Of a stretch of 64,000 nucleotides of DNA, positions 1 through 64,000 are shown piece after piece (position 1 is the first letter of the stretch; every line of letters begins with the position of its first letter). The notes below the pieces were generated by a model. That model saw only the letters and a list, made by a program, of their open reading frames with translations. It was not told the origin of the DNA and made no database searches. Origin of the DNA: Psychroserpens burtonensis DSM 12212 (GTDB taxonomy: Bacteria > Bacteroidota > Bacteroidia > Flavobacteriales > Flavobacteriaceae). The position numbers and the translations under genes were made by a program. The stretch is from the NCBI RefSeq assembly GCF_000425305.1, contig NZ_AUDE01000006.1:62001-126000 (forward strand), in the 5' to 3' direction.

Positions 1-2
1 AC

Positions 3-590
3 ACAAGTACTTCAAATAGCACTTTAACGTTTGATGTGGCTTACGCTTTGTATGCAGATAATTATGCAGATGCACTTGAAGTATTGGTCTCTACAGATTG
101 CGGCGAAACCTATACCTCAGTTTATAATAAACTAGGTGCAGATTTGGCAACAGCCCCAAATACGACGGAACAATTTGTGCCAACTGCAGATCAATGGCGT
201 ACAGAAAGTATAGATCTTTCAGCTTATATTGGATCAGACTCTGTATTTATTGCTTTTAGAAATATAAACGGATACGGACAGGTAGTATATGTGGATAATA
301 TTAATCTTGGCAGTACTTTAGGAGTAGAAGAAACTATTTTAAATACCTTAACCGTATTTCCAAACCCTGTATCTTCTAGTGGAGCCCTAACAGTGAAGAA
401 TAATTTAGAGGATGATATAGAATTTAAACTATTTAGTATTCAAGGTAAACTGGTAGGTACTAGATTTACACAATCAAATACACCAATTCCTTTAGCACCT
501 TGGAATTTAAGTACAGGCGTCTATTTATATAGTATTAGATCAAGTAATAAAATTCAAAAAGGTAAAATAATTGTAGCCAATAGGGAATAA
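3..590 (+). CDS. C-terminal part of a secreted protein with T9SS type A sorting domain (5' end outside window)
   Basis: The reading frame is open to the left edge, so only the last 195 or so residues are visible; the GTG at 36 is not a credible start. The visible part begins with a beta-rich jelly-roll-like domain (about 110 residues, with motifs such as STDCGETYTSVYNK and VYVDNINLG) of the choice-of-anchor J/MAM-like kind often attached to flavobacterial secreted proteases and adhesins. It is followed by a typical Por secretion system C-terminal domain: FPNPVSSSGALTVKN, then FSIQGKLVG, then LSTGVYLYSI and a basic end. This domain sends proteins through the outer membrane by the type IX system, where it is cleaved and the protein is usually anchored to the surface. 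The catalytic or binding module lies outside the window, so the function is unknown. Confidence 0.85.
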   Translation, partial: TSTSNSTLTFDVAYALYADNYADALEVLVSTDCGETYTSVYNKLGADLATAPNTTEQFVPTADQWRTESIDLSAYIGSDSVFIAFRNINGYGQVVYVDNINLGSTLGVEETILNTLTVFPNPVSSSGALTVKNNLEDDIEFKLFSIQGKLVGTRFTQSNTPIPLAPWNLSTGVYLYSIRSSNKIQKGKIIVANRE

Positions 591-612
591 TTACTAATCT
601 CGATACATTAAA

Positions 613-650
613 GAAGCCACAAATACTCACTATTTGTGGCTTCCTTAATT
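613..650. terminator. Bidirectional hairpin terminator
   Basis: A perfect 13-bp stem, GAAGCCACAAATA at 613-625 and its complement at 631-643, with loop CTCAC. It lies between the convergent ends of the T9SS protein and the exonuclease gene. T-rich sequence follows on the plus strand. Confidence 0.8.
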
Positions 651-674
651 TTATATCATAACGGAAAAGCTAAA

Positions 675-2033
675 TTAATTTGTTACTAGCAACGATTTCT
701 CTTTGAGAAGTCGTGTTCTCAAAATCTTTTGAATATCTATATTATCTTTCTGCGGAATGAGGTAATTGTTTAATTCTTCTTGATGATTGACTTGTTCTTG
801 TTTATCAATAAATCCATATCCTAAATACACATTATCTTTAATCCAGATAAATGCTTCTTCATTTGAGATTCTACCTTTTTCTTTTAAAACGATATCTTTC
901 TTATCTTCAGAAATATCTTGGATGGCTTTTAGTACTCTTTCATTATAGTGATCGCTAGTTTCTTCATTTCTGCAAATCCCTTTGCAATCTGTGATATTAT
1001 AATGAGAACATTCCCAAACCACTTCTTGTAGGTGGCAATATTTCGGACATAGATTATATGTAGAGCAAATGTCTTCCATATATAAGCGTACATCTCTTAT
1101 ATTGAAAAACGTAATAATAGGGTTGGGAACCAAACGACCTTTGTTCATCGCAAGATGAATAATTCCATTTCTATCTTCATAAGAGAAAATAGAGTAGGAC
1201 TGGATGGTTCTTTTCGATACCTTATTATAAATAGGAAAGTTGTGTTTTATAGCAGCATCTTCCATTAATAGTGCAATAAGTTCACTACCTGACAAATCAA
1301 AATCAATATCTCGCGTTTCCCTAACCATATCGAGCGATTTTTTAGTTTTACTATAAAAATGGCTCAACACTCTTTTTTTGATGTCTTTTGCTTTACCAAC
1401 ATAAATAATAGCCCCTTTTTTATCCTTAAAATAGTAAACACCAGGCGTATTTGGTAGCGCTTCAAAAGTGGCTTTAGGTAAATTTGGAGGTAAGGTCGCT
1501 TCTCTAGAATTTTTATTCAAAAAATCACTGAACACTTCTGTCGCTTTAGGTTGCTTTAATAATAATTCAAATAAAATTACAGTCGCTTCTGCATCACCTC
1601 TCGCTCTGTGTCTACCTACTAAATCAATCTTTAAATCTTTACAAAGCTTGCCTAAACTATACGATCTATGTCCTAATAATAAGTGTCTCGAAAGTCTTAC
1701 TGTACAGAGCTTCTTTCTTTTAAAATCAATCCCAATTCTTTTAAACTCACCTCCAATAACGTTATAATCAAAATTCACGTTATGAGCGACAAAGATGGCG
1801 TCTTCAGTTATGTTGAGAATATCTTGTGCGACATCAGCAAAAACGGGCGCATCAGCAACGAGTTGATTATCGATTCCTGTGAGCGCAGTAATATGACCAG
1901 GTATTGGGCTTTCTGGGTTGACAAGCGTTGTGAATTCATCAATGACTTCATCTCCATCGTACTTAAAAATGGATATTTCAGTCATACGATTCCCTCTGCC
2001 TGTAGTTTCAACATCAATAATTGTATACATCAT
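675..2033 (-). CDS. DEDDh 3'-5' exonuclease fused to a GIY-YIG nuclease domain
   Basis: Residues 1-160 form a DnaQ/Pol III epsilon-type exonuclease: IIDVETTG gives Asp7 and Glu9, HNVNFDY gives Asp89, and HRARGDAEAT gives the His142/Asp147 pair of the DEDDh class. Residues 193-275 form a UvrC/Cho-like GIY-YIG domain (GVYYF, YVGKA, Arg221, a later Glu in ELIALLMED). The C-terminal 170 residues are Cys-rich around 330-370 (CPKYC and CKGIC), which may bind metal. The same exonuclease plus GIY-YIG architecture is known in bacteria as a Cho/UvrC-like incision protein, so a role in excision repair is likely. The start overlaps the stop of the S24 repressor by 4 bases (ATGA), indicating translational coupling and co-regulation with the repressor. 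Confidence 0.9.
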   Translation of the reverse strand: MMYTIIDVETTGRGNRMTEISIFKYDGDEVIDEFTTLVNPESPIPGHITALTGIDNQLVADAPVFADVAQDILNITEDAIFVAHNVNFDYNVIGGEFKRIGIDFKRKKLCTVRLSRHLLLGHRSYSLGKLCKDLKIDLVGRHRARGDAEATVILFELLLKQPKATEVFSDFLNKNSREATLPPNLPKATFEALPNTPGVYYFKDKKGAIIYVGKAKDIKKRVLSHFYSKTKKSLDMVRETRDIDFDLSGSELIALLMEDAAIKHNFPIYNKVSKRTIQSYSIFSYEDRNGIIHLAMNKGRLVPNPIITFFNIRDVRLYMEDICSTYNLCPKYCHLQEVVWECSHYNITDCKGICRNEETSDHYNERVLKAIQDISEDKKDIVLKEKGRISNEEAFIWIKDNVYLGYGFIDKQEQVNHQEELNNYLIPQKDNIDIQKILRTRLLKEKSLLVTN

Positions 2034-2803
2034 TTCATTATTTTTTCTAAGGATTTCAACTCAATACCTAATTCATTAAACATAGTTATGATGCTACTCA
2101 ATTTTAGTTCTTCTTTACTGTATTCTTGAGTATTAATACTACATGTAAACTCCCATAATTCTAAAATCTCATCTATTGGAACGCTATAATCATGATAGGT
2201 TTTATTGTCAGACATCAATAAAAGTGAGTTATTCAATTCAATATTATTATACACACGTTTATAAACCATACCATCATTTAGCGTTAACAAAATATAGGTT
2301 TTACCTGTTTTAATATCTCTTCTGTCTTCAATAAAGCGTCCAATTACAAACGAACCATCTTTCATAGGCAACATAGAATCGCCCCTGATGGGGAATGCGC
2401 GATGTTTTCCTGTGGGTAAAAAAGGAAGTTTTATTTTTTGGAGTTGTTCAATATATTCTGGGTCATCATAGCCAGACAAATAACCAGCAGAAGCTTTTAC
2501 AGGAACCACTTCGATGAGATTCTCATTATCACTGTCAACCATAATTGGAAACAAAACCCGCTGATTTCCAATTTCAATAAAAGAGGCGCTACCAGACTTT
2601 TTTAAATCGTGCCGAATCAAAATATCAACAGGTATTTTTGAATAATCAGATAGCTGAATCAATTTTTCAATAGACGGTAATGCTCTGTTTTCTTCATAAG
2701 CACCTATTTGAGACTTAGACCAACCTAACTCGTCAGCAAACTGACTTTGAGAAAATCCTTTTTGACTTCTTATGAATTGAATATTTTTTTGAACAATTGA
2801 CAT
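2030..2803 (-). CDS. XRE-type HTH / S24 LexA-like autocleaving repressor
   Basis: An N-terminal helix-turn-helix (QSQFADELGWSKSQIGAYE) is followed by an S24 peptidase domain. From the chosen Met the cleavage site is Ala106-Gly107 (KASAGYLSGY), the nucleophile is Ser143 in RGDSMLPM and the general base is Lys182 in VYKRV. These are the self-cleavage residues of LexA, UmuD and CI-type repressors. Met at 2803 is preferred over the upstream Met at 2827, because the upstream codon falls inside the -7 promoter element (2825-2832). The gene is divergent from the Y-family polymerase and coupled to the exonuclease/GIY-YIG gene. It probably represses both directions from the shared intergenic repeats and is inactivated by RecA-stimulated cleavage after DNA damage; that regulation is inferred. 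Confidence 0.88.
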   Translation of the reverse strand: MSIVQKNIQFIRSQKGFSQSQFADELGWSKSQIGAYEENRALPSIEKLIQLSDYSKIPVDILIRHDLKKSGSASFIEIGNQRVLFPIMVDSDNENLIEVVPVKASAGYLSGYDDPEYIEQLQKIKLPFLPTGKHRAFPIRGDSMLPMKDGSFVIGRFIEDRRDIKTGKTYILLTLNDGMVYKRVYNNIELNNSLLLMSDNKTYHDYSVPIDEILELWEFTCSINTQEYSKEELKLSSIITMFNELGIELKSLEKIMK

Positions 2804-2807
2804 AAAA

Positions 2808-2846
2808 CTAAAATTTTGAGTTAACAAAGCTACAAATTTGAGTTAA
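2808..2846. repeat. Tandem operator-like direct repeats
   Basis: Two 17-bp repeats with 15 matches, starting at 2808 and 2830. Both contain the exact core TTTGAGTTAA (2815-2824 and 2837-2846). The 22-bp spacing, about two helical turns, puts both on one face of the DNA. They bracket the repressor's -7 box and sit just before the start of the Y-family polymerase, so they are the best candidate operators of the S24 repressor. Confidence 0.6.
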
Positions 2847-2856
2847 TTTTACCAAA
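2825..2856 (-). promoter_or_regulatory. Bacteroidetes-type promoter of the S24 repressor gene
   Basis: On the minus strand, TTTGG (complement of 2852-2856) is followed after 19 bases by TAGCTTTG (complement of 2825-2832), matching the TTTG/TAnnTTTG consensus. Transcription would start about 15 bases before the ATG at 2803. One operator-like repeat lies in the spacer. Confidence 0.65.
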
Positions 2857-4070
2857 TGCAAAAGAACATTTTACATCTCGATCTAGACACCTTCTTTGTC
2901 TCTTGTGAACGACTCATTGACAGTCGGTTACAAAACAGACCGCTATTAGTTGGTGGCACAGGAGATAGAGGAGTTGTTGCAGCTTGTAGTTACGAAACGC
3001 GTTTATATGGCGTTCATTCTGGCATGTCCATGACCGTTGCAAGACGTTTATGTCCGCAAGCAGTGGTCATCAAAGGCAACTCTGGAATTTATACTAAATA
3101 TTCCCATTTGGTCACCGAAATCATTAAAGAGCACGTTCCTGTATTTGAAAAAGCAAGTGTTGATGAATTTTATGCAGATTTAACAGGTATGGATAAATTT
3201 CATGGCACTTATAAATATGCGTCAGAGTTAAGACAAAAAATCATTAAAGATTCTGGGCTTCCTATTTCTTTCGGGTTGTCTTGTAATAAAATTGTTTCTA
3301 AAGTCGCGACAGGAGAAGCCAAACCCAATAACCAATTAAAGATAGATTCTGGTTTTGAGAAATCATTTTTAGCACCTTTATCTATTCGTAAAATCCCTTC
3401 CGTAGGAGAGAAAACATATCAAATTCTTAGAAATTTAGGGGTTGATACAGTGAGTGTCGTTCAACAAATGCCAGTAGAACTAATGGTAAGTGCTTTGGGT
3501 GCTAATGGGATGACAATCTGGAAACGCGCTCAAGGTATTGACAATGCACCATTAATCCCATTTCATGAACGGAAATCTATTTCTACAGAGCGTACTTTTA
3601 ATAAAGATACTATCGATACAACACGATTGAGAACGACTGTTTTTGCCATGGCAGAAAATCTAGCATTTCAATTACGAAGAGCAAATAAATTAGCAGGAAC
3701 ACTCAGTATAAAAATAAGATATTCAGATTTCAATACCTATAGCAAACAGATTAAGATTACGTATTCTAGTGCAGACCACACCATTATTCCAAAAGCTTTA
3801 GAATTATTTGAAAAACTATATAACAGACGATTATTGGTGCGATTGGTTGGTGTGAAATTTACAGATATCGTCAGTGGCAACTACCAAATCAACCTATTTG
3901 ATGATACTGAACAACTCTTAAACCTATATAGCGCAATGGATCATGTGAGAGAAAAATATGGTGATTTAAGTATCATGAGAGCTTCTTCAATGGGAGCAAA
4001 AACGATAGGGCGTTTTCAAAATCCTTTTAACGGTGAACCACCAGTTTTATTAGCACATAGAAAACAATAA
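2856..4070 (+). CDS. Y-family translesion DNA polymerase (DinB/UmuC type)
   Basis: The 404-residue protein starts with the palm motif LDLDTFF (Asp9, Asp11) and has SVDEF at 101-105 (Asp103, Glu104), the three carboxylates that bind catalytic metal in Y-family polymerases. A helix-hairpin-helix thumb follows (IRKIPSVGEKTYQILRNLG), then the little-finger domain. QINLF at residues 344-348 is a good sliding-clamp binding motif. It copies past damaged bases with low fidelity. The stop overlaps the start of the DnaE-like gene (TAATG), so the two polymerases are translationally coupled. Together with the divergent S24 repressor this is the core of an SOS-type mutagenesis cassette, comparable in logic to umuDC or imuB-dnaE2 though not the same genes. 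Confidence 0.92.
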   Translation: MQKNILHLDLDTFFVSCERLIDSRLQNRPLLVGGTGDRGVVAACSYETRLYGVHSGMSMTVARRLCPQAVVIKGNSGIYTKYSHLVTEIIKEHVPVFEKASVDEFYADLTGMDKFHGTYKYASELRQKIIKDSGLPISFGLSCNKIVSKVATGEAKPNNQLKIDSGFEKSFLAPLSIRKIPSVGEKTYQILRNLGVDTVSVVQQMPVELMVSALGANGMTIWKRAQGIDNAPLIPFHERKSISTERTFNKDTIDTTRLRTTVFAMAENLAFQLRRANKLAGTLSIKIRYSDFNTYSKQIKITYSSADHTIIPKALELFEKLYNRRLLVRLVGVKFTDIVSGNYQINLFDDTEQLLNLYSAMDHVREKYGDLSIMRASSMGAKTIGRFQNPFNGEPPVLLAHRKQ

Positions 4071-7027
4071 TGTATCTCAATTGTCACACCTATTATTCAT
4101 TGCGTTATGGGACATTTTCAGAATTAGACCTCTTGGAACTTGCTAAAGATAATGGTATGTCTTGTTTGGTCTTGACAGATATAAATAACACCTCTGCCTG
4201 CTTAAATTTTATTAGACAGTCCAAAAAACACGATATCAAACCTGTAATTGGGATCGACTTTAGAAATGGTGCAAAACAACAGTTTGTTGGTATCGCTAAG
4301 AACAATGATGGTTTTACAGAGTTGAATGGATTTTTATCATATCATTTAGAACATAAGATTACGATTCCAGACAAGGCGCCAAAACTATTAAATTCCTTTA
4401 TTATTTATCCGTTTGAACAAGTTTTAGAACTCGAAATAGACGCTTTTGAGGATTACGAATTTATAGGTATTTCTACTGCTGAAATTAGAAAACTCCGCTT
4501 TTCAAAATTAAAAGAACTCAAGAATAAACTCGTCATCCTTCAAACCGTTACCATTAGAAATAAGCGTGATTTTAATGCACATCGATTATTGAGAGCTATC
4601 GATAACAACTGTTTGTTGAGCAAGCTCCCAAAATCTGAAGAGTGCAAACAAGACGAGAAGATGCTGCCTAAAGCGGACTTGGAACTTGCGTTCGCTGATT
4701 TCCCTCATATCATAGACAACACGGTTAATGTGATGTCACAATGCGAGATTCATTTTAACTTCGGAAATGAGCGACAATCACAAAACTTGAAGTTGTACAC
4801 CAATTCTGCCGAAAACGATTTAAAACTCCTGAAACAACTCTGTGAGGAAGGCTTGCCTAAGCGTTATAAAAATCCGACTGCGAAAGTTCACGAGCGTTTA
4901 CAACGAGAATTGGATACTATAGAGGATTTGAATTTTGTGAGTTTCTTTCTCATCAATCACGATATTGTATCCTATGCCAAAAGTCAAGGCTATTTTCATG
5001 TTGGTCGTGGGAGTGGAGCTAATAGTATTGTCGCCTATATTATTGGAATTACAGATGTTGACCCTATTGAGTTAGACCTTTACTTTGAGAGATTTATAAA
5101 TCCGTTTAGAGCCTCACCACCAGATTTTGATATCGATTTCTCATGGAAAGACCGAGAGGATATGACCAATTATATTTTCCGAAGATTTAAAAATACAGCA
5201 CTTCTGGCAACATATAATACTTTCAAATATCGCGCAGTTGTTCGAGAATTAGGCAAAGTATTTGGCTTACCAAAAGAGGAGATTGATAAATTGAGTAAAC
5301 GAAATGTGCCACAAAATCAACTGGATGATGTGGCGCAATTGGTCTTAAAATATGGACAATTAATTGACGGGTTCCCGAATTATGTGAGCGTGCATTCCGC
5401 AGGAATACTCATTCTCGATGCAGCTGTTCATGAGTATTCGGCAACATTTATGCCACCAAAGGGATTTCCAACAGTGCAGTTTGATATGATTATTGCTGAT
5501 GATGTAGGCGTATTTAAATTCGACATTCTAGGACAGCGAGGTCTAGCTAAAATCAAAGATGCTTTAGATATTATCGCAGAAAACAGACCAGAATTACCTC
5601 CAATTGATATCCATGACTTAGAAACATTTAAAACCGATAAAAAAATAAATAACCTCCTTAAAAGTGGTGGTGCCATTGGTGCTTATTATGTAGAGTCTCC
5701 TGCCATGCGAGGCTTAATGACCAAACTACAAACTCAAGATTATTTAGGCTTGGTCGCTGCAAGTTCTATTATACGACCAGGTGTTTCTGGCTCAGGTATG
5801 AAAGAAGAATTCATAAAACGACACCGTTTTCCAGAGCGTAGAAAAGACGCACATCCTATTCTTTTAGAAATTATGCCAGATACGTATGGTGTGATGGTGT
5901 ATCAAGAAGATGTTATGAAAGTCGCTAGTCAATTTGCAGATTTAACCTTGGGAGAAGCTGATGTATTGCGACGTGGTATGAGTGGTAAATTTAGATCTCG
6001 CAAAGAGTTTGAGGCAGTTGAGCAAAAATTCATTTCTAATTGCAAGAAGAAAGGCTATACAGAGGATTTGATATTTGAAGTTTGGAACCAGATTAAAAGT
6101 TTTGCGGGTTATGCGTTTGCTAAAGGACACTCGGCCTCTTATGCTGTAGAAAGTTATCAAAGTCTGTTTTTAAAATGCTATTTCCCTATAGAATTCATGG
6201 TCGCAGTATTGAATAATGGCGGTGGTTTTTACAGCGCAGAGCATTATATTCATGAAGCTAAAATGCAAGGTGCTACTATTGAGTTGCCCTGTATTAATAC
6301 CAGTGATCATCCCAACAGAGTGGAAGGAACAGCTATTTACTTAGGGTTTGGCTATCTACGGAATTTAGAAAAATTAGTGACTCAGCGGTTTCTAAGTGAA
6401 CGTCAGTTAAATGGTCCTTATGCATCGCTAGAAGATTTTATAGATCGCGTGACGATTAGCATTGAGCAGCTCACCATTTTGGTTAGAATAGGCTGTTTCC
6501 GTTTTACGAAAAAATCAAAAACGCAATTGTTATGGCACGCTATTTTTAAACTCAATGCGACTAAAGACAACAATAAGCAACCTAAATTGTTTAAACCCAA
6601 ACATAAACATTTTGAATTACCAGAATTAGCGACCAATGCCGTTGAAAATGCTTTTGATGAACTCGAGTTGCTAGGGTTTCCTATATGTGGTTATTTTGAG
6701 TTAATCGATGAGCAGATATCACATGATATCACCGCTAAGCAAATGTGTGAACATGTTAAAAAAGAAGTGATTATGTTCGGTAATTTGGTGAATACTAGAC
6801 ATAATAAAACCTCTCAAGGTAAATTAATGCGACTCAGCACCTTTGTGGATAAGCAGGGGCATTACTTTGATGCGGTTCATTTTACAGATACGGTTCACCA
6901 ATATCCAATCCATGGTTTAGGCGTTTATAAGTGCTTAGGTTTTATTACTGAAAAGTTTGGGTTTTGTAGTATGATTATTTCTAAAAGTAGAAAGGTTAAG
7001 GTTTTAGAGAATCCGAGGGTGGCTTAA
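4070..7027 (+). CDS. Short DNA polymerase III alpha subunit, probably DnaE2/error-prone type
   Basis: At 985 residues this is shorter than a typical replicative DnaE (over 1100). The order is PHP domain (LNCHTYYSLRYG at 3-14; the usual TDH is TDI, so the PHP metal site is degenerate), palm with VGRGSGANS (311-319), PDFDIDF (Asp354, Asp356) and the third Asp485 in FKFDILG, fingers, then an OB-like end. The chain stops about where the OB fold ends, so the C-terminal tau-binding region appears absent. It is coupled by TAATG to the Y-family polymerase. The length, missing tail and position beside an S24 repressor point to a damage-induced translesion or mutagenic DnaE rather than the main replicase. 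No imuA-like gene is present. Confidence 0.85.
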   Translation: MYLNCHTYYSLRYGTFSELDLLELAKDNGMSCLVLTDINNTSACLNFIRQSKKHDIKPVIGIDFRNGAKQQFVGIAKNNDGFTELNGFLSYHLEHKITIPDKAPKLLNSFIIYPFEQVLELEIDAFEDYEFIGISTAEIRKLRFSKLKELKNKLVILQTVTIRNKRDFNAHRLLRAIDNNCLLSKLPKSEECKQDEKMLPKADLELAFADFPHIIDNTVNVMSQCEIHFNFGNERQSQNLKLYTNSAENDLKLLKQLCEEGLPKRYKNPTAKVHERLQRELDTIEDLNFVSFFLINHDIVSYAKSQGYFHVGRGSGANSIVAYIIGITDVDPIELDLYFERFINPFRASPPDFDIDFSWKDREDMTNYIFRRFKNTALLATYNTFKYRAVVRELGKVFGLPKEEIDKLSKRNVPQNQLDDVAQLVLKYGQLIDGFPNYVSVHSAGILILDAAVHEYSATFMPPKGFPTVQFDMIIADDVGVFKFDILGQRGLAKIKDALDIIAENRPELPPIDIHDLETFKTDKKINNLLKSGGAIGAYYVESPAMRGLMTKLQTQDYLGLVAASSIIRPGVSGSGMKEEFIKRHRFPERRKDAHPILLEIMPDTYGVMVYQEDVMKVASQFADLTLGEADVLRRGMSGKFRSRKEFEAVEQKFISNCKKKGYTEDLIFEVWNQIKSFAGYAFAKGHSASYAVESYQSLFLKCYFPIEFMVAVLNNGGGFYSAEHYIHEAKMQGATIELPCINTSDHPNRVEGTAIYLGFGYLRNLEKLVTQRFLSERQLNGPYASLEDFIDRVTISIEQLTILVRIGCFRFTKKSKTQLLWHAIFKLNATKDNNKQPKLFKPKHKHFELPELATNAVENAFDELELLGFPICGYFELIDEQISHDITAKQMCEHVKKEVIMFGNLVNTRHNKTSQGKLMRLSTFVDKQGHYFDAVHFTDTVHQYPIHGLGVYKCLGFITEKFGFCSMIISKSRKVKVLENPRVA

Positions 7028-7216
7028 TTTATGATTTAATTAACTAATTATTAAGCTTTTAAGTCAATAACCTCAATTACTAAAACACTTCGATAACGTA
7101 GGTGTTTAGCCTATTTTTGAAGTAAAAATAAAAACAATAAAAAATCCAACTGCTTAAAAAATCACATTTAAAATCAACTAAAAGGTCCTACAATTTTCAC
7201 AAACTCTTTTATTTGT

Positions 7217-7224
7217 TATTTTTG
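7217..7224 (+). promoter_or_regulatory. -7 promoter element of the cold-shock gene
   Basis: TATTTTTG matches TAnnTTTG. It would give a 5' leader of about 70 bases before the ATG at 7301, long enough for cold-responsive folding as in other csp genes. No clear -33 TTG is seen. The rest of 7028-7300 holds no other recognisable feature. Confidence 0.5.
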
Positions 7225-7300
7225 CACTATTAATGAGCTGTAGTAATACATTAAGCTAATAAGTTACTACAGTAGATAGTACAAACACAAAACAGAAGTA

Positions 7301-7573
7301 ATGATTAAATGGATAAAAAGCTTATTTGGATCTAGCGAAGGTTCTAGTTCAAGCAAAGGAGCGAGTTCAAAAGGAACACAAGAAGGTACCGTGAAATTTT
7401 TTAATGTTAGAAAAGGATTTGGATTTATAACGCTTAAAGATTCTGAAGAAGAGATCTTTGTTCATAAAACAAACCTCAAAAGCAAGATTAAGGATAAAAA
7501 CAAAGTCACTTTCAATATCGAACAAAGTGATAAAGGACCCATTGCTACAAACGTTCGTGTAGTCAAAAAGTAG
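7301..7573 (+). CDS. Cold-shock domain protein (CspA family)
   Basis: Residues 25-90 form a cold-shock domain with RNP1 KGFGFI and RNP2 IFVHKT, which bind single-stranded RNA or DNA and melt RNA structure. The protein is 90 residues rather than the usual 65-70 because of an N-terminal extension. This extension has an amphipathic start (MIKWIKSLFG) and a Ser/Gly/Lys-rich linker with two SKG repeats. A small hydrophobic helix in front of a CSD could place the protein near the membrane or at a partner; this is inference. The gene is alone between its own promoter and a strong terminator. Confidence 0.92.
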   Translation: MIKWIKSLFGSSEGSSSSKGASSKGTQEGTVKFFNVRKGFGFITLKDSEEEIFVHKTNLKSKIKDKNKVTFNIEQSDKGPIATNVRVVKK

Positions 7574-7611
7574 CACATCACAATAGCATAAAAAGCCTTC
7601 TTAATTGAAAT

Positions 7612-7649
7612 GCCCCCAAAAAGTTAGACACTATTTGGGGGCTTTTTTT
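7612..7649 (+). terminator. Rho-independent terminator of the cold-shock gene
   Basis: GCCCCCAAA at 7612-7620 pairs with TTTGGGGGC at 7634-7642, followed by TTTTTTT. The 5' arm plus loop (CCCCCAAAAAGTTAGACAC) resembles the ends of some IS3-family elements, but no transposase is nearby. Confidence 0.85.
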
Positions 7650-7777
7650 ATGGAAAAAATTCATTATCTTTAAGTAAAAAAGAAACAACGATAAAGGCTA
7701 TCAAGTTACTTGTAATAGTAACAATTTGGACTACATTATTGTTGTGAAATCAAAAGGAATAAAAAGCGCTATACATT

Positions 7778-8383
7778 ATGAAATACTTATTATTAATACT
7801 ACTATTTTTTAAAATTAATCTTTTGTTCTCACAAGAGATGATTTCGACTGAATTTCCAAACTTGGAATTAACTTATGAAAACGAAGTTAGGAATAGTGAG
7901 ACTTACATCTGGGAAAATGTGACTTTCACAAATGCAAATCCTGAAATGAGTTACGAATTTAAACACCATGACCGAACAATGTTGGTGGCGTTTTTTTTCG
8001 GAGAACCAAATGGAGCTGCTAATCTTATTGTTACTTATTTAAATTTTGCAGACACCTGGCAACCTGTTAATCAAAAGAAGTTTGAGTATGGACAAGTTTA
8101 TAAAGAATTAAAATTCCTGAATACTGAAAAAACTAAATACGTTCACTTTGAGTATATGGCTGCTGATGATTCAACCGATAAAGCAAGTCACACATTCGCT
8201 CTTTTTGATATTATCAATAATGAGCTTTATGAATTGACTTATAAGGGACAAAATGATTACGAGAAAGATTATACACGAGTTAGAAATGGAACGTTTGAAC
8301 TAAATAATTTATTGAAACACCCAAAGATATTACGTGTTTTAGAAAATCAAGCAAAAGAATCAAAATACATCGTACGGAATTAA
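7778..8383 (+). CDS. Secreted protein of unknown function
   Basis: The 201-residue protein has a clear signal peptide (MKYLLLILLFFKINLLFS, likely cut before QEM). The rest is a mixed alpha/beta domain rich in aromatic and charged residues with no motif I recognise, no lipobox, no membrane segment and no T9SS tail. It is probably periplasmic. It stands alone, more than 120 bases after the cold-shock terminator, so no function follows from context. The clean reading frame and export signal make it a real gene. Confidence 0.7.
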   Translation: MKYLLLILLFFKINLLFSQEMISTEFPNLELTYENEVRNSETYIWENVTFTNANPEMSYEFKHHDRTMLVAFFFGEPNGAANLIVTYLNFADTWQPVNQKKFEYGQVYKELKFLNTEKTKYVHFEYMAADDSTDKASHTFALFDIINNELYELTYKGQNDYEKDYTRVRNGTFELNNLLKHPKILRVLENQAKESKYIVRN

Positions 8384-8672
8384 AAAACTTGCAGCGACAA
8401 CCTCTATAAGGTAAAGGATAAGCCCGCACTAATAAAAAGGTTTGGTCATTTTCAGAAAGGCGCTAAATTTTTATCCCGATCATTAGAAAAACGAATTTAA
8501 AAAAAAAATAATGAGTAAAATTTAATACCAATGCTTCGATATTGCTTGTGTTTAATCCAGAAAAAACACTGCTTTTTATTGATTTATAAATAGAAATCGA
8601 CCTCTTCTAAAATCAGTTTCTTGTCTGAATAGTAATGGCAACGATTTATCGGGTTCCCAAGCGCAGTATTCT
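8384..8672. other. Intergenic stretch, no gene seen
   Basis: About 290 bases between the secreted protein and the helicase promoter. No open frame of note or RNA gene was recognised; there are short A-runs only. Confidence 0.5.
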
Positions 8673-8680
8673 TACCTTTG
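8673..8680 (+). promoter_or_regulatory. -7 element of the DEAD-box helicase operon
   Basis: TACCTTTG matches TAnnTTTG. Its position makes a start upstream of 8690 impossible and supports the ATG at 8696. Confidence 0.55.
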
Positions 8681-8695
8681 CCAAAATTATTTTTT

Positions 8696-10036
8696 ATGTC
8701 AAAACGTTTTCTAGAATTAGGAATTAACGAACAGTTACAACAGGCCTTAGCAGACTTACAAATCTCTTTGCCTACAGATATTCAAGAAAAGGCTATACCT
8801 GTAGTTCTTAATCAAACTGAAGACCTTGTTGTTTTAGCTAAAACCGGTACAGGAAAAACTGCAGCTTTTGGCTTGCCTTTATTGCAGTTGGTTGATTTAG
8901 AAGACAGCACTATACAAACACTTATATTGGCACCAACAAGAGAATTAGGACAGCAGATCTATACTAATTTAGTAGAATTTTCTGGATATAGTCCTAATAT
9001 CTCTATCGCATCTGTATGTGGAGGTATTCCTATAAAACCTCAAATAGAACGTCTAAAAGCGACGACCCATATTGTGGTTGCTACGCCTGGACGTTTGGTC
9101 GATTTAGTGAAACGTGGCGCTGTTGATATTAAAAACTTAAAGTACTTAGTATTGGATGAAGCTGATGAAATGGTCACTGCTTTAAAAGACGAAGTCGATT
9201 CTATTATAAAAGGCATTCCAAAAACGCGACGTACATTATTATTTACAGCAACGATGTCTGGAACCATCAAACAAGTGGTTCAAAATTACATGTCAAAACA
9301 GGTGATACATCTAGAAGCCGATATGAAAACGATTGGTAATCAAGGCATCGATCATCAATACGTAGTTGTAGAGCCTATTGAGAAACTAGAGGTGTTACTT
9401 CATTTTCTAAATTCTAAAGAAGGAGAACGCGGAATTATATTTTGTAAAACTAAAGCTGCGGTTAATAAATTAGCCAAAAAACTAGCTATCAATAAATTCT
9501 CTTCTGGTGCGATACATGGTAGTTTAACACAAGGGATTCGTGATCGTATCATGGGACAATTTAGAGAGGGTTATATCGATATCTTGGTCGCTACAGATTT
9601 GGCAGCTCGTGGTATTGATGTCAAAGACGTGTCGTACGTCGTTAATTATCACTTACCGGACACCTATAACACCTATGTGCATCGAAGTGGGCGAACAGCT
9701 AGAGCAGGAGCAAAGGGCCTATCGTTAAGTGTCATCCAGAAAGAAGAAGTAGAAGAAATTCCTGAATTTGAAGCTGAATTAGGTCTCGTTTTTACTGAAT
9801 TCAAAAAAGCAGATGCTCAAAGTATTGAAGAAAATAATGGTCTCATATGGGCCAAAAAGATATTTAAAGCGAAACCAAATCGTGATATTTCTGAAGATTT
9901 TAAATCTCAAATCAAAACAATCTTTCATCATCTAACAAAAGAAGAACTCGTTGATAAGATACTCGCTGATTATCTAGCTCAAAACAGTACAGATAAAGCA
10001 AAATCTGAAGATTCAAAAAAGGCTAAAAAGAAATAA
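8696..10036 (+). CDS. DEAD-box ATP-dependent RNA helicase (RhlE/CsdA-like)
   Basis: All helicase motifs are present in order: Q motif region LPTDIQEKAIP, motif I AKTGTGKT, Ia PTRELGQQ, Ib TPGR, II DEAD, III TAT (in FTATMS), IV IIFCKTK, V ATDLAARGID, VI HRSGRTAR. The protein ends in a short Lys-rich tail (KKAKKK) that would bind RNA. It unwinds short RNA duplexes in ribosome assembly, cold adaptation or mRNA decay. The Met at 8696 (MSKRFLEL) is chosen because the -7 box at 8673-8680 rules out the earlier in-frame TTG. A second DEAD-box helicase follows after 1 base, so the two are one operon. Confidence 0.92.
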   Translation: MSKRFLELGINEQLQQALADLQISLPTDIQEKAIPVVLNQTEDLVVLAKTGTGKTAAFGLPLLQLVDLEDSTIQTLILAPTRELGQQIYTNLVEFSGYSPNISIASVCGGIPIKPQIERLKATTHIVVATPGRLVDLVKRGAVDIKNLKYLVLDEADEMVTALKDEVDSIIKGIPKTRRTLLFTATMSGTIKQVVQNYMSKQVIHLEADMKTIGNQGIDHQYVVVEPIEKLEVLLHFLNSKEGERGIIFCKTKAAVNKLAKKLAINKFSSGAIHGSLTQGIRDRIMGQFREGYIDILVATDLAARGIDVKDVSYVVNYHLPDTYNTYVHRSGRTARAGAKGLSLSVIQKEEVEEIPEFEAELGLVFTEFKKADAQSIEENNGLIWAKKIFKAKPNRDISEDFKSQIKTIFHHLTKEELVDKILADYLAQNSTDKAKSEDSKKAKKK

Positions 10037-10037
10037 C

Positions 10038-11351
10038 ATGGCAAATGATATAAAAAATCAGCAGGATATTCTGGCTAAATTAAATATTGAAGCTTTAAAT
10101 CCTATGCAAGAGGAAGCTGTTTCGATTATAGAAGTAACCGAAAATATTGTTGTTTTATCTCCAACAGGGACAGGAAAAACATTAGCATTTTCATTACCGC
10201 TTTTGGATCTTTTAGATCCTGAATCAACTAATATTCAAGCATTAATCATAGTGCCCTCAAGAGAATTAGCCATTCAAATTGAACAAGTGATTCGTTCTAT
10301 GGGTTCTGGTTATAAAGTGAACGCTGTTTATGGAGGTCGTCCAATGTCTAAAGATAAAATTGAACTTAAGCACAATCCAGCTATTTTAGTTGGAACTCCA
10401 GGGCGACTACTAGACCATTTTGACAATGATCGTTTTTCTAAATCAGCTATTAAAACACTTATATTAGATGAGTTTGATAAGTCTTTAGAGAATGGTTTTG
10501 AGGAAGAAATGAAAGCTATCTTACATTATTTACCTAATTTAAATAAACGCATTCTAACCTCTGCCACTCAAGCAGTTGATGTTCCTAACTTTGTAGGCTT
10601 AGACAATCCCTGCGTCATTGATTATTTAAAAGAAAAAGACGCATCGAGACTAGCACTCAAACTAGTGATCTCTCCAGATAAAAACAAACTATCAACGCTG
10701 TTGGAATTAGTGAAGTATATTGGTAATGAACCCGGTATTATTTTCTGTAATTTTAGAGAGAGCATTGATCAAGTGAGTGCATTTTTAAACAAACAGAATA
10801 TTGGTCATGCCTGCTTTTCTGGAGGAATGGAACAAAAAGATAGAGAACGTGCACTCATAAAGTTTAGAAACGGAACATGTCAGTTATTAGTCGCTACAGA
10901 TTTAGCAGCCAGAGGTATTGATATTCCTGAAATGAAATTTATTATTCATTATGAATTGCCAGTTCATGAAGAAGAATTTATTCATAGAAATGGTAGGACT
11001 GCTCGCGTGAATGCATCAGGTACGTCTTATGTTCTAAAATGGAAAGATCAATTACTACCAGACTTTATTAAAGCTTCAGCACCAATTGACATATCTAAAA
11101 AAGCTCCACATAAAAAGCAATATTGGGAAACCTTATTCATTTCCGGAGGACGAAAAGATAAAATTTCCAAAGGTGATATCGCAGGTTTGTTTTTTAAAAT
11201 AGGAGGTCTAAAAAAAGACCAATTAGGCGCCATTGAGCTCAAACCAGATTGTGCGTTTGTAGCGGTTCCTTTTGCACTTGCAAATCAGTTAGTGGGTACA
11301 TTGAATAATAGTCGTTTGAAAAAGAAAAAGGTGCGTATATCTGTTCTGTAA
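10038..11351 (+). CDS. DEAD-box-like helicase with DEFD motif II and C-terminal DbpA-type RNA-binding domain
   Basis: Motif I is SPTGTGKT, motif II is DEFD instead of DEAD, motif III is SAT, V is ATDLAARGID and VI is HRNGRTAR. Residues about 360-437 look like a DbpA RNA-binding domain (FISGGRKDKISKGDIAGLFF, later AIELKPDCAFVAVP), which in DbpA directs the enzyme to 23S rRNA helix 92. A role in large-subunit maturation is therefore likely. DEFD keeps the two acidic residues needed for ATP hydrolysis, so activity is expected. The gene begins 1 base after the stop of the preceding helicase. Confidence 0.88.
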   Translation: MANDIKNQQDILAKLNIEALNPMQEEAVSIIEVTENIVVLSPTGTGKTLAFSLPLLDLLDPESTNIQALIIVPSRELAIQIEQVIRSMGSGYKVNAVYGGRPMSKDKIELKHNPAILVGTPGRLLDHFDNDRFSKSAIKTLILDEFDKSLENGFEEEMKAILHYLPNLNKRILTSATQAVDVPNFVGLDNPCVIDYLKEKDASRLALKLVISPDKNKLSTLLELVKYIGNEPGIIFCNFRESIDQVSAFLNKQNIGHACFSGGMEQKDRERALIKFRNGTCQLLVATDLAARGIDIPEMKFIIHYELPVHEEEFIHRNGRTARVNASGTSYVLKWKDQLLPDFIKASAPIDISKKAPHKKQYWETLFISGGRKDKISKGDIAGLFFKIGGLKKDQLGAIELKPDCAFVAVPFALANQLVGTLNNSRLKKKKVRISVL

Positions 11352-11366
11352 TTGATAATGAGTGAG

Positions 11367-11385
11367 TTACATAAAATTAATGTAA
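11367..11385. repeat. Inverted repeat upstream of the AraC-fusion gene
   Basis: TTACAT and ATGTAA are separated by 7 bases, 22 bases before the ATG at 11407. It could be an operator, or chance in AT-rich DNA. Confidence 0.3.
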
Positions 11386-11406
11386 ATTACACCCAAAATC
11401 AATCAT

Positions 11407-12501
11407 ATGCCACTATTTTTAGATTTGCATGATCTTCCCGAAGGTATTACAGCGCAACATGTCGCAGAAATGCACCAAGCCGATTTAGATATTGAGCACA
11501 AATACAATTGTCGTGGACTGACCTACTGGTGTGACGAAAAAAGAAAAACAGCATTTTGTTTAATAGAAGCGCCAAATAAACAAGCGCTTATAGATTTGCA
11601 TCAAAATGCTCATGGCGCTATTCCCACAAGTATTATTGAGGTTAATGATACAATTGTGGAATCTTTTTTAGGACGTATTGAAGATCCTGAAAAATCAAAG
11701 AACATCAGCCTCAACATAATCAACAACCAAGCTTTTAGAGCCCTAATGGTTGTTAAGCTAAAGCATAAAACGCTTAGAGCAAAAGATATAAACACAGTAA
11801 AAGCGGCTATTAGAGGCTATTCCGTATCTATTAGTAATTTGGCCTCTCAATACAATGGACGTATCGTTGAGCAGACCGTTTCTAGATTTTTAATATCATT
11901 TGTATCGGTTACAGATGCCATTCAATGTGGTATAAAAATTCAAGAATCATATCATTCTGTTATTATCCCAGATTTAGAATGTAAGATAGGAATAAGTGCC
12001 GGGATTCCTGTTTCTGAAAAAGATAGTATTTTTGAGGACACTATAAAAACTTCTGATTATCTAAGTGATATCGCTAAAGGTGATTTTTCTATTACTGCAA
12101 AAGTCAATGATCTCTTCGAAGGGGAAAACCAAAATAAACCAATACATGAAAAGAATGGAATTACTGTTTTAAATAGTCAAAATGAAGGGTTTTTGATGCA
12201 ATTAATGGAATATACTGAAACGATATGGTCACATACGTCTTTAACTGTTAATGATTTTCAAAAAAATCTAGGTTATAGTAAATCTAAATTGTACCGCACT
12301 ATGATGAATCTTATTGGTAAATCCCCCAATACATTCTTAAAAGAGTATCGTTTAAATGAAGCCTTAAAATTACTAGAAGAACAAAACTGTAATATTTCTG
12401 AAGTGGCGTATCAAACAGGTTTTAGTAGTCCGGCTTATTTTTCAAAATGTTTCCATAAAAAATATGGTATTCTACCTTCAACTTTTGTTTACCACAATTA
12501 A
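11407..12501 (+). CDS. DUF4242 / degenerate nucleotide-cyclase-like / AraC HTH fusion regulator
   Basis: Three modules are joined. Residues 1-90 match the DUF4242 nickel-binding fold (SCO4226-like; DLHDLP, then AEMHQADL, then CRGLTYWCDE and AHGAIP). Residues about 108-245 look like a class III adenylate-cyclase domain without its catalytic motifs (DAIQCGIKIQESY and LECKIGISAGIPV are the recognisable parts). Residues 260-364 are an AraC double helix-turn-helix (SEVAYQTGFSSPAYFSKCFH). It is probably a one-component regulator sensing a metal or small ligand. The likely target is next door: TTGGTCTAAA direct repeats 21 bp apart lie upstream of the following lipoprotein gene, the spacing expected of AraC-family sites. 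The ligand and target are inference. Confidence 0.8.
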   Translation: MPLFLDLHDLPEGITAQHVAEMHQADLDIEHKYNCRGLTYWCDEKRKTAFCLIEAPNKQALIDLHQNAHGAIPTSIIEVNDTIVESFLGRIEDPEKSKNISLNIINNQAFRALMVVKLKHKTLRAKDINTVKAAIRGYSVSISNLASQYNGRIVEQTVSRFLISFVSVTDAIQCGIKIQESYHSVIIPDLECKIGISAGIPVSEKDSIFEDTIKTSDYLSDIAKGDFSITAKVNDLFEGENQNKPIHEKNGITVLNSQNEGFLMQLMEYTETIWSHTSLTVNDFQKNLGYSKSKLYRTMMNLIGKSPNTFLKEYRLNEALKLLEEQNCNISEVAYQTGFSSPAYFSKCFHKKYGILPSTFVYHN

Positions 12502-12538
12502 AATACTGTTTTAAAGCTAGTTATAAGTAAATTTCCTC

Positions 12539-12569
12539 TTGGTCTAAAAGTCCTTTTATTTGGTCTAAA
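12539..12569 (+). promoter_or_regulatory. Direct-repeat operator, probable AraC-family binding site
   Basis: TTGGTCTAAA occurs exactly at 12539-12548 and 12560-12569, start to start 21 bp. The downstream copy ends just before the expected -33 region of the promoter with -7 box at 12598, the arrangement of class II activation. Confidence 0.6.
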
Positions 12570-12605
12570 TGTAGAATAATAGAAAAAGATTCTATTCTAC
12601 ATTTG
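12567..12605 (+). promoter_or_regulatory. Promoter -7 box within a long inverted repeat
   Basis: TACATTTG at 12598-12605 fits TAnnTTTG. It overlaps a perfect 12-bp inverted repeat, AAATGTAGAATA at 12567-12578 and TATTCTACATTT at 12593-12604. A competing pair, AATAGAA and TTCTATT, lies inside. The -33 region has no TTG, consistent with dependence on an activator. Confidence 0.55.
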
Positions 12606-12630
12606 ATAAAAACCAAATACATATAAAATT

Positions 12631-13131
12631 ATGAAGACAAATTTAACGGTCGTATTGATTATGATTTTTACAATCGTAGTCCCTGGGTGTGACAAACAAG
12701 CTCAAGAAACAAATGACATTCAAATCGATTTAATAAACAATGAGTTTCCTGAAGCAAAACAAGAGGTGATGGAAACATTCGGTGCTATTGCACAAAGTAT
12801 TATGGACGGCGATATGGATCAACTCATTTCGTTCCACGCTTATAGTCCGAAGTTTACTGAATTTAAAAATGGAGAACCAAGAAATGGTAGTGAAGCAAAC
12901 GAACTTCACGAACGAAGTGTTTTTGGTTCTGTAACCGAAGTCGTTAAGTTTGATGCAAACGATTTAAAAATTGCGGTGTATGGTGATGTTGCTAATTTGA
13001 CCTTTCACTCTGATTTTCAATTAAGATTTGGAGAGGATTTAGTGGTTGTAAATGACCAAATAACACTATTATTTGTGAAGACAGGTGAGGGTTGGAAAAT
13101 GGTTCACGAACACCATTCACCTTTGAATTAA
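12631..13131 (+). CDS. Lipoprotein with NTF2/SnoaL-like domain
   Basis: The signal peptide ends in a lipobox, VVPGC, with lipidated Cys20. The mature 146 residues resemble the SnoaL-like/DUF4440 branch of the NTF2 fold: a long helix with FGAIAQSIMDGDMDQLISFH, then strands ending in the typical LLFVKTGEGWKMVHEHHS. Such domains bind small hydrophobic ligands or catalyse isomerisation or hydration; no catalytic residue can be named. It lies directly downstream of the AraC-fusion gene and its repeat operator, and upstream of the FAD oxidase. The three may form a regulated set for a small organic compound. Confidence 0.75.
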   Translation: MKTNLTVVLIMIFTIVVPGCDKQAQETNDIQIDLINNEFPEAKQEVMETFGAIAQSIMDGDMDQLISFHAYSPKFTEFKNGEPRNGSEANELHERSVFGSVTEVVKFDANDLKIAVYGDVANLTFHSDFQLRFGEDLVVVNDQITLLFVKTGEGWKMVHEHHSPLN

Positions 13132-13265
13132 GAAGCAACTTGTAAGACTCACTATGAATGTAATGCAGAATACAATATCAGTAATTCACTAAATAATTGT
13201 TTTGCTTTCTGCATTTATAATTTGTCATATTCAATTATTTATTGAAAAACTAAAAAATTTAAAAC

Positions 13266-14657
13266 ATGAAAAATTTAATAAAAGATATTGCTCCAGACAT
13301 TATTAACACTTTCAAATCACAATTAAGAGGTAGGCTTATTTTACAATCAGATGCGGACTACAACGAAACACGAAAGGTGTATAACGCGATGATTGATAAA
13401 AAACCAGGATTATTTGTCATATGTGTCGATGTTGCCGATGTTATAGCATCTGTAAATTTTGGACGAGAAAATAATTTACTAATTGCTATAAGAGGTGGAG
13501 GTCATAACGGAGGCGGCTTAGGACTTTGTAATGATGGCTTAGTTATAGACTTATCCGGAATTAAATTTATAAGAGTAGATACCTCAAATAATACTGTAAG
13601 AGTAGGTGGAGGAAACCTTTGGGGAGAAGTAGATCATGCCACTTATCCTTTTGGATTAGCTGTTCCAGCTGGAATAATTTCTACAACAGGCGTTGGAGGA
13701 CTAACACTCGGCGGAGGTGTTGGACATTTATCAAGGAAATACGGATTAACCATAGATAATTTATTAGAAGCAGATATGGTATTAGCAGATGGTTCGTTTC
13801 TAACGGTAAATGCACAACAAAACACCGATTTATTTTGGGCTATTCGAGGTGGTGGTGGAAACTACGGCATCGTAACTTCATTTAAATTCCAAGCACATTC
13901 TGTTAAAAATGTTATTGGAGGACCAACCTTATGGCCTGTTGAAAAAACAGAAGAAATTATGGAATGGTATCATGAATTCCTTCTTAATGCTCCAGACGAA
14001 TTAAACGGGTTTATAGCCACTATGATTATACCGGGACCTCCATTTCCAGAACAGTTGCACAACAAGCAATTTTGTGGAATAGTTTGGTGCTATGTTGGTG
14101 ATCCTACTAAATTTGATAAACTCTTTAAGCCCGTTAGAGATTTAAATCCTTTATTTGAACATGTTGGTGCAATGCCTTATCCATCCATTCAAACATTATT
14201 TGATGGCTTAATGCCGCATGGTTTACAGTGGTATTGGAGAGCTGATTTCTTTAAAGAGTTAGGCCCTGAAGTGAGAGCACAACATTTAAAATTTGGTTCA
14301 AAGATTCCAACACCATTATCTCAAATGCACTTATACCCAATTAGTGGTGCAGCAAGTAGAGTTGGACCAAAAGAGACACCATGGGCCTATAGAGATGCCA
14401 ATTATGCTGGTGTAATAGTTGGTGTTGACCCTGATCCTAAAAATGCTGATAAAATCACTAATTGGTGCAAGGATTATTGGGACGCTTTACACCCGTATTC
14501 GGCAGGTGGTGCTTATTCTAATTTTATGATGGAAGAGGGACAAGACCGCATAAAAGCTAGTTATAAACACAATTATGATAGATTAGTTTCAATAAAAGAA
14601 ATCTACGATCCAGAAAATTTATTCAGGGTTAATCAGAATATTAGACCTAAAAATTAA
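13266..14657 (+). CDS. FAD-linked oxidase, BBE (berberine-bridge-like) family
   Basis: The N-terminal FAD_binding_4 domain has RGGGHNGGG with His80 as the expected covalent FAD attachment site. The second attachment Cys of bicovalent members is missing: the stretch reads STTGVGGLTLGGG. LSRKYGLTIDNLLEADMV is the family's adenine-side motif. The C-terminal BBE segment is complete (EEGQDRIKASYKHNYDRL, then IYDPENLFRVNQNI). Relatives oxidise sugars, alkaloids or phenols with oxygen. There is no signal peptide, so it is cytoplasmic, unlike the exported NTF2-like lipoprotein before it. It lies 134 bases after that gene and may share its control. Confidence 0.88.
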   Translation: MKNLIKDIAPDIINTFKSQLRGRLILQSDADYNETRKVYNAMIDKKPGLFVICVDVADVIASVNFGRENNLLIAIRGGGHNGGGLGLCNDGLVIDLSGIKFIRVDTSNNTVRVGGGNLWGEVDHATYPFGLAVPAGIISTTGVGGLTLGGGVGHLSRKYGLTIDNLLEADMVLADGSFLTVNAQQNTDLFWAIRGGGGNYGIVTSFKFQAHSVKNVIGGPTLWPVEKTEEIMEWYHEFLLNAPDELNGFIATMIIPGPPFPEQLHNKQFCGIVWCYVGDPTKFDKLFKPVRDLNPLFEHVGAMPYPSIQTLFDGLMPHGLQWYWRADFFKELGPEVRAQHLKFGSKIPTPLSQMHLYPISGAASRVGPKETPWAYRDANYAGVIVGVDPDPKNADKITNWCKDYWDALHPYSAGGAYSNFMMEEGQDRIKASYKHNYDRLVSIKEIYDPENLFRVNQNIRPKN

Positions 14658-14934
14658 TACGCTTTTCACCGCATTAATATGATATTTGATTGCATTACAG
14701 TTTAGGATAGTTATTTTCATGAAATGATAGGGTGGGCAATCTATCTTTATCGCCTAAAAACTAAGGCATAATATCTCTAGATACAATAATTCTAATCTAT
14801 TGTTTAGTACGGTATGATTACTATTAAGGAATAACTTAAACAAATAAAAACGCATATTCACGCTTTGTTCAGCTGTTTTGGCTAATAGTTTGACCTTTTT
14901 TTTCTTCGGAAATAGATAAAATTCAAAGAATAAA

Positions 14935-15690
14935 CTACTCCTTAACCAAAGGCTTCAAAACTTCCCAAACCGTATTGGCTACAATTTGATGCCCTTTTAC
15001 TGTTGGATGAATGCCATCGCTTTGGTTGAGGGACGCAATGCCTCCAACGTCTTTTAAGATAAATGGAATGAACTCCAACTGATTTTCTTGCGCTAATACT
15101 GCATATATCTGTCTAAATTCTTTCGTATATGCTTGTCCCATATTAGGCGGTAATTCCATACCAGCAAGCACAATAGTGGTGTCTTCGCTTTTTTGTTGTA
15201 CTACATCTATAATGAATTGTAAATTAGAGCGTGTTTCAGATAACGCCACACCGCGTAAGCCGTCATTAGCTCCAAGTTCTAAGACGAAAATAGCAATATC
15301 CTGTTTTAAAATCCAATCAATTCTACTTTTTCCACCTGCACTTGTTTCGCCACTTAAACCCGAATTAATCACTGTGTAATTAACTCCTAAAGAATCTATT
15401 TTTTGTTGCAGCAAGGCAGGAAAAGCATCATTAGTATCATCCAATCCATAACCCGCAGTTATACTATCTCCAAAACACAAAATGGTCTTGATTTTATTGG
15501 TAGCCACTGGTATTTGTTCCGTTTGCGCAGAATCTTCTTTAGCTTGTACATTTTGAGTGGCCGTTTCTGACTTTCCATTGCCACATGCACACATTAAAAA
15601 GCTAGGGATAAAATAACAAAACTTTAAGAATTTCTTTATACATGAATTAGGTGGTTTTGAAATCAATTGTTTATTTTGAGCCATAGACAT
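14935..15690 (-). CDS. GDSL/SGNH esterase (TesA-like), probable lipoprotein
   Basis: SGNH blocks are seen in order: FGDSITAG with Ser76, a glycine block (NSGLSGETSAGG), GAND, and DGIHP with the catalytic Asp/His. The hydrophobic N-terminus ends in LMCAC, so the protein is probably a lipoprotein acylated at Cys37 with a Thr/Glu/Gln-rich linker. The annotated start (MSMAQNK) has alternatives. The enzyme would hydrolyse lysophospholipids or acyl esters. It is divergent from an ABC exporter with only 20 bases between starts. The tesA-ybbA-ybbP neighbourhood is widely conserved in bacteria and suggests the esterase and exporter act on the same lipid or released product. Confidence 0.87.
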   Translation of the reverse strand: MSMAQNKQLISKPPNSCIKKFLKFCYFIPSFLMCACGNGKSETATQNVQAKEDSAQTEQIPVATNKIKTILCFGDSITAGYGLDDTNDAFPALLQQKIDSLGVNYTVINSGLSGETSAGGKSRIDWILKQDIAIFVLELGANDGLRGVALSETRSNLQFIIDVVQQKSEDTTIVLAGMELPPNMGQAYTKEFRQIYAVLAQENQLEFIPFILKDVGGIASLNQSDGIHPTVKGHQIVANTVWEVLKPLVKE

Positions 15691-15710
15691 AACGTGTCAA
15701 CTTTATTAAA

Positions 15711-16412
15711 ATGAATACACCAAAGATATTAAAGATTACTGGGTTAGAAAAGACTTATTCTAGCGGTAACAAACAATTAACGGTTTTGCAAAACATCTCT
15801 TTTGATGTAGATCGAGGTCAAACTTTTTCAATCGTTGGGCCATCAGGAAGTGGTAAAACAACCTTACTTGGTTTATGCGCAGGACTAGATGAGCCAAGTG
15901 CAGGTCAAATAGAATTATGTGGTCAAGATTTAAGTACTTTAAATGAAGACCAACGTGCTCAATTACGTAATAAAGAGGTTGGTTTTATATTTCAAAATTT
16001 TCAGTTATTACCAACGCTCACTGCGTTAGAGAATGTTAGTGTTCCTCTAGAATTACAAGGCGCAAAAGATGCCGAAAAGCGAAGTATGGTTTTATTGGAA
16101 AAAGTAGGACTAGCAGACCGCTCTCATCACTATCCGTCACAACTTTCTGGAGGAGAGCAACAACGGGTTGCTTTAGCAAGAGCTTTTGCAAACCAACCGT
16201 CTATATTATTTGCAGATGAGCCTACGGGAAATTTAGATGAAGATACTGGTGAAAAAGTTATCAAACTCTTATTTGATCTTAATAAAGAAGCAGGTACTAC
16301 ATTAATAATAATTTCCCACGATTTAGAACTTGCCAATCGAACTCAACAGATTTTAAGATTGAAAGGCGGACAAATTTTAACCAACCAACGTACTTCAGTA
16401 CTTCAATCATAG
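15711..16412 (+). CDS. ybbA: ABC transporter ATP-binding protein, YbbA/LolD-like
   Basis: The 233-residue ATPase has Walker A GPSGSGKT (residues 43-50), a Q-loop in FIFQNFQLL, the signature LSGGEQQR, Walker B ILFADEPTGNLDE and an H-loop in ISHD. It belongs to the MacB/LolD/YbbA group that energises FtsX-type permeases for extraction or export of lipids or amphipathic molecules from the outer leaflet. It is 11 bases upstream of its permease and divergent from the TesA-like esterase, the same order as E. coli tesA-ybbA-ybbP. The symbol is given by that context. Confidence 0.9.
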   Translation: MNTPKILKITGLEKTYSSGNKQLTVLQNISFDVDRGQTFSIVGPSGSGKTTLLGLCAGLDEPSAGQIELCGQDLSTLNEDQRAQLRNKEVGFIFQNFQLLPTLTALENVSVPLELQGAKDAEKRSMVLLEKVGLADRSHHYPSQLSGGEQQRVALARAFANQPSILFADEPTGNLDEDTGEKVIKLLFDLNKEAGTTLIIISHDLELANRTQQILRLKGGQILTNQRTSVLQS

Positions 16413-16423
16413 CTCCTTTTCTT

Positions 16424-18949
16424 ATGAATCAAAGCACAAAATGGCTTTTTAAAATGGCATGGCGAGACGCCAAGGCGAGTAAAGTCCGTTTGATATTATT
16501 TATGAGCTCTATTGTTTTAGGGATCGCTGCAGTCGTTTCCATTCAATTATTCAGTACCAATCTTAAAGATAATATTCAGCGCCAATCTAAAGTATTGATG
16601 GGAGCAGATTATGTGATAGATTCGAGACAGGAGCCTACCCAAAGAGCGCAAGCCATTATCGATTCTCTGCAACCTAACGCTTATGAAGTAAATTTTGTCT
16701 CCATGATTGCGTTTCCTGAAAATGGAGGTGCTAAATTGGTTAAAGTACGTGGTATGGAAGGTGACTTTCCATTTTATGGTACTATGGATACGCAACCTAT
16801 ATTAGCTGCAACACGCTATCAAGATTTAGGTGGCGCTTTAGTTGATGCGACATTACTACTTCAATTTAACATTAACGTAGGTGATTCTATTAAAGTTGGA
16901 CAGCTCACATTACCCATTGTTGGTGCCTTAAAATCAATACCTGGAAGTAATGCGATCTCTAGTTCTGTAGCTCCACCCATTGTAATACCATATCGTCTTA
17001 TTGCAAATACGGAATTACTACAATTTGGAAGTCGAAAAGAATATCAGTTTTTTTATAAGACGACCAATGATTTTGATCTCATTGCTTTTGAAGAAAAGAT
17101 CGATCCCCTTTTGGATATCGAAAATGCCGATTTAGACACCCATACAAGTACAAGTGAACGTTTGGGTAATCGTTATGATAATGTGGGGAAATTTTTGAAC
17201 TTAGCTGCCTTTATTGCCTTATTGTTAGGTTGTATTGGAATTGCCAGTTCTGTACACATTTATATCAAAGAAAAATTAAAATCGATTGCTGTTTTAAAAT
17301 GTATGGGAGCATCGAGATTACAAAGCTTCTTGATTTTTTTAATACAAATAGCAGGAATAGGCGTTATTGGCGGCTTAATTGGCTCTATAATTGGCATTGC
17401 TCTACAGGAACTATTTCCGTATATCTTAAAATCATTTTTGCCTTTTACGGTTGAGATTAGTATTTCACTACAACCCATTTTCACTGGCGTTTTTCTTGGA
17501 TTATTTATGTCCGTATTATTCGCGTTATTACCACTTATAAACACTTGGTATGTGTCGCCATTAGAAGTCTTACGAGTTGGTCAAAGCACTTCTAAAAGTT
17601 CAAAAAAAGCACAAGTCTTGGTGTCTATTGCGATTGTAATATTCTTACTTTTATTCTCATATGTTTTATTGGATAATCTCATGTTTGCTATGGGATTCGT
17701 TTTTGCAACGCTTCTAACGTTCGCCATTTTAGCAGGAATCGCCTTGTTAAGCATGAAAGGGATTAGAAAATTTTTTCCAAAACGTTTTGGTTTTGCCGCG
17801 CGCCAAAGTCTGTTGAATTTATTTAGACCCAACAATCAAACTGTTGTTTTGGTTGTGGCCATTGGTTTAGGAACCTTTTTAATTAGCACCTTATATTTTA
17901 CTAAAGATATTTTATTATCCAAAACAGAAGTTTCGCAGACTGCAGAATCTGCTAATATCATTATTTTGGATGTGCAAACAAATCAAAGAGATGCTGTTGA
18001 GCAGAGCATACAAGATTTAAACTTACCTATTCTTGATAATATTCCTATTGTCACTATGCGTATGCATCGCATCAAAAATAAATTGGTTAACAAATTACGT
18101 CAAGACTCTTTACGTCAAGTTCGCGGTTGGATATTAAATCACGAATTTAGGGCCACGTACAGAGATAACTTGACGACTTCCGAAGACATCATAGAAGGTG
18201 ATTGGACACCTCAAATAGCACCTAATGCGCCTATACTCATTTCCTTATCAGAAAATTTAGCGTCGGATGCTAAAGTTGGTATTGGCGACGAGATCGTTTT
18301 TAATGTTCAAGGGGTACTCATGGAAACCACTATTGGTAGTATTAGAAAAGTTGATTGGGCACAATTACAGCCTAATTTTACCGTCCTATTCCCAAAAGGT
18401 GTTTTAGAACAAGCACCTCAATTTAATGTGATTACCACAGCAGTACCAGATGAAAAAAGTTCTGCAGATTTACAGCGTGATCTCGTTTCTAAATTTCCTA
18501 ATGTGTCTATTATAGATTTGAGACAAGTTTATACAGTTGTTGAAGATATCTTGAATAAAGTATCGTGGATTATAAACTTCATGGCCTTTTTTAGCATCCT
18601 TACAGGAATCATTGTGCTCATAGGGTCAGTAAGAACGAGCAAATACCAACGTATAAGAGAAAGTGTTTTATTACGAACTCTAGGTGCTCAAAACAAGCAA
18701 ATTTTAAAAATATCTGCTTTTGAATATGTCTTTTTAGGCGTACTTGGTAGCTTGGTAGGTATTTTATTGGCTTTAATAGGAAGCCTGTGTTTAGCGTTGT
18801 TGGTTTTTAATGAGCCTTTCGTACCATCGATAGTTCCTTTTTTGGTGTTTTTACCAGGAATTAGCTTGTTAGTTGTAGCTATAGGATTGAGTAATATACG
18901 AACCGTGTTGCGCAGTTCTCCTTTAGAAGTTTTAAGGCGAGAAGGCTAG
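16424..18949 (+). CDS. ybbP: ABC transporter permease with two FtsX domains, YbbP-like
   Basis: The 841-residue protein has a first TM helix near residues 22-42, a periplasmic domain, three TM helices carrying an FtsX domain (about 250-385), a central TM pair (about 400-445), then a second periplasmic part and another three-TM FtsX domain at the C-terminus (about 715-830). This ten-TM layout is the YbbP type. Each FtsX half ends in the coupling motif SPLEVLR. It pairs with the ATPase 11 bases upstream and probably extracts a lipid-like substrate linked to the neighbouring esterase. Confidence 0.88.
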   Translation: MNQSTKWLFKMAWRDAKASKVRLILFMSSIVLGIAAVVSIQLFSTNLKDNIQRQSKVLMGADYVIDSRQEPTQRAQAIIDSLQPNAYEVNFVSMIAFPENGGAKLVKVRGMEGDFPFYGTMDTQPILAATRYQDLGGALVDATLLLQFNINVGDSIKVGQLTLPIVGALKSIPGSNAISSSVAPPIVIPYRLIANTELLQFGSRKEYQFFYKTTNDFDLIAFEEKIDPLLDIENADLDTHTSTSERLGNRYDNVGKFLNLAAFIALLLGCIGIASSVHIYIKEKLKSIAVLKCMGASRLQSFLIFLIQIAGIGVIGGLIGSIIGIALQELFPYILKSFLPFTVEISISLQPIFTGVFLGLFMSVLFALLPLINTWYVSPLEVLRVGQSTSKSSKKAQVLVSIAIVIFLLLFSYVLLDNLMFAMGFVFATLLTFAILAGIALLSMKGIRKFFPKRFGFAARQSLLNLFRPNNQTVVLVVAIGLGTFLISTLYFTKDILLSKTEVSQTAESANIIILDVQTNQRDAVEQSIQDLNLPILDNIPIVTMRMHRIKNKLVNKLRQDSLRQVRGWILNHEFRATYRDNLTTSEDIIEGDWTPQIAPNAPILISLSENLASDAKVGIGDEIVFNVQGVLMETTIGSIRKVDWAQLQPNFTVLFPKGVLEQAPQFNVITTAVPDEKSSADLQRDLVSKFPNVSIIDLRQVYTVVEDILNKVSWIINFMAFFSILTGIIVLIGSVRTSKYQRIRESVLLRTLGAQNKQILKISAFEYVFLGVLGSLVGILLALIGSLCLALLVFNEPFVPSIVPFLVFLPGISLLVVAIGLSNIRTVLRSSPLEVLRREG

Positions 18950-19295
18950 GAAGGAAGTGATAAGGTGTTTCTTTGAGGTTCTATTTTATTAAGCTGAAAA
19001 TAGCCAGAATCAAAATCCGTTACAATCAATTGTATGGTCTCAGACTCATAGTGTTGTTTTCCAATTTCCGAAGTTCTAAGAAAAAAAAGAGTGTAAATAG
19101 TATTCTTGGCTGTTGAGACCTTTTATCTATTTTCTAATATTATAAATATGTTCAATATTTTTTAAGAAAGCATACAAGTAAAAAACCTTATGTATATCTT
19201 GCGAGCGAAAATACAAATGGTCTAGAACAGACATCATAAACTTGCTTTTTTACAATATAAGATGTTTAAAACAAGACTTACAGTGCTTTAATGAC
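18950..19295. other. Intergenic stretch, no gene seen
   Basis: About 345 bases with AT-rich sequence and no recognisable RNA or convincing terminator. No strict TAnnTTTG box was found for the downstream gene. Confidence 0.45.
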
Positions 19296-20831
19296 ATGAG
19301 TGACACTAAATCAAACGAAGACATAGAATTCTGTATTACAACATTACAGAAGATGTTAGATGACTCCAATCAACTTTATGAACTCCCAGAAGCTCAAAGA
19401 GTGGCTCTTATAACGGTTGCTGGTCAATTATCTCGTCCAAACCGTGACGAACATAAACGTCGTAAAAAAGATGCTAAAAAAGCAATAAAACGCAAGATGA
19501 TTGCTCGAGATAAGCATGCTAGAAAAGAAACAGGAATTAGATCTGCAAGAGAAGCCAGTATTTTTACTGCGCCTAAATTATTAGCACCAACCGAAGCTCA
19601 AAAAGACACATCGGAACTAGAATCACCAAGAAATTGTTACGTCTGTAAAACGGTCTATACCAAATTGCATCATTTCTATGATACGATGTGTACAGATTGT
19701 GGTGATTTAAATTACGCCAAACGTTTTCAAACAGCAGATTTAACAGATCAAGTAGCTGTAATTACAGGTTCGCGATTAAAAATCGGCTATCATATCTCCT
19801 TGATGTTATTACGATCTGGAGCTACCGTTATCGCTACCACACGTTTTCCTGCAGATTCTGCTATTCGGTTTTCTAAAGAAGAGGATTACAGTATGTGGAG
19901 TGATCGTTTACACATTCACGGACTAGATTTACGTCATATACCAAGTGTAGAGATTTTTTGTAATTATATAGAACAACACTATTCGCGATTAGATATTTTA
20001 ATCAATAATGCAGCGCAAACTGTCAGACGACCTTCCGGGTTTTATTTTCATTTAATGGACAATGAAAAGAAGCCAATAACAGAATTACCAGAACGCGCGC
20101 AAGAGTTATTAAAAAGCCATTTAAGTTGCTTACAAGAATTATCAGATTTGAGTATTCCAACGTCTAAATCAGCTAAAAATGATATGTTACCGGTTACATG
20201 GCATGGTCCAGAACCTGGTATAGGTTTACGGTCTTCTGCCGAGTTATCTCAAATACCGTATAGTTTTGATAATGCATTGCAAGCTAAAGAAGTCTTTCCT
20301 GAAGGTGAATTAGATGCTGATTTACAACAAGTCGATTTACGAAAAACGAACAGTTGGCGTTTAACACTAGGACAAATTGAAACGACCGAAATGGTAGAAG
20401 TTCAATTGGTAAATGCAGTCGCTCCTTTTGTGTTATGTAATCGTTTGTCGCATCTAATGATGAAAGAACATACAGGCAAAAAACATATTATTAATGTATC
20501 TGCGATGGAAGGGAAGTTCCATAGATTCAAAAAAGAGGATCGTCATCCACATACTAATATGGCGAAAGCTGCTTTGAATATGTTAACACACACCTCGTCT
20601 GCAACCTTTGCGAAATCTGGAATTTATATGAATGCTGTGGATACAGGTTGGGTGACCGATGAAGATCCAGCAGCATTATCTAAAAAGAAAATAGAAGTTC
20701 ACGATTTTCAACCGCCTTTAGATATTGTAGATGGTGCAGCTCGTGTTATGGATCCTTTGATTGATGGTATTACTACTGGAAAACACTGGTGTGGAAAATT
20801 CTTAAAAGATTACTTTCCTATTGATTGGTAG
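19296..20831 (+). CDS. SDR-family oxidoreductase with N-terminal zinc-ribbon-like extension and altered active site
   Basis: Start at 19296 ([12 protein letters not shown]), 511 residues. Residues 1-125 form a charged helical region rich in Lys/Arg ([15 protein letters not shown]). Next comes a CxxC...CxxC module (CYVCK, then [14 protein letters not shown]), a likely zinc ribbon. Residues from about 155 on form a Rossmann [14 protein letters not shown] for NAD(P), LINNAAQ, then INVSAMEG with the catalytic Ser. The usual YxxxK is replaced: the Lys is in NMAKAALNM but the residue four before it is Thr, not Tyr. A long insertion (about 270-390) separates the motifs. The fold is clear; the substrate and whether it is catalytic in the normal way are unknown. 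Confidence 0.8.
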
Positions 20832-20887
20832 TTTTTTATTTTCAATATATTTATAATGAGAAAATTTAATCTAACTCACTCCAGATA

Positions 20888-21778
20888 ATGCCAAAATTAA
20901 GTTCGAAAGCCTCAATAATTATAGCGTTTTTTGCCATATACGTTATTTGGGGTTCTACGTACTTGCTAAATAAAATTTCAGTCACTGAATTGCCTCCATT
21001 TTTCCTAGCGGGAATTCGGTTTTTAAGCGCAAGTATCTTAATTTTTGGGATTGCAAAAGCATCCAACTTTAGTCTTAAAATCTCTAAAAAACAGCTTATA
21101 AATTCCTGCTTTGTGGGCTTTTTATTTTTAGTCTATGGCAACGGTGTTTTCGTTTGGGCTTTAAAGTATATAGATAGTGGGTTTGGAGCCTTATTAGCAT
21201 CTACACAACCGCTATTTGTTTTATTATTAATGCGTTTAATTGATAATAAAAAAATGAAACCAAAATCTCTCATAGGTGTTGGACTTGGTATTGTTGGTAT
21301 GTATCTCTTAGTTAGTCAGCAGGAACTGGTAACAAACGAAGAGACCTTATTAGGCGTTTTTATGATTTTTACTTGTGTCTTTGGCTGGAGCTATGGTAGT
21401 GTGTTTGTTGCTAAAGCGGATTTGCCGAAAAATTATTTTGTAAGTACAGGATATCAAATGCTAATTGCCGGTAGTATTCTTTTATGTACAAGTATCTCGT
21501 TTGGAGAAGTGTGGATATCGCCATTGCATTGGAGTACGAATGTTCAATTATCCATGTTAGCTCTTACAACATTTGGAAGTATTGGTGCTTTTACGGCCTT
21601 CAATTATCTTTTAAAACAAGTATCTACAGAAAAAGTAGCGACTTCGGCTTACATAAATCCAATTATTGCCATGCTTTTGGGATGGTATGTGCTAGATGAA
21701 ACACTAAGTGCACAATCTATAATTGCAGCATCAGTGCTGCTTACAGGCGTTTATTTTATTACATCGAAAAAAAAGTGA
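20888..21778 (+). CDS. EamA/DMT-family transporter
   Basis: The 296 residues contain ten predicted TM helices in two EamA repeats. The first repeat has the typical IWGSTYLLNKI and PPFFLAGIRFLSA motifs, the second AFTAFNYLLKQVSTEKVATSAYINPIIAMLLGW. The family exports amino acids, purines or other small metabolites across the inner membrane; the substrate cannot be read from sequence. It follows the SDR gene by 56 bases on the same strand and could be co-transcribed. Confidence 0.9.
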   Translation: MPKLSSKASIIIAFFAIYVIWGSTYLLNKISVTELPPFFLAGIRFLSASILIFGIAKASNFSLKISKKQLINSCFVGFLFLVYGNGVFVWALKYIDSGFGALLASTQPLFVLLLMRLIDNKKMKPKSLIGVGLGIVGMYLLVSQQELVTNEETLLGVFMIFTCVFGWSYGSVFVAKADLPKNYFVSTGYQMLIAGSILLCTSISFGEVWISPLHWSTNVQLSMLALTTFGSIGAFTAFNYLLKQVSTEKVATSAYINPIIAMLLGWYVLDETLSAQSIIAASVLLTGVYFITSKKK

Positions 21779-21876
21779 TTCTTAGAGGAGTGCTTTTTTA
21801 TTGGTTAGCAGTCTCTTAAAAACTTTTAAAACAAAAAACCCTCACTAAGTATAGCAATTCATTTGAAAATAGGACG

Positions 21877-21884
21877 TACTTTTG
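21877..21884 (+). promoter_or_regulatory. -7 promoter element of the DnaJ-KTSC gene
   Basis: TACTTTTG matches TAnnTTTG. It overlaps the in-frame TTG at 21882, so the true start must be the ATG at 21906. Confidence 0.5.
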
Positions 21885-21905
21885 CGCGCTCAAACAATAT
21901 TTGGA

Positions 21906-22355
21906 ATGAAACGCATAAAACAATACAAGAAACTTTTTGGAATAGAAAACGAGATCGAATTAAAATCTCTTAAAAAGGCTTATCGTGACTTAGTTAAGGA
22001 ATGGCATCCTGATAAATTTCAAGACGGACACGAATTACAAGAAGAAGCAGAGATCCAAAGTCGAAATATTATTGATGGCTATCACTTTTTAGTAAGTATG
22101 GCTCCAGAAACAAAAGCAGCAAATTTAGAGGCTTATACAGAAACTATTACAAATGCAGGTATCGATGATTACCAGCATAAAGGCATGTTACTCGAAATCA
22201 CTTTTCTTGACGGAACAACGTATGAGTACTTTGGTGTTACTAAACAAGTCTATATAAAAATGGTTAATAGTGGTAAGATCAATCGTTTTGCTAAACGTGC
22301 TATTTATCCTAAGTACATTTATAGAAAATCTAAGCGTACGCTTGAGAATGCATAA
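21906..22355 (+). CDS. Short DnaJ-domain protein with C-terminal KTSC domain
   Basis: Residues 5-65 form a J domain with helix II KKAYRDLVKEWHPDKF and the HPD motif that stimulates the DnaK ATPase. Residues about 95-145 form a KTSC domain (LDGTTYEYFGVTKQVYIKMV, then KINRFAKRAIYP), a small module named after lysyl-tRNA synthetases in which it also occurs and thought to bind nucleic acid. There is no zinc finger or substrate-binding domain, so this is a type III J-protein that could bring DnaK to a nucleic acid or ribosome partner. The start follows from the promoter box just upstream. A strong terminator ends the unit. Confidence 0.88.
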   Translation: MKRIKQYKKLFGIENEIELKSLKKAYRDLVKEWHPDKFQDGHELQEEAEIQSRNIIDGYHFLVSMAPETKAANLEAYTETITNAGIDDYQHKGMLLEITFLDGTTYEYFGVTKQVYIKMVNSGKINRFAKRAIYPKYIYRKSKRTLENA

Positions 22356-22383
22356 ATACTGGTGTTTACAGTACGTAATTATA

Positions 22384-22429
22384 AAGCATAAAAAAAGGTT
22401 GTCCATTATAGACAACCTTTTTTATGCTT
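22384..22429. terminator. Strong bidirectional terminator
   Basis: AAGCAT, an A-run and GGTTGTC (22384-22403) pair with GACAACC, a T-run and ATGCTT (22411-22429) around loop CATTATA. It serves both the DnaJ-KTSC gene and the convergent DJ-1 gene. Confidence 0.88.
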
Positions 22430-22448
22430 AAGAGTTATATCAATTAAA

Positions 22449-23255
22449 TTATTTTAAACTCTCTAATAATTTTTCGGCAACGAGCTCTGATGACGCTGGA
22501 TTTTGACCTGTAATTAAATTCCCATCTTGAATTGCATAAGCTGCCCAATCCTCTTTTTTAGAGTAGATTCCACCATTATTACTCAACATATCCTCAACTA
22601 AAAATGGAACAACAGCTGTTAAACCTACAGCAGCTTCCTCAGTATTAGTAAATCCAGTCACTTTCTTACCGTTTACTAATGGAGAGCCATCTGTGTTTTT
22701 CACTCCTTTTAAAGCCGCAGGAGCATGACATACAAAAGCAATAGGCTTAGCTTGTCTATTGAATTTTTCAATTAAAGCAATAGACGTTGCATCGTTTGCT
22801 AAATCCCATAATGGACCATGGCCTCCTGGATAAAATACAGCATCAAAATCGTCTGGATTCATATCTGCTAATACTTTTGTATTTGCTATTCTTTCTTTTG
22901 CATCTGCATCGTTATCGAAACGCTCTGTCGCTTCTGTTGCAGCATCAGGTGAATCACTACTTGGATCTATTGGTGCGGCACCTCCTTTAGGTGTTGCAAT
23001 AGTTATGGTAGCACCTTTATCTAATAATGTGTAATAAGGGTTTGCAAATTCTTCAACCCAAAATCCTGTTTTTTTTCCTGTATCACCTAATTTATCGTGA
23101 GATGTTAGTACAAATAATATGTTCATGTTTTTATCTTTTTTAATTTCTTTTTTTTCTTCTGAAACGTTTTCTGAAGACACTTCTTTTTTTGTGTTTTTAC
23201 AACTTGAGAGCGAAACGATTGTTAGCACTAAAGCCATAGTTTTTATTAATTTCAT
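22449..23255 (-). CDS. DJ-1/PfpI-family lipoprotein (Hsp31/glyoxalase III-like)
   Basis: A signal peptide ends in SLSSC with lipidated Cys19, followed by a Lys/Glu/Ser linker and a class I glutamine-amidotransferase-like domain from residue 45. The nucleophile elbow is FVCHAPAAL, with Cys followed by His as in Hsp31/YajL relatives, and the acidic partner lies in WVEEF. AVFYPGGHGPLWD is the oxyanion-region motif. Family members remove methylglyoxal adducts or convert glyoxals to lactate-type acids. An exported, membrane-anchored form is less common. It is last in the TetR-led reductase cluster but separated from it by 104 bases with a palindromic repeat, so it may have partly separate expression. 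Confidence 0.87.
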   Translation of the reverse strand: MKLIKTMALVLTIVSLSSCKNTKKEVSSENVSEEKKEIKKDKNMNILFVLTSHDKLGDTGKKTGFWVEEFANPYYTLLDKGATITIATPKGGAAPIDPSSDSPDAATEATERFDNDADAKERIANTKVLADMNPDDFDAVFYPGGHGPLWDLANDATSIALIEKFNRQAKPIAFVCHAPAALKGVKNTDGSPLVNGKKVTGFTNTEEAAVGLTAVVPFLVEDMLSNNGGIYSKKEDWAAYAIQDGNLITGQNPASSELVAEKLLESLK

Positions 23256-23282
23256 AGTTAAAATTTAATTGATGATGTCAGT

Positions 23283-23340
23283 TTGGGCACATTGGAAAAC
23301 CTCGAAATATAGATTTCCAATGCATTTCGACTGCGCCCAA
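23283..23340. repeat. Palindromic intergenic repeat
   Basis: TTGGGC (23283-23288) pairs with GCCCAA (23335-23340), and CATTGGAAA (23290-23298) with TTTCCAATG (23314-23322). The right side, ATTTCGACTGCGCCCAATG, resembles a dispersed palindrome I recall from many flavobacterial genomes. It lies between the iron alcohol dehydrogenase and DJ-1 genes and would fold in the transcript. Confidence 0.6.
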
Positions 23341-23359
23341 TGTAACATCGTAATGCAAT

Positions 23360-24520
23360 TTAATAAGCCATTTTTACGATTTTCTCCACTTTATCTGGTG
23401 ATAATGATTGATGCTCACCTAATCCCATCCATCCACGATCTGTGAAACGTTCTGCTATTTTTTCAGCAGTACCTTCGTAATCTTGTGTATAATCTGATAG
23501 CTTTGTATCAATTCCTAACTCACGGAAAAAAGCTTCCGTCTTTTCAATAGCAGCATAAGCTTTATCATCTATACTACCTTCAGTTATATTCCAAACACGC
23601 TCTGCATATTGTGCTAATTTTTCTTTTTTAGCTTCAAAGTTGAACTTGTAATGACTAGGAGCAATGACTGCTAAAGTTCGCGCATGATCAATACCAAACA
23701 AAGCAGTTAACTCATGCCCAATAGCGTGAACAGCCCAATCTGTAGGGACTCCTTTTTGTATCAATCCATTTAAAGCCATGGTACAACTCCACATAAAGTT
23801 TGATGCCGCTTTATAATCTGTTGGATCTTTTAATACTTTTGGTGCTACTTCAATAAGCGTTTGTAAAATACTTTCAGCAAAACGATCTTGTAATAAGGCA
23901 CCAATTGGATACGTCATATATTGCTCAAGAACGTGGGTAAAAGCATCTGTTAATCCGTTTGCTAATTGACGTTCCGGAATTGATGTAATCACTTGAGGAT
24001 CTAATATCGAGAACTCAGGAAATAAGCCTGGTCCACCCATTGCTAATTTCTCTTGCGTTTCTTTTCTGGTTATTACTGCTCCAGAATTCATTTCAGATCC
24101 TGTAGCTGGCAATGTTAAAACGGTCCCAAAAGGCAATCCTTTTTCAGTTTTAATATTATTAGCCAAAATATCCCAAGGTGTTTCGCCCTTGTAGTTTGCA
24201 GCAGCTGATAAAAACTTAGTACCATCAATTACAGATCCACCACCAACGGCTAATAAATACGTGATTTTCTCACCTTTAATAACTTTTAGTGCTTCCATTA
24301 ATACTGAATATTCTGGATTTGCGGGAATACCTCCAAACTCAATAACATCTACTTTAGCTAAAGCGGTTTTTACTTGGTCGTAAATTCCGTTTTTCTTGAT
24401 ACTTCCGCCTCCATAAAGAAGTAATACTTTGGAATCACTAGGTATTTCAGATTCTAGTTTTTTTATAGTGTCTTTACCAAAAATAATTTTGGTCGGATTT
24501 TTAAATTCAAAATTGTTCAT
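23360..24520 (-). CDS. Iron-containing alcohol dehydrogenase (YqhD/butanol dehydrogenase group)
   Basis: The 386 residues show the class III alcohol dehydrogenase pattern: KIIFGKDTIKKL at the N-terminus, the cofactor motif GGGSVIDGTK, and metal ligands in GLTDAFTHVLEQ (Asp, His) and HAIGHELTALFGIDHARTL (two His). YqhD-type enzymes use NADPH to reduce toxic short-chain aldehydes. The gene is in a TetR-controlled run of reductases on the minus strand, 22 bases after the MDR reductase, supporting a role in aldehyde detoxification. Confidence 0.92.
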   Translation of the reverse strand: MNNFEFKNPTKIIFGKDTIKKLESEIPSDSKVLLLYGGGSIKKNGIYDQVKTALAKVDVIEFGGIPANPEYSVLMEALKVIKGEKITYLLAVGGGSVIDGTKFLSAAANYKGETPWDILANNIKTEKGLPFGTVLTLPATGSEMNSGAVITRKETQEKLAMGGPGLFPEFSILDPQVITSIPERQLANGLTDAFTHVLEQYMTYPIGALLQDRFAESILQTLIEVAPKVLKDPTDYKAASNFMWSCTMALNGLIQKGVPTDWAVHAIGHELTALFGIDHARTLAVIAPSHYKFNFEAKKEKLAQYAERVWNITEGSIDDKAYAAIEKTEAFFRELGIDTKLSDYTQDYEGTAEKIAERFTDRGWMGLGEHQSLSPDKVEKIVKMAY

Positions 24521-24542
24521 CTTCTTTTTCTCTTTTGTTTAA

Positions 24543-25541
24543 TTAAATTTTTACTACCATTTTTCCTTTGTTTTTACCATCAAATAAATCGATAAAAGCA
24601 TTCGGAATATTTTCAAAACCATCAACGATAGTTTCAGTGTATGTTAATTTTCCTTCAGCGAGCCATCCTGATAAATGTTGCATAGCTTCTGGAAATTCAT
24701 CTACATAATTAGATACGATAAAACCTTGCATCAGCGCGCTATTTTTTACTAAGAAAGGTTGCACACTGATACTTTTTGGTAGTTCTGTATTGTTGTATAC
24801 CGAAATTGCCCCGCATACAACGATTCTAGCGAATCTATTAATATTAAATAGTACAGCATCAGATATTGGTCCACCAACATTATCAAAATAAATATCCACT
24901 CCATTTGGCGCCGCTTTAGCGATATCTTCTTTAATATTTTTACTAGTCTTGTAATTGATACCAGCATCAAATCCGAACTTATCTTTGAGCATGTCAATCT
25001 TTTCGTCAGTTCCAGCAATCCCAATCACATGAAGTCCAAGAATTTTTGCTATTTGCCCAACAACACTCCCTACAGCTCCAGCAGCTCCAGACACCACTAG
25101 CGTTTCACCAGCTTTAGGTTTTCCTATTTTATTTAAACCTAAATAAGCAGTTAAACCGGTCATTCCTAAAATTCCTAAATAGGTACTTAAAGGTGCTTTA
25201 GAAGCATCCACTTTTAAAAGTCCAGCACCTATAGATACTTGTTTCGTTTTCCAATCTAACATTCCAGAAACAAAATCACCAACTTCAAAAACTACATTTT
25301 TAGAGGCGATGACTTTAGCAACAACACCAGACTGTATTGGCCTATGTAATTCAAATGGAGGAATGTATGATTTTGCATCACTCATTCTCCCTCTTAAATA
25401 AGGATCTACAGAGACATAGGCAGCTTCTAAAAGGATTTCTCCTTTTTGCAGTGTTAATTCAATATCCTCAGTGATACATTTAAAATCGGAACTTGTGGGT
25501 TTTCCCTTTGGTCTGCTATTTAATACTATGGTCTTCATCAT
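24543..25541 (-). CDS. NADP-dependent MDR-family oxidoreductase (CurA/PTGR-like)
   Basis: A 332-residue zinc-free medium-chain reductase. PYLRGRMSD near the start is a hallmark of leukotriene B4/CurA-type double-bond reductases, LVVSGAAGAVGSVVGQIA binds NADP, and DIYFDNVGG is the conserved follow-up. These enzymes reduce alpha,beta-unsaturated aldehydes and ketones. The first two codons are both ATG; either could be used. It sits between the nitroreductase (11 bases) and the iron alcohol dehydrogenase (22 bases), which fits a common response to reactive carbonyls. Confidence 0.9.
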   Translation of the reverse strand: MMKTIVLNSRPKGKPTSSDFKCITEDIELTLQKGEILLEAAYVSVDPYLRGRMSDAKSYIPPFELHRPIQSGVVAKVIASKNVVFEVGDFVSGMLDWKTKQVSIGAGLLKVDASKAPLSTYLGILGMTGLTAYLGLNKIGKPKAGETLVVSGAAGAVGSVVGQIAKILGLHVIGIAGTDEKIDMLKDKFGFDAGINYKTSKNIKEDIAKAAPNGVDIYFDNVGGPISDAVLFNINRFARIVVCGAISVYNNTELPKSISVQPFLVKNSALMQGFIVSNYVDEFPEAMQHLSGWLAEGKLTYTETIVDGFENIPNAFIDLFDGKNKGKMVVKI

Positions 25542-25552
25542 TTTTTTAATTT

Positions 25553-26185
25553 TTAATCTATTACAGTCACTAAATCTTTCATAGGTTTTCTAACTTTTGT
25601 AAGATTTACTAACCAATCTGCGTCTTCTTTTCTATAACCTATTGCTAATAAAGCAGAGCTACGTAATCCTTTCTCTCTTAATCCTAAAATATCGTCAACA
25701 GCATTGGCATCAAAACCTTCCATTGGAGTACTATCTACTTTTTCTTCTGCAGCAGCAACCATTGCCGTGCCTAAAGCGATATAGGCTTGTTTAGCAGCGT
25801 GATTAAAGTTCTCTTCTGCATCTTGTTGCGGATATGAACTTAATAACATGTTACGGTAATTTTCCCATCCTTCATTTTTAAATCCACGAATCTCGTTGGT
25901 TAAATCAAACATATAATTGATTCTATCTGCTGTATATGTATCCCATGCTGCAAAGACGAGTAGGTGAGAGCATTCTGTAATTACAGATTGGTTCCAAGCC
26001 ACTGGTCTTATTTTTTCTTTAAGGTCTTTATTTTTAATTACAAAAATCTCAAAAGGTTGTAATCCACTTGATGTTGGTGCCAAACGTGCAGCTTCTAAAA
26101 TACGCTCTATTTTATCTTCTGTTACTGTTTCTCCATTCATTGCTTTTGCAGCATATCTCCAATTTAAGTGGTCTATTAATTTCAT
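25553..26185 (-). CDS. Nitroreductase-family NAD(P)H oxidoreductase (NfsB-like)
   Basis: The 210 residues have the FMN-binding start typical of NfsB-like enzymes (LNWRYAAKAMNG, then LAPTSSGLQPFEIFVI), a central helix pair with AYIALGTAMVAAAEE and the C-terminal LAIGYRKEDAD. Such flavoproteins reduce nitroaromatics, quinones and enals with NAD(P)H. It is the third gene of the TetR operon, 14 bases after the SDR gene. Confidence 0.92.
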   Translation of the reverse strand: MKLIDHLNWRYAAKAMNGETVTEDKIERILEAARLAPTSSGLQPFEIFVIKNKDLKEKIRPVAWNQSVITECSHLLVFAAWDTYTADRINYMFDLTNEIRGFKNEGWENYRNMLLSSYPQQDAEENFNHAAKQAYIALGTAMVAAAEEKVDSTPMEGFDANAVDDILGLREKGLRSSALLAIGYRKEDADWLVNLTKVRKPMKDLVTVID

Positions 26186-26199
26186 GTGATCAATTTTTT

Positions 26200-26865
26200 T
26201 TAGTTGTTTTTTGCTATTCTCTTTATATCGTTTGACGTGATAATGACTTCGGCATGACTTGTATTGTTTGCCAAGTTGATCATGGCTTGTGCAATTAGTT
26301 TTGGTTCAATTATTTTATATTGCTTAAAACTCCCTATAAATAATGGTTGTATAATTTGAAACACAAACAATGCTATTTTTTCTAGTGTGCGGCGTTCTTT
26401 GCGTTCTCCACCAATTAACGATGGTCTTAATAAAGATGTATGCTTAATGTTCTCTTGTAAAACATCACGTTCCATTTCGCCTTTAGTTTTATTGTAAAAC
26501 ACTTGGCTTTTTGCGTTTGCTCCCATTGATGACATCACCAAAAACGTACTAATACCATTTGCTTTTGAAAGTCTTGCAGCATTTACTGGAATACCGTAAT
26601 CTATTTGTTTGTATAGCTTTTTGTCAGGTGTTTTAGTGTTCGTTGTACCAATACAACAATACACTTCATCTGCAGTAAAGTCTGCTCTAAACTGTTCTAA
26701 GTTTAAAAGATCACCTATACACTGTGTCACTTTATTAGACAAGCCTTCAATTTTAGAACGTGAAAACAATTTAATACTTTCATACCGATTATCTTCAATT
26801 AATGCATGCAGTAAAATATTCCCTGTTAATCCCGAGGCACCTAATATAATTGCTGTTTTTTTCAT
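26200..26865 (-). CDS. Atypical SDR, NAD(P)H-binding oxidoreductase (HTATIP2/YwnB-like)
   Basis: A Rossmann start AIILGASGLTGNILLHALIE binds NAD(P); VYCCIGTTNTKTPDKK, VMSSMGANAKS and LLRPSLIGGERKERR are typical of the HTATIP2/NAD(P)H-binding atypical SDR group. No classical YxxxK is expected in this subgroup; the Lys of YNKTKGEMER is the likely active-site equivalent. The gene starts 1 base after the TetR stop and is clearly co-transcribed. The substrate is unknown; quinone or carbonyl reduction is inferred from its partners. Confidence 0.85.
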   Translation of the reverse strand: MKKTAIILGASGLTGNILLHALIEDNRYESIKLFSRSKIEGLSNKVTQCIGDLLNLEQFRADFTADEVYCCIGTTNTKTPDKKLYKQIDYGIPVNAARLSKANGISTFLVMSSMGANAKSQVFYNKTKGEMERDVLQENIKHTSLLRPSLIGGERKERRTLEKIALFVFQIIQPLFIGSFKQYKIIEPKLIAQAMINLANNTSHAEVIITSNDIKRIAKNN

Positions 26866-26866
26866 A

Positions 26867-27451
26867 TTAACTACAAACTTTTATGCTGCTCCAAGCAGAT
26901 TGGTAAGCTTCTTCTAAATGTGTTTGATTCAATTGAAAATCACCTCTTTTTTGAACAATCATCAAAAAGGATAATGGATTTATAGAATACGCATATAGTA
27001 AAAAATCTGATATAGGTTTTATAATACCTTCTGTTTTACCTCGTTTCCATAGATCGAGTAGTGGTTGTAAATGCTTAATACCTTCTTGTCTGCTAGGTTC
27101 ATCAATTATTGGTGTATTGTCACACTGAGCCAAAAACATGGCATTTTCACACTCCTTTAATTTAAAATCTGCAATACGTTTCCATATCAATTCAAAACCG
27201 GCTTCAACAGGCATATTCGAATCAAAGGTTTCAAAAGCATATGTTGTGTATTGTGCTTTTACATCTATATAGGTTTGATTGACTAAATCCTGTTTGTTTT
27301 CAAAATACAGATAGATTGTAGCAGGAGATACGTTGGCCATTTTAGCAATTTTACTCATAGGAGTAGCGTGAAAACCATTGTTGTTTACAAGCTCTATTGT
27401 TGCTCTAATTAAAGCGTTTCGTTTGTCAATACTTTTTTGAAGTTTCCCCAT
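26867..27451 (-). CDS. TetR/AcrR-family repressor, first gene of the reductase operon
   Basis: The N-terminal 60 residues contain the TetR helix-turn-helix, IAKMANVSPATIYLYFENKQ. The ligand domain includes three Cys (ECENAMFLAQCDN and a terminal CS), which could sense electrophiles, though this is inference. It heads a minus-strand operon of atypical SDR, nitroreductase, MDR reductase and iron alcohol dehydrogenase. A 14-bp inverted repeat of TetR type overlaps its own promoter, so autorepression and inducer-triggered expression of the reductases are likely. Confidence 0.9.
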   Translation of the reverse strand: MGKLQKSIDKRNALIRATIELVNNNGFHATPMSKIAKMANVSPATIYLYFENKQDLVNQTYIDVKAQYTTYAFETFDSNMPVEAGFELIWKRIADFKLKECENAMFLAQCDNTPIIDEPSRQEGIKHLQPLLDLWKRGKTEGIIKPISDFLLYAYSINPLSFLMIVQKRGDFQLNQTHLEEAYQSAWSSIKVCS

Positions 27452-27469
27452 TTAATTTTAAATATAGTA

Positions 27470-27498
27470 CAAATATACAAGAAAAATGAATGTTCATT
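27470..27498 (-). promoter_or_regulatory. Promoter of the TetR operon with overlapping palindromic operator
   Basis: On the minus strand the -7 box is TATATTTG (complement of 27470-27477). Just upstream, in the spacer and -33 region, AATGAA at 27485-27490 and TTCATT at 27493-27498 form an inverted repeat with a 2-base centre, the size of a TetR dimer site. Confidence 0.6.
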
Positions 27499-27702
27499 CT
27501 TTTTTTAACAAAGAATTATAAACTGGAGTCTTGGAGTAGTTTTAACGTCTATTCTAAACAGAGAAGGAGATTAATACACTATCAACATAGAGAAGAGTCT
27601 CACTAGCACATCACCAATTTCTATGTTTTTCAATAAATTCCATCGTGTTTATTACCACTATGAGAAGTATACAGCGTTATTCATAATATTGACATTCACT
27701 AT

Positions 27703-27747
27703 TTGTACTTTAACATAAAGTACAATTTATATAACTTTTTATGTTTG
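27703..27747 (+). promoter_or_regulatory. Palindromic operator and -7 box upstream of the divergent SDR gene
   Basis: TTGTACTTTA (27703-27712) and TAAAGTACAA (27716-27725) form a perfect 10-bp inverted repeat with a 3-base centre. TATGTTTG at 27740-27747 fits TAnnTTTG, so the palindrome covers the -33 region. GTACTTT/AAAGTAC palindromes resemble sites of HxlR/MarR-type redox regulators, but no such regulator is in the window. The leader to the ATG at 27938 would be about 185 bases. The rest of 27452-27937 holds nothing recognised. Confidence 0.5.
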
Positions 27748-27937
27748 TAATTACATCACCTTATTCAAATACTGCAAATTTTTTGTTATTAGAATCCTCT
27801 ACTTCTTATAATAGATTCTTAGATCGTTTATATTTCCTGCCAAATAATTGAAAATTACAATACTCTATTTGAGTTAAGAATTTAATCGTATCCACTAAGC
27901 CGAGACATTCATAATTAGGATATTGTAAAAAAAACAA

Positions 27938-28567
27938 ATGGAAAACGTATTAGTAGTAGGTGCCACAGGTACCACAGGAAAAAAAATAGTTAAATTATTA
28001 AAAACATCACAATATTTTGAGCCTATCGCCATGGTTAGAAATGAACATCAACAAGTTGAGTTTCTAGCTCATGACGTAAAAACGGTAATTGGAGATTTAG
28101 AAAAAGATGTATTACATACGGTCAAAAACATAGATAAAGTAGTCTTTGCAGCTGGTTCTGGAGGAAAAAAAGTAAAAGCTGTAGATCAAGATGGAGCCAT
28201 CAAAATGATTGATGCGTCTATGACTGGAAAGATTAAAAAATTTGTAATGCTAAGTTCAATGGGAGCAGACCAACCAGAAAAAAGCGAAGTACTTCAAGAC
28301 TACCTCCAAGCAAAACATAATGCCGATGAACATCTTAAATCATCAAATTTGAATTATGCAATTGTAAGGCCTGGCAGTTTAACCAATAACGCAGGTCAAG
28401 GAAAAATTAAATTAGCCAAATCACTAAATGAACAAGGTGAAATAACGCGTGATGATGTTGCTCAAACTTTAGTTAGAGCGTTACACGATGATGCCGCAAA
28501 CAAAGTAACATTTGAGATTATTAAAGGCGACGCTTTAATTGGTAAAGCTTTTGAAACTATTTCATAG
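27938..28567 (+). CDS. Atypical SDR (NmrA/SDR_a5-like) NAD(P)-binding protein
   Basis: The 209-residue protein begins with VLVVGATGTTGKKIVKLL, the NAD(P)-binding glycine motif, and has AMVRNEHQQ, VVFAAGSGG, VMLSSMGAD and AIVRPGSLTN, typical of small atypical SDRs related to QorB/YhfK. Relatives act as quinone reductases or NADPH sensors. It is divergent from the TetR reductase operon and is preceded by its own palindromic operator. It is directly followed by a broken redoxin gene, which suggests a former redox-stress unit. Confidence 0.87.
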   Translation: MENVLVVGATGTTGKKIVKLLKTSQYFEPIAMVRNEHQQVEFLAHDVKTVIGDLEKDVLHTVKNIDKVVFAAGSGGKKVKAVDQDGAIKMIDASMTGKIKKFVMLSSMGADQPEKSEVLQDYLQAKHNADEHLKSSNLNYAIVRPGSLTNNAGQGKIKLAKSLNEQGEITRDDVAQTLVRALHDDAANKVTFEIIKGDALIGKAFETIS

Positions 28568-28613
28568 TTACCATTTAATTTTAAAACATACTTTACTAAA
28601 ATTTAACCTTATT

Positions 28614-29036
28614 ATGATTAGACCAAGAGCCAAAATATCAAATACAGGTATACATTTATTGAACGACACTAAATAAAATCTGAGTGATCAGCATCTAGAG
28701 CGCTTTACGATGGTTCATTTTTATCGGTCAAAACATTGTACAGTATGTAATTTATAGATGTAAACAATTGAAAATCATAGAGATGATTTCGTTAATAAAG
28801 GAGTGAATGCGATAGCTAAAGCGATTTCTAATGAGTGGGATATCGATGATATACCTTTAGGTTATGAATTTTTAATTAAAGAAGCGCGACAATGGAGTCT
28901 TTACATTTCCGAGGGAATAAAAAATGAACCAACGCATTCTATAGAGCCTAGATTGTTTCTTATTACTCCAAATCAAACGCTATATTAGTCATCTATGCCA
29001 TTTGCCAAAGTCAAAATTGATGACCTTATGAAATGA
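28614..29036 (+). pseudogene. Redoxin (AhpC/TSA, thioredoxin-like) pseudogene
   Basis: One frame from the ATG at 28614 to a TGA at 29034 reads like a thioredoxin-like redoxin: MIRPRAKISN, FTMVHFYRSKHCTVC with an intact CxxC, DDFVNKGVNAIAKA, EWDIDDIPLGY, REARQW-like segment, ISEGIKNE, RLFLITPNQTLY and SSMPFAKVKIDDLMK. It is broken by TAA at 28674, TAG at 28755, TAA at 28761 and TAG at 28986. A short stretch after the CxxC helix, where relatives have about 10 more residues, seems deleted. A 20-bp tandem duplication sits at the 3' end. No functional product is expected. The family assignment is from motif recognition. Confidence 0.8.
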
Positions 29037-29055
29037 TTGATGACCTTATGAAATG
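29016..29055. repeat. Perfect 20-bp tandem duplication
   Basis: ATTGATGACCTTATGAAATG occurs at 29016-29035 and again at 29036-29055. It duplicates the last codons of the redoxin pseudogene and looks like a recent replication slip. Confidence 0.9.
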
Positions 29056-29163
29056 TTTAAATTTTATAATCCATAAAGACTATCCTGCTCGATGTGAAGC
29101 CTAATAATTATCTATTTTGTTTAATGTTTTGTTAATAATAGTAAACAAAAGAAAACATTCGCA

Positions 29164-29171
29164 TATATTTG
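29164..29171 (+). promoter_or_regulatory. -7 promoter element of the FAS1 lipoprotein
   Basis: TATATTTG matches TAnnTTTG, 33 bases before the ATG. Just upstream, TTTTGTTTA and AATGTTTT (from 29115) recur as complements in the same order (TAAACAAAA, AAAACATT), an interleaved pair of inverted repeats. Confidence 0.55.
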
Positions 29172-29203
29172 TATATAATATTTAACTAAAAACAAAAGAA
29201 CCA

Positions 29204-29797
29204 ATGAAAATTTTAAAAACATTTACAGTCTTAGCAGTTGCAGGTTTATTCTTTGCATCATGTGGAGAAGCTAAAAAAAACACTGAAGAAGTAGTAGAAA
29301 CAGAAGTTGCTGAAGCATCTGAAGAAATGGCTATGTCTGAAGTTCAAGAGACACCAACAATTGTCGGTGTAGCTGCAGGGAATGAAAATTTCTCTACACT
29401 AGTAGCTGCTGTAAAAGCTGCAGATTTAGTAGATGCTTTAAATGGTGAAGGACCATTAACAGTTTTTGCTCCAACAAATGCTGCATTTGCGAAGTTACCA
29501 GAAGGAACGGTAGCTACTTTATTAATGCCAGAAAATAAAAGTACGTTAGCAGGAATATTAACATACCACGTTGTTGCAGGAAAATTTGAAGCTGCAGCAG
29601 TAATTGATGCTATCAATAGCAACGAAGGAAAATTCACTGTTGACACTTTAAACGGGGGACAAATTACTTTGAGTTTAAATAACGGAAACGTTATCTTAAC
29701 AGATGCTAATGGTGGTACATCTACTGTAGTTATAGCTGATGTAGCTGCATCTAATGGCGTAATTCATGCTATTGATTCTGTTGTAATGCCTAAATAA
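29204..29797 (+). CDS. Fasciclin (FAS1)-domain lipoprotein
   Basis: A lipoprotein signal peptide ends in FFASC with Cys20. A Glu/Ala-rich linker (about 25-50) is followed by one complete FAS1 domain: H1 motif PLTVFAPTNAAFAKLP, the YH motif in LTYHVVAGKF and H2 GVIHAIDSVVMP. Single-domain FAS1 proteins are surface or periplasmic adhesion modules; in bacteria their partners are mostly unknown. It has its own promoter and terminator, so it is a single-gene unit. Confidence 0.93.
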   Translation: MKILKTFTVLAVAGLFFASCGEAKKNTEEVVETEVAEASEEMAMSEVQETPTIVGVAAGNENFSTLVAAVKAADLVDALNGEGPLTVFAPTNAAFAKLPEGTVATLLMPENKSTLAGILTYHVVAGKFEAAAVIDAINSNEGKFTVDTLNGGQITLSLNNGNVILTDANGGTSTVVIADVAASNGVIHAIDSVVMPK

Positions 29798-29824
29798 TTA
29801 GTACAACATAACATTTGGAAAAAG

Positions 29825-29852
29825 AAGTCAACATTGTGTTGGCTTTTTTTTG
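29825..29852 (+). terminator. Rho-independent terminator of the FAS1 gene
   Basis: AAGTCAACA (29825-29833) pairs with TGTTGGCTT (29837-29845, one G-U pair) around TTG, followed by a long T-run. Confidence 0.8.
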
Positions 29853-30155
29853 TGTCTTTTATTTTATGACATAATATAACAATTATTAAATGTCAATTAA
29901 ATTCTAGTTGGGTTTCAAACTACCTTAATTATAAAAATATAGACCGAAACACACTGTGTTACTTAGCATAAAGAATAAACAGTATTTACTGCTACTTCCT
30001 ATACAATACACTTATTACCTCACACATATCACTTATAGCTTCTACGCAATCATAAATAGATTACTATTTAGTATCATTAGTTTTAATAGATTTGGTATTC
30101 TAAGATCGTACAGTTAGTCTTATGAAAATTTATTGAAACAGGTTTTAAAAAAGTT
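29853..30155. other. Intergenic stretch, no gene seen
   Basis: About 300 AT-rich bases between the FAS1 terminator and the kinase pseudogene. No open frame, RNA or repeat was recognised. Confidence 0.45.
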
Positions 30156-32314
30156 ATGAAAAACATCAATACTTCTATTTTTATTTTAGTCTTTTCCTTA
30201 TTTTTTTCAACAGCTAGTTTGGCACAAAATACGGCTATAGATAGTTTGACAAACAAACTATCACTTCACACACAAAAAGATAGCACAAGAGTAAAAATCC
30301 TTAATAATTTACTTTTTCTTATTACAGTAAAGATGTCCCTAAAACTTTAGAATACTTATCGGAGTCTGAATTTATTGCTGATTCACTGGGATTTAAAAAA
30401 GGAAAGGCCAGAAACATTTTGTTGAAGGGGTTTACCGATGTGGTAGAATCAAATTTTGATAGAGCAATTCAATATTTTCAAAACGCTAGTGAATTATATA
30501 TTATTATTAATCACAAAACAGGCATATCTAATTGCTACAACGGTATGGGAGTAGTATACTATTATCAGAGAAATTACAATCAATCTTTAGTTTATTACAA
30601 ATAAATATAGAATTGAAAAAAAACATTTCAAATCAAGTTTATAATATAGGAGGTATATATGCTAAGACTGGTAATGATCAATTATGAAAAAGCCCTAAAG
30701 TTATACACAGAAAGTGGTTATGAGCAGGGTGTAGCAAATTGTTTAAATTCTATGGCTGTTACTTATCAAGAACAAGGAAATTATCCACTAGCACTAAAAT
30801 ACCATAATAAGTCACTATCGCTTGCAGAGAAAAATAAAGATTCTATAGGAATCGCTCGATCTTTTCACAATATACCAGCTATTTACAAAAGATAGAAAAA
30901 ATATGATAAAGCTTTAACATTATATTTTAAAGCTCTTGCTTTTTTTGAAAGTAAAAAGAATAAAAATAATATTGCAGCAGCAAAAAACAGTATTGCTGGT
31001 GTACATGCGCTTATAGGACAATATGATACAGCTCTTAAATTTTTAAACGAATCTTTAGCTATTAGTAAAAAATAAAATGATGAAGCACAAATTACTGAAT
31101 GTTTAAATAATCTTGGAGATATTCATATATCACTAAAAAATTATCCTGAAGCTCTAAATTATTATGGAAAAGCTAAAAATATCAACATTGAAATTAATAA
31201 CCAATTAGGTTTAATCTCGTCTTATATTGGTTTAGCTTAGGCATATTTTAAACAAAAACAATATAACGAAGCTTTGACAAATGTTCTAAAAGCTAACAAA
31301 ATCTCTAACGAACTAAATCTTTTAGAACAACAAAGAGAGACGGATAAATTACTTTCAGAAATCTATGAAAATACAGGCAACTATAAAAAAGCACTCTTAT
31401 GTCATCAACAGTTCAAAATTTTAAATGACAGCCTTTTCAATAAAGAAAACATTCAAAAAATCACACAATTAGAGTACGAATATAAATATAAGCAAGCGTT
31501 AGAATTAGCTAGTTTTAGAGAATTAAAGTTAACCAAAACAGTTAAATCTACATTTCAGAATTTAGAAAAATCACAGCGCAATTTATTGCTAGGAGTGATT
31601 GCTTTTTTAACGATGACTTTAATATTAGGCACCATTATCTTCTTTTTAAAATTGAGACATGCCAAATCAAAAGCTCAAAACATAGAAATAGAACAGCGGT
31701 TATTGCGATTTCAAATGACACCTCACTTTATATTTAATTCGCTGTCTGTTTTGTAAGGCATGATATTAAATAAAGAAAATGAAAAATCGTTGTTATACCT
31801 CTCTAAATTCTCAAAACTACTGCGTATTACTTTAGAAAACTCCAGAGATAAAATAGTACCTCTTCATCAAGAACTTGAAGCGGTCAACAACTATTTAGAA
31901 CTTCAAAATTTAGAAGTAAGTCAATCGTATTAATATACAATTTTAGTAGATGAGAACATGGATGCCTCTTTATTTGAAATACCTCCAATGCTTATCCAAC
32001 CCTTTATTGAAAACGCTATAGAACACGGATTTAAAGATCAAAAAGAGAATCGGAAAATTGATGTTCGTCTTACCTATTCCAATAAAGAGCTCATTTGCAC
32101 TATTAAAGACAATGGGATTGGTATTGGTACTCAAAAAGAACATAACCAAAGACATAAAAAATCTTTAGCGACGACTATAACATCAGGGCGATTAAACATC
32201 GTATCAAAAGATTTTAAAACAAAAGGGGGTCTTACTATTGAAAATAGAAAGAAATACAACGAGCGAGGGACAATTGTGACTTTAGTAATTCCTTATAAAA
32301 TACACATCGCATAA
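30156..32314 (+). pseudogene. TPR-containing LytS-type sensor histidine kinase pseudogene
   Basis: Read in pieces, the product is a signal peptide (MKNINTSIFILVFSLFFSTA), several TPR repeats (GISNCYNGMGVVYYYQRNY, GVANCLNSMAVTYQEQGNYP, ECLNNLGDIHISLKNYPEAL), a TM helix near 31590-31655, the His_kinase H-box (MTPHFIFNSLSVL) and an HATPase end (LIQPFIENAIEHGF, DNGIGIG). A lost base near 30312-30317 shifts the frame; the frame is also lost at about 30602 and regained by about 30680. From 30659 on a single frame is interrupted by TAG 30893, TAA 31073, TAG 31238, TAA 31754 and TAA 31931. The TAA stop at 32312 overlaps the ATG of the LytTR regulator, so the two were a coupled pair. Confidence 0.88.
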
Positions 32315-33051
32315 TGAACGCACTAATCGCAGAAGATAAAGCATATATAAGGAAAGGATTACTTAACTTATTACAATTAGTAGACACAGACATACAGGTT
32401 ATAGGCGAGTGCGAATCTGTAAAAGAAGCTGTGATTGTCGCTAACGCCTGCAAACCAGACTTGATTTTCTTAGATGTTAACTTTACTGATGGTACAGGTT
32501 TTGATTTTTTAGAGCAAACAGAACAGCTCAGCGTTAAAGTGATCTTTATTACTGCGTATGAAGAATTCGCTCTCCAGACCTTAAAAATTGGAGCGGTAGA
32601 CTATCTTTTAAAACCTGTAGATATAGAGGAGCTACAAACAGCATTACGAAAAGTTAAAATACTGCCTATTTTCGAACAAAAACAACAAATAAATAGGGTA
32701 AAGCAGGTCTGGAATAATGAAGGGTCTCAATTAATATTATCACTCCACGATAGTTTTCAAGTGATTGATTTGAACACACTACTATTTTGTGAAACAGATA
32801 AAGGATACACTACTTTTTATTGTAACGATGGTAAAAAATATATGGTCTCAAAAACATTAAAGGAATTTGAAGAGCAGCTTTCTAATGCTAATTTCACACG
32901 TCCGCATCAATCGTTTATGGTCAACTTAAAGTTTATAGATAAGTATGATAAGTCAGGACAAATTCATTTAAAAAACGGAAAAAAAACACCAGTATCTTCA
33001 AGAAAAAAAGAATCCTTCTTATCGACCTTTTTGAACTGGAACAAGCTATAA
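32314..33051 (+). CDS. LytTR-family response regulator, kinase partner broken
   Basis: The receiver domain has Asp54 in LIFLDVNF as phosphorylation site, Thr in IFITAYEEF and Lys in LLKPVD; the acidic pocket reads AEDK, with two acidic residues. The C-terminal 100 residues are a LytTR DNA-binding domain (FCETDKGYTTFYCNDGKKYM, then RPHQSFMVNLKFIDKYD). The start overlaps the stop of the degraded LytS-type kinase (TAATG). The regulator is full length, so it may now be unphosphorylated, served by another kinase, or be on its way to decay. Confidence 0.9.
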   Translation: MNALIAEDKAYIRKGLLNLLQLVDTDIQVIGECESVKEAVIVANACKPDLIFLDVNFTDGTGFDFLEQTEQLSVKVIFITAYEEFALQTLKIGAVDYLLKPVDIEELQTALRKVKILPIFEQKQQINRVKQVWNNEGSQLILSLHDSFQVIDLNTLLFCETDKGYTTFYCNDGKKYMVSKTLKEFEEQLSNANFTRPHQSFMVNLKFIDKYDKSGQIHLKNGKKTPVSSRKKESFLSTFLNWNKL

Positions 33052-33209
33052 ATCACTCCATTTTACTTGGTCTTCAATAAATTGCACCATTTTCGTTTTA
33101 CACATATTCTATAAAACACGACACTTATTTATGCTAAAACCTCAGAAATAGATTCCCTATTTCTTTCTTCAAGCTTAGCCTATACTTTTATTTCAATAAT
33201 AGATAAAAT

Positions 33210-33455
33210 CAGTGTATAGAAACTATTAATTCGATATTGGGTAAACGAGGTCTGATACTTGCAATTTTGGGTATTATGTCTATAGTTTTCTCCATTTTTA
33301 ATGACACTATTAGAGGGCTTTCATGGATAGATCTTTGGGGCAATACTAAGGAATGGGTTATTAGAATTCTCCTAATAGTTGGAGGAGTCGTCTATTTTTT
33401 TTCTTCGAAAGCGATGAAGATGATGACTAATAGCATAAACGAAAAACACAATAGA
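33210..33455 (+). pseudogene. Open membrane-protein fragment fused in frame to the next lipoprotein
   Basis: The frame upstream of the lipoprotein ATG encodes two hydrophobic helices (RGLILAILGIMSIVFSIF and WVIRILLIVGGVVYFF) with no stop between them and the lipoprotein. Only a TTG at 33237 could start it. It looks like a small two-TM protein that has lost its own start or stop codon. Unrecognised family. Confidence 0.35.
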
Positions 33456-34024
33456 ATGAAAACATTACAATGCATAACTCTAGTAGTAATAGTCTCTATG
33501 GCACTTATGTCTTGTGGAAGTGATTCGGGAAATGAACCAGCAACGGCAAGCGGTTTTTCGGACATAGAAAATCAAATAAAAAGTGAATTTGGCGACGAGG
33601 CATATTTCACAGATATTAGTATTATCTATAATAAGTCTATAGGTAATATTGTAGGAGTTACTGTGACCAAAGATCCAAACTCGTTAAAAATGGGGCAATG
33701 GAATGAGACGAAAGGTCATTGGAAGCAAAATCAAGAAATCTCGCTAGAAGTACCTCAAGGTACTAAAGCAGAAGACTTCATGTACCAATTAAACAATCAA
33801 ATTAGTCTCACAACGTTGGGAGCATTGGCTGAAAAATCTAGCAAACAATTAACCACTGACGAAAGTATTGAAGCCCAATCTTGAATATGGCATTCGTGAA
33901 ATTTCCAAAAAATGGAGATATCTCCAAAACCGAATATACCATCATGTTAAAAACAGAAACTGGAGAAACTAAGTTCACGTTTCGTTATACTCTCAATGGA
34001 GACTTTATAAAACTGGTGTATTAA
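33456..34024 (+). pseudogene. Lipoprotein of unknown function, probably frameshifted
   Basis: From the ATG at 33456 a lipoprotein signal (SMALMSC) is followed by 125 residues ending at TGA 33882 (SIEAQS). The adjacent -1 frame then continues coherently to TAA 34022: ILNMAFVKFPKNGDISKTEY, then LKTETGETKFTFRYTLNGDF. The short second piece could only start at ATG 33887 and has no export signal, so I read the two as one gene with a frameshift near 33878. The family is not recognised. If the frameshift is not real, the first part (33456-33884) is a 142-residue lipoprotein on its own. Confidence 0.5.
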
Positions 34025-34070
34025 AAATCAAACAAATTTACGCTAACCTTTGATTTAAAACCAAAATATC

Positions 34071-34760
34071 ATGAAAAAACAACGACTTATTTTAACCGCT
34101 CTTTTTATATCTATGATAGGGTATTCGCAAACATTTACAGATAGTAATTTTATTACATATACTATAACGTCTACTACCGCCAATACTGTTGAAGTTACTG
34201 ATTACGACTATACAAATGGTGGTGCTTCAGTCAATATTCCTGTTGCTGTCGGCTTTAATTCTGCAACCTATAATGTGACTAGTATTGGTAATAATGCTTT
34301 TACAGTTAATACGGCAACAGGTGAACACATAATAAGTGTTATAATTCCCAATGGTGTTACTAGTATAGGTACTTTGGCTTTTGCCTATAATCAATTGACA
34401 AATGTTAACATACCTAGTAGTGTTACAAACATCAATCTTGCTGCTTTTCAAAGTAATGCCCTTACGAGTGTTACAATTCCTAATGGTCTGACGAGTATAA
34501 GTCATAATGTTTATAGTATTAATCAGTTAACGAGTGTTACAATACCGAGTAGTGTTATAAGTATTGGTGATCTATCTTTTGCAAGTAACCCCATAATTTA
34601 TGTTATTTCTGAAGCGCTAACACCACCTACAATAACTACTAATAATACTGGTACAGATAGTTTTGGAAACCGTAGTGGTATTGATTTATCTATAGAAACT
34701 ATTATTAACAAAAAAGAACTCATTGAATATTTAAAGTACGAGAACTCAAAATATGAGTAA
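34071..34760 (+). CDS. BspA-type leucine-rich-repeat secreted protein, C-terminus truncated
   Basis: After a signal peptide (cut near GYSQ) the protein has LRR_5/BspA repeats of about 23 residues: VTSIGNNAF, VIIPNGVTSIGTLAFAYNQL, VNIPSSVTNINLAAFQSNAL, VTIPNGLTSISHNVYSINQL, VTIPSSVISIGDLSFASNP. These surface repeats mediate binding to host or matrix proteins. Family members normally continue with IDLSIPSGT...AY and a T9SS sorting domain. Here IDLSI runs directly into an unrelated Lys/Glu-rich end (NKKELIEYLKYENSKYE). The protein therefore appears truncated by a deletion or fusion and would lack a surface-sorting signal. Confidence 0.75.
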   Translation: MKKQRLILTALFISMIGYSQTFTDSNFITYTITSTTANTVEVTDYDYTNGGASVNIPVAVGFNSATYNVTSIGNNAFTVNTATGEHIISVIIPNGVTSIGTLAFAYNQLTNVNIPSSVTNINLAAFQSNALTSVTIPNGLTSISHNVYSINQLTSVTIPSSVISIGDLSFASNPIIYVISEALTPPTITTNNTGTDSFGNRSGIDLSIETIINKKELIEYLKYENSKYE

Positions 34761-34804
34761 TAGTATGTTATTTATGATTTAGCAATTTATTAATTATGTA
34801 AGTA

Positions 34805-35097
34805 ATGAAAAAACTTCAAATACTATTAATTGCAATAACCTTTATCGGATGCGGAGGCAGTGGCTGTAACTTTGAGACTATTGCCACATACCGAGCAGAT
34901 CGTTCAAACCTTACAATTGTCTCAGGGCAATAGGAGATGTTTTAGATGGCGCTGTTATTGGATATGGCAAAGCAAAAGGAACCATTTTAAGCTCTAGCTT
35001 TTTAGATACGATTTACTTAAAGACAAACGTCGCAAAGTCAACCGCTCTGAGATACAAAAAAGACCAAAAGCGCATTATCGCTTGGATTAATAACTAA
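34805..35097 (+). pseudogene. Small lipoprotein pseudogene with frameshift
   Basis: ATG 34805 begins MKKLQILLIAITFIGCGGSG, a lipoprotein signal, but the frame ends at TAG 34931. The next frame continues sensibly from 34933 (GDVLDGAVIGYGKAKGTIL, then KTNVAKSTALRYKKDQKRII) to TAA 35095. Together they make about 95 residues. No family recognised. Confidence 0.45.
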
Positions 35098-35130
35098 TTT
35101 TTTGAAACTAACGAGACATAACGCAGCGCC

Positions 35131-35331
35131 ATAGATATATTTGGTTGGTTTCATTTTTACCGTTGGATTAAAAACCAAATTCTAAATGTAGATTTTTGTT
35201 TTTACGGTAACGACAGTTTTAAAGGAAACACCGATTTAGAGCAACGGACAATGCTTTGCGATTAAATTCGTATTTTAAGAAAGGACACTAACGTATTGAT
35301 CACAAAATAATTGGCAATACGCAAAAACTAG
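35131..35331 (+). pseudogene. Decayed coding fragment, unrecognised
   Basis: One frame reads IDIFGWFHFYRWIKNQILNV, then FCFYGNDSFKGNTDLEQRTM, broken by TAA 35263 and TAA 35308 and ending at TAG 35329, just before the GNAT gene. Both internal stops could be former Gln codons (CAA to TAA). No start or family can be given. Confidence 0.3.
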
Positions 35332-35334
35332 ATT

Positions 35335-35787
35335 ATGAACTTTAGAAAAGCGACTATAAACGATGTTTCAGCAATTGTAGTACTCATAGCAGATGATGCC
35401 CTAGGACGAAAAAGAGAAAACTTTCAAAACCCGTTACCTAAAGAATACCTAAAAGCATTTGAAAACATAAATGCTGATAAAAACCAAGAACTCATTGTTT
35501 TAGAAAACAAAAACCTCGAAGTCATTGGTACCTTACAATTATCATTTATTCAATACCTGACGTACAGAGGCGGCATTAGAGCCCAAATAGAAGCTGTAAG
35601 AATTAGAAAAGACCAAAGAGGAGTAGGTATAGGAAAAACGATGTTTGAGTGGGCTATACATAGAGCTAAAGTACACAATGCCCACCTATTGCAATTAACC
35701 ACCGACAAAAAAAGACCCAAAGCCATTCAGTTTTACGAAGATTTAGGATTTAAACCAACGCATGAAGGCATGAAAATGCACTTGTAA
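35335..35787 (+). CDS. GNAT-family N-acetyltransferase
   Basis: A 150-residue complete GNAT domain: the start FRKATINDVSAIVVLI, central strands LQLSFIQYLTYRGGIRAQIE, the acetyl-CoA motif A RKDQRGVGIGKTMFEWAI and C-terminal RPKAIQFYEDLGFKPTHEGM. It transfers acetyl groups from acetyl-CoA to an amine; the substrate is not evident. The reading frame is intact although it lies among decayed fragments. Confidence 0.92.
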   Translation: MNFRKATINDVSAIVVLIADDALGRKRENFQNPLPKEYLKAFENINADKNQELIVLENKNLEVIGTLQLSFIQYLTYRGGIRAQIEAVRIRKDQRGVGIGKTMFEWAIHRAKVHNAHLLQLTTDKKRPKAIQFYEDLGFKPTHEGMKMHL

Positions 35788-36289
35788 TAAAAACGGCATC
35801 AATCTGTTCAAGGCTTATGAGCACTACTATAGTCATAGATAATAGGAGATCTAAGATTGTTAATGGATGTATTGAACAAGACATAGTCATCGGCTGTCTT
35901 TAGAAATAGATCGATGAGTAGTCTAGATGACCTCTCCTTTTATGAAGCTGAAACCTCTATTGTAAGGCTCATCACAGTTTATGAGTTTATAGAAACTGAT
36001 ACACTAGAAGGACAATTCACCTTTGTGAGTCTCCGCCACATTTATGATGGCCTATTTCTCAATATCAATGCTTATTTTAAAATTGCTAGTGATCACTTCG
36101 GAAATGAGCAAGGCTAGTGTTTTCAATCTTTTTGATGAGGTATCTATAAGTTTAACTACGGAAATAGCTGCGCTTTGCGCAATCTTGCTATTGCATGGAT
36201 AACTGCGAGGTGTAGATTAGAATTAATCAATTATCTTTATGAGTTTAACAGTAAGTTATAACCACTACAGTTTTTACAAATAGATCCTA
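35788..36289 (+). other. Gene-poor stretch with possible decayed fragment
   Basis: About 500 bases. A 67-codon open frame from 35914 to 36117 (MSSLDDLSFYEAETSIVRLI, later FVSLRHIYDGLFLNINAYFK) reads coherently but matches no family I know. It has no promoter and is followed by another short hydrophobic open stretch in a different frame. It is probably gene debris. Confidence 0.3.
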
Positions 36290-36643
36290 ATGAAACATAC
36301 TTTGGAGCATAAAACGAATCAAATCTTACCTTTAAAAAAGTTCCTCTTAAGAGTCGTCAAATATTTCTTATTCTCTATTGTTTTAATACTATTCTCGTTG
36401 GGAATTGGTACGATTGGCTACCATCACTATGCTCATATTTCATGGGTGGATGCGTTTTATAATGCCTCTTTAATCTTAACAGGAATGGGACCTGTAGATC
36501 CAATGCCAACAGATAACCCTAAATTATTTGCTTCTTTTTATGCGCTTTTTAGTGGGATTGCTTTTCTAAGTACGGTCGCCGTAATTTTCGCACCAGTTGC
36601 ACATCGCTTACTGCATATTTTACATGTTAAGGAAGAGGATTAA
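36290..36643 (+). CDS. Small two-TM membrane protein, possibly ion-channel-like
   Basis: The 117 residues contain two TM helices (about 28-46 and 84-106). Between them lies a loop with WVDAFYNASLILTGMGPVDP, which resembles the pore helix and filter region of two-TM potassium channels. The filter TVGYGD is not conserved (TGMGPVD here). A channel-like fold is plausible but ion selectivity cannot be claimed. It ends 20 bases before the convergent APC permease. Confidence 0.5.
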   Translation: MKHTLEHKTNQILPLKKFLLRVVKYFLFSIVLILFSLGIGTIGYHHYAHISWVDAFYNASLILTGMGPVDPMPTDNPKLFASFYALFSGIAFLSTVAVIFAPVAHRLLHILHVKEED

Positions 36644-36663
36644 ATGCAATAGCATGATTCTAT

Positions 36664-38394
36664 TTATATAATCAACCGCACCTCACCAAGCTCTTGCAAT
36701 TTGTAAGGGAATTTTTCTCCTGGAGCACCAATAAACATAAAGTTAATTGGGATGTTCCAGCGTTTTGAGAGTTCTTTAATTTTCTCAGGACCAAACACAC
36801 CAGATTCTTCAATAAATTCGACTTCAATTAACGGGAACGCTCGGTCTAAGACGTGGATATCATTTTTTAAATTCGGAGCAATATGCCTATTTTTACTAAC
36901 TACAGCTACGATTTTTAAACGTTTGGTATTTTCATTTTCTGTAATATATTGTAGAACATTCTTCAAGGTTGCCACATCATCATGATTGGTAAAAAACACA
37001 AATTGCTGACTATTAATTTTTCTAATAGCCTTATAGATTCTTAAATTAACACGATTAAAGACGGGATGTTTATCTGGTGTTAAATAATTTAAAAACGATA
37101 AAAGCCCTTTTAAGATTGTTGTTCTATAGAGCATAAAACCAACCACTAAAAGTGTCGGAATGAGATAATCAAAAAAGATAACTAATTCTTGAGGGTTAAG
37201 AATTATGTTACCAATAAGTGCGACAACAATTCCCGAGATTCCAACAACTATCGAAATCCAAGTGGCACGTTCTGGTCTTGGGAGATGTTTCCGGTTGACT
37301 TTTAGTAAAATATTTCCAATTCCGAATAAAATCATAACCCCTAAAAATGCGATGGTATAAACGCCTGCCAAAGATTCTAAATCTCCAGCTGTGAGTATTA
37401 AAATAGAGGTGCACAATAAAAAGAAGGTGATGAATATAAAATAAGAACTGCCTCTTTTATTCTTTTTGAGTAGGAATTTCGGCAGAATTCTGTCTAATGC
37501 CATACGTTCAACCAAACCGCCAACACCAATATAAGAGGTTAATACTGCACCACTCAACACTAAGGCTGCATCTATTGAGACTAGGTACAACAGCCAATTT
37601 CCGCCGGTAATATTACCCATAAACGATAATAAGGTTTCCTCGTTTGCATTGATCTTAGATAATGGGATGATTGCCAAAGCTAAAAAGGCTAACAACGGAT
37701 TGAAAACGGTCACGATAATCCACATATTTCGCAATGTTTTTGGAAACACGCCTTTCTGTTGTTCCTCAACATAATTGGCTGAGCTTTCAAATCCGCTAAT
37801 ACCCAACATGGCTGCAGCAAACCCAAAGAATAAAGCGGTCATAATACTACCTTCTGTAGGTGTTTTAAAATTTTCTATGAGAATATCAAAACCAGTATCA
37901 AAAAGAAAGTACACACTAAACAGACATAAAATAACTAAGGAACTTAAATGAAAAATAAAAATAACAATGGCCACTTTTGAAGATTCTCCTATCCCAGAAA
38001 TAGCCAAACCCATAAATGCAATTAATAAGAAAATAGTCGCATATACAATTGGGATGGCACTCCACAAACCATGTACATATTTAATCGCTTCACTCGCTGA
38101 AATAACAGCAGTCGCCATATAAGATAATACGGTTAACGATGCTGCAAATGATGCCGTTGATTTTTTTGTGGTGTTTAATAATGCATTATAAGCACCTCCA
38201 TTTAATGGTAATGCGCCAACAACTTCTCCGTATATTTTTCTAAATACATACAAAATTACAGATACGAGCAATAATGAAATCCATGCGTATTGTCCCGCAT
38301 ACACTATGGCGAGTGCAGATACATATAAACATGAAGAACTAATATCATTACCACAAATGGCTGTAGCAGCCAATTGATTTAGTTTTTTTTTCAT
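36664..38394 (-). CDS. APC-superfamily amino acid permease with C-terminal soluble domain
   Basis: Residues 1-430 hold about 12 TM helices with the APC signature GNDISSSCLYVSALAIVYAG in TM1 and YGEVVGALPLNGGAYNALL in TM2. The substrate is probably an amino acid or polyamine. Residues 450-576 form a soluble alpha/beta domain (FVFFTNHDDVATLKNVLQYI, LKIVAVVSKN, NFMFIGAPGEKFPYKL) that recalls the regulatory UspA-like tails of some APC transporters. The minus-strand gene is not part of an obvious operon. Confidence 0.88.
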   Translation of the reverse strand: MKKKLNQLAATAICGNDISSSCLYVSALAIVYAGQYAWISLLLVSVILYVFRKIYGEVVGALPLNGGAYNALLNTTKKSTASFAASLTVLSYMATAVISASEAIKYVHGLWSAIPIVYATIFLLIAFMGLAISGIGESSKVAIVIFIFHLSSLVILCLFSVYFLFDTGFDILIENFKTPTEGSIMTALFFGFAAAMLGISGFESSANYVEEQQKGVFPKTLRNMWIIVTVFNPLLAFLALAIIPLSKINANEETLLSFMGNITGGNWLLYLVSIDAALVLSGAVLTSYIGVGGLVERMALDRILPKFLLKKNKRGSSYFIFITFFLLCTSILILTAGDLESLAGVYTIAFLGVMILFGIGNILLKVNRKHLPRPERATWISIVVGISGIVVALIGNIILNPQELVIFFDYLIPTLLVVGFMLYRTTILKGLLSFLNYLTPDKHPVFNRVNLRIYKAIRKINSQQFVFFTNHDDVATLKNVLQYITENENTKRLKIVAVVSKNRHIAPNLKNDIHVLDRAFPLIEVEFIEESGVFGPEKIKELSKRWNIPINFMFIGAPGEKFPYKLQELGEVRLII

Positions 38395-38462
38395 TATTCT
38401 GCATTAGAGCTCTACAAATAAAGGTAGCTCGTTAATTTAAGACGATACCGTATTTACTAATT

Positions 38463-38470
38463 TATATTTG
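38463..38470 (+). promoter_or_regulatory. -7 promoter element ahead of the DUF1003 pseudogene
   Basis: TATATTTG matches TAnnTTTG, 33 bases before the ATG at 38504. The promoter seems intact although the gene is not. Confidence 0.45.
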
Positions 38471-38503
38471 TTTAATTTAAAGTGCATTAAATGGATCTAT
38501 TGT

Positions 38504-39208
38504 ATGAAAACATTTATAAGTAGTCTCAGCAAAAAAGAATATCAAGACAGCGAAAAAGTGTTTGGTAAGAGCATTTGAAAAGCCATTTTTAATGTGATCC
38601 AAATTGAGCATCTAGATTTTAACTTAAAACCTGTGCTCTCTATTTCTGAATTGAATCAATACCGTCAAAAATACATCGCCAATTATTTAATTAGCGAAGT
38701 AGGCGAGTTGAATGCCTTAGAACACGATGTTTTGAAAACCTTACAAGATCACGATCCCATTTCTAATAAAATTAATTTAGAATCTGATAGCTCTAAATTT
38801 ACATTCGGACAACGTTTAGCAGACCATATAGCCACTTTTGGAGGCCATTGGAGATTTATTATAATTTTCGGAGTTTTCATAGTCGTCTGAATAACGTCTA
38901 ATAGTGTATTCCTCGTGAATAAGGGTTTTGATCCGTATCCGTTTATTCTACTAAATCTCATATTGTCATGTTTAGCAGCGTTGCAAGCTCCAGTAATCAT
39001 GATGAGTCAAAACAGACAAGAAGTCAAAGACAGAAAGCGCTCGAAACAAGATTTTATGGTGAATTTAAAATCGCAATTAGAACTACGAATGCTGCATGAA
39101 AAAATAGACCACCTCATTATCCATTAACAACAAGAACTACTTACTATTCAACACGTTCAAGTCGAAATGATGGAAGACATAATGAAACAAAGCCGTGCAA
39201 AAAATTAA
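38504..39208 (+). pseudogene. DUF1003 membrane protein pseudogene
   Basis: A single frame from ATG 38504 to TAA 39206 encodes a DUF1003 protein: SELNQYRQKYIANYLISEVG, FGQRLADHIATFGGHWRFII, the conserved LVNKGFDPYPFILLNLILSC, APVIMMSQNRQEVKDRKRS and LHEKIDHLI. Stops interrupt it at TGA 38576, TGA 38888 and TAA 39125. From family context the second replaces the Trp after FGVFxVV (TGG to TGA) and the third a Gln before QQEL (CAA to TAA). Both are single transitions. Membrane topology is two TM helices; function in the family is unknown. Confidence 0.85.
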
Positions 39209-39298
39209 AGAAAATAGTCTAGTTTCGGTGCTTTCTTAGAGGAGGAACAAGGGCGATTACTCCTATCGGTGTGCTACAAGCTTTTCAATTAAAAGTCT

Positions 39299-39505
39299 GA
39301 AGAATTATATAAAATAGGCTATGATACAACCATATCTAAAAGGGATGCCATCTTAAAACCTGTACACTAAACCCAACTACAATCAAGCTCAAAACCTCGA
39401 AGTATTAAGTTGCTAAAGTTGGCTAGAACTTTAAGAGAGCATTGTGAAAATAGGGAAGGAGATTTCCTAGTTTTTTTATACCTTAGGAAAAGGGAGTTGC
39501 ATTAG
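39299..39505 (+). pseudogene. Decayed coding fragment, unrecognised
   Basis: One frame reads EELYKIGYDTTISKRDAILK, a TAA at 39368, then KLLKLARTLREHCENREGDF and LVFLYLRKRELH to TAG 39503. Composition looks protein-coding, but no start, promoter or family is seen. The rest of 39209-39545 holds nothing else. Confidence 0.3.
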
Positions 39506-39545
39506 CACATTTAAGAAACAATAATAACTCAAAACAGCGATCCAC

Positions 39546-40748
39546 ATGTTACAAAACGTCTTATTACCACGCGACATTTACGCCTCAGAAGAACATAAAA
39601 TGATGCAAGAGATGATTCGAGATTTCATTAACAATGACATTATGGATCACTTAGACGAGTGGGAAAAAAATGGTATGGTGTCTCGAGCTATTTGGAAACG
39701 TGCAGGCGCTCTAGGTTTGCTCTGTATTGATATGCCAGAGGCCTATGGAGGCAGTGGCTTGGATTTTAGCTTTAGTGCTTTATTCATTGAAGAATTGGGA
39801 CGAGAAGGGATCACAGGCGTTGGTTTTTCATTGCACTCAGATATCGTTGCACCTTATCTCTTAAACTATGGTACAGAAGCCCAAAAGCAAACCTATCTCC
39901 CTCAAATGGCTACGGGTTCAATAATTACCTCTATTGGTATGACTGAGCCCAACTGTGGTAGTGATCTTAAAGCCATCACAACACGTGCTGTAGATAAAGG
40001 CGATCACTATGTCGTCAACGGACAAAAAAGCTTTATTACCAATGGGTATATGAGTGATCTCTCTATCGTTGCCGTAAAAACCAACGTTGGTACAGACAAC
40101 GAAGGTGTGTCTTTATTACTCATGGAAAGCGCTTACGAGGGTTTTGAAAAGGGCGTTCCGTTCAAGAAAATAGGGATGAAATCTCAGGATACCTGTGAAT
40201 TATTTTTTGATAATGTCAAAGTGCCAAAAACCAATTTATTAGGAGAAGAGGGTTTGGGCTTTAAAATTATGATGACCGAATTGGCTAGGGAGCGACTAAC
40301 TGTAGGACTCAATGCCATTGGTGGAGCAGAAGGCGCTATAGAAAAAACGATTGCTTATACCTCGACAAGAACCGCTTTTAATCAACCTATTGCAGGATTT
40401 CAAAACACACAATTTAAATTGGCCGAATGTGCAACGCAGTTACAAATACATCAAGCGTTTTTAGATCGCTGTACACAATTGTTATGTGATCACAAATTGA
40501 CTGCTGAAAGTGCTTCCATGGCGAAATATTCGGCTACAGACATGCATGGTAAAGTGGTTGATGAATGTCTCCAGTTATTTGGAGGTTATGGGTATATCTG
40601 GGAATATCCAATTGCCAGAATGTATGCCGATAATCGCGTTGCCAGAATTTATGCAGGCACCAATGAGATCATGAAAGTATTGATTGCTCGTGGGTTGTTT
40701 AAGGAGTTGTTTGAGGAGATGAGGAAAGACAGTAGAACATCCCGATAA
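39546..40748 (+). CDS. Acyl-CoA dehydrogenase (long-chain/isovaleryl-type active site)
   Basis: The 400-residue flavoprotein has GMTEPNCGSDLKAITT, QKSFITNGYMSDLSIVAV, a C-terminal RTAFNQPIAGFQNTQFKLAE, QLFGGYGYIWEYPIARMYAD and RIYAGTNEIMKVL. The MCAD-type catalytic Glu (YEGT) is Ala here. The base is more likely the Glu in LARERLTVG, the position used by long-chain and isovaleryl-CoA dehydrogenases. It oxidises acyl-CoA to the enoyl form in fatty acid or branched amino acid breakdown. It stands alone; the next gene on the strand is far away. Confidence 0.92.
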   Translation: MLQNVLLPRDIYASEEHKMMQEMIRDFINNDIMDHLDEWEKNGMVSRAIWKRAGALGLLCIDMPEAYGGSGLDFSFSALFIEELGREGITGVGFSLHSDIVAPYLLNYGTEAQKQTYLPQMATGSIITSIGMTEPNCGSDLKAITTRAVDKGDHYVVNGQKSFITNGYMSDLSIVAVKTNVGTDNEGVSLLLMESAYEGFEKGVPFKKIGMKSQDTCELFFDNVKVPKTNLLGEEGLGFKIMMTELARERLTVGLNAIGGAEGAIEKTIAYTSTRTAFNQPIAGFQNTQFKLAECATQLQIHQAFLDRCTQLLCDHKLTAESASMAKYSATDMHGKVVDECLQLFGGYGYIWEYPIARMYADNRVARIYAGTNEIMKVLIARGLFKELFEEMRKDSRTSR

Positions 40749-41024
40749 AAATCAGAACTTATAGACTATAGACTTGATGGTCACTTAATGGTATCCATGT
40801 TATGGATTGATTTAGTTAGGGAGGTATAAGTCCCTGAAAAGCTTAAAAGGTAGAAAGACGTCTAAAGGCCACAATGTCATTTTATAAAAAACTTCCAAAA
40901 ACAAGAGTGCTCAGGAAGTTTGTTAGCTGCTTTTAACGTAATGTTAGCTTAGGATTAGTATAGTTTACTAATTTCCGAAGTGGTTATTATGCACTGCTTT
41001 TGATTAGCAAATTTATCAATCGTA
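40749..41024. other. Intergenic stretch with one weak hairpin
   Basis: AAACTTCC (40889-40896) and GGAAGTTT (40914-40921) form an 8-bp stem without a T-run, 140 bases after the acyl-CoA dehydrogenase. Nothing else is seen. The adjacent 41265-41464 is also empty. Confidence 0.35.
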
Positions 41025-41264
41025 CTACTTACAAAATCTCGAATGTTTTGCGACTTTCACATAAGCGAGTTGTGGCGCCTTAGCCATTATACATGAGCTC
41101 ATAACATCTGCCACTTTCATTTTCATATGCGCTTTAATCTTGGTCTTAATCTCTGCTTTAATTTTCGCCTTAATTTTTTCTTTAATCATTGTTCTTAACA
41201 TCATACTATTTTTTATTGAAAGATACCTCTTTTTGTTTAATTGCAAACTACTATTATTAAACAA
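41025..41264 (-). CDS. Possible small protein with alternating Lys/Ile repeats
   Basis: A 79-codon frame; the more likely start is at MMLRTMIKEK (21 residues in). The core is a regular two-residue alternation, IKEKIKAKIKAEIKTKIKAH, giving a very basic amphipathic strand or helix, followed by a hydrophobic segment with two Cys. No family is recognised and no promoter box was found. It may be a small membrane-active or nucleic-acid-binding peptide, or non-coding low-complexity DNA. Confidence 0.3.
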   Translation of the reverse strand: MFNNSSLQLNKKRYLSIKNSMMLRTMIKEKIKAKIKAEIKTKIKAHMKMKVADVMSSCIMAKAPQLAYVKVAKHSRFCK

Positions 41265-41464
41265 AATAATTATTTTGACATGGTTTTATAAACTGTACTG
41301 ACCACTAGAATTGACTAGAATACATTTGAAAATTCAAGACGCTTTTTAATAACAATAATATCCAGTTTTATATAGACCTGGTCTATTTATAGTACTCGTA
41401 ATAGGAGCGGAGCACACCTGTTTTAAGTAAGAACGATTAGTTATACAAGGAAATATTTCAGGGT

Positions 41465-41842
41465 TTACGATAGCACTGCATGTTCTTTTAAAAGCTCTAA
41501 AGACACAAATTTCAAAGCCAGCTCATGGGTTGCATTTAGAGCTACTTTTGGCGCACAATTGACTTTTTCGGCTTGTTTCCAGCGCGATACACAGAGACAC
41601 CATTTATCACCAGGTTTGAGTCCGGGGAAATTCCATTGTGGAATTGCGGTCATGAGATCGTTTCCTTTAGATGCAGAATAGTCTAAGAATTCTTTAGTGA
41701 CAATAGCACAAACAACATGGGTTCCAAAATCATCTGGTGTGGTGTTACAAAAACCATCACGTAAATACCCTGTCATAGGATCGCAAGAGCAGTTTTCTAA
41801 AGGGGTTCCTAATACGTTTAAGGTTGGTTTTGTAGTGCTCAT
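41465..41842 (-). CDS. DUF2237-family protein
   Basis: Nearly the whole 125-residue chain matches DUF2237: LNVLGTPLENCSCDPMTGYL, RDGFCNTTPDDFGTHVVCAI, FPGLKPGDKWCLCVSRWKQA and LNATHELALKFV. Several Cys are conserved. The family is widespread in bacteria and algae with no established function. The start MSTTKPTLNV at 41842 is chosen because the -7 promoter box lies at 41867-41874, inside the longer open frame. Confidence 0.9.
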   Translation of the reverse strand: MSTTKPTLNVLGTPLENCSCDPMTGYLRDGFCNTTPDDFGTHVVCAIVTKEFLDYSASKGNDLMTAIPQWNFPGLKPGDKWCLCVSRWKQAEKVNCAPKVALNATHELALKFVSLELLKEHAVLS

Positions 41843-41866
41843 AACTGTTACTTTTAGTAGTGGTTG

Positions 41867-41874
41867 CAAAGGTA
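41867..41874 (-). promoter_or_regulatory. -7 promoter element of the DUF2237 gene
   Basis: Minus-strand TACCTTTG matches TAnnTTTG, 25 bases before the ATG at 41842. Confidence 0.55.
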
Positions 41875-42002
41875 ACGGGAATGCCATACATTCTCTAATA
41901 TATTCCTATTTAAAGAAGACTAATTAATCTAGTATTTTAAAACTTAGAAGACCTATTTTAAGGCCTATGTACGAGGCTTCGTAATACTGCTTTTAGTAGT
42001 AC

Positions 42003-44051
42003 CTAAAATTGCCATGAAAAACTTATTTTTAGCCCGAGACCTTTTTCTGAGGCTACCGAAATGACACCTTTATTTTCAGACACGATTTTATTTACAATGG
42101 CGAGTCCAATACCACTACTTTGAGTAGCGTCATTTACTTGTAATTGACTAAACATTTCAAAAATTTTAGTGTGATATTTCTCGTCAATCCCAGGACCGTT
42201 ATCACTCACAGAAAACAAATATTTAGTGGAAAGCTTAGACACAGTGATATTGATAATTATATGGTCCTTGTTATTATGTGTAATAGCGTTACTAATGAGG
42301 TTTTGAAACACGTGATACAATTCAATTTTGTTAGCATAAACCTCTAAGTCCTCTTTGGGTAGAATTATAGTATTTTTATCCAATAAATTCATTTCGCTTA
42401 TAAGGTCATTTAACAATTCATTGAGATTAAAGAGCTCTTTATCCTTTTCTCCTTTGGCTATTTTAGAATATTTTAAGAGACTATCTATTAATGAGCTCAT
42501 TTTTGAAACCCTATTTTTTAATAATTTTAAATGGGATTTTGTGTTTTCATTTAAGGTCGATTTAAGATCCTCTTGTATAAAAGAAACTAAAGCGTGCACT
42601 GCGACTAATGGTGATTTTAGATCGTGAGAAACAATGTGGTTAAAATTATCTAATTCAGCATTGTTATTTTTTAAAACTCTTAGGTTTTCATTAAGTACAA
42701 GATTGGCATTGGACAGTTGATTTGTCTTTAAAAAAAGCTCATTTTGTTGATCAAGTGCCAACTTTTTTGACTGTTCAAGTTCTTTAAATGAATTAGAAAA
42801 TCGCGTCATTAATAGTGTAGAAAGGATTAAAAACACAACGATATAACCAAAATTCACGTAGACTATAGCGTTACTATTTCCACCCAAAAAGAAGAAAATA
42901 TGAATATAAAAAATAATTAAACCCAGCACCATACTTACTAATAGTAAAATAGAATCGTACCGTTTACCAAAAATAGCTTTTACAAGTATGAACGTCATAT
43001 AAAGTAAATTAAGTAGCATTAAGATTAAGAAGGGTAGAAGTAATTTGGTGAAATAGGGAGCAGGCAGAAAAATAACGAGTAAGGCGAGTACATAAAAACC
43101 ATAATTCGCAATTTTTGAATAGGCCTTGTGAATAAAATCATAGAAAATATTCTGGAAAAATAAGGTTGCAGCAATGCCAGATAAAAATAAGGATAAATAC
43201 TCAATTTTTGTTAGCAGAATCCAACTTGTAGATTCAAAAATGACTGCCAAAGGCGCATATCTATCACTCAATGCCATATAAGATAAAGAGATACAGAGCA
43301 CAGCAAAATAGAGCACTGCTTTATCTTTATTCCAATACAGTACATAGAAGACTAAAAAGAAAAATCCAATAAAACCTAAGCATCCAATAAAAATCATATC
43401 TGCAATGATTTGCTTAGATTTTGTATTGTAAAGCTTTTGACTAGAACCTAAAAGTACTGGTCCAATAATGCCACCTTTATTATGATAAAAATTTGCGACC
43501 TGAATAACAATTTCAAAATCAGTTTCGTTGGTATTTAGGGGAATAATCTGAGAAAACCGTCTATGTAAGGTCTCTGCTTTAGTGATACCAACATGACCAA
43601 TTTCGGATATAAACGTGCCATTCACCCATATTTTAGATGCTGTATATATTCTTGGAATGTATAATGAAACGTGTGGTCTTTCTTTGGGAATAGAAATATT
43701 TAACCGATATGTAGCAAAGCCAAAAGAGGGTGGGTTTTCGGTCTCAGGACCGTTAAACTCTGTCCAATTATGTAGTGTAACGACTTTATGAGGTATCTCT
43801 TCTTTAAAATGTCCTGGAGCAATTAGTTGCTTCCAATAAAAGGCCCAACCAGAATCCAGTGGTATTTCTGTTGTTTCAGTAATAATGGCATTCTTAAGAT
43901 TTATAATGTCGTCCTCTTTGTGTTGCTCTTGACCAAACGAATGGTGTATAGAAAGCGCCATTAAAATAAAACAACACATCCACTTTAAGCGCTGCTTGTT
44001 TAGCAACCAATTATTCGTTAGGAAAATTATTGCCTGCAATTGTAATATCAT
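42003..44051 (-). CDS. 7TMR-DISM sensor histidine kinase with extracellular jelly-roll domain
   Basis: A signal-anchor N-terminus is followed by an extracellular beta-sandwich domain (about 60-200, with LDSGWAFYWKQL and IPRIYTASKIWVNGTFISEI) like the sugar-binding fold of 7TMR-DISM receptors. Seven TM helices span about 215-415. A coiled coil leads to HisKA with the H-box NHIVSHDLKSPL, then HATPase with N-box NLISNAITHN, G1 DNGPGID and G2 SGIGLAIV. The kinase is complete and likely active. No response regulator is adjacent, so it is an orphan. The DISM domain suggests sensing of a carbohydrate or diffusible ligand. Confidence 0.92.
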   Translation of the reverse strand: MILQLQAIIFLTNNWLLNKQRLKWMCCFILMALSIHHSFGQEQHKEDDIINLKNAIITETTEIPLDSGWAFYWKQLIAPGHFKEEIPHKVVTLHNWTEFNGPETENPPSFGFATYRLNISIPKERPHVSLYIPRIYTASKIWVNGTFISEIGHVGITKAETLHRRFSQIIPLNTNETDFEIVIQVANFYHNKGGIIGPVLLGSSQKLYNTKSKQIIADMIFIGCLGFIGFFFLVFYVLYWNKDKAVLYFAVLCISLSYMALSDRYAPLAVIFESTSWILLTKIEYLSLFLSGIAATLFFQNIFYDFIHKAYSKIANYGFYVLALLVIFLPAPYFTKLLLPFLILMLLNLLYMTFILVKAIFGKRYDSILLLVSMVLGLIIFYIHIFFFLGGNSNAIVYVNFGYIVVFLILSTLLMTRFSNSFKELEQSKKLALDQQNELFLKTNQLSNANLVLNENLRVLKNNNAELDNFNHIVSHDLKSPLVAVHALVSFIQEDLKSTLNENTKSHLKLLKNRVSKMSSLIDSLLKYSKIAKGEKDKELFNLNELLNDLISEMNLLDKNTIILPKEDLEVYANKIELYHVFQNLISNAITHNNKDHIIINITVSKLSTKYLFSVSDNGPGIDEKYHTKIFEMFSQLQVNDATQSSGIGLAIVNKIVSENKGVISVASEKGLGLKISFSWQF

Positions 44052-44680
44052 ATTTAAAATAAAACAAGGTGAAAATAGACATAATAGTTAGGATTAATAG
44101 AAATTATAATGCCTTTATTTGATACGACTATGACTTTATGATTTTTTATAAGGAACATGTTACGTTGGTTTATAGTGCTTTTTTTATTTATATGTTAATC
44201 GGCAGCTATTTCAACGGCAACTACATAATGTTATAATGCCGTTTTAAGAGATCATAGAATATGGCGGTTAGCTGCAGTTCTATTAGATGATTTTTGCTTT
44301 TGGTTCACCTTATGATTCAAATAGATTATTTGTATTTCTGTATCTAAGATTTTAGACGCTTGGGAATTACGAAAGCCCAACAGGTATTATACGAATAGTA
44401 TTAGTTTGGATTGTAATCTCCAGTGTAGTTAAAGAATGGTTTATTTATAAGGCATAAGGAATCCCATTTTGCAAGCGTATAGTGAATAGGCAGAAGCACA
44501 TAGGAAGATCAAATGATTTACCGTATATTTCTATTTTACATAATATAAATTATAGAACATTTTATAAATAGGTTTATCCTGAGGATGAAGCTATTTATAA
44601 CACAGATGGCGCTGGCGAAATTATGACGTTTGTACTTATTTTTATATTTATAAAAAAAATGATAGCTATAATTCTATACT

Positions 44681-44773
44681 ATGTAAAATATCCCAGAACC
44701 ATTTGTTTTCTAAAGAAACTACAGAACTAGAACTTTATAGCTATAATTTACTTATCGGTTTATATTTTAAATT
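44681..44773 (+). repeat. Dispersed decayed repeat, copy A
   Basis: Bases 44681-44727 match 45282-45328 at 36 of 47 positions. Bases 44719-44773 match 50542-50596 at 44 of 55 positions. In one frame copy A ends SKETTELELYSYNLLIGLYF, and the distant copy keeps SELDICSYHLL and YFK, so the repeat was probably coding. Confidence 0.55.
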
Positions 44774-45281
44774 TTTGTAGTCGTGATTGCTACGCAGTTG
44801 ACGTTATGTGAAATATCCGCTGCCAACCGCATGATCGCTATATAACCACAAATGCGACGCATTCAGGAGCTCCTTATTAGGACAATAAAAATCAGCGAAT
44901 AATTATCCATTGCTTGCCAACGCCAAAATAAAAGCTAGCCTTTTTGCGTCTATTAAAAATCGCGTATTCGATAAAATGTACGTCATAAAAAATTTTAGAC
45001 GATTCTCGTGAATTGCCACAAGAGCATAAATTTTAAGAAAAATTAAACTCTCGCTTATTAGCGGTATTTGACATAGTTGCAGATATAATGTCTTTAGACT
45101 TATATCGATAGTAATTATGTTCAAGCTAATTGTGGCGAATCCGTTAATATTATAAAAAATTTTGAAATAAAAAACTAAAAAGACATCACCATTTTATGAT
45201 ACGTTATAATCTTTATTTGATAGGTATAATTCTTGTGTATTCAAAACAAAACCATCCACTGGATGCTTTCATTTAAACAGT

Positions 45282-45328
45282 ATGTAAAACACCCTAGAAA
45301 CAGTTGTCTATTAAAGAATATACAGCAC
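45282..45328 (+). repeat. Dispersed decayed repeat, copy B
   Basis: Aligned without gaps to 44681-44727 with 36 of 47 identical bases, including ATGTAAAA at the start and TTAAAGAA-like sequence inside. Confidence 0.5.
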
Positions 45329-45449
45329 ATTATAGTACATCATTAATATTTGATTATCCAGTTAATCATTTAATATTAATACCGTTTGTGGCCTCTATAA
45401 ATGATATTAACTATAAGTAGGTCACAAATTTAAATTATATATAAATAAT

Positions 45450-46049
45450 TTAATAATACAATCTAAAATCAAGTAATTTACAGACATTGTAATGTCTTTG
45501 ATGCAACTCCTCTACAACATCTAAGATATTATGATCTTCTTTAAATAAGTTAAAGAATGCTTTATCAAGATTTGAGCTAGTTATTCCATTACAGTCATTG
45601 CCGTAACCCGAAACACCTTTTGCGCCAGTGATATCCAAAAAATATTGTGCTTCTTCTTCGTCTAAATCTAGAACTTTGGCATTTGAAAAATGTACAATCT
45701 TTCCTTCTAATCGTCCTTCAAAAATTTCTGCAATTTCTTGGAGACTATAATAGTAGTCATTCAAACAAATACTATTTGCTTCACCAGCTATAACCAAGTA
45801 GATTATCTCATAGTCATTAAAGTGATGATCATCTGAAACCAATGCATTTAAGCTCGCTTCTAGACCTTCAATAGTGTCACATGTTTTATAAATACTGGCT
45901 ATTCCATATTGCATGGTCAGTTGTTCTAGGTTTTTTTGTGCTTCGGTAACCTTGTCCGTTTCTATGTCAAGAACCGCTTCTAAACAGTAAATGAAATGAT
46001 CTGTATCTATAAATTGTTCTTGGGGTAATTGCTGTCTTTTCTTTATCAA
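45450..46049 (-). CDS. DUF6642-like protein with TTG start
   Basis: The 199 residues resemble DUF6642: HFIYCLEAVLDIE at the N-terminus, a GIASIYKTCDTIEGLEASL segment, a central IIYLVIAGEANSICLND, EGRLEGKIVHFSNAKVLDLD and FLDITGAKGVSGYGNDCNGI. The fold suggested is a caspase/CHAT-like alpha/beta core. As I recall relatives, the central strands carry His-Gly and Ser-Cys-like residues; here those places read AG and SNA, so the protein looks catalytically altered. TTG at 46047-46049 is the only possible start, as a stop lies two codons upstream and the domain begins almost at once. Function unknown. Confidence 0.6.
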   Translation of the reverse strand: MIKKRQQLPQEQFIDTDHFIYCLEAVLDIETDKVTEAQKNLEQLTMQYGIASIYKTCDTIEGLEASLNALVSDDHHFNDYEIIYLVIAGEANSICLNDYYYSLQEIAEIFEGRLEGKIVHFSNAKVLDLDEEEAQYFLDITGAKGVSGYGNDCNGITSSNLDKAFFNLFKEDHNILDVVEELHQRHYNVCKLLDFRLYY

Positions 46050-46080
46050 ATTTCAGATTTTATAAAAGGTATATAACACA

Positions 46081-46088
46081 CAAAATTA
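46081..46088 (-). promoter_or_regulatory. -7 promoter element of the DUF6642-like gene
   Basis: Minus-strand TAATTTTG matches TAnnTTTG, about 32 bases before the TTG start. The rest of the 46050-46377 divergent region holds only this and the CotH promoter. Confidence 0.45.
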
Positions 46089-46324
46089 ATGTAACTTTTT
46101 TATCTTTTTCTGCGATTTCATATAAAATACATGCAAAATTTATACAATTTTGAAAGAAACATTTGAGAAGAAAAACATTCACAAGACACTTTTAATTGCA
46201 TAGATTTTAAAACACAACATCAGCATTTGTTTTTATAAGATTCATTAGAACTTGAGTTGGTATTATTAATTGAATAGCCAAAAAATAAAAAAAGGAGACT
46301 GTATGGTTTATGTATGGTAGCATT

Positions 46325-46357
46325 TTTGTCTAAAAAATCTTAAATACCTTAACTTTG
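46325..46357 (+). promoter_or_regulatory. Promoter of the CotH gene
   Basis: TTTG at 46325-46328, a 21-base spacer and TAACTTTG at 46350-46357 fit the Bacteroidetes consensus well and fix the start at ATG 46378. Confidence 0.65.
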
Positions 46358-46377
46358 GATTGAACAATAAAACAATC

Positions 46378-48948
46378 ATGAAACACCTCCTCTTTGTAAC
46401 GATTACTTTATGTTTTTCTCTCACTATTTTTTCACAAGTTACAAATGTAAATGATGATTTTGAAGGAAACGGAAACATAACAACCTGGCTAGGAGACAAC
46501 AGCGCAATTGATACGGCGTTTTCAAACCCATATCCTGAAGACATTAACCCGTCTAATACGGTATTGAAATACGAAGATACTGGTGGTCAATATGCCAATG
46601 TTAGTTTTCTAACCAGTGAAAATTTTGACCTTTCTACTAACAGTTCCTTTTCTTTAAAAATCTATGTTCCTTCAAATAGTATTACTGGAACACAAGCAAA
46701 TCAAATGTCATTGAAATTACAAGATGGCACTATCGACCAACCTTGGACTACTCAATCTGAAATTATAAAACCTATTGTACTGAATCAATGGCAAGAGGTT
46801 TCTTTTGACTTTGCTACTGATAATTATATCAACCTAGATGAAAACTCTCCTGATCCAACTACCCGAACAGACTTTAATCGGGTGCTACTTCAGGTAAATT
46901 CAGAAAATAACTTTGATTTTGTAACCGCCTATATTGACGACGTTTTATACCTCACTACTGTTTGCGGGGAAGGTGATTTAGACACAGAAACATTTACAAA
47001 TAGCAATTTACCCATTGTTATTATAGACACCGAAAACGGTGATGAAATTCCTGATGATCCGAGAATTTTTGGTTCGATGAAAATAATTCAAAGACCTGAT
47101 GGCGCCAGAAATTTTGTTTGTGATATTGATAATGACGCCTTTTTGGATTATTCAGGCACTATTAGCATAGAAACTCGAGGGTCTTCATCTCAATCATTAC
47201 CTAAAAAACCTTATGGCCTTTCGACCTTATCAGATGACGGTTTAGAAAATGATAATGTAGAATTGCTTGGAATGCCAAGCGAGAATGATTGGATTTTAAA
47301 TTCTTTCGCTTTTGATGATAGTATGATGCGTGATTATATTAGCTATACTATGGCCAGAGAAATGGGACAATATGCTGTGAATCTAAAGTATTGTGAAGTT
47401 ATTGTCAATGGTGATTATAAGGGCTTATACGTGCTTTCAGAAAAAATAAAACGCGATGGAGACCGTGTAGATATCGCAAAATTATCTGATGATGAAAACA
47501 CACTTCCAGAGGTTACAGGAGGATATCTTATGCAAACGGATAGATTACCTGAAGGTGAAAATTATGCCTGGTATTCTAATGGTGCTGGATATCTTCATGA
47601 AAAGCCAGATGCTGATGATGTTACAGCAGAACAAACTGCTTATATCGAATCTGTCTTTCTAAATCTAGATCAAACTGCTCAAAATGCAGACATTATAAGT
47701 GGCTATCCATCTGTTATAGATGTGCCTTCATTTGTAGATTATATGTTGGTGGCAGAAATTGCCTCAAATGTAGATGCCTATGCACTCAGCACATATTACC
47801 ATAAAGATCGAGGTGGCAAATTACGTGCAGGTCCGGTTTGGGATTATAATTTAACCTATGGTAATGATTTATTTGACACTTTTGACACCTATTATGACCG
47901 AAGTTTTACTGATGTGTGGCAATTTAATTTTAGTAATGTTGGTTCTAATTTTTGGGGTGATCTTTTTGCAAATCCAACATTTAAATGTTATCTATCTCAA
48001 CGATTTGACGAACTCACCCAAATTGGAGAACCCTTAAGTTATGATTATATATCTGATTTAATTGATAGCACGACTGCATTAATTTCGGAAGCTCTAATTC
48101 GTGAAGATGAACGTTGGGATACGATAGATGACTTTCCTGCAGAAATAACCAATATGAAAAATTGGATACAGGAGAGAATTACTTGGATGACAAACAACCT
48201 TGGTGACTTCTCTAACTGCAATTCGGTACAAACACCATCTTTGGTCATTACTAAAATTGATTATAATCCTCAAGAAACAGCTACATTTCCAGAAAGTGAT
48301 GACTTAGAATTTATAGAAATTCAAAATACAGGAAGTACAGTTGTAGATCTCACAGGAATATACTTGGTCAAGCTAGGTGTATCCTATCAATTTCCTCAAA
48401 ATGCGACTATCGAAGCGGGAGAATCTATCTCTTTGGCAGGAGATGCTGCAACATTTCAAGCTAAATATGGAGTAGCCCCTTTTGACACATTTACTAGAAG
48501 TTTATCAAATAAGAGTCAGAATTTAGTATTAGCAGACGCTTTTGGAAATGTAATTGATCACGTGGAATATTTGGATAGTACACCTTGGCCAGAGGAAGCA
48601 GATGGTGATGGTTTTTATTTAGAACTTATAAATGTTAATTCAGATAATTCTTTAGGTATCAATTGGATCGCAACCCCTTCTGAAGTTCTAAATACTGCTG
48701 ATTTTGATAATAGTGACTTTAATTTCAGCATATATCCGAATCCAGCAGAAGAAAAGTTGATCATTAACTCAAAACAAACAATACAAAAGATTGTAATTTT
48801 TAATCTTCTTGGACAGCAAATAAAAACGTTACAAGTCAATTTCAAATCAGGAGAAATTAATATTAGTGACCTTAATACTGGAGCCTATATTATAAATTTG
48901 AAGTTCATAGAGGGTACTCGTGTTTCGGCTATGGTTTTAAAAAAATAA
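46378..48948 (+). CDS. Secreted CotH-kinase-family protein with lamin-tail and T9SS sorting domains
   Basis: From MKHLLFVTITL, 856 residues. After the signal peptide comes a carbohydrate-binding-like beta domain (about 20-195). A CotH kinase domain follows (about 215-610: RGSSSQSLPKKPYGL, NDWILNSFAFDDSMMRDYIS, YKGLYVLSEKIKRDGDRVDI, AGPVWDYNLTYGN, the last carrying the Asp of the kinase-like site). A lamin-tail domain (about 625-770) and a Por sorting domain (FSIYPNPAEEKLIINS, then LNTGAYIINL) complete it. CotH proteins are atypical protein kinases; secreted flavobacterial ones often accompany polymer-degrading surface systems. The protein is predicted to be exported by the type IX system. It is single, with its own promoter. 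Confidence 0.9.
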   Translation: MKHLLFVTITLCFSLTIFSQVTNVNDDFEGNGNITTWLGDNSAIDTAFSNPYPEDINPSNTVLKYEDTGGQYANVSFLTSENFDLSTNSSFSLKIYVPSNSITGTQANQMSLKLQDGTIDQPWTTQSEIIKPIVLNQWQEVSFDFATDNYINLDENSPDPTTRTDFNRVLLQVNSENNFDFVTAYIDDVLYLTTVCGEGDLDTETFTNSNLPIVIIDTENGDEIPDDPRIFGSMKIIQRPDGARNFVCDIDNDAFLDYSGTISIETRGSSSQSLPKKPYGLSTLSDDGLENDNVELLGMPSENDWILNSFAFDDSMMRDYISYTMAREMGQYAVNLKYCEVIVNGDYKGLYVLSEKIKRDGDRVDIAKLSDDENTLPEVTGGYLMQTDRLPEGENYAWYSNGAGYLHEKPDADDVTAEQTAYIESVFLNLDQTAQNADIISGYPSVIDVPSFVDYMLVAEIASNVDAYALSTYYHKDRGGKLRAGPVWDYNLTYGNDLFDTFDTYYDRSFTDVWQFNFSNVGSNFWGDLFANPTFKCYLSQRFDELTQIGEPLSYDYISDLIDSTTALISEALIREDERWDTIDDFPAEITNMKNWIQERITWMTNNLGDFSNCNSVQTPSLVITKIDYNPQETATFPESDDLEFIEIQNTGSTVVDLTGIYLVKLGVSYQFPQNATIEAGESISLAGDAATFQAKYGVAPFDTFTRSLSNKSQNLVLADAFGNVIDHVEYLDSTPWPEEADGDGFYLELINVNSDNSLGINWIATPSEVLNTADFDNSDFNFSIYPNPAEEKLIINSKQTIQKIVIFNLLGQQIKTLQVNFKSGEINISDLNTGAYIINLKFIEGTRVSAMVLKK

Positions 48949-49381
48949 GTTGAATAGCCTGCATGGTGTATAAATTAAAAGTGCAATTGAATACTGCAAA
49001 ATAATCATTGCATTCTACACACAGGTATCTCTTAAAGACGAGGCTATTTGGAAACAGTTGATGCTCTGGAAAAACAATGAAGCTTTATCTATTCATTATA
49101 ACGCATTGCAAATCACTCACACTAAATAAACTGCCAAAACCTGTGATTGCGTCTAAACCATTATTTCTAGACAAATCTAATTCCCTTTGTATAATGTCCA
49201 ATTTATTGACACTTGAAATTGTTTCTCTTAAATGACTTTGTATAATCTCATAAGAATACTTCGAGTCTTTTAATTACACTAAATTGATCCTACTTAAAGA
49301 CTATAAATCTTAGATTCATATAATTTAATTACAACAGGCACAACATATAATAGTTGTTTTATCTGCATCAAAATTGACAAT
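48949..49381. other. Intergenic stretch with a minus-strand coding remnant
   Basis: On the minus strand 49273 to 49085 reads KDSKYSYEIIQSHLRETISS, then NKLDIIQRELDLSRNNGLDA, ending at TAA 49085. It has no start codon, promoter or known family, and looks like the end of a lost gene. Nothing else is seen. Confidence 0.35.
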
Positions 49382-49924
49382 TTAAGGTGTTAAAAAGTCA
49401 CCAGACCAATCGGTATCAGTTCTAGAAAACAAAATTCTTAGATGATTAGGACGTTTTAAATGTAAATATTCAATCGTATTAGGTATGAGTTTTACTGGAC
49501 AGAAATAATTTTCTTCTAACTTATAATCTACATCATCAGGGTTTTTTATTGGTGTACCAGGTGCTATATTCGTGGTATAATCTTTTTTAGACGCCTCTTG
49601 TATGGTATGCCAGTAGGTAGCAATTTGTGCTTTATCTGTTATTAATTCAGCTGTTCCTTCGACCCGTATTTGCAGCAGTTTTTTAGAATGATAAAATAAG
49701 GCGCTAAATTCAGAATTATTTTGAATATCTCTTATTTTTTGAGTTCTGCTATCGGTATAAAATACTAAACTTAAGTCCGACAATGTTTTTCGCAAGACCA
49801 CTGTGCGCTGTCGTGGTTTACCATTTTCATTTGTAGCCAAGACGAAATAACGAAACGGATGTCGTTTTTTTGAATGTCCATTAGCAAGTTCTCGTTTGGC
49901 TTCTTCTAGGAATTGATTTTTCAA
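49382..49924 (-). CDS. Pyridoxamine 5'-phosphate oxidase-like FMN-binding protein
   Basis: The 180-residue PNPOx-fold protein has RYFVLATNENGKPRQRTVVL and LVFYTDSRTQKIRDIQNNSE, the phosphate and FMN-contacting strands of the family, and ALFYHSKKLLQIRVEGTAEL. The C-terminal part (EYLHLKRPNHLRILF) lacks the classic PdxH ending, so vitamin B6 oxidase activity is not assured. Related proteins are general flavin reductases or oxidases. It stands alone on the minus strand. Confidence 0.85.
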   Translation of the reverse strand: MKNQFLEEAKRELANGHSKKRHPFRYFVLATNENGKPRQRTVVLRKTLSDLSLVFYTDSRTQKIRDIQNNSEFSALFYHSKKLLQIRVEGTAELITDKAQIATYWHTIQEASKKDYTTNIAPGTPIKNPDDVDYKLEENYFCPVKLIPNTIEYLHLKRPNHLRILFSRTDTDWSGDFLTP

Positions 49925-50758
49925 TTGTATGGGTTTAATTAAAACTAATTGATGTTAAAATGGCTTAAAAATGTTGATACTTTGAGGTGAATTTTAATGT
50001 TAAGTTGTACTGATAGATGGTCATTGTAAGCTTAATATCTTTTCATCTCAAGTAGAAAAAGACTTAAGCTTATATTTTTAATAAAATTAAGGTTATTTAT
50101 TTTATTTTTAAAAAAATAAGATCATCTTTTTTAGTAAACTAACTTTTGGTTTTATTTTTACAAACTTAGCTTCCTATTGTCCTAAAAGAGTATTAGATAC
50201 ATGATTACTTAAAAGAGTGGTAACTAATTCCTATGGATCATTTAGTTTTGATACAATAATTCTTTTTAGAATACGATCATTAACTTATAACAGCACAAAG
50301 TATTTTATATCCATTATATAAAAGCCAATTGTGACCAGTGATTAATCATCGCCTTTACGCTCATATCGATAGACAAACCCACTTTGGGAGGTTCACAACA
50401 TGCAAAAAATAAATATGTGAGTAGTATTTTCATATGAAACCTTTGTATTTGAGTTTTGAAACATTAGCGTTTAGGGTTTTCATTTAGTTGCAGTATTCTG
50501 AACAATTTACATGAATTTTCAAATACGCGATTCATCAGAAGCTTCAGAACTCGACATTTGTAGCTATCATTTACTCACTCGTTAATATTTTAAATTAACG
50601 TATAGTTGCTTTTTAAAACCAAATTACTCCCAGTCGCATCAACTCGTAGACTTTTAAAATACTATATTTTGCATTATATACTTCAGTATAACAAATACAT
50701 TTATTGTATTATTTTTTCTTAAAAATTTAATTTGTAAATATTCTTTATGTTTTTAGTA
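49925..50758. other. 0.8-kb gene-poor stretch
   Basis: AT-rich, with no intact frame. It contains the third copy of the decayed dispersed repeat at 50542-50596. No terminator was recognised for the hydantoinase operon that ends at 50759. Confidence 0.45.
50542..50596 (+). repeat. Dispersed decayed repeat, copy C
   Basis: Ungapped match to 44719-44773 with 44 of 55 identical bases, nearly 6 kb away. Confidence 0.55.
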
Positions 50759-52342
50759 CTAATCTATCAAATCACCACAAAGCTTAACTTTTAGTTTAAC
50801 TGCACCAGGTAGATATGCCAAAGGAATGGATTCTTTTACTAAAATACTAATACTGTCTTCTGAAGCACCATTTTTCAGTAATTCACTTCCTACGTTGGTT
50901 AAAAGTCGCTCTAGTTCTTGTTTTTCATCACATTGCAATGTATTCACAATCAGTTCGTCTTCACTACTTATTTGAGCTATACATGCTCCGAAAGCATTAG
51001 CAACCTCTAAATGTTCTGGGAATATAACGTTTGATGCGCCTTCAATTTTTTTTGGCAATAAAAATGCACCACCACCACATGCAATTACTGGAATTTCCTT
51101 GGAGTCTGTTTTCAATTTATCTACTAACTTTTCAATAGATAATTGTATTTGATATTTTACTAATGCTAAGGCTTCAGAAAAATGTAGTCCAGAAATTTGC
51201 TCAATTTTCTCTGTTATAGCCGTTTTTTCTATAGAACCATTGATTTCTAATTGATTATTAGCCAAAAAGAAATCAGAAATTGTGAGTGTATCACCTTTAA
51301 AAGCAACTGCCTTTTCTTTAAGCCTATACCCCACAGAATCCGGGCCTAATTGACAGGTTTTATCCTTAAACCGAATAATAGTACCTCCGCCAATACCAAC
51401 AGCAACAACATCTGGCATTCTAAAGTTGGTAAGTACCCCTCCTATTTGCGCGGCTTGTGTGCTTTCTCTAGGAAAAAAATTGACTAGCACACCTCCATCT
51501 GAGGTTGTGCCGCCGACATCAATCACAATACCATTTGCAACCTTGGATAAAGCTCCAGCTCCTCGAATACTATTTGTTGGTCCTGACGAAATGGTGAGTA
51601 CAGGGAAATCTTGCGCTTGATCTAAAGACATAAGCGTTCCATCATTTTGACCGATAAATAATTGCGATGAAAAACCTAAACGTTGCACTGTATCTTTAAA
51701 AGCCCTTACCATTTTTAAAGCGACTCCCTGTAAGGCCGCATTAAGTATTGCTGCGTTTTCGCGTTCTAACAAGCCTAAACCGCCTAATTGATGAGAACAA
51801 CTTGTTCTTACAGCATCTCCTAGAACCTCTTTAGCCCAAACAGCGACTTGCAACTCTTGATCTGGTATTGTTTTTGAAAAAATACCTGTAATTGCTAAAG
51901 ATTCTATGTCGCCTTTCATTTTAAGAAGGCAGGCTTTAACTTCGTCTTCCTCTAAAGGACTAATCAGTCTTCCATCAAATTCGTAGCCCCCATGAACCAT
52001 ATATAAATGACGTCCTAAAATTAGTTTTAAATCTTCAGGGAAATCAGTCATTGTTGGGATCGCACTGCTTGCCGGTAAACCTATTCTTATGGCTCCTATT
52101 TTATTTAGCTCCTTGCGTTCGACTAAAGCATTAGTACAATGTGTCGTCCCAAGCATGATGTATTTAATGTCTTCTTTAGGAACATTTGAATCTAACAGCA
52201 CTTGCTTGATGGCATTTTCTATACCACTGCTGACATCTAAAGTGGTGGTTTGTTTCGTTTTTGCTAGTATATTATTATCATGAGATACCAATACAGCATC
52301 TGTATTGGTACCACCAACATCAACTCCAATTTTGTAGTACAT
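50759..52342 (-). CDS. Hydantoinase A/oxoprolinase-family protein, DUF917-associated type
   Basis: The 527 residues form an ASKHA ATPase-like hydantoinase: N-terminal GVDVGGTNTDAVLV, GTTHCTNALVER, LTISSGPTNSIRGAGA, and a second nucleotide motif IVIDVGGTTSDGGVLVNF. It is shorter than the 687-residue HyuA of the same operon and belongs to the group usually paired with a DUF917 protein. Indeed the DUF917 gene ends 2 bases before its start. It probably uses ATP to open or carboxylate a cyclic amide together with that partner. It is last in the operon. Confidence 0.87.
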   Translation of the reverse strand: MYYKIGVDVGGTNTDAVLVSHDNNILAKTKQTTTLDVSSGIENAIKQVLLDSNVPKEDIKYIMLGTTHCTNALVERKELNKIGAIRIGLPASSAIPTMTDFPEDLKLILGRHLYMVHGGYEFDGRLISPLEEDEVKACLLKMKGDIESLAITGIFSKTIPDQELQVAVWAKEVLGDAVRTSCSHQLGGLGLLERENAAILNAALQGVALKMVRAFKDTVQRLGFSSQLFIGQNDGTLMSLDQAQDFPVLTISSGPTNSIRGAGALSKVANGIVIDVGGTTSDGGVLVNFFPRESTQAAQIGGVLTNFRMPDVVAVGIGGGTIIRFKDKTCQLGPDSVGYRLKEKAVAFKGDTLTISDFFLANNQLEINGSIEKTAITEKIEQISGLHFSEALALVKYQIQLSIEKLVDKLKTDSKEIPVIACGGGAFLLPKKIEGASNVIFPEHLEVANAFGACIAQISSEDELIVNTLQCDEKQELERLLTNVGSELLKNGASEDSISILVKESIPLAYLPGAVKLKVKLCGDLID

Positions 52343-52344
52343 CT

Positions 52345-53430
52345 TTATTCTTTTTTATTTAATTCTTCAATCGGAACATATTTTTCTGTGTATCCAAACT
52401 TTTTTGGACCTGCTAATTCGATGCCTTCTGGTGTGCGCCATTGGTCGTCAGATTTCATTGCTAAAACAACGACTCGCGCACCATATTGAATGGTTTCGGC
52501 TGTAATTGGTCGTGCATTTTCAGCATCAATAAGAACAATTAAATCTGGGGTCATAGCCACTGGTTTACCGTCTATTTTTGCCATTAAAAATTCATTTTGA
52601 AAATCGAGTTGCATGTTACAACCTTGATTGTCATCTAGCCCCATAATTTCGCAAACTCCTTTATTCCAACGCCCATCAATTTTAATAGTAACATTACTTA
52701 CCTTTCCTGTAAACAATTTTATGGCCGCTGCATTTTCTATTAACGCATCTAACGGATTACGATTTTGTGCTTTCGCGTTCAAAATAGCCTCACCAAGCAT
52801 TTGAGCATAAGAAACTATACCGTGAACAGCAGCTTTTTTTACTTGTGCACCACTCATGGGATAGCATCCAATAGCACAACTACCACCCATTTGTATAGCA
52901 GTCGCCCCAACTAAGAGTTCTCCCCATTCATTAGATATGGTATCATATACATTTTTATTACCTTTTTCGTCCGCTTGTGTTATCGGTGAAACAGGAATGT
53001 CGTGCAAGGTAAATGTGACCATCTCTAATCTTGGAAAAGCCCTTCCCATGCCATCTGCATCGACTAATGGAATTTGTTTTTGAGCTGCAATTGAAAATGG
53101 TATAACCCCGTTAAGTCCTCCTGCCTCAGCGGGCATTACGGCATCAATTTTTCTTCCAAGATAGGATTCCATCATTTCAAAAGCTTTGATGAATTCGTCA
53201 CCTGAAAATAATTTTTCTACTAGGATCAATGGTGCTCCAAATGCGGCTATTGGTACAACCAATGCATCATCTTTTAATTCTTCAGCTTGTATTAATGAGA
53301 CATCACCATATTTATTAATCGCCGCTTTCGCTAATAGTTTTCCTATATAAGGGTCTCCACCTCCACCAGTTCCCAAAACAGTAGAGCCCATAGCGATATA
53401 GTCTATGTCTTTTGAGTTTATTTTTCTCAT
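52345..53430 (-). CDS. DUF917-family protein
   Basis: The 361 residues match DUF917: the Gly-rich start MGSTVLGTGGGGDPYIGK, then VVPIAAFGAPLILVEK, DAVMPAEAGGLNGVIPFSIA, and MGGSCAIGCYPMSGAQVKKA. The family is known mainly as the companion of hydantoinase-A-like proteins; the exact reaction is not settled. It lies between the permease (2 bases) and the second hydantoinase-A-like gene (2 bases), so the two are co-translated in effect and probably form one enzyme complex. Confidence 0.88.
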   Translation of the reverse strand: MRKINSKDIDYIAMGSTVLGTGGGGDPYIGKLLAKAAINKYGDVSLIQAEELKDDALVVPIAAFGAPLILVEKLFSGDEFIKAFEMMESYLGRKIDAVMPAEAGGLNGVIPFSIAAQKQIPLVDADGMGRAFPRLEMVTFTLHDIPVSPITQADEKGNKNVYDTISNEWGELLVGATAIQMGGSCAIGCYPMSGAQVKKAAVHGIVSYAQMLGEAILNAKAQNRNPLDALIENAAAIKLFTGKVSNVTIKIDGRWNKGVCEIMGLDDNQGCNMQLDFQNEFLMAKIDGKPVAMTPDLIVLIDAENARPITAETIQYGARVVVLAMKSDDQWRTPEGIELAGPKKFGYTEKYVPIEELNKKE

Positions 53431-53432
53431 TG

Positions 53433-54632
53433 TTATTTCATGATTTTTTGAAGTAAATAATAGACTAAAGCAGCCACAATAATTCCTAAAATATTTTTGA
53501 TTTGAGAGGTCATTACTAGCATTAAAATAACGCCACTAGCCCAAGAAATGACTCCTTTCCAATTGACCTTTTGAGGCATGTCTTGATACGTCTTAGAGAT
53601 GTAATAATCTGAAATCATAACACCAGCAATAGGTGTAATAGTTATTGTTAATAGGGTGATAAAACTCATGAAGTGGGTTAAGATTCCAAGAGCAGCTAAT
53701 AGTATTCCAACTAATCCAACAACTAAGGTTGTTTTAGAACGTTGTGAGTTATTTAATTTAAATAAATCATTGAATGCTAAACCAGAAGAATAGATATTCA
53801 TCACATTGGACGTCCAGGTCGCCAAAATTAAAATGGACATTGCAAAAAACGGAAATCCTAAAGTTGAAAATATGTCAACAATATCATAAGTACCTTGTGT
53901 AATCGCTAATATGGCTCCTATAGCCAAAAGACAAAGCGCAGAAGGTATAATACCGAATATAGAACCCAATATGGCATCTTTTTTTGTGGCTGCAAAACGA
54001 TTATAATCTGGCGATATAACACCACCAACCGATATAAAACCGATTGTGAAACTAATAGCTTGTAATAAGGGCATTTTTTCTTGAGGCTTAAAACTCAATA
54101 TCTCCTGAAAACTATGCGTTTTAAATGTGACAACTAATCCATAGATAAGAAGTAAAACGATAGCTGGTACGGCGATATAATTGAGCCATTTTAAGTATTT
54201 AAAACCAAACACTGCGGTGAGCACCATGATGATTCCCCAAAACACAGAAGAGAGCCATACTGGAATTTCTGGGCCATTCATTTCAATTAATATTTTTGAA
54301 AAAGAGGCCCCTGCAATATTACTTTGTATTCCAAACCAACCCAAAGTAGATAATCCTATAACCAAGCCTACTATTAATTTTGCCCCATGGTCTCCAAAAC
54401 TACTTGAGGCTAATGAAACAGTAGCTTTTCTCTTCTCTACAGCCGAAATACTAAGCAACGACATAAATAATACAACAAAGCTAAAGCCGACTAATCCTGC
54501 AAGTATAGAATGACCAAAACTGAGTGAAGCAATTAATGTACTCCCGACTAATAATGCCGGAACACTTACAATCCCACCGAACCATATTCCGGCAAGACTA
54601 AACCATTTCGTTGTATTTTGACTGTTTTCCAT
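53433..54632 (-). CDS. NCS1/CodB-type permease, probable hydantoin or nucleobase-like substrate
   Basis: About 12 TM helices in 399 residues, with the NCS1 start WFSLAGIWFGGIVSVPALLV and the central GLSTLGWFGIQSNIAGAS characteristic of cytosine-permease-like carriers. The NCS1 family contains the hydantoin transporter Mhp1 as well as purine and cytosine carriers. Placement inside a hydantoinase operon (3 bases after the cupin, 2 bases before DUF917) supports import of a cyclic amide across the inner membrane. Confidence 0.88.
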   Translation of the reverse strand: MENSQNTTKWFSLAGIWFGGIVSVPALLVGSTLIASLSFGHSILAGLVGFSFVVLFMSLLSISAVEKRKATVSLASSSFGDHGAKLIVGLVIGLSTLGWFGIQSNIAGASFSKILIEMNGPEIPVWLSSVFWGIIMVLTAVFGFKYLKWLNYIAVPAIVLLLIYGLVVTFKTHSFQEILSFKPQEKMPLLQAISFTIGFISVGGVISPDYNRFAATKKDAILGSIFGIIPSALCLLAIGAILAITQGTYDIVDIFSTLGFPFFAMSILILATWTSNVMNIYSSGLAFNDLFKLNNSQRSKTTLVVGLVGILLAALGILTHFMSFITLLTITITPIAGVMISDYYISKTYQDMPQKVNWKGVISWASGVILMLVMTSQIKNILGIIVAALVYYLLQKIMK

Positions 54633-54635
54633 TTT

Positions 54636-54956
54636 CTATTTAATTAAGGTATAAATAAGCGATGTGTCCTCCAATACGTTGCCTGCTTGCGCTTCAAAAG
54701 CTTTAATATATACAACATCCCCTTCTTTTAAATAGGCTTTTGAAGAGCCATCCTCGTTTAGCATTTCTATTTTTCCTTTTTGAATAATTGAAATTTCATG
54801 GCAGGCATGTTTCGTAAATCCTTTTTCAGGAATTCGAGTGCCTTTCTTTAAAAATACAGTGCCAAACTGAATATCAACTTGCTCATTCTTAATATGAAAT
54901 AAAGACATGTTATAATGCTCTTTAGACGACGGATATATTATGTTCTTAATTTCCAT
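54636..54956 (-). CDS. Single-domain cupin protein
   Basis: 106 residues with a cupin barrel: VDIQFGTVFLKKGTRIPEKG, HACHEISIIQKGKIEMLNED, then LKEGDVVYIKAFEAQAGNV. Metal-binding His and Glu residues occur in HACHE, though the second motif lacks the usual His. It could bind a ligand of the pathway as a small enzyme or sensor. Its ATG overlaps the racemase stop (TAATG) and the permease begins 3 bases after its end. Confidence 0.82.
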   Translation of the reverse strand: MEIKNIIYPSSKEHYNMSLFHIKNEQVDIQFGTVFLKKGTRIPEKGFTKHACHEISIIQKGKIEMLNEDGSSKAYLKEGDVVYIKAFEAQAGNVLEDTSLIYTLIK

Positions 54957-55756
54957 TAGTCAACGATGATATTATTTCCAAATTGATAGTCTTCTTTAAA
55001 TAAACCAAAACGTTTTATATCGTCTTCGGAAGGTGCTTCTGTGCTCCATTGTCTTGAAGGTTTCCAATTATAATTACGTTTTAAAATAGCAGCTTGCTCT
55101 GCTTGTTTTAATGCGGCTAACGAAGGATCTAATACTGGTACATTAAATCTGGATTGGATTTTTTTGAAAAAACCAAACTCTAAAGTACAGCCGAGAATAA
55201 TGGATTCCGCATGGTCTTTTTCAATCGCTAATTGAGCAGCTTCCATTAATTTTTCTTCGGTTACTTTATGATCTTTCTGAAACTCTGGTACTGTCATACC
55301 GACCGCTCTAAAAGAAGCGAGATGATCCTTATAGCCATAGTCTTTGATCGTAGCCTGCATTTCGTGTTCCCATTTTTTTTGACCAATAATTACAGAAAAC
55401 TTGTTAGATAATTTTAAAGCAATTTCTATCGAAGATTGACAAGGTCCAATGACCACCATATCTCCTGAAATTTCGCGAGTATCGAAAATATAAGGATCGT
55501 AAAAACAACCTATAATTAAAGCATCAAAGCCTTCTTTTGCTGCTTGTCTTGTTGCTTTTATTAAATCGGAAGCAATTAAAGCGTTAAAGGTTCTATATTC
55601 TAAATTGTCCATTTGACCAACAGAAGCGTTCAATGACCTCACATGCACTTCTGTATCTGGAAACTTGTTTTCTTTGATCATCGTAGCGAAAAAAGAATCG
55701 TAAGCATCAAAACCCACAGGGTTTATATACATTATTTTAATAGGTGTAGTTTCCAT
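54956..55756 (-). CDS. Asp/Glu/hydantoin racemase family protein
   Basis: The 266-residue protein has the two catalytic cysteines of the family, Cys84 in IIGCFYDP and Cys190 in ILGCTLEFG, flanked by typical VVIGPCQSS and MTVPEFQKDHK segments. Such enzymes interconvert stereoisomers; within hydantoin operons the member (HyuE) racemises 5-substituted hydantoins so that both enantiomers can be used. It starts 11 bases after hydantoinase B and overlaps the cupin start. Aspartate or maleate-type chemistry is the alternative. Confidence 0.87.
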   Translation of the reverse strand: METTPIKIMYINPVGFDAYDSFFATMIKENKFPDTEVHVRSLNASVGQMDNLEYRTFNALIASDLIKATRQAAKEGFDALIIGCFYDPYIFDTREISGDMVVIGPCQSSIEIALKLSNKFSVIIGQKKWEHEMQATIKDYGYKDHLASFRAVGMTVPEFQKDHKVTEEKLMEAAQLAIEKDHAESIILGCTLEFGFFKKIQSRFNVPVLDPSLAALKQAEQAAILKRNYNWKPSRQWSTEAPSEDDIKRFGLFKEDYQFGNNIIVD

Positions 55757-55767
55757 TTTAACTATTC

Positions 55768-57429
55768 TTATACGTTATAAAATTCTTTTGCTTCGCTTTT
55801 GCTTATGTATCCATTTTTCACATCTAATGCTACATAGTCTTTTGGTCTGTCTGCTGGTTTTCCGTAGCCACCACCAGTAGCTGTAACACATCTAACGATA
55901 TCACCTTTTTCTAAAGCTATATTTGTTCCTAAATTATGTCGCGTTTCTTCACCATTTTTTCGAATAATTTTAAAATAATTGTACGACCCATCATAGCCAC
56001 CATTCATCCCCCAAGTTTTCGTTTTTTCTCCTAAAAATGCGGCTGTAACATGTGCGCCATTAGAAACAATTTTATAATCTAGATATTGTCCGTTACCGCC
56101 TTGAAACTCACCATATCCACCACCTTCATTATGAAAAGCATATTGTTCTACCTGAATACCGTAGCGCATTTCTCTAATCTCAATAGGAATGTTATACGAT
56201 TCCCCACTTCCGCAAGATAGTTGCCCACGATTTCCGTCGTGCGTAGCAGAAGCTCCCCAACCACCGGCCAAGGGCTCAGCTTGAATATAAAATTGCTTGG
56301 TATCTTGATGAATGCCTGAAATAAATGTGGCACACACAGAGCGCAAATGTCCTGCTGGTAATTTATCTGGAATTAATGGTGCTAAAATTTTCCAGATTAA
56401 ATCGATAGAAGTGATTAAAACCTCGTAGTACACAGAAACTGCCGAAGGCGCTTCTGCACTTACAATTGTACCGGGTTCACAAAGGACTTTCATGGGTCTA
56501 AATGATCCGCCATTTGCATCCATTTGTGGTGTTGTAATCGCTTTAAATAAGCTTCTACAGCCTGTTACCAGTCCGCTAAATGATAGGTTAGTTGCTCCTT
56601 TTACTTGTGGATGGGAACCGTTAAAATCGGCTATAAACTCCGTATCTGTAACCGTAATTTTTGCCTTAATGGGAAAAGGGCCTTCTCCAAAACCATTATC
56701 TTCAATCGCAGATTCACCTTCATAAACACCATTTGGAATTGTTTTTAAAGCTTCAATAGCCATACGTTCACCATAATTCAAGAAATCCTCTGTCGCTTTT
56801 TTATAAGTCTCTAGTCCATATTTTTCAATAATTGAAACCACACGTTTCGCACCAACTTCTGCTGCAGCAATACCAGCGTGTAAATCACCTAAAGTACTTT
56901 CTGGTAATCTTACATTGGCTTTAATTAAATCGAGAATAGCGTGATTAAAAACACCTTCTAATTTTACCTTTATAAATGGAAAATGTAACCCTTCCTGATA
57001 AATTTCTGTTGCCACTGTTGATACTGAACCAGGAAATGTACCTCCCAATTCTGTCCAATGGGCCTTATTTACTGTGAATGCGATGAGTTCTTTTTTATAA
57101 AAAACCGGATAGATGATAGACACATCCGATAGATGTGTTCCTCCACCTGAATAGGGTGTATTGGCGATTACAATATCGCCTTCTTTAAGAGTGTTTTCTC
57201 CTTTAAATTTTTCTAATGTTGACTTAACAACAGCATCTAAAGCTGCTAAAAATGCAGTCACACCATTTCCTTGTGCTAATAATTCACCTTTTGTATCTGT
57301 AATACCAACGGCATAATCTAAAGACTCATATATAATTGGACTCATACTGGTACGCTCTAATGTTTTGAACATTTCATCTCCGGCTGCTACTAAGGCATCT
57401 TGAATAATTTCTAGTGTAAATTTTTCCAT
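55768..57429 (-). CDS. hyuB: Hydantoinase B/oxoprolinase B subunit
   Basis: The 553-residue protein is a full-length HyuB: SPIIYESLDYAVGITDTKGE near the start, IANTPYSGGGTHLSDVSIIY with conserved His/Asp, then LTGCRSLFKA-like and GGWGASATHDGNRGQLSCGS segments and the C-terminal TATGGGYGKPADRP. HyuB subunits carry the ring-opening active site and act with an ATP-using HyuA subunit on N-methylhydantoin, 5-oxoproline or related cyclic amides, or in related ATP-dependent carboxylases. It begins 2 bases after HyuA. Confidence 0.92.
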   Translation of the reverse strand: MEKFTLEIIQDALVAAGDEMFKTLERTSMSPIIYESLDYAVGITDTKGELLAQGNGVTAFLAALDAVVKSTLEKFKGENTLKEGDIVIANTPYSGGGTHLSDVSIIYPVFYKKELIAFTVNKAHWTELGGTFPGSVSTVATEIYQEGLHFPFIKVKLEGVFNHAILDLIKANVRLPESTLGDLHAGIAAAEVGAKRVVSIIEKYGLETYKKATEDFLNYGERMAIEALKTIPNGVYEGESAIEDNGFGEGPFPIKAKITVTDTEFIADFNGSHPQVKGATNLSFSGLVTGCRSLFKAITTPQMDANGGSFRPMKVLCEPGTIVSAEAPSAVSVYYEVLITSIDLIWKILAPLIPDKLPAGHLRSVCATFISGIHQDTKQFYIQAEPLAGGWGASATHDGNRGQLSCGSGESYNIPIEIREMRYGIQVEQYAFHNEGGGYGEFQGGNGQYLDYKIVSNGAHVTAAFLGEKTKTWGMNGGYDGSYNYFKIIRKNGEETRHNLGTNIALEKGDIVRCVTATGGGYGKPADRPKDYVALDVKNGYISKSEAKEFYNV

Positions 57430-57431
57430 TA

Positions 57432-59495
57432 TTATACGTTTTGAAGTGTTAAAATTAAGTTACCATAAATGTCGATATTCAATTTATGAACTGGCGTAAC
57501 TACCGTTGTAGTGTCTTTTTCAGCAATAATTGCTGGCCCAGAAATAGTCATATCTGGTTCTAGTAAATGGCGATGATAAAATTTTGTTGATTGAATTCCT
57601 AAATCATCAAAATCTACTTTTCTAGTGTCAAAAATAGCATCTTCAACTTTTTTACCTGTTTTCTGTAGTGTTGGAAAATCTGGTTTTTCAACAGCTACTT
57701 CAGCAACTAAATGAAAGTTTACAAGCTCAACAGGCGCTTCTAATTGAAAAGAATAGTGCTTTTTATGTTCCTTATGAAAGTGAGAAATAATAGTTTCTAA
57801 AGGCATACTTTCTGAAAAGTCTTCTAATAATACTTTTACATAATGTTCTTGCCCTGCATAACGTAAATCAGCATAATAGGTGAATTTTATATCATCTAAA
57901 GTATAACCATCTAATTTAAAACTAGTGATAGCTTGGTGTTCAATATTTTTAAATTCAGTTTCAATAATCGCTTTTTGACTATCTAATAAGGTAATAACAT
58001 TGGTACGTATATAATCTCTACGAATATCTGACATTAACATTCCAAAAGCAGAAAACACACCTGCGTGCGAGGGAATTATTAGTTCAGAAACTTGTAACTC
58101 TCTGGCTAAATCAGAGCCATGCATAGCACCACCACCTCCAATAACAACCATTGTAAAATCTCGTGGATCGTATCCTTTATTTACTGAAATTAACTTTAAC
58201 GCGTTAATCATGTTGGCATTTGCGATGCGTAAAACACCTTTAGCAACATCCTCTTTTGAGCCCTTTAATTTTTCACATAATGGTTTTGAAGCGTCTTCAA
58301 TACCTTTAAAATTAGGCTGTAGTTCGCCTCCTAAAAAATAATCTGGATGAATACGTCCTGTTATAATATTGGCATCTGTAGTGGTAAGGCTCATGCCACC
58401 ACGACCATAAGCTGCTGGTCCAGGCATTGCTCCAACACTTTTTGGTCCTACATGCATTTTTCCTCCTTTATCAATCCAAGCAATACTACCGCCTCCATTT
58501 CCAATTTCTACAATGTCTATAACGGGCGTTTGTATTGGGTAACCAGCTTCGGTACGAGAATGTTCAATTTTATAATTTGTAGTAATTTTAACTTGTCCAT
58601 TTTCTACTAACGCGCATTTTGCTGTTGTACCACCAATATCTAAAACAATTAAATTCTTTTTATGAATAACATTCCCTAAAGCAATTGCCCCAAAAACACC
58701 ACTTGCGGGTCCAGACTCTACCATAGTAATTGGGTTTGACCTCACATCGTTAAGCGTCGTAATTCCGCCATTAGATTGCATGATATAGGGTGATTGTTTT
58801 AACCCTTGACTTTTTAGTTTTTCTTCTAAATTATTCAAATATTTTTTTGCGATTGGCAAAACATAACCAGATAAAACTGTAGTACTGGTGCGCTCATACT
58901 CACGCCATTCTCTAGTAACTTGGTTTGAAGCAATAATTTCTACCTCAGGATATAATTGGTTTAATTTATCTACTAATTCTAATTCATGTTTAGGGTTTTT
59001 ATAAGCATGTAATAAACAAACTGCAATAGCTTCTACATCTTCTTCTTTGCACGTTTTTATGATATCAGTTATATTTTTTGTGCTTAATTCTTTTAAAACT
59101 TCTCCTTTATAATTAAGTCTTTCTTCAACCTCAAACCGTAAATATCTTGGTACGAAAGGCGGTTGTTTTACAAAGTTAAAATTGAATAAGTCAGGTCTAT
59201 TGCAACGTGCAATTTCTAAGACATCTCTAAATCCTGCTGTAGTTATTAAAGCTGTTTTTGCACCTTTCCGCTCAGTTAATGCATTAATAACTACGGTTGT
59301 TCCGTGCGCAAAAAAATTAATTTCTTTTAAATTTAAATTAGCCTTGGTAATTGTATTTAAAATACCTTCTTCAAAGTTAGAAGGTGTAGTATCTGATTTT
59401 GCTACTTTCACTCCGGTTGGCTTCCCTGTTTTCTCGTCGAAACCAAGGCAGACTAAATCTGTAAAAGTGCCTCCTATATCTGTTGCTACTCTCAT
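57432..59495 (-). CDS. hyuA: Hydantoinase A/oxoprolinase A subunit
   Basis: The 687-residue ASKHA protein has DIGGTFTDLVCLGFD at the N-terminus, FFAHGTTVVINALTERKG, VESGPASGVFGAIALG, LDIGGTTAKCALVENG and GGGGAMHGSDLA, all standard for N-methylhydantoinase A. It phosphorylates or activates the cyclic amide using ATP, together with HyuB which follows after 2 bases. A hairpin terminator lies only about 25 bases before its start, separating it from the TonB receptor; readthrough or attenuation there may set the enzyme level. The exact substrate cannot be read from sequence. Confidence 0.93.
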   Translation of the reverse strand: MRVATDIGGTFTDLVCLGFDEKTGKPTGVKVAKSDTTPSNFEEGILNTITKANLNLKEINFFAHGTTVVINALTERKGAKTALITTAGFRDVLEIARCNRPDLFNFNFVKQPPFVPRYLRFEVEERLNYKGEVLKELSTKNITDIIKTCKEEDVEAIAVCLLHAYKNPKHELELVDKLNQLYPEVEIIASNQVTREWREYERTSTTVLSGYVLPIAKKYLNNLEEKLKSQGLKQSPYIMQSNGGITTLNDVRSNPITMVESGPASGVFGAIALGNVIHKKNLIVLDIGGTTAKCALVENGQVKITTNYKIEHSRTEAGYPIQTPVIDIVEIGNGGGSIAWIDKGGKMHVGPKSVGAMPGPAAYGRGGMSLTTTDANIITGRIHPDYFLGGELQPNFKGIEDASKPLCEKLKGSKEDVAKGVLRIANANMINALKLISVNKGYDPRDFTMVVIGGGGAMHGSDLARELQVSELIIPSHAGVFSAFGMLMSDIRRDYIRTNVITLLDSQKAIIETEFKNIEHQAITSFKLDGYTLDDIKFTYYADLRYAGQEHYVKVLLEDFSESMPLETIISHFHKEHKKHYSFQLEAPVELVNFHLVAEVAVEKPDFPTLQKTGKKVEDAIFDTRKVDFDDLGIQSTKFYHRHLLEPDMTISGPAIIAEKDTTTVVTPVHKLNIDIYGNLILTLQNV

Positions 59496-59519
59496 TTTAT
59501 TTGTGTTTATATATATTTA

Positions 59520-59552
59520 TTAAAAAAGCCACTAATGGTCATTTAGTGGCTT
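59520..59552 (-). terminator. Hairpin terminator between the TonB receptor and hyuA
   Basis: AAGCCACTAA (59526-59535) and TTAGTGGCTT (59543-59552) form a perfect 10-bp stem. On the minus strand the stem is followed by a T-run and the hyuA ATG comes about 25 bases later. No promoter box was found between stem and ATG, so it may act as a partial terminator or attenuator. Confidence 0.75.
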
Positions 59553-59616
59553 AGCATTCACATTAATTCACTTAAAAATTAACTCAAATATTAATGAAAC
59601 GTTTCTTCTTTATAAA

Positions 59617-61977
59617 TTAAAACTTATAAGTAAGCGTTGTGCCAAAAGCGGTTGGTTGACCTAACCATGCTAAATCCGAACCTCCATTAGAGAAGGTTTG
59701 GTCAAAAAATTCTGTAATATATTGTGTGTCTGTAATATTTGTTCCCCATAAGGCAACAGAAAAATCATCATTAAACGTGAAGCTAATTCTGGCGTTTAAG
59801 AGACTATATCTAGGTGATACTGCTGCATTATCTTCATGCCAATACATTTCCCCTGTACCCTCTAAATTTATATTACCATTAAAAGTTATTTTGTCCGAAA
59901 CATTAAAACTAGATTCCAAACCAAGATTGTAACTATCTTGAGGTACTAATGGTGTTGAATTACCTGAGACATCAATAATCTCATTCGTTCCAGTACTTAC
60001 TGTTGATGTACCATTTATAATTCTAGATTTACTTACGCCGTAACTACCTAATATATCAAGCCAATTTGAAGCACGTACTCGAAGATCTGCTTCAAAACCT
60101 ACAGATTCACTTTCTGCAATATTAAAATTACCAATCAGAATTTGCCCTGCGCCACCATCAAGAACTAATGCATATAATTGCTGATTAGAGAAATCGGTAT
60201 AATATGCTGAGATGTTAAGTATAAATCGATTATCCCAATAAGAATTTTTAATTCCAATCTCGTAATTATCGGTAATTTCAGGTTCAAAAGATGTTTCATA
60301 CCGAACTGTTTGACCTTGGTTAAAGCCACCTGTTCTGTAACCCTTTCCATAATTAGCATACATCATCATGTTTTCTGTTGCTTTAAATGCTAATGAAAAT
60401 TTAGGTTGTAATTGTGTATCCGTTCTTTCTGGGTTTGTGCCTTCACTTCTATTATCCTGACTGATATTATCATTATCGAATCGAAGACCTGCTGATAACG
60501 TTAATTTATCTGTAAACTGGTAGTCAATAAAGCCAAAGATTGCAAGGGTTCTATAAGTGTTTGTAAAATCACCAATAGCAAGAGGACTTTGTATACCTGA
60601 GGGTGCAAATGGTGGTGAAAAGAATCCGAAATCGGCAGTAGCTGTCGTTATAAGTGTTTTGTCTAGGTTTTGATAAAACATACCTAAATCCCAGTTTATC
60701 TTACTATCCTCATCACTCAGGGAACCTAAACGTATCTCTTGATTGAAGGTTTTTGTATTACTATCTTGATCCTGTCTTAATACATCAGCAGCAGTAAAAT
60801 CTAAGTCTCCAAAAGCATTTCTATCTACTTTATTAAATGTCGTTAGCGACGTTAATTTTATTTTATTCAAATTAAAATTCACCTTTAAATTACCGTAGGT
60901 GCTTTTTAAAGTTCCTACTCCGTCTTGATCTGCAAGGATTGCCATGTTGTCATAATCATCTGGTGCTATTTTTGCATTACCATCTTTTGGTATCGCATAA
61001 TAAAGACCGCCTGCTTCTGTGTCAATTACCTGACCAGTAAGCGTAGCAGATATTTTAGAAGATAGTTTAGCTTTTAATTGTGCCCTAAGTGTTAAATCTT
61101 CTATATAATCTGGCGCCTGATCTAGAGTTGTATTGTTCAATAGACCATCTCCTTTTTTATATGAACCAGAAACACGATAGAATAATTTGTCCTTTATAAG
61201 AGGTCCAGTAGATGATAACTGTGCTTTTAATAAATTTCCGTTTGCATAACCAACTTGAGCCTTACTTCTATATGTATTAGTTGGTTCATTGGTAACAATA
61301 TTTATGGCACCAGCAATAGCGTTTTTACCATATAAAGCGCCCTGAGGCCCTTTTACAACTTCAATCAATGCCACGTCAAATAATTCTTGGTTTAATAAAT
61401 TGGCGTCAGGCAGCGTTACTCCATCAATTACAAATGCTATAGGTGCATCTCCATTTCTGATTTGTGAAATTCCTCTTACCGTAATAAAATTATTTCCTAT
61501 ATTTTGTGAAGATGTAAAATTAACATTAGGGATTTGGTCTGTAAATGTTTGAATATTATTAATGCCCTTGGTCTCTATATCTTCAGCGGTAAAAGAAACA
61601 ACAGATTCTGCAATTGTTTGTACAGATTCTGCTCTTCTTCTAGCTTGTCCAATTACATTTCTAAATCCTTTAACCATTACTGCATCTAATTGAGAACTAT
61701 CTTCTTCAAGTAGAACATCAATTTTTGATTTTCCATTAACAACTACTTCTACAGTTTTAAATCCTAAAAAAGAAAAAACAAGAGTGGATCCTTGCCTAAC
61801 CTCAATTGAATAATTTCCATCAAAATCGGTTGTCGTTCCATTTGAAGCTCCTTTTTCAATAACATTCACTCCTAGTAATACTTCAGAAGCAGTTTTGACA
61901 TTACCGCTTACTGTTAATTCTTGAGAGAATGAGAATAATGGAAGAAAAATAAGTAATACTAATAAATTTCGTAACAT
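59617..61977 (-). CDS. TonB-dependent outer membrane receptor
   Basis: From MLRNLLVLLIF (start at 61977), 786 residues. A signal peptide ends at FSFSQ, and a CarboxypepD_reg-like domain (about 8-90, with LLGVNVIEKGASNGTTTDFD) precedes the plug (VRGISQIRNGDAPIAFVIDG, VKGPQGALYGKNAIAGAINI) and a beta barrel ending in an aromatic KF. It brings a substrate through the outer membrane using TonB energy. There is no SusD partner, so it resembles small-molecule receptors rather than glycan systems. The earlier in-frame TTG at 62031 lies beyond the signal peptide and is not needed. It is first in the hydantoinase operon and is the likely entry point for the substrate. Confidence 0.92.
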   Translation of the reverse strand: MLRNLLVLLIFLPLFSFSQELTVSGNVKTASEVLLGVNVIEKGASNGTTTDFDGNYSIEVRQGSTLVFSFLGFKTVEVVVNGKSKIDVLLEEDSSQLDAVMVKGFRNVIGQARRRAESVQTIAESVVSFTAEDIETKGINNIQTFTDQIPNVNFTSSQNIGNNFITVRGISQIRNGDAPIAFVIDGVTLPDANLLNQELFDVALIEVVKGPQGALYGKNAIAGAINIVTNEPTNTYRSKAQVGYANGNLLKAQLSSTGPLIKDKLFYRVSGSYKKGDGLLNNTTLDQAPDYIEDLTLRAQLKAKLSSKISATLTGQVIDTEAGGLYYAIPKDGNAKIAPDDYDNMAILADQDGVGTLKSTYGNLKVNFNLNKIKLTSLTTFNKVDRNAFGDLDFTAADVLRQDQDSNTKTFNQEIRLGSLSDEDSKINWDLGMFYQNLDKTLITTATADFGFFSPPFAPSGIQSPLAIGDFTNTYRTLAIFGFIDYQFTDKLTLSAGLRFDNDNISQDNRSEGTNPERTDTQLQPKFSLAFKATENMMMYANYGKGYRTGGFNQGQTVRYETSFEPEITDNYEIGIKNSYWDNRFILNISAYYTDFSNQQLYALVLDGGAGQILIGNFNIAESESVGFEADLRVRASNWLDILGSYGVSKSRIINGTSTVSTGTNEIIDVSGNSTPLVPQDSYNLGLESSFNVSDKITFNGNINLEGTGEMYWHEDNAAVSPRYSLLNARISFTFNDDFSVALWGTNITDTQYITEFFDQTFSNGGSDLAWLGQPTAFGTTLTYKF

Positions 61978-62056
61978 TTTAATATTTATTTTGTTGGTTT
62001 GGTTGTAAATGTAGATTTTAAATTTTTCCAATTTATTTATTCCACATATTATTTAT

Positions 62057-62064
62057 TATATTTG
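62057..62064 (+). promoter_or_regulatory. -7 promoter element of the 407-residue protein
   Basis: TATATTTG matches TAnnTTTG, 28 bases before the ATG at 62093. An out-of-frame ATG at 62083 runs only 15 codons. Confidence 0.55.
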
Positions 62065-62092
62065 TAATTCCTTCTGATTAATATGGAAATAA

Positions 62093-63316
62093 ATGGAAAA
62101 TCAAAATTTAGACGCTTTAAACTTAACTAACACTGTTTTTAATGTGTTAATCGAAAGTGTTGTAAATCATTTTAAGCTTAAACATAACATATTAATTAAG
62201 TATAAAGATTCTCAATTATATGGTTTTGGAAACTATAATACTGAACAACCTAGCTTAAAAGGAGATTTTGAACTAATTATAAAAAGTTATGTCAACGGTA
62301 AATATTTATATAATAAACAGCGAGAAGCTGCCTCTGGAAAACCAATTATCAAAATAAGTGGTGATTACAAAAATTTATTTTTTAAATATTTAGGTTTTCA
62401 AAATATCACGGATTTTATTAAAAGTGACTTGTTTACTTCAAAACAGAGAATCAAACAACTAGAATTAATAACTAAAGGAGACAAAATTAACGAACACCAT
62501 TATGTATGTTATTATTACGGAGAAGATAGTAAAATGAATAAGGGTCAAGTTATTATACATAATAATTGGAAAACCATAGAAATGATTTACGTGTATGTGA
62601 ATGAAAAGGAGGAAAAAAATACGTACACATTTTATGGTAATATTACTCAGAGTGAAGACTTTGCACACATTAATACCAAATATTATGTAGGTAATAAAAA
62701 GAGCGAAGGCGCAAAATTTATATTTTTTATTGGAAAATCATCACCAAATGAAAGACAGTATTTAATTGGGACGTATTGCGGATTTGACAAATACGATAGA
62801 GCAATTTCTGGTAAAATGATTTTAAAAAAATATAACTCTAAAGCTGAAATTGAAGATGAAGCAAATGATAAATCTTTCGATCCAATACTTTGTCAAGAAT
62901 TAAATAAAAATAGAACAGTAGTGGAGAGCAACATTAGGAAAAATCCTTTGCTATTTTCTAAAAAAAGTCCATTTGCTCAGGTTTTGACACGTACATCTGG
63001 AGATTATGTTTTTAAATTTGAAATAGAACAAACTAGGCACGAACTAAAATTAAAAATAGAAAAATACCACTTTAATATTATTAGTATAAATGATTCTATA
63101 ATAATTGAAGATGATAGAGTTACTGTATTAAACAAAGGGCAAATAATTAATTTTGATTTTTCAGTATCTGGGATGTTTCATTTACAAAAAATATCTATTT
63201 ATATCAATGCTATATATTTTGTAGAGAATGATAATAAAGTTACAGGCATTTTTAATGGTGTGGATATTAATAATAAAATTGTTTCTGGTAATTTATCTAT
63301 TGTAGCTATTAACTAA
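62093..63316 (+). CDS. Unrecognised protein with two similar beta-rich halves, divergent from the hydantoinase operon
   Basis: The 407-residue, Lys/Asn/Ile-rich soluble protein has no signal peptide, TM helix or helix-turn-helix I can recognise. Residues 1-130 are mixed helical (LNLTNTVFNVLIESVVNHFK). Residues about 135-250 and 300-407 look like two copies of one beta domain. Each ends in the same pattern, IGTYCGFDKYDRAISGKMIL at 225-244 and TGIFNGVDINNKIVSGNLSI at 384-403. The gene shares a 60-base divergent promoter region with the TonB receptor, so it could sense or regulate the pathway. Function unknown. Confidence 0.7.
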   Translation: MENQNLDALNLTNTVFNVLIESVVNHFKLKHNILIKYKDSQLYGFGNYNTEQPSLKGDFELIIKSYVNGKYLYNKQREAASGKPIIKISGDYKNLFFKYLGFQNITDFIKSDLFTSKQRIKQLELITKGDKINEHHYVCYYYGEDSKMNKGQVIIHNNWKTIEMIYVYVNEKEEKNTYTFYGNITQSEDFAHINTKYYVGNKKSEGAKFIFFIGKSSPNERQYLIGTYCGFDKYDRAISGKMILKKYNSKAEIEDEANDKSFDPILCQELNKNRTVVESNIRKNPLLFSKKSPFAQVLTRTSGDYVFKFEIEQTRHELKLKIEKYHFNIISINDSIIIEDDRVTVLNKGQIINFDFSVSGMFHLQKISIYINAIYFVENDNKVTGIFNGVDINNKIVSGNLSIVAIN

Positions 63317-63798
63317 GTTTCTCCACTTTTCTACTGCGTCCTTTCTTAATAGCATGTTTACTCGTATATCTACTATTTAATAAACAGGAGCTCGTTAACC
63401 TTGAATAATTTTGGCTAGCTCCTAATCTCATTCTTAAGTTTCATTAACATTTCAGAAGAAACTTTTAGAATAAATTTTTTCAAGAAACTGGAGAATAACT
63501 TTCGCTTTTCACCAAATTGAGGAACTATGATTCGTGAACTCAATAATATAAAATAGAAAGATTACTATCTGATTTAAATAAATCATTTAAAAGAATCATA
63601 TACATCATTCTAGGTTATTCTTCTGTTGTTAAAATTAGAGGAACCAATAAAGCATTTATAAAATTTCTTAAGTCTTTTGTACAACTTCAATGCTATGTTA
63701 AATGCTATCTAAATGTAGTCATTGAAAATACCATTCGTTAGTACTGATTAAAAAATCATCCCTTCCCTCCTGTTTTTAAATATATTAGTAATTTTACA
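63317..63798. other. Intergenic stretch, no gene seen
   Basis: About 480 AT-rich bases without a convincing open frame, RNA gene or terminator. Confidence 0.45.
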
Positions 63799-63827
63799 TT
63801 GTTTTATGGAACAAATTTTTACTTTTA
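63799..63827 (+). promoter_or_regulatory. Probable promoter of the gene at the right edge
   Basis: TTG at 63799-63801, an 18-base spacer and TACTTTTA at 63820-63827, one base off the TAnnTTTG consensus, just before the ATG at 63832. Confidence 0.35.
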
Positions 63828-63831
63828 CGAC

Positions 63832-64000
63832 ATGAATTTTTTAAGTGTTTTTCCAGTATTAAGTGTGATTTTTGGACTGGTCCTAATGATTTTTATTCTA
63901 TTTAATAAATTTGGCCTTGGAAATAACAAAAGGATACGATATGTTTTATCCTTCTTACTATTTATTTATGTGATTACGGCATTAGACTACCATCTTTCAA
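63832..64000 (+). CDS. N-terminal part of a membrane protein, possibly a membrane-bound AraC-type regulator (3' end outside window)
   Basis: The first 56 codons encode two hydrophobic helices (FPVLSVIFGLVLMIFILF and VLSFLLFIYVITAL) joined by a basic loop GLGNNKRIR. This start resembles flavobacterial AraC-family regulators with an N-terminal membrane domain, but the identifying HTH lies outside the window, so this is only a guess. Confidence 0.5.
   Translation, partial: MNFLSVFPVLSVIFGLVLMIFILFNKFGLGNNKRIRYVLSFLLFIYVITALDYHLS

Follow-up and report, generated by a model that had tools for sequence, protein, structure and literature searches.

A marine Flavobacteriaceae operon for the probable import of small ring-shaped peptides and their opening by two separate enzyme modules

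Which ring-shaped compound is taken up and opened by an operon that joins uptake genes to two distinct HyuA-type modules, and do the two modules act on it in succession? Such an operon lies in Psychroserpens burtonensis DSM 12212, in the window analyzed here (the whole stretch of 64,000 nucleotides at positions 62,001 to 126,000 of contig NZ_AUDE01000006.1). It comprises eight open reading frames, all on the minus strand, in the order TonB receptor-HyuA-HyuB-racemase-cupin-like protein-NCS1-S-Me-THD protein (formerly and hereafter DUF917)-HyuA2 (Table 1). A sequence-only reading had described an eight-gene operon with tight spacing downstream of hyuA (2 to 11 bases or a 1-base overlap). Its gene coordinates and receptor start agree with ours, as do the measured gaps of 2 bases (hyuA-hyuB), 11 bases (hyuB-racemase), 3 bases (cupin-NCS1), 2 bases (NCS1-DUF917), and 2 bases (DUF917-HyuA2); the racemase and cupin genes overlap by one base (base 54956), and 121 bases lie between the end of the receptor gene and hyuA. 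Pfam domains match the gene names for all but the cupin. There, the 106-aa protein gave no match, and a second, homologous copy in locus L022 (L022:7132-7482) resembles Cupin_2 at E = 0.009, below the cutoff.

TABLE 1 Operon genes and divergent neighbor, with window coordinates
Product	Coordinates	Strand	Domains and remarks
Divergent 407-aa protein, candidate sensor/regulator	62093..63316	+	No Pfam domain; 115-bp intergenic region shared with operon
TonB-dependent receptor, 786 aa from ATG at 61977, first operon gene	59617..61977	-	Pfam Plug, TonB_dep_Rec_b-barrel, CarbopepD_reg_2
HyuA, ATP-binding subunit of predicted ATP-dependent lactamase/hydantoinase	57432..59495	-	Hydant_A_N, Hydantoinase_A, Hydant_A_C
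HyuB, metal-site subunit of predicted HyuAB enzyme	55768..57429	-	Hydantoinase_B, 511 bits
Asp/Glu/hydantoin-racemase family protein, OpaE-like pocket residues	54956..55756	-	Asp_Glu_race
Small cupin-like protein, 106 aa, putative	54636..54956	-	No Pfam or NCBIfam match
NCS1-family permease, inner-membrane importer	53433..54632	-	Transp_cyt_pur, 93 bits
S-Me-THD (former DUF917) protein, HyuA2-linked type	52345..53430	-	S-Me-THD_N and S-Me-THD_C
HyuA2, short HyuA-like ASKHA protein, presumed DUF917 partner	50759..52342	-	Hydant_A_N and Hydantoinase_A only, subfamily motifs

A genome scan for close relatives returned 18 loci. Because 8 of these hold all eight genes in the same order, the arrangement is more than chance; Flagellimonas flava DSM 22638 (L012) and Aquimarina sediminis (L022) are examples. 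Of 397 Flavobacteriaceae genomes, 6 have the operon, a patchy spread. As had been proposed, uptake genes and two distinct HyuA-type modules form one unit: both modules stay together in 14 of the 18 loci, and both occur again on three plasmids opened from Bacillota and Pseudomonadota. The two modules are nevertheless separable. Aestuariivivens (G693) carries the NCS1-DUF917-HyuA2 end in a genome without HyuB, and two gammaproteobacterial loci showed that end alone; with these cases, the linkage of only a subset of the genes, which the sequence-only reading had named beforehand as evidence against itself, was found in part. NCS1-DUF917-HyuA2 trios without HyuAB in view also occur in Listeria, Lactiplantibacillus, Geobacillus, and Sodalis plasmid loci, and HyuAB relatives at 41 to 43% had no DUF917 gene within 9 kb in the 4 loci opened. 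In the congeners G339 and G558, the S-Me-THD domain was not found and the flanking PNPOx protein had no match at E ≤ 1e-20, so an empty insertion site is not readable there.

The uptake proteins were compared with characterized families. The siderophore and heme NCBIfam models listed for the receptor all scored below their cutoffs. The permease belongs to PF02133 (92.9 bits; cutoff, 23.5) and falls under the cutoff of TIGR00800 (107 versus 353 bits); among solved structures it resembles cytosine permease 7qoa (3.1e-25) and Mhp1-type chains (2.9e-18). Of the 14 loci with a receptor, 12 have the divergent 407-aa gene upstream of it; in the other 2 (L009 and L022), the available upstream sequence is only ∼0.5 and 0.1 kb. 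The product of the divergent gene gave a low-confidence two-barrel model (pLDDT 59.5; pTM 0.37), with which a fold search returned weak lipocalin-like barrels, the best E value being that of a DUF4822 protein (TM-scores 0.17 and 0.23).

HyuA carries the phosphate and adenosine motifs DIGGTFTDL, DIGGT, and GAMPGP (of the GxxPGP type), as defined in a section of PMC8453981, and in this respect fits the lactamase/hydantoinase group. In HyuB, a putative metal tetrad is represented by H99 and D102 (T98-H99-L-S-D102), H124, and D38; in this comparison, an alignment with N-methylhydantoinase and not with CapB, D38 aligns to an Asp of that enzyme, which itself carries Gln at the H124 place. Among solved structures, N-methylhydantoinase 7hk5 is the closest to both subunits. 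HyuAB shares with CapAB and the ATP-dependent lactamase-hydantoinase-oxoprolinase family the two HyuA motifs and an Asp-His-Asp-His site. However, HyuA (495 bits) and HyuB (261 bits) fall below the caprolactamase equivalog cutoffs of 1000 each (NF050156/NF050157), and their genes are joined to a racemase, an NCS1 permease, a TonB receptor, and a second module.

In that second module, HyuA2 has no C-terminal Hydant_A_C domain detectable by Pfam, and an alignment showed GxxPGP to be absent from 15/15 HyuA2 proteins (window, L020, and 13 from plasmids) and present in 4/4 HyuA proteins. Among 20 opened plasmid loci, chosen from the top of the match lists, HyuA2 was adjacent to or one gene away from DUF917 in all 15 at ≥34% identity and in none of the 5 below. 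It had been suggested that HyuA2 and DUF917 form an ATP-dependent ring opener; the linkage makes this plausible, but HyuA2 lacks the CapA-type adenosine motif. Two relatives encode a DUF917 copy as a secreted lipoprotein next to the TonB receptor. The window DUF917 protein has the same two Pfam domains as thiohydantoin and S-methyl-thiohydantoin desulfurases, but it scores below both equivalogs (122.8 versus 440 and 132 versus 450 bits, respectively). Urocanate hydratase genes form the usual neighborhood of these desulfurases; none is present among the eight operon genes. In a tree, the window protein clusters with HyuA2-linked DUF917 sequences, and three urocanate hydratase-adjacent proteins (L074 to L076), with no HyuA2 in view, lie elsewhere and differ at positions 72, 102, 126, and 171. 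Since Sulfitobacter and Parabacteroides proteins with no HyuA2 in view also retain E102, D126, and E171, these residues separate the urocanase-linked trio, not HyuA2-linked from unlinked proteins. Scores, tree, and context led us to discount a role of DUF917 in thiohydantoin or ergothioneine degradation.

The racemase is closest among solved structures to OpaE (9qbx; E = 6.8e-34). It carries V14, Y19, I124, and G125 together with cysteines C84 and C190, and so falls in the OpaE-like class (V/I/L20, Y/F/W25, V/I/L131, G/P132, and two cysteine positions) and not in the KpAllR-type allantoin/hydantoin class (N/D12, M17, T/S118, T119), at whose places it has V, Y, I, and G. OpaE-like residues were found in 11/11 flavobacterial racemases tested (window included) and in Parageobacillus; the Rhizobium and Novosphingobium racemases match the NozR-like class at 4/4 and 3/4 positions, respectively. 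The likeness to the epimerases OpaE and NozR thus lies in the diagnostic pocket residues and both cysteine positions, but OpaE is a fungal biosynthetic enzyme, whereas the window gene sits among hydrolases and importers. Two relatives differ: the L116 racemase, encoded on the opposite strand ∼1.5 kb beyond a gammaproteobacterial Opp-HyuA-HyuB-HyuB locus, has all four allantoin/hydantoin residues (N, M, T, T), whereas that of Shinella L078 is mixed (V, L, I, T). Of 14 loci with HyuAB, 4 have no racemase or a broken one.

Neighbors of related HyuAB genes may point toward peptides and proline. Related HyuAB adjoins an Xaa-Pro peptidase in Novosphingobium (HyuB in the three plasmid relatives, 48 to 51%) and a peptidase fragment in Planococcus. 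On Parageobacillus plasmid pGEOTH01, which also carries NCS1-DUF917-HyuA2, HyuAB is followed by a cupin, an Xaa-Pro peptidase, a P5C dehydrogenase, and a proline dehydrogenase. That peptidase scored 257 bits to the Xaa-Pro dipeptidase PepQ (cutoff, 630) and 115 and 84 bits to ectoine hydrolase models; ectoine as the ring was rejected, the Xaa-Pro peptidases being nearest and ectoine hydrolase far behind. In the flanks viewed, an Xaa-Pro peptidase was present at 5/10 loci with HyuB at 36 to 51% (one as a fragment) versus 0/17 at 28 to 32% (Fisher P = 0.003). Gammaproteobacterial neighborhoods (regions taken from 20 of the 52 HyuB-matching genomes) held none at 3 window-like loci or 17 others. 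None was seen near three gammaproteobacterial HyuB relatives (36 to 45%) or in the Devosia and Mycetohabitans loci, and M24, M20, proline dehydrogenase, and P5C dehydrogenase queries found no relatives in the flavobacterial loci. Opp-type peptide transporters adjoin DUF917-HyuA2 in L060, L070, L071, and L073 and HyuAB in L082, L083, and L116.

Our tentative reading is a catabolic island whose substrates are cyclic dipeptides (2,5-diketopiperazines), perhaps those that contain proline. Cyclic dipeptides may be taken up in place of a hydantoin or lactam, with hydantoins a close rival. The ring would cross the outer membrane through the TonB receptor and the inner membrane through the NCS1 carrier; the racemase, judging by its pocket residues, may epimerize alpha carbons while the ring is still intact. 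Two ring openers would then work in parallel, possibly each on other isomers or ring types: HyuAB, with its motifs in place, would use ATP to activate the amide in HyuA and would hydrolyze it at the HyuB metal site in a caprolactamase-like manner, and in the linked HyuA2-DUF917 pair, DUF917 would stand in for HyuB in a putative ATP-using complex. Linear dipeptides would pass to general peptidases; beside HyuAB, some relatives encode an Xaa-Pro peptidase and, in one case, proline-degrading enzymes. What may favor cyclic dipeptides is the Xaa-Pro peptidase, proline oxidation, and Opp genes near relatives, the OpaE-like racemase, the intact HyuAB motifs, the lack of a carbamoylase-family gene (N-carbamoyl amino acid hydrolase) among the eight operon genes, and a suggestion in part of PMC6061476 that some such lactamase/hydantoinase genes encode cyclic-dipeptide hydrolases. 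Against them we count the flavobacterial, gammaproteobacterial, Devosia, and Mycetohabitans loci without the peptidase or proline genes sought there, the L116 and L078 racemases, the losses of the racemase, the resemblance of NCS1 to cytosine and hydantoin permeases, the top-of-list choice of plasmids, and the absence of GxxPGP from HyuA2. A broader proposal would make HyuA2-DUF917 a distinct and widespread class of two-subunit ATP-dependent cyclic-dipeptide hydrolases with DUF917 replacing HyuB, and the operon a complete outer-membrane-to-dipeptide pathway for marine diketopiperazines; the lipoprotein DUF917 copy of two relatives may then capture rings on the cell surface independently of ATP. 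In that full form, we regard the proposal as unlikely.

HyuAB, a racemase, and an Mhp1-like NCS1 permease are the classical hydantoin gene set, and salvage of 5-substituted hydantoins is a serious if doubtful alternative: after NCS1 import, the racemase would equilibrate C5, and HyuAB and/or HyuA2-DUF917 would yield an N-carbamoyl amino acid for a carbamoylase encoded elsewhere. The match of both HyuAB subunits to 7hk5 fits this, as does the hydantoinase-like activity that a passage of PMC11055893 infers for DUF917 proteins. The L116 and L078 racemases raised our estimate of it and lowered those for cyclic dipeptides and for the HyuA2-DUF917 class. It is opposed by the missing operon carbamoylase, the OpaE-like window racemase, and the occurrence of Xaa-Pro peptidases beside several HyuAB relatives and of proline oxidation enzymes beside one. 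A lactam or 5-oxoproline substrate is very improbable; the caprolactamase models are the nearest to HyuAB in NCBIfam, but the scores are far under the cutoffs, and the racemase and second module would have no evident role.

The sequence-only reading had also suggested that the two modules are successive steps of one route, or else that the substrate is one not previously described for the group. An obligate two-step opening of a single substrate, to which their frequent co-occurrence lends some weight, is improbable, and we set it aside because G693 lacks HyuB and the trio occurs elsewhere without HyuAB in view; the gammaproteobacterial loci with the DUF917-HyuA2 end only and the HyuAB loci without DUF917 likewise speak against it. 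Still less credible is a thiohydantoin route, in which DUF917 would desulfurize a thiohydantoin and HyuAB would hydrolyze the resulting hydantoin: the two NCBIfam models that the DUF917 protein matches are the desulfurases, but the low scores and the tree oppose it, and the operon encodes no lyase or hydratase.

The permease-DUF917-hydantoinase trio of Bacillota (Listeria, Lactiplantibacillus, and Geobacillus records; C. difficile CDR20291_1615-1617) has the window's gene order in Listeria and Lactiplantibacillus, but the viewed Bacillota flanks lack the TonB receptor, HyuAB, racemase, and cupin. Its three names occur in a gene table for L. rhamnosus (PMC7513527), and an expression table for C. 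difficile (PMC12915319) gives positive values for all three. Cyclodipeptide-oxidase (CDO) clusters without CDPS are, in passages of PMC11055893, enriched in DUF917 proteins, hydantoin-type racemases, and peptide transporters; the window operon, in contrast, has no CDO, and those passages treat hydantoin/allantoin-like substrates or biosynthesis. In the accessible portions of the open-access PMC literature, as distinct from subscription papers, we found no description of the operon or of an assayed HyuA2-DUF917 enzyme.

A passage of PMC3852281 describes the breakdown of diketopiperazines, which are abundant natural compounds, as little known. We conclude that a marine Flavobacteriaceae gene set probably imports small ring-shaped peptides and opens their rings by two separate enzyme modules. 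If cyclic dipeptides are the substrates, genes would be named for a diketopiperazine uptake-to-hydrolysis route, the HyuA2-DUF917 pair of Bacillota, Pseudomonadota, and Bacteroidota would gain a function, and many "hydantoinase/oxoprolinase" annotations would become testable.

On the minus strand, open reading frames and Pfam domains bear out all eight genes of the operon listed in the sequence-only reading (TonB receptor, HyuA, HyuB, racemase, cupin-like protein, NCS1 permease, DUF917 protein, and a terminal short HyuA-like protein, HyuA2), together with the tight spacing it described 3' of hyuA (2 bases, 11 bases, a 1-base overlap, then 3, 2, and 2 bases); hyuA itself is separated from the preceding TonB receptor by 121 bases. 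DUF917 is now S-Me-THD_N/_C in Pfam. The 106-amino-acid "cupin" has no Pfam match of its own, and a homologous second copy in the related locus L022, which holds two cupins, matches Cupin_2 below the cut-off (E=0.009). A divergent 407-amino-acid gene is conserved 5' of the receptor in 12 of 14 receptor-bearing loci. No known domain was found in it, and its structural model is a weak one, of two barrels with N-terminal helices. It is a candidate sensor. Adjoining it, just beyond the window end, is a membrane protein with an AraC-type C terminus by eye, a possible regulator.

Features of the operon and of related loci
Feature	Coordinates	Strand	Context
Eight-gene operon	61977-50759 (window)	-	
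Divergent 407-aa gene	62093-63316 (window)	+	115-bp intergenic region shared with TonB receptor
Membrane protein	L137:1800-2951		own genome
Extra gene	L021:7804-8790		between cupin and NCS1; similar to that of L022
Extra gene	L022:7808-8800		between cupin and NCS1; zinc-type dehydrogenase/quinone reductase by Pfam
Racemase remnant	L009:8217-8465		C-terminal
Split racemase	L010:7357-8144		two frames
NCS1-DUF917-HyuA2, flavobacterial type	L020:8777-12686		gammaproteobacterial MAG
NCS1-DUF917, flavobacterial type	L023:6310-8276		gammaproteobacterial MAG
Lipoprotein-like S-Me-THD protein	L013:7332-8687	+	directly 3' of TonB receptor
Lipoprotein-like S-Me-THD protein	L009:3093-4445	+	directly 3' of TonB receptor
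Second DUF917/HyuA2 pair	L061:5084-7594		beside first pair, Parageobacillus
DUF917 without HyuA2	L074:8995-11803		plasmid; urocanate hydratase
DUF917 without HyuA2	L075:8872-13539		plasmid; urocanate hydratase
DUF917 without HyuA2	L076:8869-15190		plasmid; urocanate hydratase, histidine ammonia-lyase
Racemase	L116:14312-14989	-	near Opp-HyuA-HyuB-HyuB cluster, opposite strand; full allantoin/hydantoin residue set

Relatives were sought with the single DUF917 protein in genome_contigs (one genome per species, 84,980 species), a scan that covers close relatives only. It returned 18 loci at 74 to 86% identity, 16 from Flavobacteriaceae and two from gammaproteobacterial MAGs. All eight genes occur in the same order in eight loci (L006, L007, L008, L011, L012, L016, L021, and L022), with one extra gene in the cupin-NCS1 interval of the last two. 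The union of two ring-opening modules in one operon, as proposed from the sequence, recurs in the 14 loci where HyuAB accompanies the DUF917 end and breaks down in L013 and L020, which show that end without HyuAB: L013 has the TonB receptor, NCS1, DUF917, and HyuA2 and lacks HyuAB, racemase, and cupin, and L020 is NCS1-DUF917-HyuA2 only. NCS1 is missing from L018. Three loci are seen in part: L014, a short contig, shows cupin through HyuA2, L019 begins within HyuA with the receptor outside view, and the L023 contig ends inside DUF917. The racemase is intact in 10 of the 14 loci having both modules; it is often lost, being a remnant in L009, split in L010, and missing from L015 and L017.

The genes of L020 and L023 are 72 to 78% identical to the flavobacterial ones. 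Because the genes upstream are alike by eye in these two MAGs (the L020 one, when scanned, has transglycosylase and LysM domains), cross-phylum transfer is likely, rather than a binning error. The S-Me-THD domain was found in 6 of 397 evenly drawn Flavobacteriaceae genomes, window genome counted, and in 1 of 395 drawn from the phylum, the window genome itself; a protein search of a class draw gave 3 of 295, namely, the window genome and two distant matches at 26% identity. Two same-genus genomes examined lack the domain. The operon is a patchy accessory island.

Its two modules are separable. The S-Me-THD domain is present in all 19 genomes searched (18 relatives' and the window's), HyuB in 17 of them. 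Whole-genome searches found no HyuB in G693, the genome of L013 (matching in size and position G667 of the even draw, which is listed as 99% complete), or in G694, from which a 3.8-kb contig comes, and in the two gammaproteobacterial genomes HyuB is on a different contig from the DUF917 locus. Therefore, NCS1-DUF917-HyuA2 can stand without HyuAB.

Both modules also occur together on plasmids of other phyla. A tblastn search of plasmids with the window HyuB gave 925 records, and loci were taken from the best 40 of these. The best four represent three species at 48 to 51% identity, Parageobacillus thermoglucosidasius, Novosphingobium, and Planococcus glaciei, and the one plasmid examined per species carries DUF917-HyuA2 in all three cases. 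The Planococcus NCS1 gene is split in two, and its peptidase is fragmentary; Novosphingobium has independently brought together HyuA2, DUF917, a racemase, a TonB receptor, HyuA, HyuB, and a Xaa-Pro peptidase. Ketogulonicigenium (L072) has a distant HyuAB (35 and 30%), M20 peptidase, and AroM next to DUF917-HyuA2. Neither annotation nor tblastn revealed DUF917 within 9 kb of HyuAB in Devosia, Mycetohabitans, Thermus, or Qingshengfaniella (HyuB at 41 to 43%). Since HyuA is equally close to the window's in these four loci (50 to 51%) and the other three (49 to 53%), the split between DUF917-bearing and DUF917-free plasmid loci is one of HyuB identity.

With the window DUF917 as the query, tblastn gave 143 plasmid records, all below 60% identity, and 20 among the 40 matches listed were examined. 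HyuA2 is close to DUF917 in all 15 loci at at least 34% identity (in two unannotated ones, by tblastn) and adjoins it directly in 13; a small hypothetical ORF intervenes in Mesorhizobium and a second DUF917 in Rhizobium (L068). HyuA2 is absent from all five loci with DUF917 at 24 to 30.3%. Urocanate hydratase adjoins DUF917 in three of these, from Thalassospira, Agrobacterium, and Lichenihabitans, the last with histidine ammonia-lyase too. Such a neighborhood is the expected context of thiohydantoin desulfurases, and these clusters probably serve thiohydantoin/ergothioneine-type degradation.

E72, E102, D126, and E171 are kept in all 31 aligned HyuA2-linked and flavobacterial DUF917 proteins, while at these positions the urocanase-linked trio carries P, Q/H, V/A, and S. 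In the Sulfitobacter and Parabacteroides proteins, for which HyuA2 is not in view, E102, D126, and E171 are kept and position 72 is D, so those three residues are not marks of HyuA2 linkage. In a 38-protein tree whose deeper forks are weak and several of whose branches are long, 17 flavobacterial-type rows, L020 included, cluster together with full support and lie among the HyuA2-linked rows; the three urocanase-linked proteins fall elsewhere. Both DxGGT motifs are kept in 14 of 15 aligned HyuA2 proteins, the adenosine motif GxxPGP of CapA-type HyuA is absent from all 15, and the window HyuA2 lacks the Hydant_A_C domain. HyuA2 would use ATP and would form a complex with DUF917. The one HyuA2 that departs from the DxGGT phosphate motifs belongs to a second, divergent pair in Parageobacillus and is also missing part of its domain. 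In an expression table for C. difficile (PMC12915319), the permease, DUF917, and hydantoinase entries CDR20291_1615-1617 all have positive values.

Two of the 19 genomes searched encode a further, putatively secreted, lipoprotein-like S-Me-THD protein (L013 and L009). It has 450 amino acids and, by eye, an N-terminal cysteine following a hydrophobic stretch; each of the two S-Me-THD domains scores above cut-off. The L013 model (pLDDT 66) matches 2o3i, a solved structure of the family (E=6.5e-17, TM 0.58 to 0.70). Both copies keep E102, D126, and E171, whereas D124 is replaced by N and E72 by A or K. Because the gene occupies the place of a SusD-type partner beside the TonB receptor and an exported protein would have no ATP supply, our guess is a surface binding protein, possibly a former enzyme.

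Several neighbors may point to cyclic dipeptides as the substrate. The genes that come after HyuA-HyuB on the Parageobacillus plasmid pGEOTH01 are those of a cupin, a Xaa-Pro peptidase, P5C dehydrogenase, and proline dehydrogenase. The P5C dehydrogenase exceeds its NCBIfam cut-off; for the proline dehydrogenase and the peptidase, the assignments are best matches that score below cut-off. Xaa-Pro peptidase is near HyuAB in five of seven examined plasmid loci (one a fragment) and in 5 of 10 loci with HyuB at 36 to 51% identity versus 0 of 17 at 28 to 32% (Fisher p=0.003), the plasmid loci having been picked near the list top and some of the 17 regions being cut by contig ends. Counting against this reading, it is absent from three of three gammaproteobacterial HyuAB loci at 36 to 45%, and M24, M20, proline dehydrogenase, and P5C dehydrogenase queries found no relative in the flavobacterial loci. 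Opp-type transporters adjoin DUF917-HyuA2 in four loci (L060, L070, L071, and L073) and HyuAB in three (L082, L083, and L116). Clusters of cyclodipeptide oxidase are described as enriched in DUF917 proteins, hydantoin-type racemases, and peptide transporters (PMC11055893), and a cyclic-dipeptide hydrolase has been suggested for some genes of the HyuAB family (PMC6061476).

The racemase bears on both cyclic dipeptides and hydantoins. Its nearest solved relative is OpaE, an epimerase acting on a peptide-derived ring; by the diagnostic residues of the OpaE paper, the window racemase, 10 other whole flavobacterial copies, and the Parageobacillus one are OpaE-like (a comparison of unbroken copies, without those of L009 and L010). 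The Rhizobium L068 racemase is NozR-like at four of four positions and that of Novosphingobium at three of four, and the same paper ties NozR to cyclo-D-Trp-D-Trp. The Shinella (L078) racemase is mixed, that of Thermus is cut off, and the gammaproteobacterial L116 racemase has the full allantoin/hydantoin set, so hydantoins are possible for part of this HyuAB class. The window NCS1 carrier likewise resembles cytosine and hydantoin permeases; in favor of cyclic dipeptides, the window operon has no carbamoylase-family gene. Hydantoins are a close rival as the substrate of the operon, somewhat less likely than cyclic dipeptides. The best-supported account of the substrate and transport roles, which we infer and hold tentatively, is that the operon may be a cyclic-dipeptide utilization island with two ring-openers working in parallel.
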